Source: Polytrichum commune (Eukaryota > Streptophyta > Polytrichopsida > Polytrichales > Polytrichaceae). From it: a stretch of DNA of 64,000 nt. The stretch lies in contig OX485805.1 of the NCBI GenBank assembly GCA_950295325.1, positions 54,398,758 to 54,462,757 on the forward strand, written 5' to 3'. The notes under the pieces are model-generated. The model was not told the origin of the DNA, searched no databases, and was given only the letters and a program-made list of their open reading frames with translations. Of this stretch, positions 1 to 64,000 are shown in pieces. Position 1 is the stretch's first letter, and each line of letters opens with the position of its first letter. The translations under genes were made by a program, and so were the position numbers.

Positions 1-477
1 AGTGACATAAAATCCTACATGTCCAATATGGACGATGTTTGGGTTCACATGAATTTTACAGCGAGACAACTCAAACAAATATTCTCGTTGTAAAATGAAG
101 GCAATGGAGATTCTATATATTGCAACGTTTACTTTAACTTTAAATAGTGTGTCTCCAGTCAAAGCATTCTTCAAACCAAATCCCATGACGAACTTGGCTT
201 CTAATAATAAGTGGATTAGAATCTCTCTTGGTCATGGCTTTAGACCGCCAACTATGACCACGAGTATCCTATATCACTTTTTCTCAAGGTCCTTAATCAT
301 GTGTGTAAAACGACCCTCGATGTCATGGAAGTGAATCCTTTGTTTACTTCGAATGTTAGACTTAACATGGGACATGAGTTCAATTTTTTACTTTCTAAAT
401 CCTAGGCATTAAGAAACAAACAAAATAAAACAAATTAAAACCAGACGAAAACAAATAAATAAAATTTGCTATGGAGT

Positions 478-875
478 GGAAAGTGCATGAAAATGGCAAC
501 TCCTCGAAGTGGATCTTATTTAGTCCACATTGACCACAAAACATGGTAAATTTTGGGAGAAATTGACCTTGATTACATGCTTATTTGCTAGGTCTAATTG
601 GATTGTGAGCAACTCTTGTTGTAAAACGTTGCCTTGACTCTAATTTGAGTCCCATAATTGATCCAGAACATTGCAAGAGCATAATAATGCATATGGAAAT
701 TCTTTGAAATTGGCAATTCCCCTTGAGTAGATGATTCTAGCACGGCTTCAAAATGTTTTTGGAGCGATGAAATGTGATACATGTTGTTTGTTGCCTAGTC
801 TAATTGGATGGTTGGACTCACAACTGTTGTGAAACGTCATTGACTTGTTGTGACTTGGAACCCCAAATAATGGAA
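478..875. repeat. Diverged tandem duplication, two units of about 200 bp
   Basis: Two successive blocks (about 478-660 and 690-875) share an ordered set of words: a 'tggcaa(c/t)tcc' start, then 'gcctagtctaattgga' (in the first copy 'gctaggtctaattgga'), then 'gttgtaaaacgttg' against 'gttgtgaaacgtca'. The copies differ enough to be an old duplication. No coding capacity or terminal repeat is evident. Confidence 0.4.
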
Positions 876-1563
876 TTGTGGTGTTATTCAAGAATTTCCG
901 GGATAGATTGCGTGTTCAAAAAGTGTAATAATCTTAAGGTATGTATAAGACCCCCTTGTTAGACCCCGAGTACATTTTCGAGAGTGTCGGTAAAGCTCAC
1001 CTCCAATGTTGCAACAGGTTGGACCATATCACATTCAAAGGAGTCAACATTTACAAGTTCTTGGGAGTATTCCTCTTGGTTTGTGTGGGTGTTGGGATGA
1101 ATGAATTGATGTCATAATAAGGTCACATTTGAGAAGGCCAACTAAAAACAATTTATATTTTTTGCATCATTTTTGGGTAGCTAATGTTATAAGTTATAAG
1201 CGAGTCACATTTTTTAGTTCTTAGACATGTGCTATCTTTTCCTAGTTCAACTCATGGGTTATTTTATTATTCAAGTTACTCCTTTAATCATGGAAATCAT
1301 CATTGATTTCATAAATGAGCATCCTAGTATATACATACCTAACCCTCAAATCCTATGACTATGTTCCACCCAATCATATTGAAAATATTTGTGTGAATCA
1401 AATATTCCCAATCAATCACGTGGGAACCATGAGCCTGCGTTTATGGGACGTAGGTGCGGTTTAATTTGGCCTTTTCATGAGTTCAAAGCATTTGCCTTTG
1501 AAAAAGGTAAGTATTCTTCAAGGTCCCTCTCATTCTTATGATATCCACTTCATGACCTTACTT

Positions 1564-1605
1564 TCACACACACGCACACACACACACATGTGTATATATT
1601 TATAA
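1564..1605. repeat. CA/TG microsatellite
   Basis: A run of CA dinucleotides with one CG interruption, passing into TGTATATATT. It is simple-sequence DNA without other signals. Confidence 0.85.
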
Positions 1606-2508
1606 TTCGATTCAAATGTGAAGGAACACTATAATTACACTAGTGGCAACATTGATTTTGTCTTTCTTTCTTACTCAATCTTTAAATGACTAAGTGACTC
1701 CTCGGACTTTGCATTATACATGATTGCAATTTATGGTTGTTTATAATTGCAATTCAAAGCCATTGGTGTCAACTTGTACAATTACAAAAATCTAAATGAC
1801 TTGGTGGCCCTATTAATAAATTGAACCATAATTGTTATGAAGCAACATTGGAAAGAATTGATGCCATTTATGCATAATTAGTGCCAAAGGAGGATATATG
1901 GGAGCACAACACGATGGAATATATACTTGTGGACCACAAAAAGCGCCCCCTCTTCTTTAGGACCCCATTGCCATTAGAAACTTTGTTATTTTAGTTCTAT
2001 AGTTCCATTCAAAATCATTCAATCATCCACTCTATATATGAAAGGAAAAATTACAGTGTCTCGCATACACATCTTTGTTAAAAAATAGTTGTGGACAAAC
2101 ATTTGAAATTGTCTACATAAATATTCCAAGTTGGGACTTACTATGAATTTTTTGGTATCATGTGGTCCCCACTAGTTGCAACTATGATACAATAGTGTCC
2201 CTCTATAAATAACAATATGAGGCCGTCGTCCCACCGTTCCCCACCGTTTGTGCTTAAAAAGTAATTTAAAAAAAAAAAAAAAACTACATGTGAAAGGATC
2301 CTCCCCCCCCCCCCAAAAAAAAACACAAGACAAAAAACAAAATGTGAAAGTAGGGTGGGAGATGGTGGTGGGTCATGAGGCTTATGGAGCACATGCATGG
2401 GGGCATATGGTTGCATGTGTGTATGGGGTTGGGTTGATCCATGATACTAATTCATATGCATGGGGTGCAATGGGCCATGATGGCATGGGCCCAAATGACA
2501 CTAAATAT

Positions 2509-2702
2509 GATATTTTGTGTCACCTACTATTTGGAAATACACAATGCTAATTTTTCTATTGATGTAATTTGTTTACCAAGTAAAGTTGCTAATGTTTTAT
2601 AATGTCCAAACAACCAGTTTGACATTCGCTAATAAAATTTGAGATATACATTCAATAAATACAACATTGCATACTTCCAAATAATAAGTGACACTAAATA
2701 AC
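2509..2702. mobile_element. MITE, family of three, copy 1
   Basis: The ends are inverted repeats: the left begins GATATTTTGTGTCACCTACT and the right, read in reverse complement, begins GTTATTTAGTGTCACTTATT. Both continue into 'ATTTGGAA'. The interior matches copy 3 (47986-48181) in reverse orientation, including the words 'accaagtaaa', 'aatgtccaaacaacc' and 'attgatgtaa'. The length of about 194 bp agrees with the other two copies. It encodes nothing. The target duplication is not clear, so the superfamily is left open. Confidence 0.7.
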
Positions 2703-4377
2703 ACATGTAATGTAATCATCTACACTGTCCAACAAAACTTGTGTCATCATTTGCATACACATGACAAAGTAATGTAAACTTTTGTTGAATAACATTACAA
2801 TGTCATACAAGCCTCAACCATTTAGTAGTTAAAATTATGGATTAGTGTGGCTAATAGTTAGAGTGTTATCCTCCATTTCTCAAATGCCATAGAATTAAAG
2901 TGTAGCATACCAAATAATGCCATATTGCAAGTGACAACAACCATGCCACGTCACATATGGACAAAGTATTTTCATTGAGAGACTTTATCATAAATCTTCT
3001 TTGAGCACAAAATATATCATGCCATGTGGTCTTGGGAAGCTAGATGTCGTATTTTTGAAATAGCACAATGGTTGTTGTGATTGTGAATGGGCAATGTACC
3101 AAAGCTGCATTGATTTGACGATCCACATTAAACCTTTCAACCAATTACTGGTGTCAAGGGACTAGACAATCCTCATCCCCCCAAAAGAGAGAACAGCGAA
3201 CATCAAGATATTTAAAGGGGTTATCAAGCAAAACATTCTGTCCCCATACTTGATACCATATGTGAATGCCTAAAGCTGTTCAAAATCATTTAGTACTAAA
3301 GCTTGCTTACCAAATTGCTAACAAATCATCACAGTGTAATTTAGAGTTACAGAAAGAAGTGACAGATTAACTTCCCCACAAAATGCAGTATTCTTGCGTT
3401 TGAATGTGCCAATCCTAGTGCGTTTGGCACATGACTACCCAAACTTGCCAAAGTGTTGGGAATAGGTGCCAGTACCTTATAAGAACTCCCAAGGGTACCA
3501 TTGCGTCCCTCGATACATATACAATTTTAAAAGAGTCACGGCCACCATTCCCACTTGTAGTTTTGAGTTGTGTATTCCATGGGGTTGCCTCCAGAAATTG
3601 GCATTCTGGCACTCAGACTGCCCAAAACCAAGAAACTTGTGAAATTTCGTGCCACCTTAAGGTGAGTGGACCACCTGTGGCCAAGAGCCAACACACGGTA
3701 AGGTACTGAGCTCTCCCTTCCTAGTCATATGAAGTTGTGCATATGAAGTTTTGCCATTTGTTTAAAAGATGGGAAAGGAGGCACCTTAATATAATACAAT
3801 ACTCTTTTTCCCATTTGGTGGATTTCTCCGTCCTCTAATTTAAGTCCCAGAGCTGACAGTATAAAGCTATGTCAAACTCCCAAATTTAGAGGAATTTGGG
3901 TCTGTTTATAATACTGAAACTCAGGAATCATTGAATACAATAAAGAGGTGTCCCTTGCCCCCAAAGCATGAGGGAGGTAGGTAATGCATGCCCTTGATTG
4001 AGGCAAGAAATTGTTGGGAAGATCCTTGTATCGATAAATTTAAAATGTAGATTGGTGGGCAGTAGTAGCCTGCCCGGTGCATTCAAAGATGGTCACTGGT
4101 CCGTTTGTTGAGGTATATATGCAACTTAAGTTATAGCTGAGAGGGGTCAGATTGAAAGATTCAACAAAGTTGCACATAATTGTTTCATGTTACACATCGC
4201 GTCCGAACTTGGAAGCTGAGTCAAGTTACACGTTGCATCCAATTTTGTCAAGCCTTCTGACCCCACAGAACATAATAGGAGTACGTAAATTAACCCCTAC
4301 CATAGCACAGGTTTATGCATCTCACTCAATGTTGGTTGTGAAAATTTGGTGGACAAGTTTTGAGGTTAAAACGGGGT
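2703..4377. other. Intergenic tract
   Basis: No recognisable gene, RNA or element is seen. Overlapping short frames occur on both strands at about 3415-3709, but neither has a family signature or a codon pattern that favours it over the other. Confidence 0.5.
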
Positions 4378-4830
4378 TTATCCGTAGGATCTTGAAACAT
4401 GGGAGATGAGTTGTTTTGAGGGGGAAATTTGGACATGAATAACCTTTTGGATTTTTAGATGATAACATTTGAAGGAAGATGCACAAGAAAATGCCATGTT
4501 TGATCCCCCAAAGGAGATATTTGACCAATCGAATTTACATGGAAAATGAGTGGAATGCTTGTGTGATCGACTAGATGGGCACAACTCAATAGTTAAGCAC
4601 TTCCACAAATTCTCTTGCCAAAATGTGCAAACCATAATAGCTAGCCACCTTGCATTCGGAGCATGTAAACCGTCCCAAATTTCTAACCACATACATGCAA
4701 AGAATTCTTTGAAAATTAAAGATTGTCCACATGTTAAATTAAAAAGGACATGTGGGAGCTCATAGGCCGTTTTTAGATGAACACCACAAAATATTTCACT
4801 CTTACCAAAATTAACACCAATGAAGTTCAT
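4378..4830 (-). pseudogene. Possible L1-type LINE reverse transcriptase remnant
   Basis: An open frame of 150 codons on the minus strand begins with a phrase like the segment after the catalytic core of plant L1 reverse transcriptases: 'VNFGKSEIFCG' (the family usually has a 'N..KSe..fg' phrase there). A leucine/cysteine-rich stretch and 'W....V....' spacing follow. Catalytic YADD, endonuclease and zinc-finger regions are not visible around it. If the assignment is right, this is a short, decayed internal fragment. A chance open frame remains possible. Confidence 0.35.
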
Positions 4831-5385
4831 GAAAGTTTACATCGGAGTGGCAACCATTGATTGGTAGGACATTTAAGTATGTTGTGTTGCATGATGTAAG
4901 ATGATGTTATCACTTACTTGATGCGAACATAAGCGTAGCATAAAAAGTATAGTTGATTGGCTAGACCGTAGTAATACACTAACTCTAGAACACAACGCTC
5001 AAATAGGGTGCATTATGTAACACATGTCCCATTGCCAATGGTAAAATTTGTTGCGCCAACACATGCATATCATGCGATTGAAGACTATGTAGTTTCCCAT
5101 TTACCACATGTAACCTCATTGCACTTTAATAGCCTATCCAAGCTTTTTAATTTCTTATACAAGACATAAACCCAAATATTACAATATAGTTATCCAATGT
5201 TCCCAAGCTTCAATTTAGACCCTTAGGAGGATGCATGGTCTATCATGCAACCACAATTTTGGTTGCGTGTACACACCCTGCATATTTTCCCTCTTAACAA
5301 CACTGTCTTATTTGCCAAGCATGGTCCTCAAAACATTGCCGATTACATTACACTCCATATGCATGACGTTCAACGTATGTTTGAT

Positions 5386-5799
5386 CTCGGGGAGTGCACT
5401 TAAAGTTAAGACTAGGAATCACGTGAGTGCGTACTTTTGACCCCCTTGTGTATGTACTAAAAAATCATCTAAAAATTGTTAAAAAAATATGAAGTTGTTA
5501 AACACAATCTAAATTTCTTGTTGTATAAATTTCAAAAAAAATCAATTATAAATATTTTTAAATTTATTTTTGAAGCAAAAAACAATGCATTTTAGTTCAA
5601 ACTTCTATCATTTTTTTTTAATAATTTTTAAAAACTTTTCGTCCTGAAATTTATACCAAGTGATAGATATATACGTAATGATTTGGCACTTAAAAAGTCT
5701 TAATTTAAGAACTATTTTAAGGCCAAGTATTGTAGGGGGTATGCCATTAAAACGCACTCACGTGTATTCCTAATCTTAACTTTAAGTGCACTCCCCGGG
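5386..5799. mobile_element. MITE with about 45-bp inverted ends and 8-bp target duplication
   Basis: The left end starts CTCGGGGAGTGCACTTAAAG. The reverse complement of the right end starts CCCGGGGAGTGCACTTAAAG, and the match continues for about 45 bp with few differences. The direct repeat TGTTTGAT flanks the element at 5378-5385 and 5800-5807. An 8-bp duplication is what hAT transposases make, so this is probably a 414-bp non-autonomous hAT-type element. The interior is AT-rich and non-coding. The core GGGAGTGCACT recurs at the ends of elements at 37423 and, as GGGGTGCACTTAGTG, at 41870. Confidence 0.85.
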
Positions 5800-5807
5800 T
5801 GTTTGAT

Positions 5808-8800
5808 GAGCAAGTGATGTCCAAAAACCATACCCACATGTATATACAACATAATATTCCTCCCTAGTGAGAAAATTGAATCCTAAAATATTAAAAAATG
5901 CAAGCATTTCCTACACAAGCCAATTGAATACGTCAACAATTCCATGAACACCACACATGCACACGTTATGCAACAAGAGTAAGTCACCTTACCTCCTAGT
6001 CAGGTAGTCAAAAACATGTGCTTCTCTTCTTAATTCATGTCACCCAAGCTAGATATTCCCTCAAAGGCCTAGTCCCATCCGTTACTAAGGCCTCTCTTGA
6101 GCCTCCATATTTGCACATGTGAACGTGTAATACACAGAGGTGTTGTTCCCCACTTTGGGATGTGATTGAAAGCCACACAAGGTTGTCTTAGTGAGTGCAT
6201 TATGTGCAACCATTTATGGTGTTGGTTGCCGTACACCATCTTCCACAGTTGATGTGAATATTGTTCACAAGCACTAGAACCACAAAGTTGGGCATCCAAC
6301 ATAGCCTTTTGTTGCACACCCATTGAAGTAGACCAATCCCGGGAATTTTGTTATGATGGATAGACACAAACCCATCCAATTAACCAATTTTTTTTCCTTG
6401 GCTCACGAGGAGATCCCAAACCCACAAACTTGGGAACTATAGCTCTTGCAACTCCTTGATTATAGGCACAAAAAGACATTGAGGTTCTTAGATGTAGGTG
6501 CATTTGGGCTAGGAATCAATAGCATCAACAATGTGAAGAACTTTTTGCACATTAGCCATGGTGGGAGGTTTGCAATTATGACAAGCATGGGCCATATGGA
6601 CCACTTGCTACTCATAAAGGAGAAGGGATTGACCTGTTGCAAGGAATAGCCGAACATTGTGATGATCACATGCTGCTAGGCTGAGGAATTGCCTAAATTC
6701 CTCATAGCTTGGTTTTCACTTCTATTGTGAAGCCCACCATGTTAGAAACCCAAAATCTTTGACAAGCCGTGCTTTCATTTTAGTCTTGGGATGATAGGAA
6801 AATGTTTGAAGACCTTCATAGGCTTCTAGTAGCGTAGCTATTATTTAGACTTAGCATTTTGAGTCAGGTACAATTCATGTGTAGGTGTATGTAGTGGAGG
6901 GTGCTTGAGGGGTGTCCTGCACATCAAGAATGATATGTTTAGCACTTGCCCAAGAATTAAGGGGCAAGGAGTGCATTTTTGCTATGGCATAATAAATGAG
7001 GCAAAAATATCTATTGAGAAATTATGGCTTGTATGTCTTTTGGGACGATCAGTGCGGGGATAGAGCCTATTTTCCTTCAAATAATGAATGTCGGGGAATA
7101 TCTTATATTTTAAGTGCATTATGTTGTGTCCATTTTGATTGGTGCATGCATGCCATCAACGAGTCAAATTTAGTGAGATTGATATGAATTTCATATCAAA
7201 ATGCAAGCATATTTCCATGTCCATCAGGTGAATTGTCATTGTACTCATTTAACTTCTATTGAAAAGCATATGTCTTTGAGCATACACTTAGGTGTGGATT
7301 GTGTCCATGGAATGTTGATGTCCATGTGTGACCCTTCCAATGACATAGGAATCTCTTAGTCTTACATGGCCTTAAAATGCGTTGTGCCAATACATTATAA
7401 AATATTATGAATTGGGACTTTATATGTCCACGACTATATGGTAATAGAAGCAATAATATCGTCCAACATTAAATCCTTGTTGCCTAGGCAATTTCGTATC
7501 ATATATGTCATTGATTGTTGCAACATGCTATGGACACCAAGGATGTCCAGTGTGACTTGTCCCTCGTGGATGGGACCGGTTATATGATTCCTTGGTAACT
7601 ATTGGTTATGACTTACCATGGTAACCATATTCTTGGTTATATGTTATGTCAGGAACACCATAGACGTTGGTAGTGATTTAGTTGAGAAGAGGACTCTTGC
7701 TGCATCACACACAAAATTGATAACATAATGCATGTCATTGGAATGTTAGGCTCTGTATACTTTGATTTACCATAGTTAAATATTGATAGATATGGTTTCC
7801 AATTCCAAAGCACTCTGATGGTTCAAGTAACAATGACGTTGTTTCAGAGATCTCATACACTTATTGGTGTCAGTTTTTTTTTAATCAAAGAGAATGAGCA
7901 CTTGGCAGTGATGTTCTTAAAATCACTTGCCATTTCCATGACACATGAGTATGTGTATCGTTGTCCAGGACTATTTGGAAACTAGACTTGTCATGGTCTG
8001 GTTGTTAAACTGTTGGTCAAAAAAGATGGGAGAATTATCAAGAAGAGATTGGAGACGACCCACACTCTATGATGATGTTTTCCACAAAACAGTTGTGATC
8101 TCCACATGTTGGAATGAATGGCAAATTGGCTCCTGGTGTGATCACAGCTAACACAGTTGCAAAACCCACAAACATTTGACTCAAATCTCTGCTAAAGTTA
8201 TTCACCACACATAAACATCACTGGTTGTCGTCTCCTACCAGTTTGTTAATTTTATGCGAGTTGATCTCGGATGGGTGACCTTCCAAGCACTGGATTTCCG
8301 GTGCACCATGCCACCTATAGTTCACCTGCATTTCAACTAACCATGAGGAAACCTAGCACTAATGTGTTTTGACTGCGTTAATGTCAACTTATTGAGCAAC
8401 AATGATATCGCAAATGTGACACTTTCTCTCATTGAAAACTAAGAACGTCACAAAGTTGACAAACAAATATGACATTAAATCCATCATTTTCGAGTAGTGT
8501 AGAGGCTTGCCCTTGGGGGATACAAGTGTCAGCCGGCTTGTCCGTGCCCTTCCAAGGTGTTCACCTTCGAATGAAAGCAATAGTCTTTCGGGGCCCCTCC
8601 GATTCTCATAATGTCCATTTTGTGATCACACTTAGACTTAGACCAACCTGAAAATGAAGCACCGGTGACAACATCAGAGTTGTCTTTCTTTTCTTTTTCT
8701 TTTTTGCGAGTTGATTTCTGCAACTTTGGCAATGTACGTCAGCGGCAGCCACCCGGCCACTCAATTCATCTCCTGCTGTCGCATAGACATCGTGCACTCC

Positions 8801-9454
8801 CAGACTTGGTGACTCCACTGATTTTCTGTTGTTGGCGCATGGATCGAGCTAAGCTTGTTTTGTTGCATCTGGGTCTGATACAGCAAAGAAAAGGAGGTGT
8901 GAGAAACTTCCAAGAGGATGTGTGTGCATTAGTTAAGTAAGTACCTGCAATCCAGCTAAACTAGATTCATAGCGAGTACTGACGCCCCTAAAACCAATGA
9001 CTAAGGGCAAGACTAAGTTAGGTTAGAGGCTTGAGCCATCCCTGGAGGCTTGAGCCTTCCCCACCACAGCTCACTTGTGAGCTGTGTGGGTCACTTGCTT
9101 CCTGTCTGTCGCTTCTGCCGTCAACACTCACAGCTCTCTGGCTCCAGGACTTGATTTGATGGGCCACCGCCCAAATATTGAGCTGCTAATCGTCTCGCTG
9201 TTTAGACCGCTTTCCTTCCCTACAACTATGTTATATGCAGAGAGCCTTGTATGTACAGTACAGTATGTAGATGGGTTGAGTCAACTTCGAGTACATATAT
9301 AAAACTTAGACAACAGAATACTAGGGCTACTACCAGACGATATCGTGCAGAAAGTAATCACATCATGAATCTCAATCGACTCAGCTTACTGGCAGGTGGA
9401 GAAGACTATCAGTTTCCAGACTTGTGTATTGGCATCACGTACTACAAGGAATGC
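5808..9454. other. Intergenic tract
   Basis: No gene is supported. Short open frames exist on both strands (about 6069-6323, 6446-6669, 8389-8940) without recognisable domains. The only structured signal is a 5S rRNA-like stretch at 8256-8290, listed separately. Confidence 0.5.
8256..8290 (+). pseudogene. 5S rRNA-like fragment (3' half)
   Basis: The segment GCGAG...GGATGGGTGACC resembles the internal promoter and 3' half of plant 5S rRNA, where a GCGAG motif is followed about ten bases later by GGATGGGTGACC. The flanks do not continue the 5S match clearly, so this is at most a fragment. It could be a 5S-derived SINE, a Cassandra-type TRIM remnant or chance similarity. Confidence 0.3.
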
Positions 9455-9786
9455 GGGTGTTATTCGGTTACTTTGCTTAATTGAACACCTATATGTGATT
9501 GGTGAGTGGTTTGGTGAGGATTAGAGAACAAACATAATAAAGACACATGTTTAAAAGAGATTGAAATATGCTTTTAAATTGTAGTAAATGTGAATTGGAA
9601 AAAAGTGTGTCTTCAGTTTAAAAATCAACAAACTTTCAAACACCATAACTAAATTAGGGGAAGTTTTTTTTCAATCCAATTTTTGTTGATGCTTCACTGT
9701 AGATTTGGTAATGCAACACAATTTTTTTTGGTTGTAAATCTAATCATTAAAGTTGGAGACCTTGAAAATCTAACCGAATAACACCC
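9455..9786. mobile_element. MITE with GGGTGTTATTCGGTTA termini
   Basis: The first 16 bases, GGGTGTTATTCGGTTA, are repeated inverted at the right end (TAACCGAATAACACCC), giving a 332-bp non-coding unit. A diverged relative begins at 38826 and shares the phrases 'acacctatat', 'gacacat(g/a)tttaaaagagattg' and 'ggggaag'. No unambiguous target-site duplication is seen, so the superfamily is open. Confidence 0.75.
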
Positions 9787-12290
9787 ACATATCTTATGTA
9801 TGTCCTTTTATATGCAGGTGATGTGATTCAGCTTGCAGCCATTGAACATTGATGAGGAAAGCCACGTCCCATATCTAATGTACATATATGAGTACAGGTG
9901 TTTCCATATTATATATTAGAGTGACAACTAGGCTTTGAAGTGAATTGTATAGGTAGAACACAAAGTGGGTTTGATTCATCGTGCCACTGACATTTGCAAG
10001 GAATACTAACACATCAACACATAAGTACTGTTTACTGAGGAGAAAACCTGTCAACATCAGAGGCATTGTAGTGGAGAAGCTGAGATCTGATCTGGGTGGA
10101 TGGTTTTAAATCAATACTGTATATCATGTTCAGTTCAATAAGTACTAACAACTTTAATATAAATTATCACACAGAATCTGCTGGTATCTTTGTGAAGCAA
10201 TTTGATATACTCATAATTAAGTTGTCACATTGTATAGTACTTAAGCTTTTCCTTGGAAACCTGTGGTTCAAGTATACTCATCAATGTCATGGATTTTAGG
10301 GTACTCAACATCAATATATGGACTGCTTGCATGGCATTTGCTTATTGGCGCAGGAGACCTCAGAAACATGATAATTTGCAAGTCGCTTGGTATAGGTAGT
10401 TTACATCATAGCGTGTTCAACAAAATAGACATCCTTTCATGAGAGGTGTTGTTTAAAAAGGTAGGGCTAATATCATAATGTTATCAGTCGAAATTATGCA
10501 AGGATCCAGGAGTTGTTACCAAGCCCTAACTTGAAGATTTCAGTGAAGCCATGTAGAAGTCATGGTTGCACAAGTTCACCAGGGAATCTGTTCAAGCCCA
10601 ATCATCCAAATAGTAAGGTTGAAAAATTGGAGGAGGTATATCTTCATGATACATCATTTTGTGTGTCATTTCCAACGTCTTACGAGGTCATATCTCAAAA
10701 TGTCTCGTGCTTAAAACCATGTACGGTGCAGGAACTGCATGGTGCAATAAGTTAAGTAGCCACTATGTAATGAGGTAGAAGCACCTATAACGGACACTTT
10801 GAGCACTTGAGGTCCCCTCAACATGTATAAAATACTTCAAAAATTTCTAGTTTATTCATAAGAAGGCTAATGCATTTAAAGTTCATACATTTTGCGATTT
10901 AAATTTGATTGATGGAAGTCAAGATGTCTTTGTAATCCAAAGTGCATAATTTTGACCAATGACATTTTGTCTTTTTAAATCAATGAATTACGTTGTAAGT
11001 TCTTAGAATGATATAAATAGTGTTCATGTTGAAATACGCAACTCAACTTTGGGACAAAATGTTAGCAGGAAATCCCTGACGGATTTTGACGCTTTTATGT
11101 CTAAAAGTATATATATGACTAACTTGAAGAAAACCTTTTGGCACAAACATGCATGAAAACCGTAGAGGAGGTACAGCGCCAGGCATCTCCTTACCCAGGA
11201 AGGACATACATAGGACATAATATACATTAAGCGGTGCTGCCATGGTTTCTCACAGTTTCTATAAATAGATAACACGAGCAATCTGATCCGTGAAGGTAAT
11301 AACACGTGAAGGCAAACATCATGTGTGAGGACAATTCATTTTTCTATGTACTGTATGTTATGATCATGAATTACAGGAGCAATTTGAGCTTGGACTCGAT
11401 GACGTAAGCCTTTTCTTTCATTCAGCATGTGGGGATCCCTCATTTTGTCTTGTCTTCCAATTTCTAAATTAATGGTCCCAAAATAAAGGAAAAGTAAAGG
11501 CAAAACTTGGATCAATTATTCTGTTACTGTGTGTACAAAATATAAACATATAACATAGAGGCTCCTCTTAGTATTTCATCTAAGGTAGAGGGTGTTATAT
11601 TCAACACCCCACTCAAAAGCAAAACTTATAAACACATTGTAATCTTGTATTCAGAGCACACCTTATATCATACAAATGTCTCCGACGCAAAGTGGAGATG
11701 AATTCGGGTGAAAAGTGGGGTGATTGCGGGCAAATGCAAGGTTGGTTTTGGGTGAAAGTGGGATGGGATTTGACCAAGCATCAAATTATGGTTGGGGGTG
11801 GCTTGCGTATATGTATTTATTAAGAATCCACATGCAAAACAACTAAGTTTTTTATTGGGTGGAAAGTTGGTTCTTGTGCAGGGCAGTTTGGACAAAAGGT
11901 GGGGCTGGTTTTGGGAGAAAAGGGGGTTGGTATTGGGTGAAAAATGAAAGCATTTTGGGTGAGTGTTGGGCCGGTTTGGGGAGCCGTTTGCAATGGAAAA
12001 ATCGGGAGTCTAGGGATGGATTTAGGAAGCTATGGGTAAGTGACTTCAATAATTTGTAGTATATTTAGATGATGTGCAATTTCTTTTATTTTTGTTTCTA
12101 CTATGTCTAAGCCAATTTGCTAAGCCAATCATGCATACCAATAATCTAAATGAACTCCAAAAAAAGGCTACATCACTTAAATTGTCCGTTCAACCTTATA
12201 ATGATGTTGAAATGTAGTTTCCACATGGGATTCAAGTAGTTTGCAACCAATGTAAGAATAAAACATGGTAAACTTTGAGGGGAAAACAAT
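9787..12290. other. Intergenic tract
   Basis: Nothing recognisable is seen. A G-rich, W-codon-rich stretch at about 11690-12010 gives opposing short open frames from repeated 'ttgggtgaaa' words. It looks like degenerate simple repeats rather than a gene. Confidence 0.5.
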
Positions 12291-12299
12291 CAAAACACA

Positions 12300-13468
12300 A
12301 CCTAAGCCAAATTTCTTCTTTTCCCAACACTATATGGCTTGTACATTAATGAACTTGAAACATATTTGGACAAGATTGATAGAGATTCTCCATGTTCATT
12401 CAACATAATGTTTGCCATCCTCCTCTATGTTGATGTTGGTTTTTTTGTTCTATAAATCAAGAGCAAGGTTACAAAGACTTTTGAACAAGCTATATGAGTT
12501 ATGCACTTCCTTTAGCCTTGACGTCAATTTATCTAAGATCAAAATTATGATCTTTGGTTGTAACAAAAGGAAATGAATCCACGAGGCCTTCTACCTAGGC
12601 AAGGACCAAATTGAGATAACCCTTGAATATAAATATATTGGGATTCATTTCTATTCACTGGGTTACTTTGGGATATTTATCAAGCTAAAGGCAATGAATT
12701 GCATGTATTAAACCTGATGACCACCTTAAGAAAGAAGCAACATTTGGAGGCATATGTTGGGGACTCAAATCCCATTTATTCAAGGCTTTGGTGCTTCCAA
12801 TTGTTTGCACATATGACACTAAAATTTGGGGAAGTGACTTGGAAAATTCTCATTGGAAGGTTCTTGAGAAGGGCACGAAGATACATATGATATCTCACAT
12901 CCAAGTGTGTTCTTTGACAACCTAACATATTTTGTTGGCCGAATTTGGAGGACTTTTCATGGAGTAGTTAACTTGCTAACCATGGGTTTTCAACAACGGC
13001 TTGCCACCTACTCTCCTCTTGGGTAGTCAATCAAGCAACCTCACTTTCTTGACACCTTGCCGCACAAGGATTTGACAATTGGTACAAATCGACAACCATG
13101 TGGAAGGCATCACGGGGTCTATCTCATTGACCCCAAGCCCATGGCAACCCAATACCGTTAAAAATCACATTGGATGATCTCAAGGAGGCTTTGCTTGCTA
13201 AAGAGTGACTTCCATCTCTTGGGGAAGAAACTAGATTACCTCCACCTCAAGGATTTTCTCAAGTACTTGGATGTGGATTGTAATTGAAGCAACCATTTAC
13301 ACCACCACAACACACGATTGTTGATGCTTATTGCATCTCAAATCATAGACTTGTCATTGAAACTGGACAAGGCTCAACTATTCCTATCTCTAGAGACAAT
13401 GAATTTTTCAACTTTTGCTCTTGTAATATAGTTGAAATCGTCTTTCTTTCAATTGACCATCAAACCGA

Positions 13469-13470
<2 letters not shown>
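12300..13470 (+). pseudogene. Decayed LINE reverse transcriptase, C-terminal half
   Basis: Conceptual translation across several frames gives the late motifs of a non-LTR reverse transcriptase: an 'LSP.LFGLYI.ELE'-like phrase near 12310-12345, the catalytic box near 12419-12445 decayed to 'ILLYVDVGF' (intact elements have YADD), then 'LDVNLSK.K' and a 'YLGI' phrase near 12640. A post-RT region with 'EIWG'-like and 'LAEFGEL' words follows, and the C-terminal zinc-finger start 'FCSCNIVE' lies near 13425. Multiple frameshifts and stops mean it cannot be active. It is a different LINE lineage from the RLE-bearing fragments at 20716 and 46362. The boundaries are approximate. Confidence 0.7.
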
Positions 13471-13500
<30 letters not shown>

Positions 13501-13501
13501 A
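13471..13501. repeat. CT microsatellite
   Basis: A (CT)n run with a single A interruption directly follows the LINE remnant. Confidence 0.85.
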
Positions 13502-13828
13502 TGAAAACTACCACACTCGGCGACTCTAGTGAACTTAATATGTTTGATATCATCTTAATGTACTTTTAAACCCATATCCTTTTGGTATCCCAGACTTTTA
13601 AATCAATTTCATTTCATTGACTTTCATACTGCCAGGAAGTTGACAGAACAGTTGATTCTGGCATAAGTTTGTTCCACGTGTTCTTAGACTTTTAATATAT
13701 CAAACTAGCTTACACACTGCACAAGCAATCAAATAATATATTTATGTGCACAATAATTCAGACAACTTAGGAGCTGAAAAATGACGAAACAGCTCTCAAA
13801 AAGTTGAACAGTTACTCAATGGTCATCT

Positions 13829-13833
13829 CTCTG

Positions 13834-13864
<31 letters not shown>

Positions 13865-13865
13865 T
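13829..13865. repeat. Compound (CT)n(AT)n microsatellite
   Basis: A CT run passes directly into an AT run. It is simple-sequence DNA only. Confidence 0.85.
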
Positions 13866-15660
13866 ATAATGGGTAGAAGAAGTGTTCAAGGAAGCCACTT
13901 GATGCAGCCACTGAGTGGCTGTAATTATAACCTAAGTAATAAAGTTTATGATGCCGCCATATCACGGCATGCCAGTGCCAAGTCAATAACATTCTTGATG
14001 TAAACAAAACATACACACATGAGCAAGGGGTTGGCAAGTCTGGCAGAGGAAGGAATTTGCCTCTTTCGAGGATAGCCACCAGTTCTCATATGATGTTTTC
14101 AGTTCTCATTTTTTAATAAATTGTTTTCCTTGTTCTTAGTGCCCCCGCCAAAAATCCATTTGCACATAAATGAATGGGGAGAATCGACTGCTAGTCACGG
14201 ATGAACTGTTTGAGTTTGAGAAATAGCCAGATGAAATTGAATACTTCAGGAAAATTATTGATCTTTTTAGAGGAATTTAGAGAATATATGCTTCAATTAA
14301 ATAAAGAAGTACTGAAGGATGTCAACACGTAACCAGTTGTACTTGGAAACATTACGGTCTCCTCCAGTTATGCCCCAAAACCTCCATGAACATCGTGCAC
14401 ACGCACTGTCTACATCTCCACCCTTCCGTCTTCGAAAGGGTGGATGTTCACAAGACTTAAGGTACACAACCCTTATTCAATTGTTTTTCTTATTAGGACA
14501 ACAATATTTGAGTGGTATGTGGTTTTGTGTGGTTTCAAGAACATACACCACAAAGACTTGTGTTTAAATGAGATTGGATTATGTGTTCAAAATATGATAA
14601 CCATTCTAAGCTCTTATAGGCAACATAATTGGGGGGAGGGGGGCTTATATGACCATTTAAGTGAATGAGCACAAGTATAATGAATAAGATAATCATATAA
14701 GCTCCAAAAATCACGAGGAAAGTGGCTACGATTGCAATCTACATTCGCTAACCATCTTGTACTAAATGTGTGTTTCATATCCTAGAAGAAGTGGGCTATT
14801 AAGAAAAAGAATTCATTTAAGACCCATCCAGGTTACCAAGGGTGAGTGGTTGAATGTTCACAACATCCACTGAGGGAGAGGACGAACCGGGGGAGGGTAG
14901 GGTGAAAATATTGCTTACCATTTTAGAGTTTGAAGATTGTGATACTATACTAAATTAACCCCTAAATCAAGGCCATAGCCTCTAGACTAGCCTAGTAAAT
15001 TTGAATTGGGATGAATCATCAGCCAACATATAGGGGGTTAGTTTTCAATATTACCATTGTATAGGTGTAAGGAAATTAAACCATCTTTGAAACTCCAAAT
15101 GTCAATCAAGGGTCAAATATATTGAAGGGGTTGGGGGCACAAAGGCTATAAAACTGCCAATTTCTCCCATTGATGCCACCTTCCTAGCTTTCTGGTAGCT
15201 AAATAAAAAGTTGGATCTTCATTGAAATGCCAATTGGGAACAAGGGTTTACCTCCCTAACAGATTGCCAACTCTCGAAAAATGGTGGGGGGGAGAAACAT
15301 AACCCATCATTTTGGGAAACAATAAGAACACAACATCTAGTCTCCGATGTTTAAATTTAACATTCTAATATTTTTGTAAAGTCATCTTTGAGGTGGGGTG
15401 TCACTAAACTAACAAAAACGGCAACTCATTTGCACATGTAGTGTGGCTGCAAGGTTCAAAACACTTGGTTTCACCTCTCCAGTCCTAAATGGTTTTTTGC
15501 GAAAATCTACAGTTTTGGATGTGTGTGGCCTCCACTCAAGGGCCTAGATACTCCCATGCAAGTACAACCTTGCACACTTGTATGGAGAGAAGGGTATTGC
15601 AAGAGTGTCTTGGTAAACTCATATCATTTGAAAGGTGAAAATGCAACTACATTGAATTGT
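13866..15660. other. Intergenic tract
   Basis: No gene is seen. The short open frames near 14319-14668 lack family signatures. A dispersed repeat segment occurs at its end (15425-15545). Confidence 0.5.
15425..15545 (+). repeat. Dispersed repeat segment, copy 1 (pair with 49330-49440)
   Basis: This stretch and 49330-49440 share, in order and in the same orientation, 'atttgcaca', 'ggtttcacctctcc(a/g)gtcc' and 'tgtggcctccact'. The similarity is high for the intervening bases. No termini are recognised. It may be part of a larger mobile element. Confidence 0.6.
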
Positions 15661-15856
15661 CCTATGAGTGTGGGTTACCATTTGGAGTTGTCTGCTGCTA
15701 TAAATTTTTACCAACATTATCTTATTTTTACCAAATAAGTTATATCATGTTCTTTGATGTGCATACTAACTATATATGTAGGTCCAGTATAAAATTATAT
15801 GTTTAGAAAAATGTTATAGCAATGCATAACTCCAAATGGTAATCCACACTAATAGG
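15661..15856. mobile_element. MITE, family of three, copy 2
   Basis: The left end CCTATGAGTGTGGGTTACC and the right end read in reverse complement, CCTATTAGTGTGGATTACC, both continue as ATTTGGAGTT. The length of 196 bp and the interior words ('accaa(c/t)a', 'gcataactccaaatggtaa') tie it to the elements at 2509 and 47986. It is non-coding. The target duplication is not clear. Confidence 0.7.
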
Positions 15857-17147
15857 ACGATTCAATGTAAATATACACTCTAGAATCCATAATATGCCTT
15901 TTGCCACCTTAATGCCACTCCTTTTATTTTGACACCCTAGGAAATTAAAGTTTTTAGTTAAATCTCACTTCTTGTTATCACGTTTCCCTCCCACATCTCA
16001 TGGGTTTTGACATCAAATTAAACCACCAAAGAATTTAAACCACACGTTAGCATAGATCATGTTGTCATCATTAAAACTATTTACATTATTGTAATTTTGA
16101 CTTTGTGTTATTTTATAATGTTACATACTACACTAGTTCTCTTTTATCATGCATCCATGTTAACACTACAAAACTCCTTAATATTACATGCACTTTGATT
16201 GCCACAAACATGACATTGTGGAGTTTAGAGTGTATAAGGAATCAATATTTGTAAAAATTATTTTAATTTAATTAAAAATTGATATCACAAAATCTTGAAG
16301 TGGTTTGGTTAGACCCAACTAGAATCAATTGGCCTCAACCTATAGGAAGGTTCTTTTTCTTTTTCTGTTAAAAGACCTTAGAGCACTTTCATCCAAGATT
16401 GATGATTTTAACTGGACTTCAGAAAGATTCTGCCTTATGCATTTAAAAAATAGTCAAGACACCGAACTTATGATGCACCCTTTCTAAACAAAAGAGATGT
16501 TGTGTTTCATGGGCACATTGTAACGGCACTAACAACAACTAACAATTTCCACAACAACTAATTAGGTACACCTGGATACTATTCTACACTTCTCATACAG
16601 ATTTCACAAAGTAAAAATTCTCCGCCACACAAACATTTATGGATGCAATTTGAGGCTACAAATTCCACATCTATATCCAACCAAAAAATAACACACTTGC
16701 AGAGGATACCAACACTACTCAACAATGGCACACTTTTCCACCGTTGTCTTGTTATTTGAATTTGTCCGGAAGTATGGGACTTTCAGTAATGCAAGTTTAG
16801 AATCTAGTACGTAGATTTAGGAAACACAAGTGTTAGCCCTAAACCCCCACCCTTGTGCGTCGTAGTCCGGATGAGAGTTTAAGGCTTTCATACACTTGTC
16901 CAACTTCACCCATCTCTCAAACACAATCCACATGATTCACCATTGGTGATATTGAACACACAATTCTCATTTAAAGAACATTAGGCCACAAGTATTTATA
17001 AATACTCTCCTTCCTCCCTAATTGTTGTCCTTCTTCACCACAACCATCTAACCTACAGCAATAATTTGATTAAATGGCCTAATTGCTTCCTAATGGTTCT
17101 TAAGCAGTCCCAACTTACATGGAGAAAGCCATTGTTGTTCACAACAG
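15857..17147. other. Intergenic tract
   Basis: AT-rich DNA without a recognisable gene or element. Confidence 0.5.
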
Positions 17148-18102
17148 TTGTCAACCAGGCCCATCATTACCAACCTAGTCTACCCTGTTCTACAAATTAA
17201 GCCCTGGTCCTCAACCTCTGGAGTCCTCCCAAACCGGCAGAGAGCTCTTGCCCTTGGTGGAAACCGAGGCCTACCCCCTCTACAGTCTGCCGGAGGCCTC
17301 AGGCCCTTCTGCCACGTCCTTCGTGCTTGCCCTGTGTCCGAGGTCGCTCTGCAGGCCCCTGGCTTGCCCTCAGTTCGCCTCAGCTCCTCCTCGGGCATTG
17401 TGGCGTCACACCCACTCAACCCTCCTTATTGGACATGCATTAGCCAATCACTCAGCTCCCAGCTGAAGCTTGAGGCTGAGATTTTTAGTCTGGTCCTCAG
17501 AATTTCGAAGGCAGCTCTCAGCAATGGAGTTTGGCATTCTCTAAGTCCAGCCCAATCCTCCTCATAGATTCATGATTAATAGATCCGAGGTTTCCGCAAC
17601 TGGTTCAAGCTATATGACCAACATCCCATCGCCACCATTCGGCATTCTGCCCTTCATGTTTCCAATTCCTACATCGCCAGGAATGCCTCACCAACTCCTG
17701 CCTCGTGGTCGACAATGTTGGGCCTTTCATGAACCGCAACATTCAGCACTAGCTGGTCATTTTCGGCAGTTGCCCACCCCCCTTCGGCGAGCCCCTCCAG
17801 ACCAATCCTCTTCTGTTCTCTTCTCACTTTGTGTTGTCCTTCCTACACTCTCAGCAATTTTCTGCCGGCACCCTCCTCCTTCCAAGTCCACTCAGTCTTC
17901 GTTTCCGTCCTCTCCCCCAAGGGCCACCTCCCATCTGCATCTTCCGCCGCATCCAACCTTCATCCCCATAGAGAGTGTGAGAGAGAGAGAGGCTCATGAC
18001 GAACATGGGGCCTGCTTCCGGAGGTCCGGAATTCAGGCAATTACCCTATCCAAGTGCGGAGCCCCCCCCCCTTTGAATGAACACCCTTTAACCCCGGAAT
18101 AA
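17148..18102 (+). other. GC-richer island with two consecutive unassigned open frames
   Basis: Two plus-strand open frames, 17148-17567 (139 codons) and 17572-18102 (176 codons), lie in a stretch clearly richer in C and G than its surroundings. Their translations are rich in Pro, Ser and Leu and show no known domain. Overlapping frames on the other strand and in another phase are also open, as expected from composition alone. This could be a retrotransposon LTR or leader region, or an old promoter-like island. I do not recognise a function and do not claim a gene. Confidence 0.25.
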
Positions 18103-18554
18103 CCAATACTCGCACTAGCCCACTAATCCTAACCAGAATAAACAATAACTCGGCCTACGCCTTAACCCCCCGCTAAATGAAACTTTAAATCGTAACTTCT
18201 TGCAACTCCAAGCCTTCCGTACCCACAATGTAATCCATGATTCAACCTCAAGCTAGAAATCCAATGTAATGCCTAAACTAATCTTAAACTCAATTGCAAT
18301 TCTAAGCGCTAAACTCCACTCTTTTTATATTTTTGCATATTCAAACAAACACCACAGTCTAATCTTTAATAGTTTTAAAGGGTTAAAAACACATGTGTGC
18401 TCACAACAAGTTGGTTTCTAACGATTTATTTTATTTACAATACTTTCTTGATTATATTAAATATGAATTTCCCTTACAAATTATATATATTAATTTTATG
18501 GATTGCAATACCCATTTAATCTAATAATTAAAATAATATAATCATTTTTTCATT
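18103..18554. other. Intergenic tract
   Basis: Nothing recognisable is seen. Composition shifts from C-rich to strongly AT-rich leading into the minisatellite. Confidence 0.5.
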
Positions 18555-18985
18555 TAAACTAAACTCTCAATTCTTCATTCAAACTAGTTTTCTCAATATT
18601 TTATTCAAGAATTATCAATATTTCATTAAAAAAAACTCTCACTTCTTCATTCAACCTAAGCCCTAAACCCTAAACCTAAAACTCTCAATTTTTCATTCAA
18701 ACTAAATTTTCAATTCTTTATTCAAACTAAAATCTCATTTTTTCATTGAAATTAAAATTAAAATTCTTCATCCAATATTATTTTTTATTTTTTCATTTAA
18801 AGTACACTCTCAAATTTTTATTTAAACTAAATTTTTTATTCAATCTAAACTCTCAATCATTTCCTCAAATTAAATTATATAGTCTTCAGTCAAATCAAAC
18901 CCTCAATGTTTCATTCAAAATAAACTCTCAATCCTTCATCCAAACTAAATTCTTCACTCCACTCAAATTTAATTTTCAAATTTTC
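18555..18985. repeat. Degenerate minisatellite, unit about 25 bp
   Basis: The phrase 'ctctcaattcttcattcaaa' with a following 'ctaaa' recurs many times with substitutions and small gaps. Inside it, about 18657-18685 has three plant-telomere-like units (CCCTAAA and variants). The 84-codon frame over 18746-19000 is an artefact of the repeat. Confidence 0.7.
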
Positions 18986-19066
18986 ACTACAACTAACTAG
19001 AACATGGTTGATCCACATACATATTTTGAATAGCAATAACACACGTAAATACCTACATTTTAAATA

Positions 19067-20715
19067 CTAACCAACCAACATCACGACAATGGCACATTTG
19101 ATGCATGAGATGTTGAAGCGCAAGAAGAAGGAGCCCAAGGCAAAGACATGGAGATGGTGTTGCAACAAAGCAAAGCAGACAATCCACCTTCGCGGCAAGG
19201 CGTAAGGACATGCTTCTATTGTTGCAAACTGGGCCACATTACGTGATTTTGCTACAAAGCCAACAACAATAAGAGGAAATATGCCACAAATGCGAAGGAT
19301 GAGGAAAAAATCACAATCGTAACGTAATAAATAACACATTAAAGGAGCCACACAACACATGACTTCGCATAGAACAACATTTGACACCTACGAAATAATT
19401 TCTTCATACAATGTGTTCTTGGATAATGATAGTGTGGCTGAAATCATTTGAATGAAGTCCATTGTCGTTGGAGTTGAAACGAGAGGCAAAACAATTAGAA
19501 TTCGCATCACGGACGTGTTTTACGTGCCCAAGTTGCAAGCCAACTTGCTCTCGGTGAGCAAGTTTTTGTCAAACGGATTGAAGTTGTAATTTCACGTAAA
19601 CGAATGTATTATGGGAGGTGCAAATGGCAATGTGGTTACAATAGCTCGACGTGAAGGGAATTTGTACCAAATGACCTTCACATAGATATGTGGAGCAAAT
19701 GCGGCCAGCTTTATGTGTTCACGTGAGGGAGTCGGTTCGATGGAGCTTTGGCACTGCCGACTTCGACATTTGGATGTAAGGAATGTTCATGCAATACAAA
19801 GTATGGTAAGGGACATAAACCTAGGCAAAACCTCTTGTCCCACCTCTAGATTGGTTTGCAAAGCATGCACGGAGGGGAGGGAGCATGCACGGAGGGGAGG
19901 GAGCATGCAGCAAAGTTGGGCAACGATGCGGAGAAACAAGCAACAAAAACCCTTAGAGATTGTGCATTTGGGTGTTTATGGCCCCATGAGGAACACGTCC
20001 GTGGATTGGGCAAAGTATTCTGTTACTTTTGTTAATGATTTTTTGAAGAGGGTGTGGGTTTACATGAAGAAATCTAAAAGAGAGTAGTTTGAGAGGTTTA
20101 AGGAGTTTCGATCATTTATAAAAACGCAATTGGAGCATGAAATTAAGGCATTTTGGTGGACGAGCGGAGACATCTCAAAAGATTCTGAAGCATTTTTTAT
20201 GGAACATGACATTGAGAACATGCCTCAAGACATTGGACCAGTAGAGTGTATAGGTCAAACCGTTGTCGCAATAACAAAGCGTATGCTTGAGCTCAAAAGC
20301 TTGAAAATTTGTTTTGGACGGAAACGGTGGCAAATGCGGTTTATACACTATACACTCAATGAGGGTCTTGCGCTTTGTTACACCCAAAGAAACGTGGAGC
20401 GGGAGGAAGCCTTGCATTGCACACATACATGTATTTAGAATTGTTGCTTATGCAATGGTTTCGAACGAGAAGAAGGGCAAACTCGATGTGAAAAAATAAA
20501 AATAAAAAATCAAATGCATGTTTCTCGGATAATGCGAAGGTATGAAGATGTACATGCTGATGTGTTTGGAAACAAAAAAAAATTATAAAAATTAGAGATG
20601 TTGTGTTTGAAGATGCGTCCAAGTGGGAGAAATGAAGGCTATACGGTGGTGGTGGTGGATGAATCTTCCAAATCGCCGTTGTTTGATGGCGGTGGACAAT
20701 TCATGAATGACAATG
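19067..20715 (+). pseudogene. Decayed Ty1/copia polyprotein, gag end to integrase
   Basis: Translation in shifting frames gives the copia order: a CCHC zinc knuckle (CFYCCKLGH....C, coordinates 19211-19252, with a stop inside), a protease-to-linker stretch with 'FYVPKLQANLLSVSKF' near 19518-19566, a GAG-pre-integrase domain ('LWHCRLRHLDVRNV', then 'CKAC', 19713-19900), the integrase core start near 19953, and the later integrase phrase 'PKETWSGRKPCIAHIHVF' near 20377-20430. The normally conserved first integrase aspartate phrase is altered. A 20-bp unit is duplicated in tandem at 19862-19901. Several stops and frameshifts make it inactive. The copy continues at 21656 after an inserted LINE. 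LTRs were not identified. Confidence 0.85.
20704..20715. repeat. Target-site duplication, left, of RLE-LINE copy A
   Basis: TGAATGACAATG here is repeated exactly at 21644-21655. The copia reading continues across the pair once the insert is removed. Confidence 0.85.
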
Positions 20716-21643
20716 GTACTACTTACTTGTAAGCAACAACACATACATTCACTTCATGACAAAAGACACAACAAAGCAGTATGGGAAATTATGAAACTAT
20801 TAATCTCATCCGAAAAATCTCGATGCTATACTCTCATGAATGCTGGCACCTTCAATAACACACCCCAAGAAAACACCGTTCCCAATTGGCTACTCCCTTG
20901 CACATGCGGTATACAAAGATGCCATTGTAACTCCAAATTTAGACCTGATATCCTTTGTGTTAGAGGATTACCATACCAAAATGCCCCCCCCCCCACAGAC
21001 ATAGACCCCAACCTCACCATACAATTCATCGAATTCACAACTGTAATGACAGATTCTCACCAGAAACAATCGAAGCAAAAAATAGCAAATACAGACCATT
21101 AATAGACAATATTGTTGCCAGAGGATGGAAAGTTGACCCCCTTATTATAATCACTGCAGGCGCCAGAGCCACTACATACATCCCATCAATGAAGTCACTC
21201 GAAAATAAATTTAAAATACCTATGCTTACCATTAAAAACACCTTTAAAAACATCAATACTATCTCTATAAAATATGCCATGTCTATCCTCCTCCACAAAA
21301 GAAGAATAGAAAATCACCAACCGCTTCCCCAATCATTAGACCCCCCATAGATAAAGCTATAAAGCCCTAACAACTAAGCCACTCCACTCCACTCACTAAC
21401 AATGCACTAGTGAATGGATGACCACACTCATATTAAAAAATACCTAAAAACTAACCATTATGGTCCTTGTTACTGGTGATTGGTGACTATAGTGTCTACT
21501 CTCGAAAGGGAGGAGTAGATCTGTACTTCCATACCTTTGTCATGTGGGCATCGGATTGGGGGTGGATCGAACAGACACTTAATTCACGTCGGTCTCCTCC
21601 GGAGACCGAAGTTTTTTTTCTTTTTTTTCTTCTTTTTTCTTCT
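20716..21643 (+). mobile_element. 5'-truncated LINE with restriction-like endonuclease, copy A
   Basis: The insert carries the C-terminus of a non-LTR retrotransposon of the type that encodes a restriction-like endonuclease (RLE) after the reverse transcriptase. Visible in order are a zinc-finger tail ending 'H...RHNKAVWEI', the phrase 'YTLMNAG', a CTC....CHC cluster, the RLE signature 'RPDILC', then 'IQFIEFT', the lysine-tyrosine phrase 'NSKYRPLI' and a basic tail. In R2-type RLEs the PD...(D/E)...K residues are catalytic. One missing base near 21039 shifts the frame inside the nuclease, so this copy is dead. The 3' end carries two hairpins (21494-21517 and 21591-21609) and then a T/C-rich tail, not poly(A). 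It is inserted in the copia element, flanked by 12-bp duplications. Copy B is at 46362. Confidence 0.8.
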
Positions 21644-21655
21644 TGAATGACAATG
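21644..21655. repeat. Target-site duplication, right, of RLE-LINE copy A
   Basis: An exact copy of the 12-bp word at 20704-20715, directly after the T/C-rich 3' end of the inserted LINE. Confidence 0.85.
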
Positions 21656-21960
21656 AGCAAGTAGGAGGTAATGAAGTTGCAATTGAAGAGCCACGAGAAG
21701 GGTCCCCAAACATCGATGTTATTGTTGAAGAATTTGGCCATGAGCGGCAATATCCCACGAGGGAGCGGTGACCACTTGGAGAATGGTGGAAAAACCACAT
21801 TATGCCTCAATATGGTGAGGAATGGGCCAATGTGACAATATTTGAAGGTACTTTGAGTTGGACTGAATCATTTAGGCATAATATGGAGAAATTAATGGGC
21901 AATGTTAGAAACTCACTATATAAGATTGGGAAATCAAGAAACTCAATAATATTACAACTC
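21656..21960 (+). pseudogene. Copia polyprotein continuation: linker and start of reverse transcriptase
   Basis: After the LINE insert the copia reading resumes with an acidic linker, the basic phrase preceding the reverse transcriptase ('EWWKNHIMPQYGEE', about 21781-21826), and an RT start similar to the usual '..L.W.EA....M..E..SL..N' pattern (about 21850-21930). Recognisable RT ends here. Catalytic RT and RNase H motifs are absent, so the copy is truncated. Confidence 0.7.
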
Positions 21961-24900
21961 TTCAACTACTTGCAAAATGGGATCGTTGAAGGTGAAACAA
22001 TAGATTGCTCATAGTCATAGAAATGTAATACTAGAATGAATGAGGTTGTAATAAGCCTACAAGGTTGGTTCGTAGTGGAAGAAAAGTAATCCCATATTGT
22101 TTGTAAGAACCATGTTGAAAATGAGCAATAAAGGCCAGGGAAGGGCGAGGATGACCATCTCACTCCAAGCATTGTTCATATGCCTTTGTGTATGTGTAAT
22201 ATGCTTGTGCATTCTAGAAAACAATGTTCAACTTCTCAAAAAATGAATTTGACAATGGTTATAGTGAGGGTGATAGGATGTTGTATGTGTTTCCTTTTGA
22301 CAATGATTGGAAACACTGTGGATATTATTTGTTCAAACTCTTGGGACAATTAATGGCGGTTATTCAATGGGTCATTTAAGACCATGCATAAAAGTAATAA
22401 GGACTATGAGAGGTTTTATGGGAAGATGTGACACTTGGGAGAGTAACCATCATGTTTCAAATTGGCAACTACATGTTAATAAGCTTTATTATTAAGATGT
22501 AGTATGACATTACTTAGTTGATGGCATAGTTCTTGAACAAGCAGGTTGGGTGCGCATTTTTTTCAATACTATACATGATATAAACATTTATGATTATTTA
22601 TAACTTTTTACATAATAAATAATTTATTTATCAATCAATTTGTAATTGCCTCTCATATTTTTATTGTTGTCCTCCCTAGATCAACATTAAGTAACCATGT
22701 TAAAATGAATTAAGTTCATAAATTGCATTAGGTGAGGAGTTTTGATATCACAAAGTTAGAGGAATTCAAAGATCTCCTTAGCTCTGATCAATACGCAAAA
22801 TGTCTTAAAAAGGGTTGAAAGGTACTTGGTATATCATATTCTCTCACATTTGAGTTCTCCACTTAATTTCTTTACAAGGTGAATGTTATTTTGTGTTTCA
22901 TAGTATTTTTATCGTTTAGTTTACATTAATGATTTATGACTCATATGGTTTTTATTTTGTGTGTAATGTGAGATAGCTTCTATGATTACAAAAAATTATC
23001 TCATAAATACAATGAGAAAACCCTCCTCAATCAAGGACGGCAAAAAGAGTATAGGACACCATTTAGAATGCCACTTTGAAAAAATGTTTTATTGTTGAAA
23101 GAAGTTCAAAGAATCATTAGTCATCACTAATCCTGTGAATAGTGTCGAGTTTTGATTGAGATAAATTATGGTTTGTGTTGGTCTATGTCTTGGTTTTTCA
23201 TTATTAACTTAGTTATTGACATAAAATATGTATTTCTAAACATTAAGTTATGTTTTTACTTTTCATTTTATGTTGTCTTCATTCACATAATCATTGTCAT
23301 CCTAGTTTGATCTACCATGATTCAAATGGTTTTTTTTTGTTTGATAGGTATTTCATTCACCAGCTATTGGCTTCTAGTGTAATATCATTTACCGCCCTTT
23401 TCAAGCAATTTTTTTTTTGTCATGGATTGTTAAGTCTATTGACCTTTGCATTTTATCGGCAACTCAAAGAAAAATTTGGAATTGTCCAGCATTGAAAGAA
23501 TGTCCTTAGTTTCTAAAGTGTCCTCTTACATTTCATACGATGAAAGAAGAGGAGATTGGAAAGGATGCATGTCCAATAGACTTACATGCACGTGATGTTG
23601 ATATGATAGATGATGAAGTTGAGATGGCAAAGAAAGAGGTCCAACTATAGGGGAAAGGTAAACAACAACGTGGTGCAAAAACCAAAAAATGTGTTTCTTA
23701 AGTTGTTGTTGTTGCATCCAAGTCATAGTCTTCAACTCCCACTCCCATTTCATCTTTACGGAAGGGATCTATGTCTCTCCCCACTTTGCGTATTTTACAT
23801 TTTTAGTAGTTACCAAAAGTCATTTGTCAATGATACGTCACCTTCAAGGAAACCTTATTCGGTCTTGTTGGAGAAGATGTCAATACCAACAATGATGATA
23901 ATGGTGCAAGTCACAATCCATTGATGGTGAAAATGTTCAATTTTGTTAAGAAAGTTAGTTCATTATGCTTTTTGAGAGTTTTCTATTATATTTCAGTCTT
24001 TTCACTACATGCAAAATGTAATGTTATCAGTTTTAATCATTGTTTTCATTATGTGTTCTTAGGTTGGCTTCACACGGAAGAGAAAGGTGTCTTCCAAGGC
24101 TTGGTCATTTAGAAGGTTTGCTTTAATCATTCTTGACTTACCAAAGGTCTTCTTGTGCCCAATGTGTCCTCTCGTACTACCATCCCTTCTTGAAATGTTC
24201 ACAAGAGCAAGAACATTGTGGCCATCTTTGATTTTAATTTATTTTTAATTTATTTTTACTTTTTACTTTTTGCCTATTTCATTGATGGCAACCTTTTTCT
24301 TTCTATTTGTCCTTGAGAAGAATGATGTGTGGGACGATATAAAACCATTTGCGGCTTCTTATGATTTTGTGTTGCGGAAGGATTGTGTTGTATTTGTTTG
24401 TGAAAGTCTGGGTTCGAAACCCTATAAGATTCCCTTAGGAAGCCAGTGTCGTGGTAAAATGTAATCCCTTTACTAAGTCTAAATGGTGACATCTACCAAC
24501 CACTTTCGTAGTTTCTGGGTTTTGTTGGGGTTATTCATTAAAAATTTGTACTTTTAATGCTAAAATACCACAAATATAGAGTGCTAGTGGTTGTATTTTT
24601 ATAAAAAAAAATATATATATATATTACCTCATTGCTCATGTGTAACTGCTCACATGATAGCATCCCCCCAATACCCATTGACCAAAATGTCACTTGATGA
24701 CATGTATTAGCTCGTTTGACATCTAAGTAACATCTAAAATTCTATCATTTGTGACAGTTTATATTATACAATATAAAATCTAAGATCTATCAAAGAACAT
24801 TTCATTTTTATATGTCAAAAGTATCATAATTGATTTTAAAAAACCAAAGGGAGGGGACCCAACTAATCCAGTTCTTTGGAAAACTAACTTTTATGGTTGA

Positions 24901-25399
24901 CAAAAAGAGAGATAACTTTTAATGAAAGTGAGATTAATTGCCCTTACAAAACACCTCACCAGTAACAACTCTAACAAGTTTGCCTCAAATCCAAAATACG
25001 TCCAAGACAGTGAACAATAGCGAGCTAGAGAAAGGGAGTCAAAGGGCAACATTATCTAATTGAAGACACTTGGATATAAAGAGGACGGTGGCTGATGCCA
25101 TGTCAGCAATAATTGGGGTAATGGCGCAAACTTCGAGACTAGACTTGCCCACCCACCCAACCATTTAAAATGTCACCTCCTCCTTTCTTCCAATAATTAG
25201 ACTAGACCATAGAATCATAGCCCTTTGATCTGGTCTCTAACACCATCGGTGCTTTGTTGATGGGATTGGGTTGAATTAAGTTAGGCCACCACTCACTTCA
25301 TTACAATAATTTAAACCCAAAGTAAGAAGTTGCATAAAGTTGCCGTGAGCAAGACTAAACTCTTCTTCAGGGGACATACATAACATTATTCAGATCCAT
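21961..25399. other. AT-rich intergenic tract
   Basis: No gene is supported. The short open frames (for example 22307-22495, 23250-23495, 23610-23924) have no recognisable domain. An isolated tRNA-like B-box word occurs at 24414-24426 without a matching A-box. An A-run followed by AT repeats lies at about 24602-24626. Confidence 0.5.
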
Positions 25400-27259
25400 A
25401 ACAGTGTTTTGTGGGACTGACAATATTCCACAAAAATATTCTCTGGTATTTTGTACATTCAGTCTAATGATGTTTTTTGGAGGTGTGCTATTTATTGTTC
25501 CGGAGTTGGTGTGTGATCTCCCATGTATTGTGCGGAGCGGAATTTGGTGATTTGTGTTATTTAGGCATCCGTATTTTGTTTGGTTTCCTAGTAGTGGTTT
25601 GAGAATTTCCAGTCTAATTGGTTATCCATTACGATGCATAGGGGAATATTTGGGTGTGCTTGATGGTGAGCCTAGTGTGTTCCATTTGTACATGGGATTG
25701 TAGATATCTAATGATACCTATCATGTTTGTGGTTGAAGGGGGTTTGGCTAGCCGGTATGGGATAGTGTGTGCGACATGTATGTGAGGCACTAGGGTTATG
25801 GTACTTTTAAGGGCACCTTTGTTTGCTAGTGTATATGCCAATTCATCGCCTTGAATGCATATGTGTGCTTGGACTCTGTGTATGGTGATTTTGTGTTGGG
25901 ACCAAATGATAAAGTGTACTATTGATGCTATCTGGAGTTTGGCAAGGTGGTTGTGTTGGGTGGATTGGCGTCTATTGTGGTTGTTTATGAGGTCTATATT
26001 GTTGAGGCTATCAATAAATATGTGTATGTTGTGTGGGGTGTTTTGGGTGATGGCTAATGCTAGTCATATAGCATACATATACGTGTGGAGTATGTTTTAA
26101 AATCTCAAGAGTTGTTGTTGTCTTTTAGCTAGATGCATGGTGTTGATTAGGCTATATACTCTTGAGCCTATGATGTTGCCATTGCATTTGCCGTATGGTG
26201 GCATGAATGATCCGTCTATGTATATGCTATGAAGGGGTTGTATTTCAAACGGTTTTGTTTATGGTCTTTTTTGTGGGATGGGCGGGGGTGCCCGTGTGGA
26301 TAGGTGTGTTGAAGGGGTATTTTATGAGGGGGAAGTTTGTCCACTTTTCCAAGGTTTTTACTTTATAGGGCTTTATCATTATGGTTGTAGTGCAGAGGCC
26401 ATTGTGGGGCTTGTGGGTATAGGTGTGTGTTTGGGGGATTGTAGTGATGGTGTGTATGTATGGGTAGTTGTCTAGTGTGAGTTCTCATGGCATCCAATCT
26501 TTGTGATTTAGAACCATAACTATGATATTTTGTGGATTTTTTTCAATAGCCATTCGAGCCCAATGTATTATTGAGTTAAATCTTGGTAATTTGCGGGATT
26601 TGTGTATCATGCTTTGTTCCATTGTGATGATAGCACTTGCCCTTGTGAGCCGAAGATTGTGTGTCGTTGGTGAGGTGGGTCGTTTCTTATGATAGGGACT
26701 ACACATGTAAGTGGTGAGGAATAATATGAGTGTATGAGTTGGAAAGTTCAATGATGAGGTTGATCACTATGGGATGTAGGCTATGGTGTTGGTTTATGGG
26801 TAGGGTATGTTTGGTTTTTTTCTTTCTTGGGAGTATTATATGTATACTACACCAATTCAATTTCAAAGTTTTGGGGAGGTTGGAGGAGCGTGGCAAGTAG
26901 TGGTTTGTTTGTGTTGTTAAAGTGTCTTTTCCAAAGCCAATGGAGCCATTATGAAGTTATGGTTCCTATGTAAGAGCATGTGCGGTAAGAAATTAATGTG
27001 TTTTGCATGTGTATTTGCATTGTTGGTTGTATGGCTTGTATGCCTTTGTCTAGGTTACATTCTTGGATGTTGAGGGTATTCTGGGGTAACCTAATGGGTG
27101 GTCGGAAAAATCATGAGTCTGCATTTGTGGGTCATTGAAGGTGTTTACGTATTCTTGTAATTTAATGTTGTTATGTTTGTGGTAGAGGAATGTGTTCACT
27201 AATGTTCCGATCACAAGTACAATAGAAAAGGCATCTTCTCTAGACACACTGGGAAACAT
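25400..27259 (-). pseudogene. LINE fragment: post-RT linker and RNase H domain
   Basis: On the minus strand the translation contains an RNase H domain in order: 'IYIDGSFMPP' (first Asp) near 26195-26225, a degraded second segment near 26070, 'IHIFIDSLNNI' (third Asp) near 25980-26010, and 'HRVQAHICIQGDELAYTLANKG' with its key His/Asp region near 25810-25880. A C-terminal segment with a 'TKQ.TDA.ITQ..KFR.AQYMG'-like phrase follows toward 25520. Upstream (25900-27259) lies a linker expected between reverse transcriptase and RNase H. Stops and frameshifts occur. I infer that it belongs to the same LINE lineage as the RLE fragments at 20716 and 46362, because that lineage's zinc-finger/RLE part would follow this segment. 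The ends are approximate. Confidence 0.65.
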
Positions 27260-29209
27260 AGGAGCGGAGCATGCACAACCACAACGAAACCTGAAACCCT
27301 ACACCTAGAGACCTATTTCAAAACACCATTTGAAACGAATAGAAACGTGTTTCATTGCAACTTTGATCATACCATCTCCACCCAAAATTCAAACTATGAT
27401 TAGTTACGATAAATTACATCCGTTGAGAAAGCATCAAAATGGATCAAGGTGTTCAAAATGGAAGTAAAATCTACTTCATTACAAACAAATATTGTTTCTC
27501 AACACCTACTAGGGGGTTTAGTAAAACTTGTCCTCTATAAGTTTATTGCCATTTCATCCTTATTTAACCTCTATAAACTAATTTGGGGTCTTGGATTCCA
27601 ATTCAAATGTTAATTTGGCATGAAATAACAATCACCGGGTTCTACATAATAAGCAAAGTTTTCACCCTCACCCTTGATAGGTGCTACGATACATCACCTG
27701 ATCCTCTGGTATCTCAAAATATGTACAATGTTGGAATATAAACAACATGTTAGAACATGAGCTTATTTATATGCAAGCATTTCTTTAATTCAATTAATTT
27801 TATTTTTATAAAATATGAATTGCTTGGGCCCTTGATTGTTGGTTTTCTTGAGTAAGACTGATAGAAAAACACGGGGTTGAACTTAGCACACCGACCACAA
27901 TTATGGTTGTTGAATCATAGAAACCTACACTAATGGAGATGTGGTAGTTTCATGACACGATAATTTGACACCAAGTGACGTGTCATGTCATGAAACTACA
28001 ACATTTGTAGTAGTTCACCTACTAAAGTTTGTGCCAAAAATCAAGAGATTTTGTGGAGTGGAAATGGTAGTGAGGATTGTCTCATTATGTTCAAATGGAG
28101 TTGAAGTACAACAAGGGGTACTTTAATCTATGCCTTGTCAATCATGAACCTTAAATTTCTGATCGTCAAGAGTGACAGATATACTGATTCATCTCAGCCA
28201 AACATGACACGTGAATAGTTCCTACTAGCTTCTGAATCCTGAAGATAAAGTCCAACAAACCAATACAGCTAATACCTAAGTATTCTTACATGCTTGCATT
28301 ACATAATAGACTCAACTTTCACAATTCAAAGGGGTCTCTAGCTACAACGACGAATGCAATGGCTTCCAGACAGAAATTAAGCACAGTCGAATTCCACATT
28401 GGGGTTTGTGCGCGCAATCAAAAGGACGACATCAATGAAACTACTATGTATTTGTTTGACCTAGATTACAGGGACAACTTTAAATAACCTTTGAAGATCT
28501 TAAGGGGCACTTTACACTTGAACTTGAGGACGACACGGTTCTGTCCAATTAGTGTGGGTGGGAGATTCATGTGAGTTGAAATTTAGTGTGGTCCACACTA
28601 ATTCTATAGTACTTGCCTTTGTTAACTTTAGTGATTTTATGGTACTTGCCTTGCCTTGAATCTTCATCCAAATGTGTAGACAAAAGAATCCACACTAATT
28701 TTTCACACTGGAAATTATAGTGGGCCACTTCAAATTATAATAAGAATAGCGTGGGTAATAGCGTGGCCCACATAAATTAGACAAAACAATGTACTCCAAT
28801 GGCCATTGAAATCTCATTTGGTTAGTTATTTCACACGTGGACAACTTAATTTGAGTGGTATAATGCTTAAGTGTGAATTTGAGAAGGGATGTAAAAGAAA
28901 CACATGTTAAAAAATAGATTAGACTAAGGGCTACAAATTGGATGCCTCTAATTATGAGTCCACATAATTGAGGGGGCTTGACACATAATCAATTAAGGAG
29001 AAATCATTTAATATTTTTGGTAGTAAACAAGATGTTCATACGAGATTGGAAAATCATGAGAAATATAGCTACAACCCAGATTTGCAATTTTTAAGAACCA
29101 CGTGTTTAGTATCATAGGAGAAGTGGGTGCGTGGCTAAAAGTGTCTATTTTCGGCCCACTCACCTTTACATGTGCACCAAGATCGACTAGGTTACCTACA
29201 CACTAAGGT
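27260..29209. other. Intergenic tract
   Basis: No gene is seen. It contains a small foldback at 27939-28004. Confidence 0.5.
27939..28004. repeat. Small foldback (19-bp stem, about 28-nt loop)
   Basis: ATGTGGTAGTTTCATGACA at 27939-27957 pairs with its near-exact inverse at 27986-28004 (18 of 19 positions). It could be a remnant of a small inverted-repeat element or a transcribed hairpin. There is no other context. Confidence 0.6.
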
Positions 29210-29480
29210 TGACGTGTGTTATTCCAGACACTTTGCTCTTCGCACCCAAAATTTGCAAGATATGGAACACGCAACTAGTGCGAGATGATTAGCAAATCGC
29301 AATTGTGTATGTAGCCAATCGCCTCACAATATTTCAATTGAATTTTTTTTCTTCCTATTATCAAATTGAAAATTAAGTGGTCATATAGGTCCCACCCCCC
29401 CCCCCCCCAATCGTGTTGACTATTAAACCTAGAACGATCAACATATGTTGAGCACGTAGATCGATCTTATTTGAACCGTT
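29210..29480 (+). repeat. Dispersed repeat, copy lacking the MITE present at 37423
   Basis: This segment is similar to 37360-37422 plus 37926-38150: shared words include 'agtgcgagatgatta', 'gccaat(c/t)gcctca', 'aattagtgg/aattaagtgg tcat.taggtc' and 'ttga.tattaaacctag'. In this copy the flanks of the MITE site are contiguous, so it acts as an empty site for that insertion. A C-run of about 17 bases lies near 29392-29409. Confidence 0.65.
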
Positions 29481-30885
29481 CGATCCACACCTAACAACAT
29501 GCCACGCCCATGTAGGTGCATGCCTTCACATATTTTTGGTGCATCACCGTACTGACAAGATCGATCGTGCAGCAGCAGCAGCATAAGTAAAGTACTACCT
29601 CCCAGGGAAGTGATGGGACCTCTTCTAATTAAGTACGCTGGAGTCTGGACCTCGTCTTGCAGTGCACGGCGGCTGATTTTTCATTGCAAAAGTTAAAGCG
29701 AAGGCAGCTGATTGAGGAGGAGTGTCCACGGAGGGGAATGTGGCCTTCCCTGCTGCTGCCACTCCCAAGCATTCAGGCCCAACACTTGGAGCCTGCTGCC
29801 GGGATGGATCCTCATTCCTTCCGCACGCTGTCCGTCCGGAGAGAATGTTGTCGAGATCCAAATGTTTCCATCTCCCACCGGTCACGTTTTCACATCTCTG
29901 GGTTTTCTATTTATGAACTTGAGACATGTTCTATAAATTCCCCTAAAACGGCTGGTCATTTTCCTATAGTCTTGAACTTGAACCAGTTGTTTCTCAAGCT
30001 CAACAGGTCTGTATGTGGCTAGGAACCGGTTCTGCCCGTTTGATGCTTGGGACTCCACCTGCAGCTGACAACATTCAGGATTGACACTCCAGCCTTTCCT
30101 TCAGGCAGGGGACAATGAATCCATATCATGATTATTATTATTATTATTATTATTTGGACATATGTAAATTCAACTCTCTCATGCCCCAATCACACCAAAA
30201 TTTCCGTTCAATTCTAGTCATGAATTCCAATCTATTTCTCAATTTAGAGGATTATGTTGAGAATTAGATGCTAGCTCACCACTTTTCACACTATTATAAC
30301 TGGAGATTCCAACCGATGGTGTGAGAACTGGCCGGTGTGATGAACCCCTCAAACTTTACCCAACAATTGCAAAGCGCAAGTGGTATAAGAAGAAAGATGT
30401 ACTTGGAGTTATTCTTAAAGTGGGCATGTGTTTTAAGAGAATCCAAATCCTCTAAGCTGGTGGGTTCTAGGGGTGTAAATCTTGAGATTGATCCCAGGAT
30501 TTCAGTTCAGAGCACCTATTATGAGGGGGCAAGTAAAAACATGCCCCTCCTGAGTTTGTTGTTACAGCATCTCATTTGAGTCCTGCTATAGCCTTTATGA
30601 TATTTAGTGTCGTGTACACTATTTGCAAAGGTTCTAAATTAGATGTCTAGAGGTCTCAAAGTGTTACGTGCACTAACTACCAACATACATTACCTTTCAA
30701 AGTGATTTTTATTTATTTTTATAATGTGACATTTACCAACTTGCGTGGCATATTGCGATACTTGAGGTGACAGTTTTGCATTTTAGTATGCAAGGGGAAG
30801 TTATTATTGAGTATACCAATGGCAAGTGATATGTGTTTGCAATTTAGTAGTATGCGACAAGAAGATATTCTTGACTTAGGGGGTG
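29481..30885. other. Intergenic tract with a GC-richer patch
   Basis: At 29620-29890 the DNA is richer in G and C and several overlapping frames are open on both strands, none with recognisable motifs. The stretch 29880-30070 is a dispersed repeat shared with 41255-41450 (both contain 'ttgaac/ttcaacc.gtt(g/a)tttctcaa(g/a)ctcaac' and 'ggttct.ccc'). An ATT microsatellite lies at 30131-30154. Confidence 0.5.
30131..30154. repeat. ATT microsatellite
   Basis: Eight consecutive ATT units. Confidence 0.9.
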
Positions 30886-31056
30886 GACTCTTAATGCCAC
30901 ATACAAACTAATGTGAGTATAACAAGGGTTTGAGGCATCAATGCACATTGTATACACAAGGGAGAGGCATTGTTATTCTCTAGTGTGTACATTCAAAAAG
31001 GGTATCCAAAATTTTAAAGTTTTGGTGTATGTACAAAAGGGGGCCCTAGGTTAGAG
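30886..31056. repeat. Dispersed MITE-like repeat, copy 1 (pair with 48703-48870)
   Basis: It starts CTTAGGGGGTGGACTCTTAA and contains 'acaaactaatgtgagt', 'ttgaggcat', 'acaagggagaggcat', 'gtgtgtacatt' and 'tgtacaaaaggggg'. All are found in the same order in the second copy. The ends read CTTAGGGG...CCCTAG, suggesting short terminal inversions. No target duplication was confirmed. Confidence 0.6.
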
Positions 31057-33232
31057 TTTTTTTTGTTTTTTTTGTTTTTGTTTTTTTTTGTTTTTGTTTG
31101 ACAATGTGTGTGATGTTTTCATCCAATTTACGTTTTGCATCCCAATGATGTGTGATTTCGGGTCATATTATTATGAGTTATATCCTATGAATGAAGAAGT
31201 GTCCAATGATGTTGTCATTGGAAAGTGAAAATGGATTGTATATGTAATAAAAGCCTTCTTATTCATGATTTATATGTTGTGTATTTAGTAGAGGCATTTA
31301 TCATATAAATTTGAAAATCTTAGTATAAATATATGAGTCCATTTTCTAGCCCACCTTTAGTACATATATGATTGTTTTTCTCCATGAATTTCTTGTATAT
31401 AGGGGGTCTTATTTCATGGTCATCCAGAATTTAGATTTCTAATGAGGATTCTAGCCCAGGGAATCTTGAGCACACTAATGCCAAGTGTCATTTGTATCCA
31501 CTTTAGTCAACATGCAGACCATTGTGTAACATAGCCATACACCTCATAACACTTAGGTTGAACATGCTCATGCCAAGATATTAGAAGCGTAGTTGAATGC
31601 CAAGTGACATGAGATGACATTAATAGTGAAGTTGTTGATGATTAATGTAACCCTGCATACGCCTCTACATAAGCTAAGTGAAATTATTATGCATGTGACA
31701 CTAAATACCATAAAATGTGCAGACCGAGTCAAGATCTTTACCCCAAGTTAGGGGCAATTATGGTAAAAATAAAAGAACAAACGTATGTAATGTTTTACTG
31801 CATTTTTATTCTCCCTTTCAAAGGTGTCACAAAAATTTGCCTTTAATCTAGAATGTAAAAGAATTTAGGGGTTTCTATATATGTAACTTGTCTAGCTAAA
31901 GCATGAACTCTAATGTAGACTTCAAATAACAAGAAATTGACACGACATGCACATATTAATGGGAGCCTGAGGGTGATGACACCTTGGTCTACATGGAGGA
32001 TGGTGGCAATTATTCCCGGGTTGGTTCATTCACTCACTCAAGATTGGGCCCAAAGTTCAAATTCATGTATCCTCTCGTCTTGATCCATAACTCAATCTTT
32101 CTTGAGTTCTTTGAGAATACTTAACAAAGGATTAAAAAAAGAGAGGGGGATTTGAAGAGTTTTTTAAAAAAAAAACTCAATGATAGTCTTATGCTACTTT
32201 GTGGATAGATTTAATATATGTCCAATTTTTTGCATTAATGTACAACAATATCGATTAAGATCTTTGTTGTCTAGAATAACATCATATCTTTAATATATGT
32301 CCTATCTTTTGAATTGATGTGCAACAGTGTCCATTGAGATCTTGCTGCTTGGAAAAGGATCAGATTACATTCTCAATTTGGATGGGGGAGATGTTCATAG
32401 CATATTTGTGTTGTATTTCAAAGTTTTGATGCATTAATATATTTGGACCGTGTTGTGGAAGACAAAATTTGTAGAAATAGTGTACCTTTACGGTACAGTT
32501 TCAACATAAATGCGATTAACATGCACATAAGTAAGTACTAATACAATTTGGTTACAAAGTTACTACTACTAACTGCTATGTCTTCCTCTATCTCAGGATG
32601 TGATATAGCTTGACATTGTAAGCACACAATCACTCTATTGTTCTTCTCTTGTTCACATCCTGACTCCTCTCCAAGGAATGCATCTTATTCCATCATGGCT
32701 TTAGAGTGTGATTGTGTCATGATGTCTTAGCATTCACATAATATGAAATTTGAGTTCAGATTAGTTGAACAAAATGACAATGGAAGAGTCATAAATTTTT
32801 TTGGTATCTCCATCATCAAGAAGGGTACTCAATGTATCCCTTACCTTACTACGTGGGTGTACAAAAAGTGTATTTAACGAGAGTTTGGCTTACAAAGGAT
32901 ACATATGTGATGGATCTTGGTCCATCTAGTTGTATAGAAATAAGCAGGACATAGTATGAAATATGAGGAACGATAAGTGTTCTCTAAACCCTCCTCCCTA
33001 TAGTTTCTTACAAGTGGAGTTTATTTCATCCAAATTTGTCTTATATCCCCCATATTGAGAAGTATGCCCTACACATTATTGAATTCTCATAAGTTTATAG
33101 AGGAGATACCCAAATTTCACAATAAAAATCTTAATTGCATATTTACTCCAAGAGGAAATCCTTGTGTCAATCTTAAGTTCTACAATGGACATCATGTCCG
33201 CCTTCTACCTCTACTTAGGTTAGAGAATCTTA
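31057..33232. other. AT-rich intergenic tract
   Basis: It begins with T-rich/G-interrupted low complexity (31056-31100). No gene or recognisable element is seen in the rest. Confidence 0.5.
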
Positions 33233-34236
33233 GGGCCACTTCACACACGAGCCAAGAGGCGTGACGATGAAATTGTGAGAGCCCAAAAGAAAGTGTCTAA
33301 AGGCCGACCCAAGACACCTCCAAAATCATGTAGTGTGGTCACGGACCCTCAAGTGTAGTGGGAAGTCATATGTGACTGGGCCCTCAACCAAATGCTATTT
33401 CAATGACTTTTATTCATACGGGTCCTCACACATGATAAAATAGAATAAACCAACGGTTGTGAGTGTTCGGAGTGCCATGGTCTCTCGGTTTTGTGTTAGG
33501 CCTCACGGGTAGATCACTTAGTGCATTTTAAAAACGACGTGTGGCATAATATAGAGAGGATTAAAATCATTTGAAATAAAAATTATGAAGGAATTCCAAA
33601 TAATGAAGGGGCCATTAAATGTAGACAATCCCATTATAAGTAAGTTAGATGGACATAAAACGTGGGCCATTATTTTTTTGTAAAATTAATATAGGGGCTG
33701 AAGATAAGGATCCTAGAAGGTATGTTTAGTATGGTATGTAAATGGGTTTAGGACTCACGGGGATGGATGATAATTGGGATTTCCGTCTGTCCAAAAATGG
33801 CTTACAAGGAATTAAGAGTACAAAAAATTGCAGTGACTTGGACAATATAAGTAATGGAAGGGTGCAAACAAATGGGATATTTTTGAAATTTAAGTAATTA
33901 TAGGGAGGCTTTAATTCAACCCTTGAAGGTAAATAGCCCCAAAACAAAAAAACCCCAGCCGCACGTGGTGCACAAAAATGCCTTAGAGTGATCTACCCGT
34001 GTTAGGCCTACCTCCAAGAGGTGGTTTTTGAAAATAGTCCAAGTGACCATGAAACATGATCCATTTGATGCCATGCAGGAATCCATGTAGACTTTACATC
34101 CATCTTGCATTCGCATATTCCGTTGGTCCCTGAAGCGTAGTGTGAAGTGAACTTGGACCGACTCCGCCTTTTCCACCAATGAGAGTGCTTGAAGTATAAT
34201 GGTCATGGGCTCTCAGTCTTGTGTGTGAAGTGGCCT
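33233..34236. mobile_element. PIF/Harbinger (Tourist)-like non-autonomous element
   Basis: The left end GGGCCACTTCACACACGAG is matched by the inverted right end, read as AGGCCACTTCACACACAAG. Both continue to a shared GAGAGCCC about 30 bases further in. TTA flanks both sides (33230-33232 and 34237-34239), the 3-bp duplication typical of PIF/Harbinger. An internal inverted pair, 'cacgggtagatcact' near 33507-33521 and its complement near 33990-34004, gives it a partly palindromic interior. It is about 1 kb, and no transposase frame is present. Confidence 0.7.
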
Positions 34237-34239
34237 TTA

Positions 34240-36774
34240 ATCCGCAGAAGAGGTCATGGAAGCAGCCCTGTTTTAAAAAATGAACAGGATGACCTAATAA
34301 CCTGAATGGGAACAAACCAAGTTAAACACTTCTATTGTAGAAAGTTTGGGCATCAATTGCTGCCGAATCGCTCCCAATGAAAGCCAAAACCTGTTCTAAT
34401 AAACAGTCATCTTCGAGAAACAGTAGGGAGATATTCCTTCGTTGCCTTGATGGCAAGGGAAAACACCAATCCAACATGGTACGTGTATATGGGGCCACCT
34501 TAACATCATATGTCCCACAAGAAGAATGCCTTTATGAATTATATTGAGTGCGCCAAGCGGAAGTTGTCTATCTTGGCGACAATTCCACCCAATTATTTCA
34601 GGAAAGGAGATCTGTCACTACCAAACTTATGAACGATTTTGTTGAAGATACTCCAGTCAGATGATTAGACAAGGCTGGGGAGAGAGATTGTCATGGCCAT
34701 AATCACAATAAAATCGGTGAAATTATTGCACATTGTACGGCAGAAAATCATCTCTGTAAGCTAGGGGTCACAGGGTGGCACACACATTACAAGGCAGTTC
34801 CAAGTACGCTCTTCATGTAACTTAGAAGTGCATCAACTTGTCAAAGTTGGGCACTTCACTTGTTTCTAAGTAAAACCGGACATGTATCTAACCCTTACCT
34901 TCCTGGAGCGTATTGTAGTTTCATTGGATCATCTAAAAAGTGAGTTTTTTGGAGCTCGATTCATATTGTACTAAAAGTTGTTGTTGATGAGTTTCAGACC
35001 ACATTAATATAGTAGCAATATTTAGTAGATTTTAGGAAGTTAAGGATTAAAATCTAGGTTTTCCTTATCATCTCAATTCTATGAATGGTTTGTCCATACA
35101 ATTTCAATTCATCTATTTAAAATAAGAGATATGCGAATCTGTAGTGATAATTTGAATGTTTTGAAATTGAGATATGAAGTAAATAATATTAACAAACTGC
35201 TTTTTCATGTTACATGTATATTATCATCTGATGAATGATGAAATCTAATAACTTTTTTTTTGCGATGCATAAGTTTAAGTATCACTTCGTAGACATTGTT
35301 TGCATTGAAATTCTACTAACAAAATCATGTAGGCATATTATAGGGATACTAAAAGTGATTGTTTGAAGGCATATTGTACACTAAGAAGGTTTGCGTCAAC
35401 CTTCTGTTGAATTCGTGATGCTGTCAGTAATCCTCCTGTGTGGCAAGCTCAAAACATTTCATTGGGGTTATATGATTCGCTATGAAAATGTTTGTCAAGA
35501 TTGTCAGTGGATTTTAATGACACAAAATGCTGAAACTCATTGAGCATAAATTCACTTGAACTTAAATCCGAGCCAGAATTCGACAGACATTGCAATGAGC
35601 CCTGCTAGATTACTCAGAGAATCACAAAACTATATGAATCCATCTCGAAATTTGACAAACTGAAATACTTTAAATGGTGTGCAACGAGAAATCTTCAAAA
35701 TCCACATGAAGATGACATGATTTTCAATCCCCGAAACTACGTTCATTAGAATGCAGTACTCGACATCAATCAAATGCAGTTACCATGTCAATATCCATAC
35801 TCTAATTTTGAGCAGAAGTGTTCAAATCTTGTGTATTTCCTGGTAATTTGGAAATATTTGCTCCATTTCTATGTAGGAGTTTGAAACCTGTTCCTGCCTT
35901 TGGTTGATGGTATTTCCCAGAGACTTCTCATCGAATGCATCCAGAAAACCTTCATAACTTCCTTGCAAGTGTTGACAGGAAGACCATGAAAACACATGTT
36001 CATAAATAGACATGGAGGACATGTGCATATCAATGTCCTCCCTTCATTTACCAGGCATGGCTGTCTTGAGATGCAATTTATCAGACATTCTGGTAGGTTT
36101 TATTAAAGGAGAGAAAAATACGTCTAGATAATTCATGTGCGCATCCTGAATGATATGAATTAAAGTTTTTGCCTACTGAGACTGTCTGCCTTGAACTTCA
36201 GGCCATTGCTTTCTTAGAGGATATTATCAAATTCAAACATTCTAATTAGTGAAATATTGTGGTCGGATCAGGTTCATTGATCTTAATTTGGTAATATCAG
36301 CAGATGCCATTCTCCTATGCACCCCTGCCACCCTTTCACCTGTTTGATATGGTTGATGCACATTCCTTGTACAGAACAAGACCCTTTTAGTAATTTGCTG
36401 AATGTTGATGACGTATGCCTCATTATTGACATTGGGAGAAAGTAATCAGGGATAGCATCTATTTGCAAAATCAGGTCTGAAACAACTGATTAGAATCTGG
36501 AAGGATTTAGGCTGTGGTGAATAAAAATTCAACAGCAACTTGCTTTGAGATTTGGTGCCACACCATGAAGATTCAGGACCTAGAACATGTGGCGGCAAAG
36601 GCTTGATAAGTTCAACCTGATAGTGTCCCTTTGCACCGACATTATCTGCATTGAAATTAAGGAAGGAGAGATTAAGACTTATAATGTAGGAGAGGAGACA
36701 ATTTTCAGAGACTTGATTGGGAGACCAAAAGCTTTTTTTTTAAGTTAGATTAATTATACTGATGTAAAACTGAT
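34240..36774. other. Intergenic tract
   Basis: No gene is supported. The short minus-strand frames at 35822-36028 and 36283-36468 have no recognisable domain. Confidence 0.5.
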
Positions 36775-36776
36775 TA

Positions 36777-37101
36777 CCGTAACACCATAGCAGGTTCATC
36801 ACCTGGCGAACGAATACTTATTTTTTTTTGAAAAAATAAGGTTCGTTTGCTAAAAATAGATTTTTTTGAAATTCGTTCTTCTATTTTGAGGAAAAAAAGA
36901 TTCGTCCTGGAACAGAGTAGATGTACCGGGATGACAACTTAAATTGATTTTTTCAACAGAGTCTGCTTCACCCAACTTTCTGGATTTTTGTTCTTTTCAT
37001 AATATAATTTTCCATAATTTCGTTCTTCATGGCCTGGAATTTCTGATTTTTTTCGTTTTTTTTTGGAATTATTTAAGAACGAACCTGCTATGGTGTTACG
37101 G
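36777..37101. mobile_element. TA-flanked MITE with CCGTAACACCATAGCAGG termini
   Basis: The termini CCGTAACACCATAGCAGGTT are inverted and nearly perfect over about 23 bp. TA lies directly outside each end (36775-36776 and 37102-37103), the duplication made by Tc1/mariner transposases. The 325-bp interior is T-rich with repeated 'ttcgtt' words in both orientations and no coding capacity. The near-identity of the two ends suggests a fairly recent copy. Confidence 0.85.
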
Positions 37102-37359
37102 TATACCTCCCTGTGTCTTGCAGATTGGTATAAATATGGTCAAATAATAACACCTCACAGTATGGCATGTATAAGATTTGCAATCGAGATTCCAACCATC
37201 ACGCTTCACATTTTATGATATTTTGTATTTTATGAATAGCACATGAAAGGAGTTGGCAGTTGACGACCACTGAGCCAATTGCCAAAGCACCACTTATTGT
37301 TGAGGGATGACAAACTACCCTGTGGAACCATATAAGGTAGAATATGTTATTTAACTACC

Positions 37360-38150
37360 TTTTTTCTCTGCACCCACTTCTCATAGAATATGAAACATGC
37401 AATTAGTGCGAGATGATTAACCCAGGGAGTGCACTGTTCAAGTATTGTATTTATACATGTGGGTGCACAAAAGGGGTATTATTTAAAACAAGCATGTACA
37501 AAATGTACGTACAAGAGACATATTGCTATTAAGCAAGAAGTAGATATACATGAGGCTATAGAAAAATATATGTAAAGTACGCATTTACGCGTTTACGCGT
37601 TCAAGTCAGACTTGGACCAAGAATCATGTGTTTTTTCATCCACTAAGTAACGACTTTATAACTAAAAATCCATGATTTGATATTATACATATAATAGGGC
37701 CATATTTTTGCATTTCCAAACATTTGTACACATGTTATATACAATTTATGTTTTTTTTTTGGACCCTTGTGTACGTATGGAAATGTATTTTGAAGCAATG
37801 AGATTTGTAAGTATATTGCTTGATTTTAGCAAAAATAAAATGTATACAGGGGTATTTTAATAAGGGGCATGCACGCACGTGATGCTTGGTTTTAATGAAT
37901 AGTGCACTCCCTGAGATGATTAACCAGTGCAAATCATGCCCATAGCCATTTGCCTCATAGTTTTTGGAGATCATAAAAATTATTATATATTCAGTATCAA
38001 AGTGAACATTCTTGTGCTCAATTAGTGGTCATGTAGGTCTCCTCAATCAATGTTGGTTATTGAGCCTAGTATGTAGCATATTTTAAGCACAAAGTTCAAT
38101 TTTGTAAACACATGTCTTTTTGGTGTCTATTCTTAGGTCCACACATAACT
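37360..38150 (+). repeat. Dispersed repeat, copy carrying a MITE
   Basis: The flanks 37360-37422 and 37926-38150 match the contiguous copy at 29210-29480. The interruption coincides exactly with the MITE at 37423-37913. Confidence 0.65.
37423..37913. mobile_element. MITE with CAGGGAGTGCACT termini
   Basis: CAGGGAGTGCACTGTTC at the left and its inverse (CAGGGAGTGCACTATTC) at the right bound a 491-bp non-coding unit. The direct repeat AGATGATTAACC lies at 37411-37422 and 37914-37925. That is longer than the usual 8 bp of hAT elements, so the class is not certain. The related segment at 29210 lacks the insert, which supports the boundaries. The GGGAGTGCACT core is shared with the element at 5386. 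Internal words such as 'ttacgcg' are repeated near 37583-37602. Confidence 0.85.
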
Positions 38151-38825
38151 ACATACACTATTTGAATCCGGCGGATTTAGTGTCATATTTGTTTGTAAAC
38201 TTTGTGACATTCTAAATTTCCACTGAGAGAAAGTGTCATAGTTATGACATTATTGCGCTCAATAAGTTGACATTATCGTAGTCAAAATGCATTAGTGATG
38301 CCACTCAAATATGGATGTCCATATTATTGTTATGTTGGATTTCATGTTAATATTTTTTCATTGAGTTAGCCTGGTCCTCTATTATTGCCTCTCGAGATAT
38401 TATTATCTTACATCAAACAATGTCAAGCTTACATAGTTTGGGTGTTAAGTCAACACTTCACAAGCACAAACATCTTGTTGAGTTCATATGGGTGAGGGAG
38501 AGCAGGAGATACTCAAAGCACAACAATTATAGCTGGTATTTGACATCAATGTCATAAGGTTTCTTACTGCTGAATGATTTGGGGGAGAAATGTCAGGCTG
38601 TTGATCATCATAAAATGAATTAACTTGAGAATTTGAGCAGAGTATACTTAATGTTCATGTACAATTGCAGCAAAGTGGTTTTCATTAGCACCAAACCAAC
38701 ATGTAAATGAGCAATGTCTAGTACAATGGAGGTTGTTCTCTGTTCACATTTCTGGGTCTTGATCGATTGCTTAGTAAATGAGTGTTTGAGAGGTGGACAT
38801 AGATCGAATTTCTTTTAAAGTAAGT
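38151..38825. other. Intergenic tract
   Basis: No recognisable gene or element is seen. Confidence 0.5.
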
Positions 38826-39115
38826 GGGTGCTATTCGATTACCAATATAATCGGACACCTATATTTGAATAGTGTGTGGTCGAGTATGGAGCTAGGTGCA
38901 GACACCATATAGACACATATTTAAAAGAGATTGGACTTCATCTGCAGATTTTATTGACTACTCTGCACTCAATAATCAACACAATTGGGAGGACCTACAA
39001 AGTCACTTAGGAAATCAACATACATGCACTTCCAATAAGCTTATTAGAAGCTTAGGCATAACTAAATAAGGGGAAGCCTAAATTTCAATCCACTTTTTTT
39101 AAGATGTTTCATCAC
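38826..39115. mobile_element. Diverged MITE related to 9455-9786, right end lost
   Basis: It starts GGGTGCTATTCGATTACC and shares 'acacctatat', 'agacacat.tttaaaagagattgga' and 'aataaggggaag...ttcaatcca' with the element at 9455. No inverted right terminus is found, so it is probably truncated. Confidence 0.6.
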
Positions 39116-40259
39116 ACTTGCTAAAGGAACGTACACTTCAAGAAGCGAAGTTGATCAATAGAAGATGGAGAACAGGAAAAGCAAGCCACTTCACAGCCGC
39201 ATACCTTAGCTTGATACTGCAGATGTTTCCTGCCACTGGAAGCTTCCCCATGACATCATGTAGCATGACTGGTATCTCACAAATTATCCAGTGCATCAAT
39301 TCCTGCACATCTAAGTTGAAAAACTCCCCGGAATCAAGATATGTCGTGTATTTACAAGGCTGCCATAGGGGTAGTATTTCTCATGAAATGTGCACTTCAG
39401 CCCTCCATTCAAATATGTACTTGAAACCACAAACTGATCGAAAATGCTGTGAAGTCAAGTCTTTTGCATAAATCTAGAAGAGTGAATGATGAATGGTCTT
39501 ACAGCTAAGGTGTCTCATTTCCAAGCTTTTCAATATATCCAGTGAGGGATTGAGAGCAAATGAACACTATTTACTCCTAAACTGCCTGAGCCTTCCATCA
39601 GCTCTACTTAACCCCCTTGCTGCATTGATCTTGCAATGGTCCTGTGTTCATGAACCTTCCCACTGTAGTGGTTCCAATTGATAAGCGAGGACAATTGTAG
39701 GTGCTCCTGGGAAACAAAACTTTAAAGAAAAAAACAAAACTACCCAAACTTTCACAGTGTGTTGTGAGGTCTTGTTATGTTGTGTTAACACCTTCCGCAT
39801 TTTAGGGGTGCTTATATGAACATCGAACAAGGGGCTGAAGACTAAATTCATGCCTTGGATGGGTCCTTCCTTTCAAAATGCTCCAGCTCTCGGGCCTTAT
39901 TTATTACATGAAAAATTGAGCATATTAGCGTTATTTGTAAAGTAAACTAGATGACATCGTGTGTTTAGTCTCAAACTATGAGTTTATGAGAACTAACACA
40001 AAGTCATCCATGTTTTCTTAATGCTTAAATTATTATACACAAAGAGTTGTGCTCGGCTATTGATAATTGGCTTTCTAGCTTGTCCTACTAGGATGGGTGG
40101 ACCAAAGCTAGCTTTACATAGGTCAATCCGGGATTTAGGACAGTGGGTCTCATTTGCAAACCCTATTTTAAATCCTAAAATATTTCAAAAAAATTAGATC
40201 GGTTCCAAAAGTTTCACTCAACTCTCAACATTGGCTTTGATACATGACAAGCTAACAAA
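39116..40259. other. Intergenic tract
   Basis: A 117-codon plus-strand frame at 39118-39471 is Ser/Cys/Thr-rich with no recognisable domain and is probably chance. Nothing else is seen. Confidence 0.45.
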
Positions 40260-40770
40260 CTCTTAATAAAAAACAAATCTCAAGGAAGGACCGAACCCAC
40301 GGTTTTGCCCCTCTTTAAGTGACTTTATGGATAACTTTGTTGTATTCATGATGGTTAAACATACTCTCCTTAAGTTACGGGGGATGTTAAATACCCCCCA
40401 TGAACTTTTCGGGGGAGGTAGATTCGGGTAGGGGCAGCCACCTAGAGAGAAATCCAGATTTTCTGGACGTAACTGAAAACTTTTGACTGCCCGCCTGACT
40501 TCGAAAAAACCATTGCCATTGCATTCTTGAAGGCCACTTATCCACAAATCCCATATTGAGTGCATTTTGCCTTCAAGGTCCAAAATCCAATATATATATG
40601 TTCACTTCCATTGAGTAAATAAGCAATTGACTTGAATTTCATTATCAAAGTGAAACCGTCAATAAAACATGTAATTAACTTGGAAATAAAAATAATTGCA
40701 AAACCCTCACTAGCACTGAGATTATAATTTTTGTGACTTGCCATTGAAAGGGTCTTTGTCATTCTTAAAA
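40260..40770 (-). repeat. Dispersed repeat, uninterrupted copy (pair with 46170-47300)
   Basis: Read on the minus strand, this segment aligns with 46170-46361 and then 47101-47300 on the plus strand. Shared words include 'agcaattgacttgaatttcat', the stretch 'atatatatattggatttt(g/a)gac', and 'caatatgggatttgt'. Here the sequence runs straight through the point where the other copy holds the RLE-LINE, so it is an empty site. The short frames in it (40263-40583 and 40538-40762) read similarly in the two copies but contain no known domain. Confidence 0.7.
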
Positions 40771-41254
40771 TGGAACTAAAATTTATTGTTTTATTTTTAT
40801 TATGTTAAATATTGTAGTCTAGTTAATACCTTCTACTTTCACAAAGTATTCATATGCATTTAAACTAATTAAGTTTGATTGAATGTAATTAAGTCAAATA
40901 AATCTGATTTATCCTAATTAAGCCCTGTTAAATAAAAAATTATGCTTACCAAATTAATCAAGCCTAATTAGCTATAAAATGTACTTATTGCGGCAGGGAA
41001 TCAGGATGCTGTAACTACCTAGTATATACACATGTGGTACTTTGTCAGCTATTTGGACACTTTGTACAAATGACGTCACTTCGAGTGATGTCACTTTAAT
41101 GTCCCTAATATCACACAAGTGGCAACCAAAGTGCACGTGCCATTAGGGAGGTCTGTAGTGTTTGACATGGATGCGTGATAATTGAGGGTTAGTATAGCCT
41201 ATGACCAGTGATCGGGGAGATTTTTGGGCAAAATCGGTTGAGATCCTAGTGTTT
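40771..41254. other. Intergenic tract
   Basis: AT-rich with repeated 'taattaag' words. No gene is seen. Confidence 0.5.
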
Positions 41255-41450
41255 GCAAGTCCAACCGGTTACATGTTGACATCCTTCGGTTTTTCTATAT
41301 TCATGTGAGTATATTCCATAAATTTCTCTAAAGTGATCGGTAATTCTCCTAAAGTCTCCAACTTCAACCGGTTATTTCTCAAACTCAACCGGTTCATCTA
41401 TAACTAACTGCCGGTTCTCCCCAATCATTGCATATGACATTGGGAAATAA
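41255..41450 (+). repeat. Dispersed repeat segment shared with 29880-30070
   Basis: In both places a run of short, similar phrases occurs in the same order: '.ataaatt(c/t)', 'ctcctaaagtct'/'ttcctatagtct', 'caacc/gaacc.gtt.tttctcaa.ctcaac', then 'ggttct'. The element identity is unknown. Confidence 0.55.
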
Positions 41451-41740
41451 CACAAAATCAACAAAGCGAACAAGGACAATCTCAACCTTTGCTACCAATG
41501 AGAGATTTTAGATTTTAATGGTTACCACCCTTTATTATAGGCTTAGTGTAAAGTACTCGATTCACGGTCACGGCCATTATAGAGGATTAGTATAGCATAT
41601 GACATTATAAAATAACACAAAGTCAACAAAGCGAACAAGAACAATCTCAACCTTTGCTACTGATGAGAAGTTTTAGGTTTCAATGGTTACTGCCCTTAAT
41701 AGGCTTTAGTGTAAAGTACTTCACGGTCAGCTCTGTAGTA
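41431..41740 (+). repeat. Tandem duplication, unit 165 bp, two copies
   Basis: 'catatgacat' recurs at 41431 and 41596 and is followed in both copies by 'aataacacaaa(a/g)tcaacaaa', 'acaatctcaacctttgctac', 'aatggttac', and 'taggct.tagtgtaaagtac'. Divergence is modest, so the duplication is moderately recent. Confidence 0.8.
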
Positions 41741-42249
41741 GGCCAGCTCTGAACTTGGCATTTTCATACAAGAGATTCTTGACCGAACAAAGTTCTTTAA
41801 AAAGGTTTTCGGTTCAGTTTATTGAGCAACATTTTAAGTTATAAATAATATCATATATTGGAATTATAGCTTGGGGGGTGCACTTAGTGTATAGTAATGG
41901 ACCCATGTGCGAGCAAAGGGTATTTATTAATGTGGGTTGAATAAATACAACCCTCTAATTAAGTAGATTCCAAAATTAATCTTGGTTTTTAATCTGGGGG
42001 TTGATTTTTTTAAGTATTTTTGTTTTATTGATAGAATATGTTTGAACAAATATAATTTCTATTTGATTTCTGAACTTACAACAAAATGTGCATGTGTAGT
42101 TACTATGTGGTGCCAACAAGTATAAGAGCCTTGAAGTATCACAAGAGAATCACAAACATTGGAACAACAAACAAGTTCAAAAGGTCTATGAAAATTCAAC
42201 GTAAAACACTATTATAACAAAACACAAACATGCCACCAATCGCTTGTCG

Positions 42250-42838
42250 CAGGGTTGTCTATCCCGACGTCATGACGGTGTCGTGTCGTGACGGACCCCT
42301 CCGTCACGACACAATAGGGTCCACGTAGGGTCAACCTAAGGGGAAGCTAGTAGGGTGGGTAAAATACTTACCTTCTTGCCAAGGTGGCGTCCTATGTGGC
42401 AGAAAAGGCCGATGTGGACGTGGATATGCCTAGCGCCAGGTAAACCATTTTGCCATTCTGTTTATCATTTTGTTAAAATCAAAGTAGTAAAATATGACTA
42501 AGGAGGGTATGGGGCGGATGGGGGACGAGGGTGGGCGCACGGGGGGAACGGGGACGGACGGGGGGGGGGGGGCGGGAACGGGGGCGGACGGGAGGGGCGG
42601 ACGGGCACTAGTAATTTTTTCCCCACTTTACCTCTACTTTGCTGACATGTCATCACACGTGGACATCTTACATCATACGTGTCCGAAATGGGGTAATGTA
42701 ATTACACACAAAATTCGGTAAAATTCAAGTCCGTCAGGATAAAGACAGCATCCGGCATAATGTCGTGACGGATACGTGTCGTGACGGCACGACATTATGC
42801 CGAGATTAGCCTCCGTCACGACACAATAGACAACCCTG
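42250..42838. mobile_element. hAT-type MITE nested in the 41870-43830 element
   Basis: The termini CAGGGTTGTCTAT are perfect inverted repeats, and GCTTGTCG is duplicated at 42242-42249 and 42839-42846. An 8-bp duplication with CAGGG-type ends is typical of the hAT superfamily. Near both ends the word GTCGTGACGG or its inverse occurs repeatedly (about 42268-42302 and 42760-42822), as expected for transposase-binding subterminal repeats. A G-rich core lies at 42520-42604. The open frame over that core is a composition artefact. The perfect duplication suggests a recent insertion. Confidence 0.92.
42520..42604 (+). repeat. G-run block (possible G-quadruplex)
   Basis: Many closely spaced runs of three or more G with short ACG/CGGAC spacers, including a run of 10 or more G, inside the hAT-type MITE. 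Confidence 0.7.
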
Positions 42839-43839
42839 GCTTGTCGATAACCTAAAGCGTTGTCATGAGAGGTAACTCAATTGTGATTATATGAACCATG
42901 TGCAATACAAGGTTGATTTCAAGGGGTCTATGAAGTAATGCGCATATATACTTGGGACCCTATCATTTATCGTACCATGTTTCTAGTGGAACAAAGGTCC
43001 CCCCCGCCCCCCCTTTCCTTATGAGTTTTGAAGAGGACACTTAAAGGTCATGCCAACCACTATTTACTTTCTCAAACCTCCACTAAGATTATGCAAATAC
43101 AATCTTGATGTCCTTCACTCTAAACTCTCAATCACATTGAACAAGTGACAATACAACTTGCTTTGCCTAAACCCTAGAAGCATGTGTAAACCTTCAACAA
43201 AGCAACATACAAGAAACTTGAGGAGAAGCCCATATGAAACCCTACAAGCTATGGCTTGGTGCCTACCCCAAAACCCTAGGGGATTGGACTCTTCATTGGA
43301 AACTTAAATGAGGTGCATGGGTTAATATGAAATCAAACCCCCAATATATGAGAATTTTATAAAAGAAAACAAGTGTATACGTACTAACAACATGCTAGGA
43401 AATGAACTCATGTATTTATATTAAGCTTTTTAGTTTAATGTGATAAATGCCTCCACTGCATATACAAAATATATATCATGAATTAAGTAGGCCTTTTATC
43501 ATACATGAAATCCACTTTCACTTTCCTCCAAAAAAGAAATCATCTTCATCCATAGCATGTAACTCAATAATTATATCAAACAAACAAAGACAAGAGCACA
43601 ATAACCTAGCCACAAACCAGAGAGCATAATTCATGGAAGCCTGTGAGAGCTCTAAGACTAATTTAGGGTCTTAGAGTCTAATTTTGGTTTGAAATGAACT
43701 AAAAAGTAACCTTCAAGTTGCATACTATTTCAAGGTTTTTATGTTGAATGAATGATAGGTATGCTTGTACACAATTATTCCCTCTCTCCCTCACGCAATT
43801 TACAAGATTTACACTAAGTGCACCCCCTGAGAATCATAG

Positions 43840-44547
43840 AAAACTCTCAGGCATTTAGAGTGTATATTGCACAATACTATTGTAATTTCATAGCAGCTTG
43901 GGAGGGTCTTTGCCTAATAATTAATTAGAACGACCAAAACAATTAGGCAACCTAGAAAATAATATATCAAAATTGGGCATTTTCAAAATACAATTAAAAT
44001 AAGTTAGACATTCATCCAAGCTTCTCTTATTGTTATTGGATGGCTATTGCTATTTTCTTTTCTTCTAAGGTGCCCAATTTACCCTAAACCCTTACCTTCA
44101 CCTCCGAAGCTCCCATTAATTACCCTAAACCCTTATTAGACATGCTTTGTTATGTGCGAGAGATATGTTGTATTTGTGAAAGATTGTGGGTTAGAAGTCT
44201 TAGAATGGGAGACACAAGACTCACAAAAGACTTTGCAATGTATGTCTAGACTTAATGATACCTAAAAGCTAATATATTGAATCACAAACACATGCGAGTT
44301 GAGCTTATGTGATTTGGGCATTAATACGATCTTTTTTTATTAAAAAAAGGCAAACCTTGTCAATAAATTCCAAGAAATTTAGACATCCTTTTATAATATA
44401 TTTTCTACCCAAGCTGCTAGGAAACTTTGATATTATAATAAAATTGTTAGTCACTTAGGCATAGCCAAGTACAGTCGGTAAAGTAATGATGATGTGCAAT
44501 CTACAAGCAACTGTTTGCAACTTAAATGGGGCTTTGTGAGGGACATA
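43840..44547. other. Intergenic tract
   Basis: No gene is seen. The 'taccctaaacccttac' words near 44090-44130 resemble telomere-like units but are too few to call. Confidence 0.5.
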
Positions 44548-44704
44548 ACATTATTAAGTAGTGTGTTTTCATTCATGTGGGCTCCAAGAATAAAACCATG
44601 GATGCCACAACTAGTGCAAATTCATACTAAATTTGCACTAGTAGCAGCATCCATGGTTTTATGCCCGGAGCCCATATGAACAAATGCACATTGCTTAATA
44701 ATGT
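44548..44704. repeat. 157-nt near-perfect foldback (MITE or MIRNA-like hairpin)
   Basis: The arm starting ACATTATTAAG at 44548 pairs with the arm ending CTTAATAATGT at 44704. Pairing runs through 'ttcat.tgggctcc', 'ataaaaccatggatgc' and 'actagtgcaaatt' to a loop of roughly ten bases. About four fifths of the roughly 75 arm positions pair by eye. This can be a small inverted-repeat transposon or a plant-style microRNA/siRNA precursor. No target duplication is obvious. Confidence 0.8.
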
Positions 44705-46169
44705 GATGAACTAAAATTAGAGTAATTGTGCATAAACAATGCTAAAGAATTTCATCACTTTTCTTTATGATAGTCTCGCAAAGGCATATGAGACCAATTA
44801 AAATGTACATAGTACTCATGACTTTAGCCTTGTTGCCGACTAATAAGCTTAGTTTGAGATGGATTATTAAGTTGTCTAGCCTAGTTTACACGGGTCCCAA
44901 GTCCTAAGTCCCAAGTCACTAGAGGTCAATCTATGCAATCTCCACCGTTGAGAGCATGGAAGTTGAGACTTAGAGTAGACATTCCCTATACCCCCACAAT
45001 TGCATCGGGAACATGTATCACCCATTTTACCACTACAAACTCCCTACACATGCACTTGGTTGTAGCTTTGGTTCTGCATTTTAGATGATTTTGTCGCAAA
45101 TGTTGTCCATCATATATTATTTCTAAACAACATGTTTGTCCAAATATACTTAAATTTGAGTTTTGCGTTCCCTCAACATGGTCCACTTTTACTCTACACT
45201 AAACTTGAAGGCCCATCATTTATAAAAATTAATTTCTATTTCCCACAATACAACCTTTGGATGATTTCCAAGGGCCCTTAGGTTTTCATGATATCAGCAA
45301 TTGGTTTGTATGTTTAGCGGCCCTAAGCAATCAGCCACGGGGTCACTGCATGGAGATGACAAAAATGTGGTAAGTAGCAAGTGGGGTGAAACTGGCCGGG
45401 GATTCATGGCACTCAAGTAAAGTCATCCGGTAACAAAAATTGGATGAGTCCATCAAGAAGCTCGGATGGAGCTAACTTTAGTGAAACACCTCCGAGTTGG
45501 CACGTAAGACCTATTTTCTCATTTATAGCTATTGTGAATTACTAGCTATTTTGTAAATATCAATTAGTTGGCAAGGGGCAATGATGTGGCCTTGGATGCT
45601 CTAAGCCTATTTTCTAACCTCCCATGAATTGTTTCCAAGGCCATGACGTAACTTTGAATTCCACATGGTTATTTTGATAAATATCGCAAGATATTAACGT
45701 GTGCAACATATAATTATGACGTGTTGTCATAGACATTTTTTTTGTTCATAATTCATTTATTTTGCACGGGTTTGATTTCTCAAACATTTGTAATATGTCA
45801 AAATAATATATATCACCTTATGGTAGATTGGTGAACTCAAAAATCAATTCAATAATAATAATAATAATTTATTTTAAAAATAATCAATATACATCATGTG
45901 ATTTTAAAGATTATACAATATGTGATGAGGATAAAATATTACAATAATTCAGATAGGCTATAGTCAGAAACTTATTATTTTCAGAGTATACCCCATCCAT
46001 AACGTTGTCCCACAAGTCTAATGCCAAATAACATACCATTTATTTATACCTCATATTATATTATCTAAAAAATAAAATTGATTTCTATATAATTTTTTTA
46101 GTTATATGTTCTATATTCTATCTTCATTATTTCATTTTGGTCATCTTATGAACACTTGTACTAATCTAT
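44705..46169. other. Intergenic tract
   Basis: No gene is supported. At 45350-45440 there is a segment related to 47480-47580: 'acaaaaatgtggtaag(t)agcaagtggggtgaaa' occurs in both, while 'ggccggggattcatggcact' here is inverted there. A TAA/AAT microsatellite lies near 45849-45869. Confidence 0.5.
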
Positions 46170-46346
46170 TATTAGAATGACAAAGATAATGGAAAATGGT
46201 AAGTCACAAAATTATAACCTCAATATTAATGAGGATTTTGTAATGTTTTTGACCTCAAAGTTAATTAAGTGCTTGATTGATGGTTTCACTTCCGGAATGA
46301 AATCCCAATCAATTGCTTATTTACTAATTGGAAGTGCACATATATA
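46170..46346 (+). repeat. Dispersed repeat (copy of 40260-40770), left part
   Basis: It is similar to the minus strand of 40590-40765. The copy is interrupted after 46361 by the RLE-LINE and resumes at 47086. Confidence 0.7.
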
Positions 46347-46361
46347 TATTGGATTTTAGAC
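46347..46361. repeat. Target-site duplication, left, of RLE-LINE copy B
   Basis: TATTGGATTTTAGAC, repeated exactly at 47086-47100. The uninterrupted paralogue at 40260-40770 carries this site once, with one base different. Confidence 0.9.
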
Positions 46362-47085
46362 GCGGTTCACCTCATCACTCAAACATTACAAGCCAACAAA
46401 CACACCCGATACTACACACTAACAAATGCAGGCAACCTCAACAACATAAACCAACAACAAATTGTCCCAGAATGGCTCATAGAATGCACATGCCCACAAA
46501 CAAAGTGCGAATGTCAAGCAAGACTAAGACCTGACATCCTTTGTATACTAGGAGCCCCAAATCACACCCCAACACCCCTAATACCCACACACGCCCACAC
46601 AATACAATTCATTGAATTCACATACTGTCATGATAGATTCCCCGAACAAACAATCACACAAAAACATGCAAAATACGACCCACTAATTAATACTATACAA
46701 AACAAAGGCTGGAAAACAAACCCCCTTGTAACTATTACAGCCGGAGTAAGAGGAGCTATACATGAACAATCCATTGAAAAACTAGCTGAGCTCAAAATCC
46801 CAAAGTCCAACATCAAAACTCTCATGAAAACCATACATCAAAATGCCATTAAGTACCTAACATATCTTGTATTAAACAAAAGAAAACTTGATAATAAACA
46901 AAATACCGTCGCACCGCCTTACAAAAAAAAAAAAAACGGAACCAAACATTATAAACTAACAGAGCCCACCTCCCAAAAGAGGCATAACTCCTCATGCGAC
47001 AACACGGCCTGCCGTGTTAAACATGTGGATAATGGGCTCACATTCATGCCAGTACATTGTACGGGCGTAATTTTTCTTTTCTTTC
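46362..47085 (+). mobile_element. 5'-truncated LINE with restriction-like endonuclease, copy B
   Basis: A single frame stays open from the start of the insert to beyond its end and encodes the C-terminal part of an RLE-type LINE. It contains 'YTLTNAG', a CTC....CEC cluster, 'RPDILCILG', 'IQFIEFTYCHDRF', then the 'KHAKYDPLI' and 'GW...PLVTITAGVRG' phrases and a Lys-rich tail. The order PD, (D/E) and K-x-x-K-Y is that of the R2-type nuclease. It aligns throughout with copy A (20716-21643) but without its frameshift. The 3' end has the hairpins ACACGGC/GCCGTGT (47002-47017) and GTAC/GTAC (47052-47062), then a T/C-rich tail. Reverse transcriptase is missing because of 5' truncation. 15-bp duplications flank it. 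Confidence 0.85.
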
Positions 47086-47100
47086 TATTGGATTTTAGAC
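47086..47100. repeat. Target-site duplication, right, of RLE-LINE copy B
   Basis: An exact repeat of 46347-46361. Confidence 0.9.
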
Positions 47101-47300
47101 CTTGAAGGTGAAGTGCATTCAATATGGGATTTGTAATCAAGCGGCCTTCAAGAATGCAAGAGCAATGTTTTTTTTCGAAATTAGGGGGGATGGCCAACAA
47201 TTTGTGAGGGGGTATTTAATGTCCGCCCATATTAATTTCTTTAAAATAACCGGACTAGTAATGATAGATTGGCAACGCATGATGGACCCACTTGCTTCTA
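47101..47300 (+). repeat. Dispersed repeat (copy of 40260-40770), right part
   Basis: Continues the host repeat after the LINE. 'cttgaaggtgaagtgcattcaatatgggatttgt' and 'ggccttcaagaatgcaa' match the minus strand of about 40500-40580. Confidence 0.7.
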
Positions 47301-47985
47301 TATGAGGCATTTTTTTTTATGTCTAACACCCTTTATATTATTGCCTTAAGTATTAGATTAGATTGAGATTATTTAGAACTACTAAAACTTGGCATTTTTG
47401 AAACCCTTGAGACAAGGAGCCGAAGACGTAAGATAGTGTCTAAAGTGGTTCATCTCATCCGCAAAGATGAATGAACTTACACTAATGAAAATACATGAGT
47501 GCCATGAATCCCCGGCCGGGTGAAGCCCCCTTAATACCGACAAAAATGTGGTAGGCAGCAAGTGGGGTGAAATCCCCTTAATACCAACGCCGGTCTGAAA
47601 TTTCTTCTCCAATAGCACACACCTCTAGGAGATTTTCTCCAAAAAAGTTAAGTGGACCACATGATGACTCAAGCACCTAAATATAATACGTGAGTATGTC
47701 ATGAACACATCACTCATAATTTTTGTATAGCACATGTACGTACACTGTATAAGATATGAAATAACAATACTAAGCACATTCCAAGATGATTCATATGAAA
47801 CTACTAATGTAATCAATTAGCTCACGGAACCTTGTTGTCCATACATATCCATATTATAATCAAATTAGTGAAGCAAGGGGAGTGTACTTGGTCAAGTCGA
47901 AACTTGATGGACTTTAGTCACCACGATTCCGACCACATGGCAATGGTGTGCACATTAAGTAGGATAAAATGACTACACCGTTGTG
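47301..47985. other. Intergenic tract
   Basis: It contains the second member of a small dispersed repeat pair (47480-47580, see 45350-45440). No gene is seen. Confidence 0.5.
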
Positions 47986-48181
47986 GTATTTGGTGTCACT
48001 TACTATTCGGAGTTACGTTGTGCTATAGCTTTTAGCTGTAGATCTTAATTTCTACCAACAAAGGTCAAATTGGTTGTTTGGACAGTATGGAACATTAACA
48101 TCTTTACTTGGTAACAATTTACATCAATAATAAAATGTTAGCTCAATGCATAACTTCAAATAGTAAGTGACACTAAATATC
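47986..48181. mobile_element. MITE, family of three, copy 3
   Basis: The left end GGTATTTGGTGTCACTTACT and the inverted right end GATATTTAGTGTCACTTACT both continue into ATT(C/T)GGAGTTA-like sequence. Length is about 196 bp and non-coding. The interior is the reverse complement of copy 1 at 2509. No certain target duplication is seen. Confidence 0.7.
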
Positions 48182-48702
48182 AAAAACGGTGTATCACTTT
48201 GGTTGGTTTTTACATTTCTACCAGAGGGAGGTTACCAACCAACACTCGTTACCGCTCAAAACGTGGGGAATTTGGATAGCAAGGGGGTCAAGGGTGAAGG
48301 TGGTGACTTGATAACATAGTATTTAGGACAGGTACCAGGTGAGCTTGGGTGCCTGGGGTGGCAACATGCGTTGAATATTGAGCAATTTATTCTTGTTTAA
48401 TATGCTGATTCTTTTCACACATCTTATCCTCAATGAATTTGGTCTTATTCTAAAGAACTCAAGAAGATGAATCTAGTTGTATTCTGTTTGACATAGTTCA
48501 TTTCCGTATTTTTTGTGGGCAATGGATAATAAGAGAAGATAGAAATCCCCATGGATCATATGCTGATGGTTTTCTTGCCTCACAAGTTTTATTTTGTCAA
48601 TATGCATGTATTGACAGTGCAAACATTACTCTCAATGTTTTTTTTAAAAATTTTGAAACTTAAAATTTCCTAGTTGAGTTTCCTAGTTGAGTCTAATGGT
48701 GA

Positions 48703-48870
48703 CTCCCTAGGGGTGGAATCTTCATACCACGTACAAACTAATGTGAGTGTAAGAAGGGGTATTATTTGAGGCATTAGAGGTCATAGTATACATAAGGGAG
48801 AGGTATCATTTTCCTCAAGTGTGTACATTTGGGAAGGCTATTTTGATATGTACAAAAGGGGACCCTAAGT
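48703..48870. repeat. Dispersed MITE-like repeat, copy 2
   Basis: It matches 30886-31056 in order and orientation: 'taggggtgga.tctt', 'acaaactaatgtgagt', 'ttgaggcatta', 'aagggagaggtat', 'gtgtgtacattt', 'tgtacaaaaggggaccctaa'. Confidence 0.6.
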
Positions 48871-49329
48871 TTTAGAGAAAACATTAACAATATATGTGTT
48901 AATTTCATACAATTCATATTCTCATCCATTATTCTCATATGGTAATATTCCTCAATGACTATTCTACCCAAAACTTCCTAAAATACTTTTCCAAACCATA
49001 TTCGGAACCAAATACCATAAGAGAAAGAATGAAATGTGGACTTGTTCCATGCCATCATCATGGAACAAGGATGAGGAGAGCAACAATAACTCAAGAGGAT
49101 CCATTGATATTACACAAAGACAAATCATAAGTGTTGAAAAGAGAATTTCCAATGACCCTCCTCCATGATATTAGGAGTAATTATTAATCAAAAAAGATTA
49201 AATAGAGGAAGAGGGGTGGAAACCATGTATACTTATTAGTATTTGATCAAAGCACATGGTATTCAAGGTGTGTGGGACCTTGACAATGTGACTCTTCAAA
49301 CTGTCATATATATCACTAAACAATGGCTC

Positions 49330-49440
49330 ATTTGCACAGAGTGTGACCTCAAGCTTCAAAACATCCGGTTTCACCTCTCCGGTCCGAGACGGCTTTTCAT
49401 GAGAACCTCTGGTTTTGGGTGTATGTGGCCTCCACTTGAT
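49330..49440 (+). repeat. Dispersed repeat segment, copy 2 (pair with 15425-15545)
   Basis: Same order of words as 15425-15545, ending in 'tgtggcctccactt'. Confidence 0.6.
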
Positions 49441-50326
49441 ATGAGGCATGTGAGGCGTCTACTGACAGATACATTTTCATCTGAATTCGCGTATCGAATC
49501 CAGCTAATCCAGGTCCAGTAAACGCACAATCTTATGACTTTGCCCACTACATGACAACGTAGTTTCTATACTAAGTTACCACCAGTGTAGATTAATTGCT
49601 GGAATGGGCAATTGGCTTCTCAGGTTGACGTATAAATATTCATAGTCGATGGCGGTGTTGTGAGAAGCAAGTGTTTCATAACTTGTTTACATTTGGTCTT
49701 GGCTCGAGGGTTGAGGTCCGAGACTCCATTCTATACAAGGTGTCAAGATCGACATGACATGTGAAAATAGAAAAGTGACAGGAGCTTGTCAGGCCAGCAG
49801 TGGCTCAAGTGTGTGCTCACACAGCGATAAATTTGACCACTTGAAATGGTTTGGGATGGTGATCTAGTATTGGCATTCTATACGAAGTTCTCATTCCTTG
49901 GAATGGTGTAGGAGTTCTTTCTCTACAAGTTTGCACCCACTGCTTCTAGCCTTCTTGAGTTGATTACAATACTATCCTTTTCCAACCGATAGTCCAGCAG
50001 CTCATGTGGCTCTTTATTACATTGGAGGATCATACATAACCTGGACCAAAGTCTGGCAGTGGAAACTGCTCAAAGTTACATGTTAAGAAATTCTCAGATG
50101 AATATTCAATCACAATATAGATTGCATTGATAACATTTCCGTGGCCACATCCTGGTATGACTATGTATTATGAGCAATATGCCATCTTCTAGATTAAATC
50201 CTCCAGCCAGATTATTTTGCCTGCTGTTCTGGTACTTCATTTCAAATTCACAGCATAATAGTGGCCAGTAAGCGGCCGGGGCATTCAATAATCTGTGGTA
50301 GTTCAAATTTCAAGGGACGATTACAC

Positions 50327-52556
50327 ATGGAGTTGCATCCCGTAGTTGAACAGGTGACTAACCGGATCGTCAAGCTCAGCCAGCTATCGCGCTTGGCCTA
50401 CCTTGCTCACCTCGATGCAGCACACTCGCAGGGTGTGCAGCGGGGTGCACTCTTATGCACCAATCTCGCACATGCCTTTGCGGCATCCCCCCAGAAGTAA
50501 GTAAATCTAGACATGTTCATAAGGTTGAAAATAGTGAAATTTTATTTGTGCACTTCTATAGGTGGACCCTATGATAGAAATGACAGCAACGAATCTTACA
50601 GGTGAATTGCATTTCGTGTTGTAGCACGTGATAGTGGCATGCCCACTCTGTTATTTGTGGAAAATACACATCTAAAGGGAACATTCGACAATGTTGCTTC
50701 TCAAAATATGTATAATTAGAGTCTTCATGACATTCTTCTATTTTCTTCCTCCGAAAGCTGTGCTTTGCAATATATATGTTTCAACTGTGCAAAAAACTAT
50801 CAGATGCATCATTAATATATTGAACAAGTCTTTTGTCCATATTTACTTGAATCCTAGTGTCAAGCTCAAATTGCGCAAGCAGGAGAGGGCGTTGGTGGCA
50901 ATTATTTCGTCCTACAATGATATACTGTCGGCACACCAACCTTTTGAAAACTTCCCGAATGTGATCAAGCAGGCAATTCATGACGTTGGTGCGGTGGCCC
51001 AGTTTGCGGGCGGCGTGCCCGCCATGTGCGATGGCGTCACCCAGGGACAGCCAGGCATGGAGCTGTCTCTTTTCTCACGCGACACCATTGCGATGAGCAC
51101 GGCGATCGCACTCTCGCACAATGTGTTCGACGCGGGTCTGTACCTGGGCGTTTGCGACAAGATCGTTCCTGGACTCTTGATCGGTGCACTGCACTTTGGC
51201 CACCTCCCAGCCGTGTTTGTGCCCGCGGGTCCGATGCCGAGTGGTTTGTCAAACAAGAAAAAGGCACATGTGCGGCAACTTTATGCCCAGGGCAAGGCGA
51301 CGTGGGAGGAGCTGCTCGAATGTGAAGCACGATCATACCATGCCGCCGGCACTTGCACTTTCTATGGAACAGCCAACAGCAATCAAATGTTGATGGAGAT
51401 TATGGGCTTGCACTTGCCAGGTGCTGCCTTCATCACTCTGGGAACGCCGCTCCGTGACGCACTCACTGTGGCCGCCGCTCAACGCGCGGTTGCGATTTCT
51501 TCGCACGGTGAGGGAGGTGGGAGCTGTAACTCCATGCCAATCGGACGTTTGGTGGATGAGAAAAGCATTGTGAACGCCATTGTTGGCCTGCTTGCCACCG
51601 GCGGTTCCACAAATCACACACTGCACCTTGTGGCAATTGCTCGTGCAGCTGGGATCGTGATTGATTGGGATGACTTCAACGAGCTCTCCAGCGTGGTGCC
51701 GTTGCTGGCCCGCATCTACCCAAATGGTGACGCTGACGTGAACCACTTTCATGCCGCAGGTGGCCCGGGATTTGTAATCCGTGAGCTACTCGACGCAGGC
51801 CTAGCCCACGAGGACGTGAACACCATCCTTGGTTGCGGTCTACGTGCCCACTGCCGGAAGCCTACTCTCGACATGCACGGCAAGGTCGTTTGGCATGAGG
51901 TGCCAAGGCACAGCGGCGACGAAAATGTGGTCCGCCCTGCATCTAAACCGTTTAGCAAGGATGGTGGCCTAATTGTCGTGTCCGGTAACCTCGGCCGTGC
52001 GATCATGAAGGTTTCCGCGATCTGCAAGGAACAACAATATGTGGTCGAGGCGCCTGCACTGACATTTGACTCACAAGAGGCCTTTGTGCACGCCTACAAG
52101 GCCGGCCAGCTCAACCGCGATTTCGTTGCCATCCTCCGCCTCCAGGGCCCTCGCGCAAACGGTATGCCAGAACTGCATGCGCTCACACCTGCGTTGTCGA
52201 ACCTGCAGGACGCCGGCCATCGCGTGGCATTGGTGACCGATGGCCGTATGTCCGGCGCCTCAGGGAAGGTGCCCACCGCCATCCATGTCTCGCCGGAGAC
52301 CCTGGCAGGCGGCCCTCTAGGCCTCGTGCGGGATGGCGACATCATCCGCTTGGATGCGCACACCTGCACGCTGGAGGCTTTGGTGCCGCATGCGCTTTGG
52401 GCCCAACGTTCGCGGACAGCGACGGCGGACTTGGCAACCAGTCCCATTGGCATGGGGCGCGAGCTATTCTCCATGTTCCGCCACTGCATCAGTGACGCCG
52501 AAACGGGTGCGGTCACCTTCCCACTCCCATCCGCAACCCCGCATAAGGGCCACTAG
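50327..52556 (+). CDS. edd: 6-phosphogluconate dehydratase (bacterial-type, one intron)
   Basis: The enzyme dehydrates 6-phosphogluconate to KDPG in the Entner-Doudoroff pathway (EC 4.2.1.12). Exons 50327-50496 and 50858-52556 join in frame to 622 residues, against 603 in E. coli. The N-terminus '[14 protein letters not shown]' and the exon 1 end '[11 protein letters not shown]' fit the family. Exon 2 has '[12 protein letters not shown]', '[20 protein letters not shown]', 'CDKIVPG' (Cys about 156) and '[14 protein letters not shown]' (Cys about 223). The two cysteines match the [4Fe-4S] ligands Cys154 and Cys221 of the E. coli enzyme. The C-terminus has '[19 protein letters not shown]' and 'GMGRELFS'. 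A short Gly/Ser insertion precedes '[10 protein letters not shown]'. An in-frame ATG at 50261 would add 22 residues, and an upstream targeting exon is possible. GC-rich coding in AT-rich flanks plus an intron suggests a bacterial gene settled in a plant genome. An AATAAA lies at 52887. IlvD is excluded by these Edd-specific phrases. Confidence 0.93.
50497..50857 (+). other. Spliceosomal intron of edd
   Basis: The donor GTAAGT at 50497 follows the second base of a codon, and the acceptor 'AATCCTAG' ends at 50857. Splicing creates an Asn codon and joins 'SPQ' to 'VKLKLRKQ', the position where bacterial Edd proteins run on without a break. The 361-bp intron is AT-rich, unlike both exons. The exon 2 frame happens to remain open backwards into it, which makes the unspliced frame look like a 621-residue protein with an unrelated hydrophobic N-terminus. 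Confidence 0.88.
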
Positions 52557-53919
52557 GATTGCACTTTCCATGTCCAATGTGACTCCAAGTGGGAAACTAG
52601 ATTGACGTTCTTATTGTCGTCGGAAAATTTAGATATACTTCAAGGGTCTAATTAGAAGAAAAAAATTAGCCCACCATGTACATAATTAAATGCTCGTGTG
52701 CATGAAAAAGGGTCCTTCAATTATGGGAAACGTATATGTATGCAAGAAAATGTCTTATATAGAACACATGAATATATGGTAATTGGAAACATATCGGTGG
52801 CTATTGTGAATGATTGGTCAGTGCTTGAATCCTCCTTACACCTCACATTGTCGTTATGTAATCAAAGGTTGTGATTACACAGCCTCAATAAACACAACCT
52901 TTAATTACACAACGACCAACACTACAAAATTTACGTTCACCTAATTTTTTTGTTCAAATTCATCTTAAAATGGCAGTTGCAACATTTGTAATGCGACATT
53001 TGAGATCCTTATATGTCAAATCATTAAGGTGTGTTCAAAGGGACTCCCCAAGATTGAAGTAGCATAAGCCATATCCACTTGGGTAATTGAATATTTTGAG
53101 TGGTACCCTTGGCAAACTAAGTGTACAATGTTGCGAACCCTAAATGTACTCACTCTCCAAATACTCTCAACACTTACAAATCCTTTCACTTCCAACACAC
53201 TCAAATCATGTCATGAAAGCGGGAAAGACTTGGGTTTTTTTTTTCAATAATTATAATGTATTTCTATAAAACTTGTGTGCGAACTAAATGCAATGATTCC
53301 ACTCTCCAAGATCCTCTAAACCCAATGTTTCAGCTTCACATTCCTTACACTAGCTTCGGGGATTTGAAAGAAACACTATATTCGTTAAATTGAAACTTTC
53401 TCTTGTCTCAAATTAATATATAGACCACAACAACATGAAGTCGCCCAAAACTATATTGTCAACAATCTCAAATATGTTATCAGTCTTAGTATCCCAAAAT
53501 CAATTGTTGGCCGACATAAGCACATTGGGTAGAGCACTTGATACCAACTTCATCAACAAAAACACATTGGGTAGAGCACTTGAAACCAACTTCGCCAAAA
53601 AAATCATATAGAATGATTTATATTATTAGAATGGCCAATACAATATATACACTACAACCTACATAGTATCATGTAATAAATGCAAATTTATTCAACCCTA
53701 CAATTTAGGCCCCCACATAATAATAAAATGAAGTTCACATTTGTTGGCAAATATTCTATATGGATATTCATCCAACCCCGAATAATATAGCGTTTCTAAG
53801 TTCAACCCAAACTCTACACCAATTTTGAAGAGCACACATATGACTACTACTAGTTACATATCAAATTAAAATCATGATAACACAATCCTACCAACGTCTC
53901 ATTCAATGTGGTTTGTTTC
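52557..53919. other. AT-rich tract downstream of edd
   Basis: No gene is seen. A likely polyadenylation word AATAAA is at 52887-52892. A segment near 53365-53415 ('aacactatattcgtta', then 'gtctcaaa') is shared with 57068-57112. Both lie beyond the 3' side of DUF7869 sequences, so they may be the distal part of that element family. Confidence 0.5.
53521..53604 (+). repeat. Short tandem duplication, unit 42 bp
   Basis: 'cacattgggtagagcacttg' is repeated at 53521 and 53563, each time followed by 'a(t/a)accaacttc(a/g)'. It occurs twice only. Confidence 0.9.
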
Positions 53920-54525
53920 TTGTACGATCCGAGCAAGGTTGCCTTTTGCAAAAATTATGTACTTTTGAAGGATGGACACTGATTCACTATGATTTTTCCG
54001 TGGTTTCCATACTATGAATATGAAATTTATATCTATCCAAGATGGACCATGCTCAGAATCCACCTTCCATCAAAAGTTAGGGTTTGTATCCCAGTCCGTG
54101 TAATGCCGAATCACATCTTCATTCCGTGCCATCAGTCGGTAATATTCCACCTGAATCTATTAAAAAAGAAAGCTGGAAGTTGCAAAATTTGGTTTGGACA
54201 AGGCTCTTGCCATCCACACTGACTTTACATATGTTTTATCTCTAGGATGCATAATGAGAATATAACGTTCATGACAATCCATTGCAATGCGGAAAGATAG
54301 TGGGGGACGGTCACTAGCAGGCCCGATGTAATGGTCGTCCACATCAAACTCCTCAGGAACCTCTCTATTTCCCAAAAGACTAGCCTCCGAAGCTTGTACA
54401 TCCACATGTGTTTGTGGCCAAAATCCATGTCTCAAAGTAAGGGGGGTATCTTGGTGTAGGTCTGCCAAGGCGGCACAAACCCATTTATGTAATATATGCC
54501 TCAAATGTATATCGATTTTCACATG
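53920..54525 (-). pseudogene. C-terminal fragment of a DUF7869-type protein
   Basis: The minus-strand translation from 54522 aligns with the C-terminal domain of the 57475-60621 gene: 'HGFWPQTHVDV', 'EEFDVDDHYIGPASDRPPLSFRIAMDCHERYILI', 'VWMARALSKPNF', then after frame changes 'EYYRPMARNEDVIRHY..WDTNPNF' and 'AWKPRK/VWKPRK'-type phrases to about 53920. The catalytic-like central region is absent. Identity with the larger copy looks near half, so the two are not a recent duplication. Confidence 0.75.
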
Positions 54526-54588
54526 CTCCCTCTCCCCCCTTCCCTTAGATTTTGTTTGTTTTTATTTTGGCATTAGCGTTTGGAGCCC

Positions 54589-54732
54589 TCGCTTGAGGTC
54601 ATCAGTGAATCAAACTTGGGAAGCTTCTTCTATGAGACCGTTTACGATGCCGTGTCCACCATCAACTACTCCAAGGAGCCTCTTGATGCCGGCATTGTCG
54701 ATAACCCCCCACCCAAGCAAATATTCGGATAA
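54589..54732 (+). other. Orphan coding exon-like segment, unassigned
   Basis: A pyrimidine-rich stretch ending TTTGGCATTAG (about 54578-54588) looks like a 3' splice site. It is followed by an open frame to a TAA at 54730-54732, reading 'EPSLEVISESNLGSFFYETV', then 'YDAVSTINYSKEPLDAGIVD', then 'NPPPKQIFG'. Codons are third-position GC-rich, unlike the flanks. I do not recognise the family. It may be the last exon of a decayed or captured gene. No preceding exon is visible because the upstream 600 bp is DUF7869 sequence on the other strand. Confidence 0.35.
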
Positions 54733-57474
54733 TCTTCGTCTCCATCACCACTCAAGGGCATAAATCGCAATTGCGTCCGGGCGTCCCCCACTCGGCCTGG
54801 CGGCAATATTACACCTCAACAGCGGCTGCGGATGGACGCTCAGCCTACAAAGAGTGGACCTGTCGTGCACCTCTCCACGAGGAGTGCCCGAAACATCATG
54901 GACATAAGGGGGACCCCGGAATGATACCCGGGACTTGTGACGCCGTTGGTGAGAGGGCCCAAGTGATCCTAGTGTGGGTGAGGGCCCCGGGTGTTGGGAA
55001 CGCCTCCCACCCATGGAGACTAGGAGGCATGAGGGTAAGGCCATCAGCTATGCGTAGCTTATGATGTGTAGATTCTAGAATGCTCAAGAAAACCTTAATC
55101 GGAGGTGTGAGCTAGGAGTTATGGAAATCTTAGTGGGCGGTGTCATGGGACAGCGCCCTCGTACAACAATGGCCTGGGAGTGGCTCCCGGGACTGCCAAG
55201 GTTTGAACATGCATAACTTCCTCAATATTTTCCCCAATGGGGCAAGTGAGGAGTCCATGGGCATCTACGTGAATTATAGATGAAAATGGAATGGTTGTTT
55301 GTTAGCATCAGATATCACATAAGGAAGTTATGATGGTCTAAAGCTGCTGGGGGCTTCTAGGCCCAGCGACTAATGGAAAATGTCTACTTATTCCCAAGTC
55401 TTAGTAGAGAGAGAAAAAGTTTCTTGACGTTGGGGTAGGGGCCTTGCCAAAAATCCTAGAAGCTTATATGGGTGAGGTGGTGGGGCCTCACCCACCCTAG
55501 GCCAAACAACATGGCTCCCATGGGCTTTGATCCAATGTGAGGGCATAGTTGCCTAGTATGATTCGGGTTGTTATAGTGTTGTTCCGGCAATGCGATGATC
55601 AACATAAGATTGGACTTCCATGAATGGAAGTCCACATCTAAGAATTGGTTACCGATTAAGGGGTGAGTCCCCAAAAGCAAAGTAGGAGGGTTGATTCCCT
55701 CTTATGAACTATAAGGTCCGGGATAGGAGAACTAACAATTAGCATGGCGGTATGCGAAGGGTTAGCGCTCGTAACCTTTGCTAGAAATAAAACTGGTTAA
55801 GATTGTTTAGGGGGCTAGCAAAGGTTGCGACATGACCCCTTCCTATTATTTTGCGGGATGCTTTGCCTTTATTCACCAACTCGGACGCAAATGCCCCCCG
55901 TGCCAAAGTGACGCCCCGCACAAAGCTTAATCATACATTATAATCATTCTGCACTAAAAAGGAGCGTGTAACATGTTTGGGTTTTTCTCCTCAAACTAAC
56001 ACATGTTTCTTGGTCTGATGCGTTGCAAGTTGCATCCAACCCTAAACCTCTGCGGTCCAATGCGTCGATTGAGTTGGAGTGTTTATACGCCATGTCTAGA
56101 AATGCAAGACAGTCCACTTCATCGTGTTCGAATTCTTCGTCATATAATTCAGGCGGTCGATAGACACCAAAATGTGTTATGGAGGGCCCATGTCCCAACC
56201 TTGGCTATAGTCGCAGTGCGGAGATTTTCAGGAATGTTGAAGGAATGCAAGGAAAAGAATCGACGACAAAAGAGAAAGATGCAGTCTCCAAGGCTAGATA
56301 GGCCATCGTAGGCGTAGGGGTTTGGGCCATAAGCAAGATGATATTGGGTTGCACTATCCAATGGATGTGTGGTGTTAGCATGCTATTCAATTTACATGCC
56401 ATACGTTGCATATTTTATTTCCAATAATATGAGTGTTATATGATTTCCCCTTCAATATGATGTAATGTTTGGATTGTCCTACCTAAACCATCTCGATATG
56501 AGTTCTTAATTGGGTTCTTGATATGAACACCCGCTTCAAAAAAATTGCATCTTACAACAATCTCCAATGTTTATGTCATTTTATCCATGTTCTTCTGTTT
56601 GTAAATGTCTCAAAATACCCAAAAGTCCCAAATTAATGAGTATAGTGTTAAGACCAAGGAAAGACCCCAAGGACTCCAATATATGCAAGAATTCTATAAA
56701 ATATACACAAGAACAATGGTCGTCTTAGCAATTGATTACACATATTCTTATGTTTGTCCCCAGAGAGATGCCTCTCAATTGGATACCAAGGTATTTCCAA
56801 TCCTAATTAGAGAGCCATGCATCTGTAAATGTATTGATCAATTGTGTGTACCTCTAACCTAAATCCTATCGCGATTCTTTACCGCATGCCAAATCAATTT
56901 GTTGTTGCATCTTCAAGGAAGCTTCAAGGATCAGAGAGTCTTAGAGTACATTGTCCTAGAGGAGATTTTTGGCACGATTGGTTGTTAGAACGAAAGTAGA
57001 TTCATTCATCCAATATATTCACATATAATTAACTACTTAGAAAGCACAAAATTATTTAGATTAAAAGGAACACTATATTCGTTAATCGGAGACTTTTGAA
57101 AGTCTCAAAATAAAATATGCCCATGGTTTGGGATGCCAATATTGTGGGCATACGGAATATTGGGAACATCAAGAACATGACGATTTAAAATTTTACACGT
57201 AAAGCATATTCTTATTACTAAAAATAGAGAACTTCAATTAAAATGAAAACGTGAGCTCTTTGTGGAAAATAACAATCAACTCTAAAAAAACAATTGGTTT
57301 ATGTCATTATAGAGTTTGGGGTGCGCATCCCATAAGTAAGGCTCTTATGAATTTGGATGGCACATCCCAAACGTATACAACAATGGAGTGTGACAAGTCC
57401 ACTAAGTCTAATAAAAACCAAGTCTACTAAGCGCCCATGTTTTTCGCCATTAACTCCCACCTAATATGTTATGT
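54733..57474. other. Intergenic tract, partly GC-richer
   Basis: 54733-55900 is more GC-rich than most of the window and has short opposing frames without domains. At 55771-55828 GTAACCTTTGCTAG pairs with CTAGCAAAGGTTGC across a loop of about 30 nt. 55944-56361 has short frames on both strands (for example a minus-strand acidic frame 'YDEEFEHDEVDCLAFLDMAY') that I cannot assign. 57068-57112 is shared with 53365-53415. Confidence 0.45.
55771..55828. repeat. Inverted repeat, 14-bp arms
   Basis: GTAACCTTTGCTAG (55771-55784) and CTAGCAAAGGTTGC (55815-55828) are complementary except at one end position. No coding context is seen. Confidence 0.7.
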
Positions 57475-60400
57475 TTACACATCTCCATCTTCCGCTTCAT
57501 ATCCATTCTCAGCGTCATTCACCGCAGCTGCAATACGTGCCAAGTTGTCTTTGGCAAAATCTATATGTTTTTGGGGGATGGTCATTGTTTCTGTTTTGGA
57601 ACCTTTGCGCGGCTTCCAAGCACAAAGTATAGTATCCGTGTTTATCCAAACCGGTGTGTACGCTGAGTCCACTGTCCACTTAAAATTCTTTTTGGTGTCC
57701 CAACCTAAATAAGTGCGTAGCACGTTTTGGTCTTTAGTGCTTGGACGACAATATTCCACCTCAATTTGACGAAAGTTGGGGCTAGTTCGAACAAAATTGG
57801 GTGAAGACAATGCTTTCACCAACCAAATTGGCTTGGGATGCTCCTCATCCCCTGCTCGTACGAGGACCAAATAACCTTCATGGCAATCAACACCTACACG
57901 AAACGATGGTGCCGGTCGATCTCGGGCAGGGCCAACGTAATGCTCGTCCATTGCGAACTCTTCACGAACGTCTCCATTGCTAAAAAACATGGTGTCGGAC
58001 TCGACAACCGTTAAACGGCTTTGTGGCCAAAATCCTTGTGTTAAAGTTGTACGGGTGTCGCCACTAAGTGTCATTAGGGCCGAGCGAATGCGATCCCAAT
58101 ACGCAATCAAAGGTTCATGAGTATCTCTAACACGTCTAGTGATGTCCTCCTCACACAACTCTTTCCAATATTCAATGAATCCGGATATGCCTTTGATGAT
58201 TTCCGGCCCATTCCTCATGGGGTCGGGTTTGCAAGGCTTTGGATCCCCATCCGGGAGCAAACATTTCCCATCATTGTCTTGACGCCATACGAGTATACCA
58301 TCATCCGGGCCCCAATTAGGAGATGTGCACAAAAGCTTAAATTGTATGGCCGGGAGACCATCATCCCTTATATAGAATCGGAATTGTTGTGCTTTGGTAT
58401 GTCCCACCAAACGGTCCCCTCCCTTCAACATGTATGGCTTGATGAAGACCTTGAAATCTGGTACTTCCTCAATCATGTGCGGAATTACCGGCATATGGTC
58501 CAAATCCATATACGATTTCATAAGAAGTGGTATGGTTGGAAAATCTTCTTCATGCAACTTCATGCTCCACCGTCCGAAAGACGCATCAATGTCATCGTGT
58601 GTGTGTCCCACCATCAAGAAAGACACAAACACCTCCTTGAAGATTCCTTTCGCCACAAGCAAGGACCAAAAACAAAATACATATCGACATTTGTTGTCCT
58701 TCGCACAATTATCAAGTTGAACGTGGAGAGTTGGAGGCAAAGGTTTCGCACAAAGAGGTTCTCCGGGTGGCTCCGGCAATGACGACATACAAACCTCCTT
58801 CCCCTCAAGCAGTGCTTCGTAAAGGGGTGTCGTTCCACAACCATCAAACAATGCACGTGATGAATGTACCGGTGGCTTCTCCAGATCGCGCAAGAGTTTT
58901 GCAAATGATCCCACCGTGTGGTTAGCATCGCCAGGGTAAAAATCCAGACCATAATGGGCATACTTTACGTCTCCATGTCCGTGGGCAATCATCCCTGGGA
59001 AAGAAACAAACGATGCATGAATGAAAACAACAACAACCCTAAACGGATGTATGAAGTTGAAACCTAACGTAAACACACCTAGTAAAATTGGATAATTTGA
59101 ACACATATTTGTGATTTCATACAAACCTGTGACAGCTACTGGCAACTTGAAGAGTCCATCCGTGGCCTTTATTTTCCATGCATAACAAGGGCATGCGGTC
59201 TTTGCATGGTCCATTTTATCATGGATGATTGTTAGAACCTCTGTAGGCCTCATTATGGATAGAGCACGGTTCTTATAGTAATCTTGACGGTGAGCCTCTT
59301 GGTTGTTGACATGTTCAATATATTTTCTTTGGTGTCTGGAGTGTGATTCGGTGCCTATGGGGTGGGCGTCCCGAAGACCTTTGTATTTTTCACACGTCGT
59401 ACACCTAGCGAACTTGTCCCCAGGTCTCTTCAAAATGTATTCAGCAAACTGTTGGTTTTTAATCACACTCAACTTGGACAAAGAAATGGGCCCACATCCC
59501 GCTATGCGACCCACTTCGTTAATGTCCGTTAAAATGTTCTTCCATTTTGTTCCCATGGGCAAAACCATTTGTACAATTTTCTCCCCTGACGACAATGTTC
59601 TCGTTTTGTGGGGCATTGCATCGGCCAATGGGACAATGATGGTGGAGAGTGTCGCAGAGGCTTGGAGTGTAGCCTCCCTGGGTTTCTTTGTACCCAAATT
59701 TCCATGAAATCGAGAGCGCCGACCCAACGATGAATACTTTTGAAACCTATAAAAGTCAGACTTTGAAACGGCGTGGATGGTATACCACGCGGTACAACAC
59801 ACTTCCACATTCTCAAGTGTGACCACCTTATGCCCATGGGTGTCAATGTGCACATTTATGTGGACCTCGAGTTTCTTTGCCGATCTCATCCGGAAATCCG
59901 CAAGCCACATCTCTTAACGTAGGGACTTAATTTTCTCCCGCGAGAAAAATTGGCAACATTTCCGATCGCAACAGTCCTTGGCGGACACAAGACGGATAGA
60001 TTCGTCTCCCAATATGCGATCCCGTCTACGTTCTTTATCTCCTCGAGGCACACGGTTAGAATCATATTTGCGCAGGCCTTTGCGAGGACGTATGTTGGCC
60101 AACAAAGCTAATTGCGTTTGCTTATGGCGCCGCTCATGGTCCAACAAGCTCACTCCGTCATAGAGAACCCGACAAAGAGGCCATCGACGCAAGGAGAATC
60201 TCCATGTCACCGGGACCTCAAGCGGAAGCAATGAATTCAAGATGCACACACCAACATCGCTAGGACCAAGGGGGTTGGCATCCACACAATCACGGGGATC
60301 GGAGTTTCTACATATGCCATCTGCCACAGGGACACCAAGGTCGTTGTGTAGGACGACATCAAGGCCAACCCATTGCTCCCTCCCGAAACCGGCACACAAA

Positions 60401-60621
60401 GGAATGTCATCGTGGTCATCCCTGGAATGTAGAGATTGTTCGTGCACTTCCAAAGATTCATGGGAGGATGCATCCACAAACACCCCCATCACGTTAGGCA
60501 TACCATTACTACCCGCCGACGGGGAAGAAAGTTCACAGTTACCATCGGAGGACGAAGCAATTGTGGGAAACTCCAATGAACTATATGCCGCGGGCAGCGC
60601 CATAAAACCTAAGCAAACCAA
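57475..60621 (-). pseudogene. DUF7869-type transposase-like gene, near intact
   Basis: One minus-strand frame runs from an ATG at 60621 (a second ATG is at 60603) to a TAG-class end at 57475, broken only by a TAA at 59914-59916. Upstream are 235 codons ending in a cysteine cluster ('CCDRKCCQFF'), downstream 811 codons. In the downstream part are 'CTTCEKYKGLRDAH' (about residue 170), 'IIHDKMDHAKTACPC' (about 228), 'GHGDVKYAHYGLDFYP' (about 310), 'LHVQLDNCAKDNK' (about 395) and 'GHTHDDIDASFGR' (about 435), then a long C-terminal domain. These are the hallmark phrases of DUF7869 proteins, which occur in multicopy in plants, algae and animals. The spaced aspartates suggest an RNase H-fold transposase or integrase, which is inference. 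Residues 263-306 look like a retained intron (58995-59126). A diverged C-terminal copy is at 53920, and a palindrome array lies upstream. Confidence 0.8.
58995..59126 (-). other. In-frame intron within the DUF7869 gene
   Basis: On the minus strand a donor CACAG|GTTTGT and an acceptor TTTCCCAG|GGATG bound 132 bp. Its removal joins 'KLPVAVTG' to 'MIAHGHGDVKY', the contiguous order I expect from relatives. The length is a multiple of three and contains no stop, so the unspliced frame stays open but gains 44 hydrophobic residues that fit no domain. The intron breaks a Gly codon after its first base. Confidence 0.8.
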
Positions 60622-61182
60622 TAATTAATGACAAACAAAACAAGCACAGCAATGCACACAAAAGCGAATACGAGAGCTGTGTAGGTATATGGCTCAAAAA
60701 TCACAAAGAACTCTCGCGGCATCGTTGGGGGACCTCACATATGTAGACGAACGTGCTTTCGAAAACAACGCCATGACATGGAAATACAACATGGGATCCA
60801 CACGGCAATGGACAACGGCATGCAATTGTAAAATGGATAAGCAACGTGCATTGATTATGAGCACCCAAAATGCACTTGCATCATTATAATGATGCAGTAA
60901 AGCAATTGAGGGACATGTCTTTGACGGGTGTGTGCATGCGAACGACCGACCCCAAGACAGAGCCAAAACTGAGGGATGTATGTATACGAACGATCGTTCA
61001 TAAGTCCTAGCCGAAACATATGGACGTATGCATAGGAACGATAAATAATATGTTCTAGCCGTGACCTTGTTTGTAAAAACTATTGACCCGACAGAAGAGA
61101 TATCCATAGCCAAGGACTTGGAGGCATGTGTTCAAACTAACGGTTGTTTCTGGATAATTGCAAAATAATATCAATTGATATT
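60622..61182. other. Upstream region of the DUF7869 gene
   Basis: No gene is seen. A possible 3' splice site (TTTGCTTAG) lies just 5' of the ATG on the minus strand, so a non-coding first exon may exist further right. Single degraded relatives of the palindrome occur at 60985-61002 and near 60946 and 61030. Confidence 0.45.
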
Positions 61183-62322
61183 TACGAACGCACGTTCGTG
61201 AATAACCCACCATCAGATGTTCAGTTGGACATCACAGATTCACGGGAGCCTATGTGGGTTGGAAGGTTGGAAGGAAAATATACGAATGCACGTTCGTGTA
61301 TCATTGATACATTTTAGTACCTACGACTACCTATAAGTAGGTCAATGTGGATCTATGTACAATGATCTACTTACGAACGCACGTTCGCAAACAACTCGCA
61401 TCACAAGAACTTAGGTGCGACTGTATCTCGAAAGAAATATATACGAACGCACGTTCGTATATCATTGACAATTTTCATGCCTCTGACTACATATAAGTAA
61501 ATCAACGTGGAGTATGTCTAATGCTCTACTTACGAACGTACGTTCGTAAACCAATCACATCACACGAAGTTAGGTGCCCTGTATCTTGAAGGAAATATAT
61601 ACGAACGCACGTTCGTAAACCAATCACATCACACGAAGTTAGGTGCCCTGTATCTGGAAGGAAATATATACGAACGCACGTTCGTATGTCATCGATAATT
61701 TTCATGCCTCTGACTACATATAATTAAATCAACATGGAGTATGTCTAATGCTCGGTTTACGAACGCACGTTCGTAAACCAATCACATCACACGAAGTTAG
61801 GTGCCCTGTATCTGAAAGGAAATATATACGAACGCACGTTCGTATGTCATCGACAATTTTCATGCCTCTGACTACATATAATTAAATCAACATGGAGTAT
61901 GTCTAATGCTCGGTTTACGAACGCACGTTCGTAAACCAATCACATCACACGAAGTTAGGTGTCCTGTATCTTGAAGGAAATATATACGAACGCACGTTCG
62001 TATGTCATCGACAATTTTCATGCCTCTGACTACATATAATTAAATCAACATGGAGTATGTCTAATGCTCTACTTACGAACGCACGTTCGTAAACCATTCA
62101 CATCACACGAACTTAGGTGCCCCTGTATCTCGAAGGAAATATATACGAACGCACGTTCGTATATCATTGACAACTTTCATGCCTCTGACTACATATACGT
62201 AAATCAGCGTGGAGTATGTCTAATGCTCGGTTTACGAACGCACGTTCGTAAACCACTCACATCACGTGTCTGAGCCTATTGTGCATATGCTACCAACTCA
62301 TCTTTACGAACGTGCGTTCATA
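61183..62322. repeat. Palindrome array: fifteen 18-bp TACGAACGCACGTTCGTA units
   Basis: Copies start at 61183, 61281, 61372, 61442, 61531, 61600, 61669, 61758, 61827, 61916, 61985, 62074, 62144, 62233 and 62305. Spacing settles to alternating 69-70 and 89 bp, so the higher unit is a dimer of about 158 bp. Sequences between palindromes are of two conserved kinds, one with 'aatcacatcacacgaagtta' and one with 'catgcctctgactacatata'. The palindromic words are more conserved than the spacers in the outer units, which suggests selection or a binding function. It lies directly 5' of the DUF7869 gene. The small frame at 62064-62273 is a repeat artefact. Confidence 0.95.
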
Positions 62323-64000
62323 AAGGTCCGGTATTTGCGGCGGTATATACGGGTATGTGCAGACTATTGTGTACCTAGGAGGTATAGGGTGGGCGCATAA
62401 GAAAATGGTTTGAGCTCGTTCCAGTCAGGTCTGTGGAGCGCACACTTGGATGTGCCGCAAAAAAGAGCTCTGATGTGGGGGGAAGAGCTTTAAGTACCTT
62501 CCCCCTGATGGTTCAAAATCCCTTGGATGCTATTTAAAAGAGGATTCCCGCCGCCTACTTTGACCTAACAATATGCCATTCCATCCATGTGGATATATAT
62601 AAATAGCATTATGTATGGAGCATGTCTTGCATGCACGCAACATATTGTAAATATGTCAATCGGTCGCACACCTTAGTTGTTACCAAGGTCTCACGAGAAT
62701 ATATGTCTATATTTATATGTCTATATAAATTATAAATTATATTATATTATATATACATATATATATAATATTAGATACATAATGCCTATATAGGTTGATG
62801 GTTAACATTGAGTTTTAAATGATTTGCGACTAAGGTATGAAGTCCAAGTTAATTAACGATTGATTATACCTAATAAAGTGATGAAGGGTTTAGGGTAATA
62901 CATATTCACACACACAATGAGGTAAGAGTGGCTAAGAACATGTTGTGGAAGCCCCTAAAATTGTAGGTATTATATGATTCACATTAAAAAAATGCCCGTA
63001 ATATGGTCATCAAGTGCATGAATACCAATAAAAAGTCGCTTAATCCATTATGGCTTGTATTAGGTAGATTGATGACATTTTGAACCAATCTTACCCAGTA
63101 TATGTAGATAAGGTCTTCATTCAAATGTAACACTAGGTTTGAAAATAATGAATTAAAATGGTATGATTGGAAATGATCAATCACTTTGGAACGGTGCATA
63201 CGATAATGATAAGAATTGAAACCATACCTACGTGAAGTCACACTTACAATTATTAATATGTGTTTGACATCCTATGGGAAATAAATTTTCCTCCACCTCT
63301 TGTAAAGGTTTAGGATAGCCCTCGCCACAATTTGAAATTGAGTCCTTTATCCGATAAATATTTATTTAAGGAACCATTGAACACCTTGAAAGATATATTG
63401 TCCATGAAAATTTTATATTTTAAAACACCATATACACATCCTTGCGGGTGGATTCTTCATTTGAATCCACCCCCTACACTCGAGGCTCGCCAAACATCGG
63501 ACCATATTATGAACTAATATAAGTTTAAATGCAATTGATCATTGGTGAAATTAAAAGTTGATGGCACTAGTATTCGTTTGTTAGTTCAAGTCGAAAACTA
63601 ATTAAATGACTTCACCTCCTATTGGAAATTCATTTATCCTCCACTATGGTGTGGAAATGGATAACTAATTTGGAATGGTGCATACATTAGTATGCACTTA
63701 CAATTATCTGTTTATATTATTTGCATCCTACAAGAAGTATGTGCATGACCATAGCTTAAACTGTTGATTTAAACCAAAGTCTTAAATCATTCATGTTATA
63801 ATAAGATTAAGTATGCATAGTGTGATCAAATTGCACTCAAAACTATATACTAAGGTGAAAGGGCTAGCATTCTAAATTTCCCTCTTCACCTATTAAGCCA
63901 ATGTTTTATCTCAAAATACAATTATTCGCATGAGTCTAGATTATTATAGTTGCTATGAACCACATAAAGCGATTTCCAATCGAACCAACATTGGTTTACC
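62323..64000. other. AT-rich intergenic tract
   Basis: No gene is seen. An inverted repeat GGGGGAAG...CTTCCCCC lies at 62478-62505 and AT-repeat DNA at about 62715-62770. Two diverged related segments ('gga(a)cggtgcatac', then 'cacttacaatta') lie at about 63188-63300 and 63660-63740. Confidence 0.5.
62478..62505. repeat. Small inverted repeat, 8-bp arms
   Basis: GGGGGAAG and CTTCCCCC separated by 12 bases. It is about 160 bp to the right of the palindrome array and could be near an element end, but no partner terminus was found on the left. Confidence 0.5.

Follow-up and report, generated by a model that had tools for sequence, protein, structure and literature searches.

A bacterial-type 6-phosphogluconate dehydratase gene interrupted by a predicted intron of transposon origin in the genome of the moss Polytrichum commune

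Can a land plant own a genuine 6-phosphogluconate dehydratase (Edd) of the Entner-Doudoroff pathway? The Entner-Doudoroff activity of plants had been attributed to dihydroxy-acid dehydratase (DHAD/IlvD). According to the excerpts of Evans et al. (2024; PMC10847513) used here, EDD genes are absent from eukaryotes and plants therefore lack the pathway. The plant-like exceptions are treated in these excerpts as artefacts that lack introns and transit peptides; the introduction also mentions a transcript from Phaeodactylum called EDD, but does not accept it as shown. The window analyzed here, a stretch of 64,000 nucleotides from Polytrichum commune, bears on this dispute, as the initial annotation had proposed: it contains an intron-bearing edd, and a KDPG aldolase gene is found in the same genome. 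We give a probability of about 0.8 to the reading that this is a genuine and selected Edd gene, transferred from a Massilia-like bacterium and carrying an intron made from a transposon. Splicing, expression, activity, localization, and pathway flux of the moss Edd are what we infer on this reading, from sequence data.

The spliced gene encodes 622 residues, from an ATG at 50327 to a stop codon ending at 52556 (Table 1). The donor after 50496 is AA/GTAAGT, and the acceptor is CCTAG/TG, with the intron ending at 50857. Among the ten donor-acceptor combinations listed around both junctions, three keep the open frame, and 50497-50857 is the only one of these that has a GT donor and loses no residue; the other two need a GC donor and cost seven or eight residues of the conserved region. 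Indeed, in the alignment with 17 bacteria (nine rows displayed) no residue is gained or lost at the junction by the chosen splice. The start codon is at the same position as in Massilia Edd, and no in-frame ATG is found 5′ of it within the open frame 50198-50500. The 1,866 coding bases contain neither a stop nor a frameshift, and the indels against Oxalobacteraceae, +5, +1, and +1 residues and a shorter C terminus, keep the frame. All coordinates that had been proposed for a 361-bp intron with a canonical donor splitting edd, as well as the length of the product, thus hold.

Table 1. Positions of edd and related features; positions are those of the window unless a contig is named.
Feature	Position	Strand	Description
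Partial second copy of the intron's MITE-like family	48555..48635	+	75% over 81 bp
Edd exon 1	50327..50496	+	Start codon to donor; residues 1-56 and first two bases of codon 57
Intron	50497..50857	+	361 bp, GTAAGT...CCTAG; by alignment a copy of a MITE-like transposon family of about 374 bp
Edd exon 2, including stop codon	50858..52556	+	Cys114, Cys156, Cys223, Lys192, Arg196
KDPG aldolase gene	C1:22876860-22880208		Nine exons, 339 residues; hand-built exon model

The identification of the product as Edd, made initially from the letters of the DNA, is borne out by family models. The protein scores 926 bits on the NCBIfam equivalog model edd (TIGR01196), above its cut-off of 708.25, its E-values on the family models go down to 7.6e-279, so that a chance match is excluded, and its top relative of solved structure is a 6-phosphogluconate dehydratase (2gp4, 756 bits). 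It is identical to Escherichia coli Edd (NC_000913) at 353 of 601 positions (58.7%). Plant DHAD belongs to the same superfamily (PF00920), and the host has its own copy on contig C2, but moss Edd reaches 322 bits on the equivalog model for ilvD, well short of the cut-off of 618, while the host DHAD fragment, closest to chloroplastic plant DHAD, scores 218 bits on TIGR01196. A second Edd copy was sought in the genome with PF00920 and rejected: the two candidates, both of which match, are Edd and this DHAD. The host DHAD (C2; locus positions 1063-3072, reverse strand) is one 670-codon open frame without introns; DHAD is usually multi-exon in flowering plants.

The catalytic residues are kept. 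C112, C154, and C221 of E. coli Edd, which we take from family knowledge to be the Fe-S site ligands, align with C114, C156, and C223 of moss Edd. The initial annotation was therefore right on the conservation of the cluster cysteines but not on their number, which it had given as two rather than three. Furthermore, E. coli H47, K190, and R194 correspond to H49, K192, and R196, and these are substrate contacts in the docking given in the excerpts of Evans et al. (2024; PMC10847513). The domain 1 consensus in the same excerpts, LAHGFAAX4(D/E)KX3, is found in part, with A in place of G (LAHAFAA, in exon 1) and V in place of D/E; Chromobacterium Edd has the same two states. The basic motif of domain 2 with RQLYAxxK is present in essentials. 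The enzyme (EC 4.2.1.12) would dehydrate 6-phosphogluconate to KDPG, using an Fe-S cluster held by the three cysteines.

The protein is bacterial in origin. In a first search, the best 80 of at least 591 relatives were taken, and the first 13 of these are Oxalobacteraceae with 74-78% identity in the best segment; the other 67 have 60-68%. A quick tree of 81 rows groups moss Edd with the 13 Oxalobacteraceae (support 100), and a careful tree of 35 rows places it inside a group of 24 Oxalobacteraceae rows (support 100/100). The end branch of moss Edd is 0.34 in the latter tree, among four flagged as long, and its exact neighbours are weakly supported (90/72). The donor family indicated by these trees is clearly Oxalobacteraceae, while the placement in a genus is weak; a Massilia-like donor is probable as part of the main reading. 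The Edd proteins of Massilia and its relatives share about 77-79% identity with moss Edd over 613-618 aligned residues and have the same start and the same catalytic residues. In contrast to them, the moss gene is nuclear and intron-bearing, has three small in-frame insertions and a shorter C terminus, and has no aldolase gene beside it. Co-transfer of further bacterial genes was considered and rejected: the open reading frames in the flanks match none of those in the fetched bacterial loci.

The intron has its own origin. When it was searched against the host genome, the best 40 of 366 candidates were the intron itself and 39 others with 74-78% identity, most of which match it end to end; with a 4-kb query around edd, for which the best 40 of 463 candidates were taken, the other matches fall in the intron part only. 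All of the 39 other copies were fetched and aligned. The consensus of the family is 374 bp, and its terminal inverted repeats match at 21 of 25 bp. Exact 4-bp target duplications flank the aligned ends in 11 of the 39 copies, with 0-2 in off-diagonal registers, and 5-bp duplications in none. Allowing one mismatch raises the 4-bp count to 20 of 39, but the off-diagonal registers then reach 9, and for this reason the exact count is the one to rely on. The family thus has the features of a MITE, namely terminal inverted repeats and a target site duplication of fixed length (4 bp), and the edd intron is, by alignment, a copy of this MITE-like transposon dispersed in the host genome. In the Edd copy, about 10 bp of the 5′ terminal inverted repeat are missing, as is the final base at the 3′ end, and no target duplication is seen at its insertion; its ends have thus been altered. 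None of the 39 other copies has GT at the donor columns, so that among the aligned copies GTAAGT occurs there in the Edd copy only, while AG is found at the acceptor columns in 28 of 39. Therefore, the element brought the acceptor with it, and the donor was formed at the junction.

A possible sequence of events is as follows. After the bacterial transfer, a non-autonomous DNA transposon of about 374 bp would have inserted in codon 57; erosion of the 5′ junction would have given the GTAAGT donor, and the 3′ terminal repeat the CCTAG acceptor. The insertion would now be removed as an intron, the protein keeping its bacterial length. The order of events envisaged from the start, bacterial acquisition and then gain of an intron, is borne out by both the 100/100 placement in Oxalobacteraceae and the host element in the gene; a MITE-like transposon as the source of the intron had not been suspected.

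Since the origin of the protein is plainly bacterial and bacteria of this kind live on wild plants, the gene could instead belong to a Massilia-like plant associate and have been fused to plant sequence during assembly, as contamination or mis-assembly; earlier plant EDD sequences were dismissed in this way in the excerpts of Evans et al. (2024; PMC10847513). We regard this as extremely unlikely. The coding region is split by a host transposon with at least 39 other aligned copies across the seven largest contigs. In a search of the whole family, matches at E ≤ 1e-150 were obtained from 337 of 392 Oxalobacteraceae genomes, and the top identity to moss Edd among the matches listed is 81%; near-identity to one bacterial genus, the result named at the outset as pointing to contamination, was not found among them. 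The assembly comprises 407.8 Mb in 64 contigs, with 406.07 Mb in C1 to C7, seven being a chromosome number that suits Polytrichaceae, and edd (C3:54449084-54451313) lies 54.45 Mb into a contig of 59.16 Mb, a position which argues against contamination, with host-like sequence on both sides. GC content is 0.576 and 0.588 in the exons, 0.341 in the intron, and 0.386 and 0.368 in the 2-kb flanks. GC3 of moss Edd is 0.659, that of the 13 Oxalobacteraceae 0.81-0.92, and that of four host genes 0.465-0.75; it has moved from the bacterial towards the host values, and codon usage is partly ameliorated.

A different alternative accepts the gene as a resident of the genome but takes it for a pseudogene, broken by the transposon and decaying since then. 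The transposon does sit within the coding region, and the gene is read here from DNA alone. The intron can serve as a clock for this question if its divergence is taken to postdate the insertion. Of its 358 sites compared, 54 depart from the family consensus (15%; K2P 0.17), a value that is, if anything, an underestimate, since the consensus was made from the copies closest to the intron; the 39 other copies differ from the consensus by a median of 0.145 (range 0.095-0.232). At a neutral rate of about 9e-9 per site and year for mosses, the insertion may, very roughly, be near 18 million years old. Neutral simulation of the coding sequence at d = 0.17 gives 6.35 stops on average and no stop-free case in 300, with 5 of 300 stop-free at d = 0.095 and 36 of 300 at d = 0.05, whereas the actual coding sequence is intact. 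NG86 gives dN of 0.147-0.215 and dS of 1.46-1.95, the latter saturated, and for this reason constraint was measured at sites invariant in bacteria. Among nucleotides invariant in 17 bacteria, those altered in moss Edd number 18 of 324 at first, 5 of 404 at second, and 19 of 56 at third codon positions. For first and second positions together, this makes 23 changes in 728, where 110 would be expected if the gene had diverged as fast as the intron (P 2e-26) and 64 if it had diverged as little as the least diverged copy (P 9e-10). Purifying selection on Edd after the insertion is strong in exon 2, and decay as a pseudogene is very unlikely. Selection persisting after the insertion would in turn imply splicing, since it is hard to understand otherwise. 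Exon 1 behaves differently. Two of its 51 sites invariant in the 17 bacteria are changed (P 0.012 with the intron's rate and 0.16 with the lower one), and, at sites invariant in the 13 Oxalobacteraceae, 10 of 86 first and second positions are changed against 13.0 expected (P 0.23; 0.87 at the lower rate). Its identity to Oxalobacteraceae is 0.692 and that of exon 2 is 0.773, while both parts are equally conserved among Oxalobacteraceae (0.83 and 0.84). Because exon 1 alone is not significantly constrained, a point which would also suit a pseudogene, the argument from selection after insertion rests on exon 2. It may be, then, that exon 1 is disused and that translation starts inside the former transposon or in an upstream exon, which would give Edd another N terminus and possibly a targeting peptide; in the upstream direction, the frame of exon 2 continues without a stop into the transposon, as far as 50676, and contains ATGs. 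This is unlikely, though less so than decay of the whole gene: splicing brings the protein back into exact alignment with its bacterial counterparts, the donor is a perfect GTAAGT at columns where the other copies have no GT, and exon 1 is free of stops and retains LAHAFAA with His49, the docked substrate contact, as well as 49 of the 51 sites above.

As the initial annotation had recommended, a KDPG aldolase gene was looked for in the same genome, and one of plant type is present. A default six-frame PF01081 search of the genome (E ≤ 0.001) returned no KDPG aldolase. At a relaxed threshold, a single fragment of 17.5 bits came up, interrupted by a stop, and its surroundings read as a multi-exon gene (Table 1), by which the apparent absence is overturned; such a miss of a nine-exon gene at the default threshold is a caution for absence claims on intron-rich genes. 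On PF01081, the product of the joined exons reaches 138.9 bits (cut-off 27.8); it aligns with solved KDPG aldolases, and its Lys254 and Glu166 correspond to K133 and E45 of the E. coli enzyme, so that the catalytic lysine is kept. In the exon model, exon 2 has several possible acceptors, of which one was chosen for its spacing relative to bacterial Eda and a plant EDA sequence, and exon 6 has a weak acceptor. Both Entner-Doudoroff steps are, as predicted genes, encoded in the moss genome. Whether the two enzymes meet is another matter. A transit peptide is not visible on Edd, as there is no ATG before 50327 in frame, and Edd is therefore probably cytosolic, unless the gene has a further exon upstream. 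The aldolase has about 130 residues ahead of its domain, and plant KDPG aldolase is chloroplastic in soybean, according to the excerpts of Evans et al. (2024; PMC10847513). An Edd without a visible transit peptide and a plastidial aldolase may thus not meet. A working Entner-Doudoroff pathway in the moss is plausible, at odds slightly below even.

Taken as a predicted gene, moss edd contradicts the absence of EDD from eukaryotes claimed in the excerpts of Evans et al. (2024; PMC10847513). It resembles the plant, fungal, and animal EDD sequences dismissed there as bacterial artefacts in being of bacterial type and lacking a visible transit peptide, but differs from them in its host-derived intron, its partly ameliorated codons, and its chromosome-scale contig. 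By its intron it therefore escapes one of the two criteria given in these excerpts, while it falls under the other, the missing transit peptide. Searches of open-access papers listed none on a plant EDD acquired by transfer. An EDD with an intron from a host transposon answers directly the objection that missing introns betray contamination, and the presence of edd and an aldolase gene in one genome makes a long dispute about plants testable in a single organism. The gene is also an example, dated by its own intron, of a bacterial gene becoming a plant gene. Tentatively, and with a little less than an even chance of being right, we suggest that P. commune is a land plant with a working Entner-Doudoroff shunt of two sources, a Massilia-like dehydratase and a plastid-inherited aldolase, and would be the first eukaryote with a genuine EDD, in which a transposon is caught becoming a spliceosomal intron.

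The intron is to be compared with introners (Gozashti et al., 2022; PMC9860276). As described in the excerpts of that survey used here, these are also DNA-transposon-like elements with terminal inverted repeats and 4-bp target site duplications, their boundaries as introns are the element's own, and they carry the 3′ splice site. Unlike them, the moss family has one proven intronic copy and is an ordinary MITE. A dedicated introner family as its general nature was rejected on the counts of GT (0/39) and AG (28/39) at the splice columns of the other copies. In the same excerpts no introners are reported from land plants (PMC9860276), and the edd intron is a case of intron gain from a DNA transposon in a group where this broad survey found none.

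Transfer of metabolic genes from microbes to mosses has a precedent in nicotianamine synthase (NAS): in the excerpts of the report used here (PMC12454661), NAS genes are microbial transfers found in some moss lineages including Polytrichales, some of them with later introns. edd differs from these in gene, enzyme, and donors. The present genome has one NAS match, in a 395-codon open frame (C4:11912553-11913218). For an LHCII protein of this genome, the top single-stretch chains among the 60 listed of 648 matches to solved structures are 8htu_U and 7xqp_a, entries of the moss Physcomitrium patens (467 and 465 bits, the following two having 440 and 435); one multi-stretch chain, 9vfj_2, reaches 530 bits.

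The surroundings of edd are AT-rich and repeat-filled, as they had appeared at first sight. The partial MITE-like copy about 1.7 kb upstream (Table 1) is repeat DNA of host type. Mobile-element DNA around edd is represented by an 812-codon open frame with DUF7869 (57478-59913, reverse strand) and by a Copia-like GAG-pre-integrase fragment at 19686-20084 (forward strand), which scores just below the cut-off (25.1 against 28.4 bits). The open frames 46281-47102 and 20707-21347 share similar translated stretches (the ITAGVRG/ITAGARA region); the former has no Pfam match, and the pair resembles a mobile protein present in repeated copies. Strong GC skews of opposite sign mark two stretches separated by about 8 kb, -0.31 and -0.53 in 17001-19000 and +0.22 and +0.46 in 25001-27000, unlike the remainder of the window. 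Elsewhere in the genome, 14 PF00504 light-harvesting matches of equal score lie within about 95 kb (C5:1751760-1846160), forming a tight array of near-identical members.
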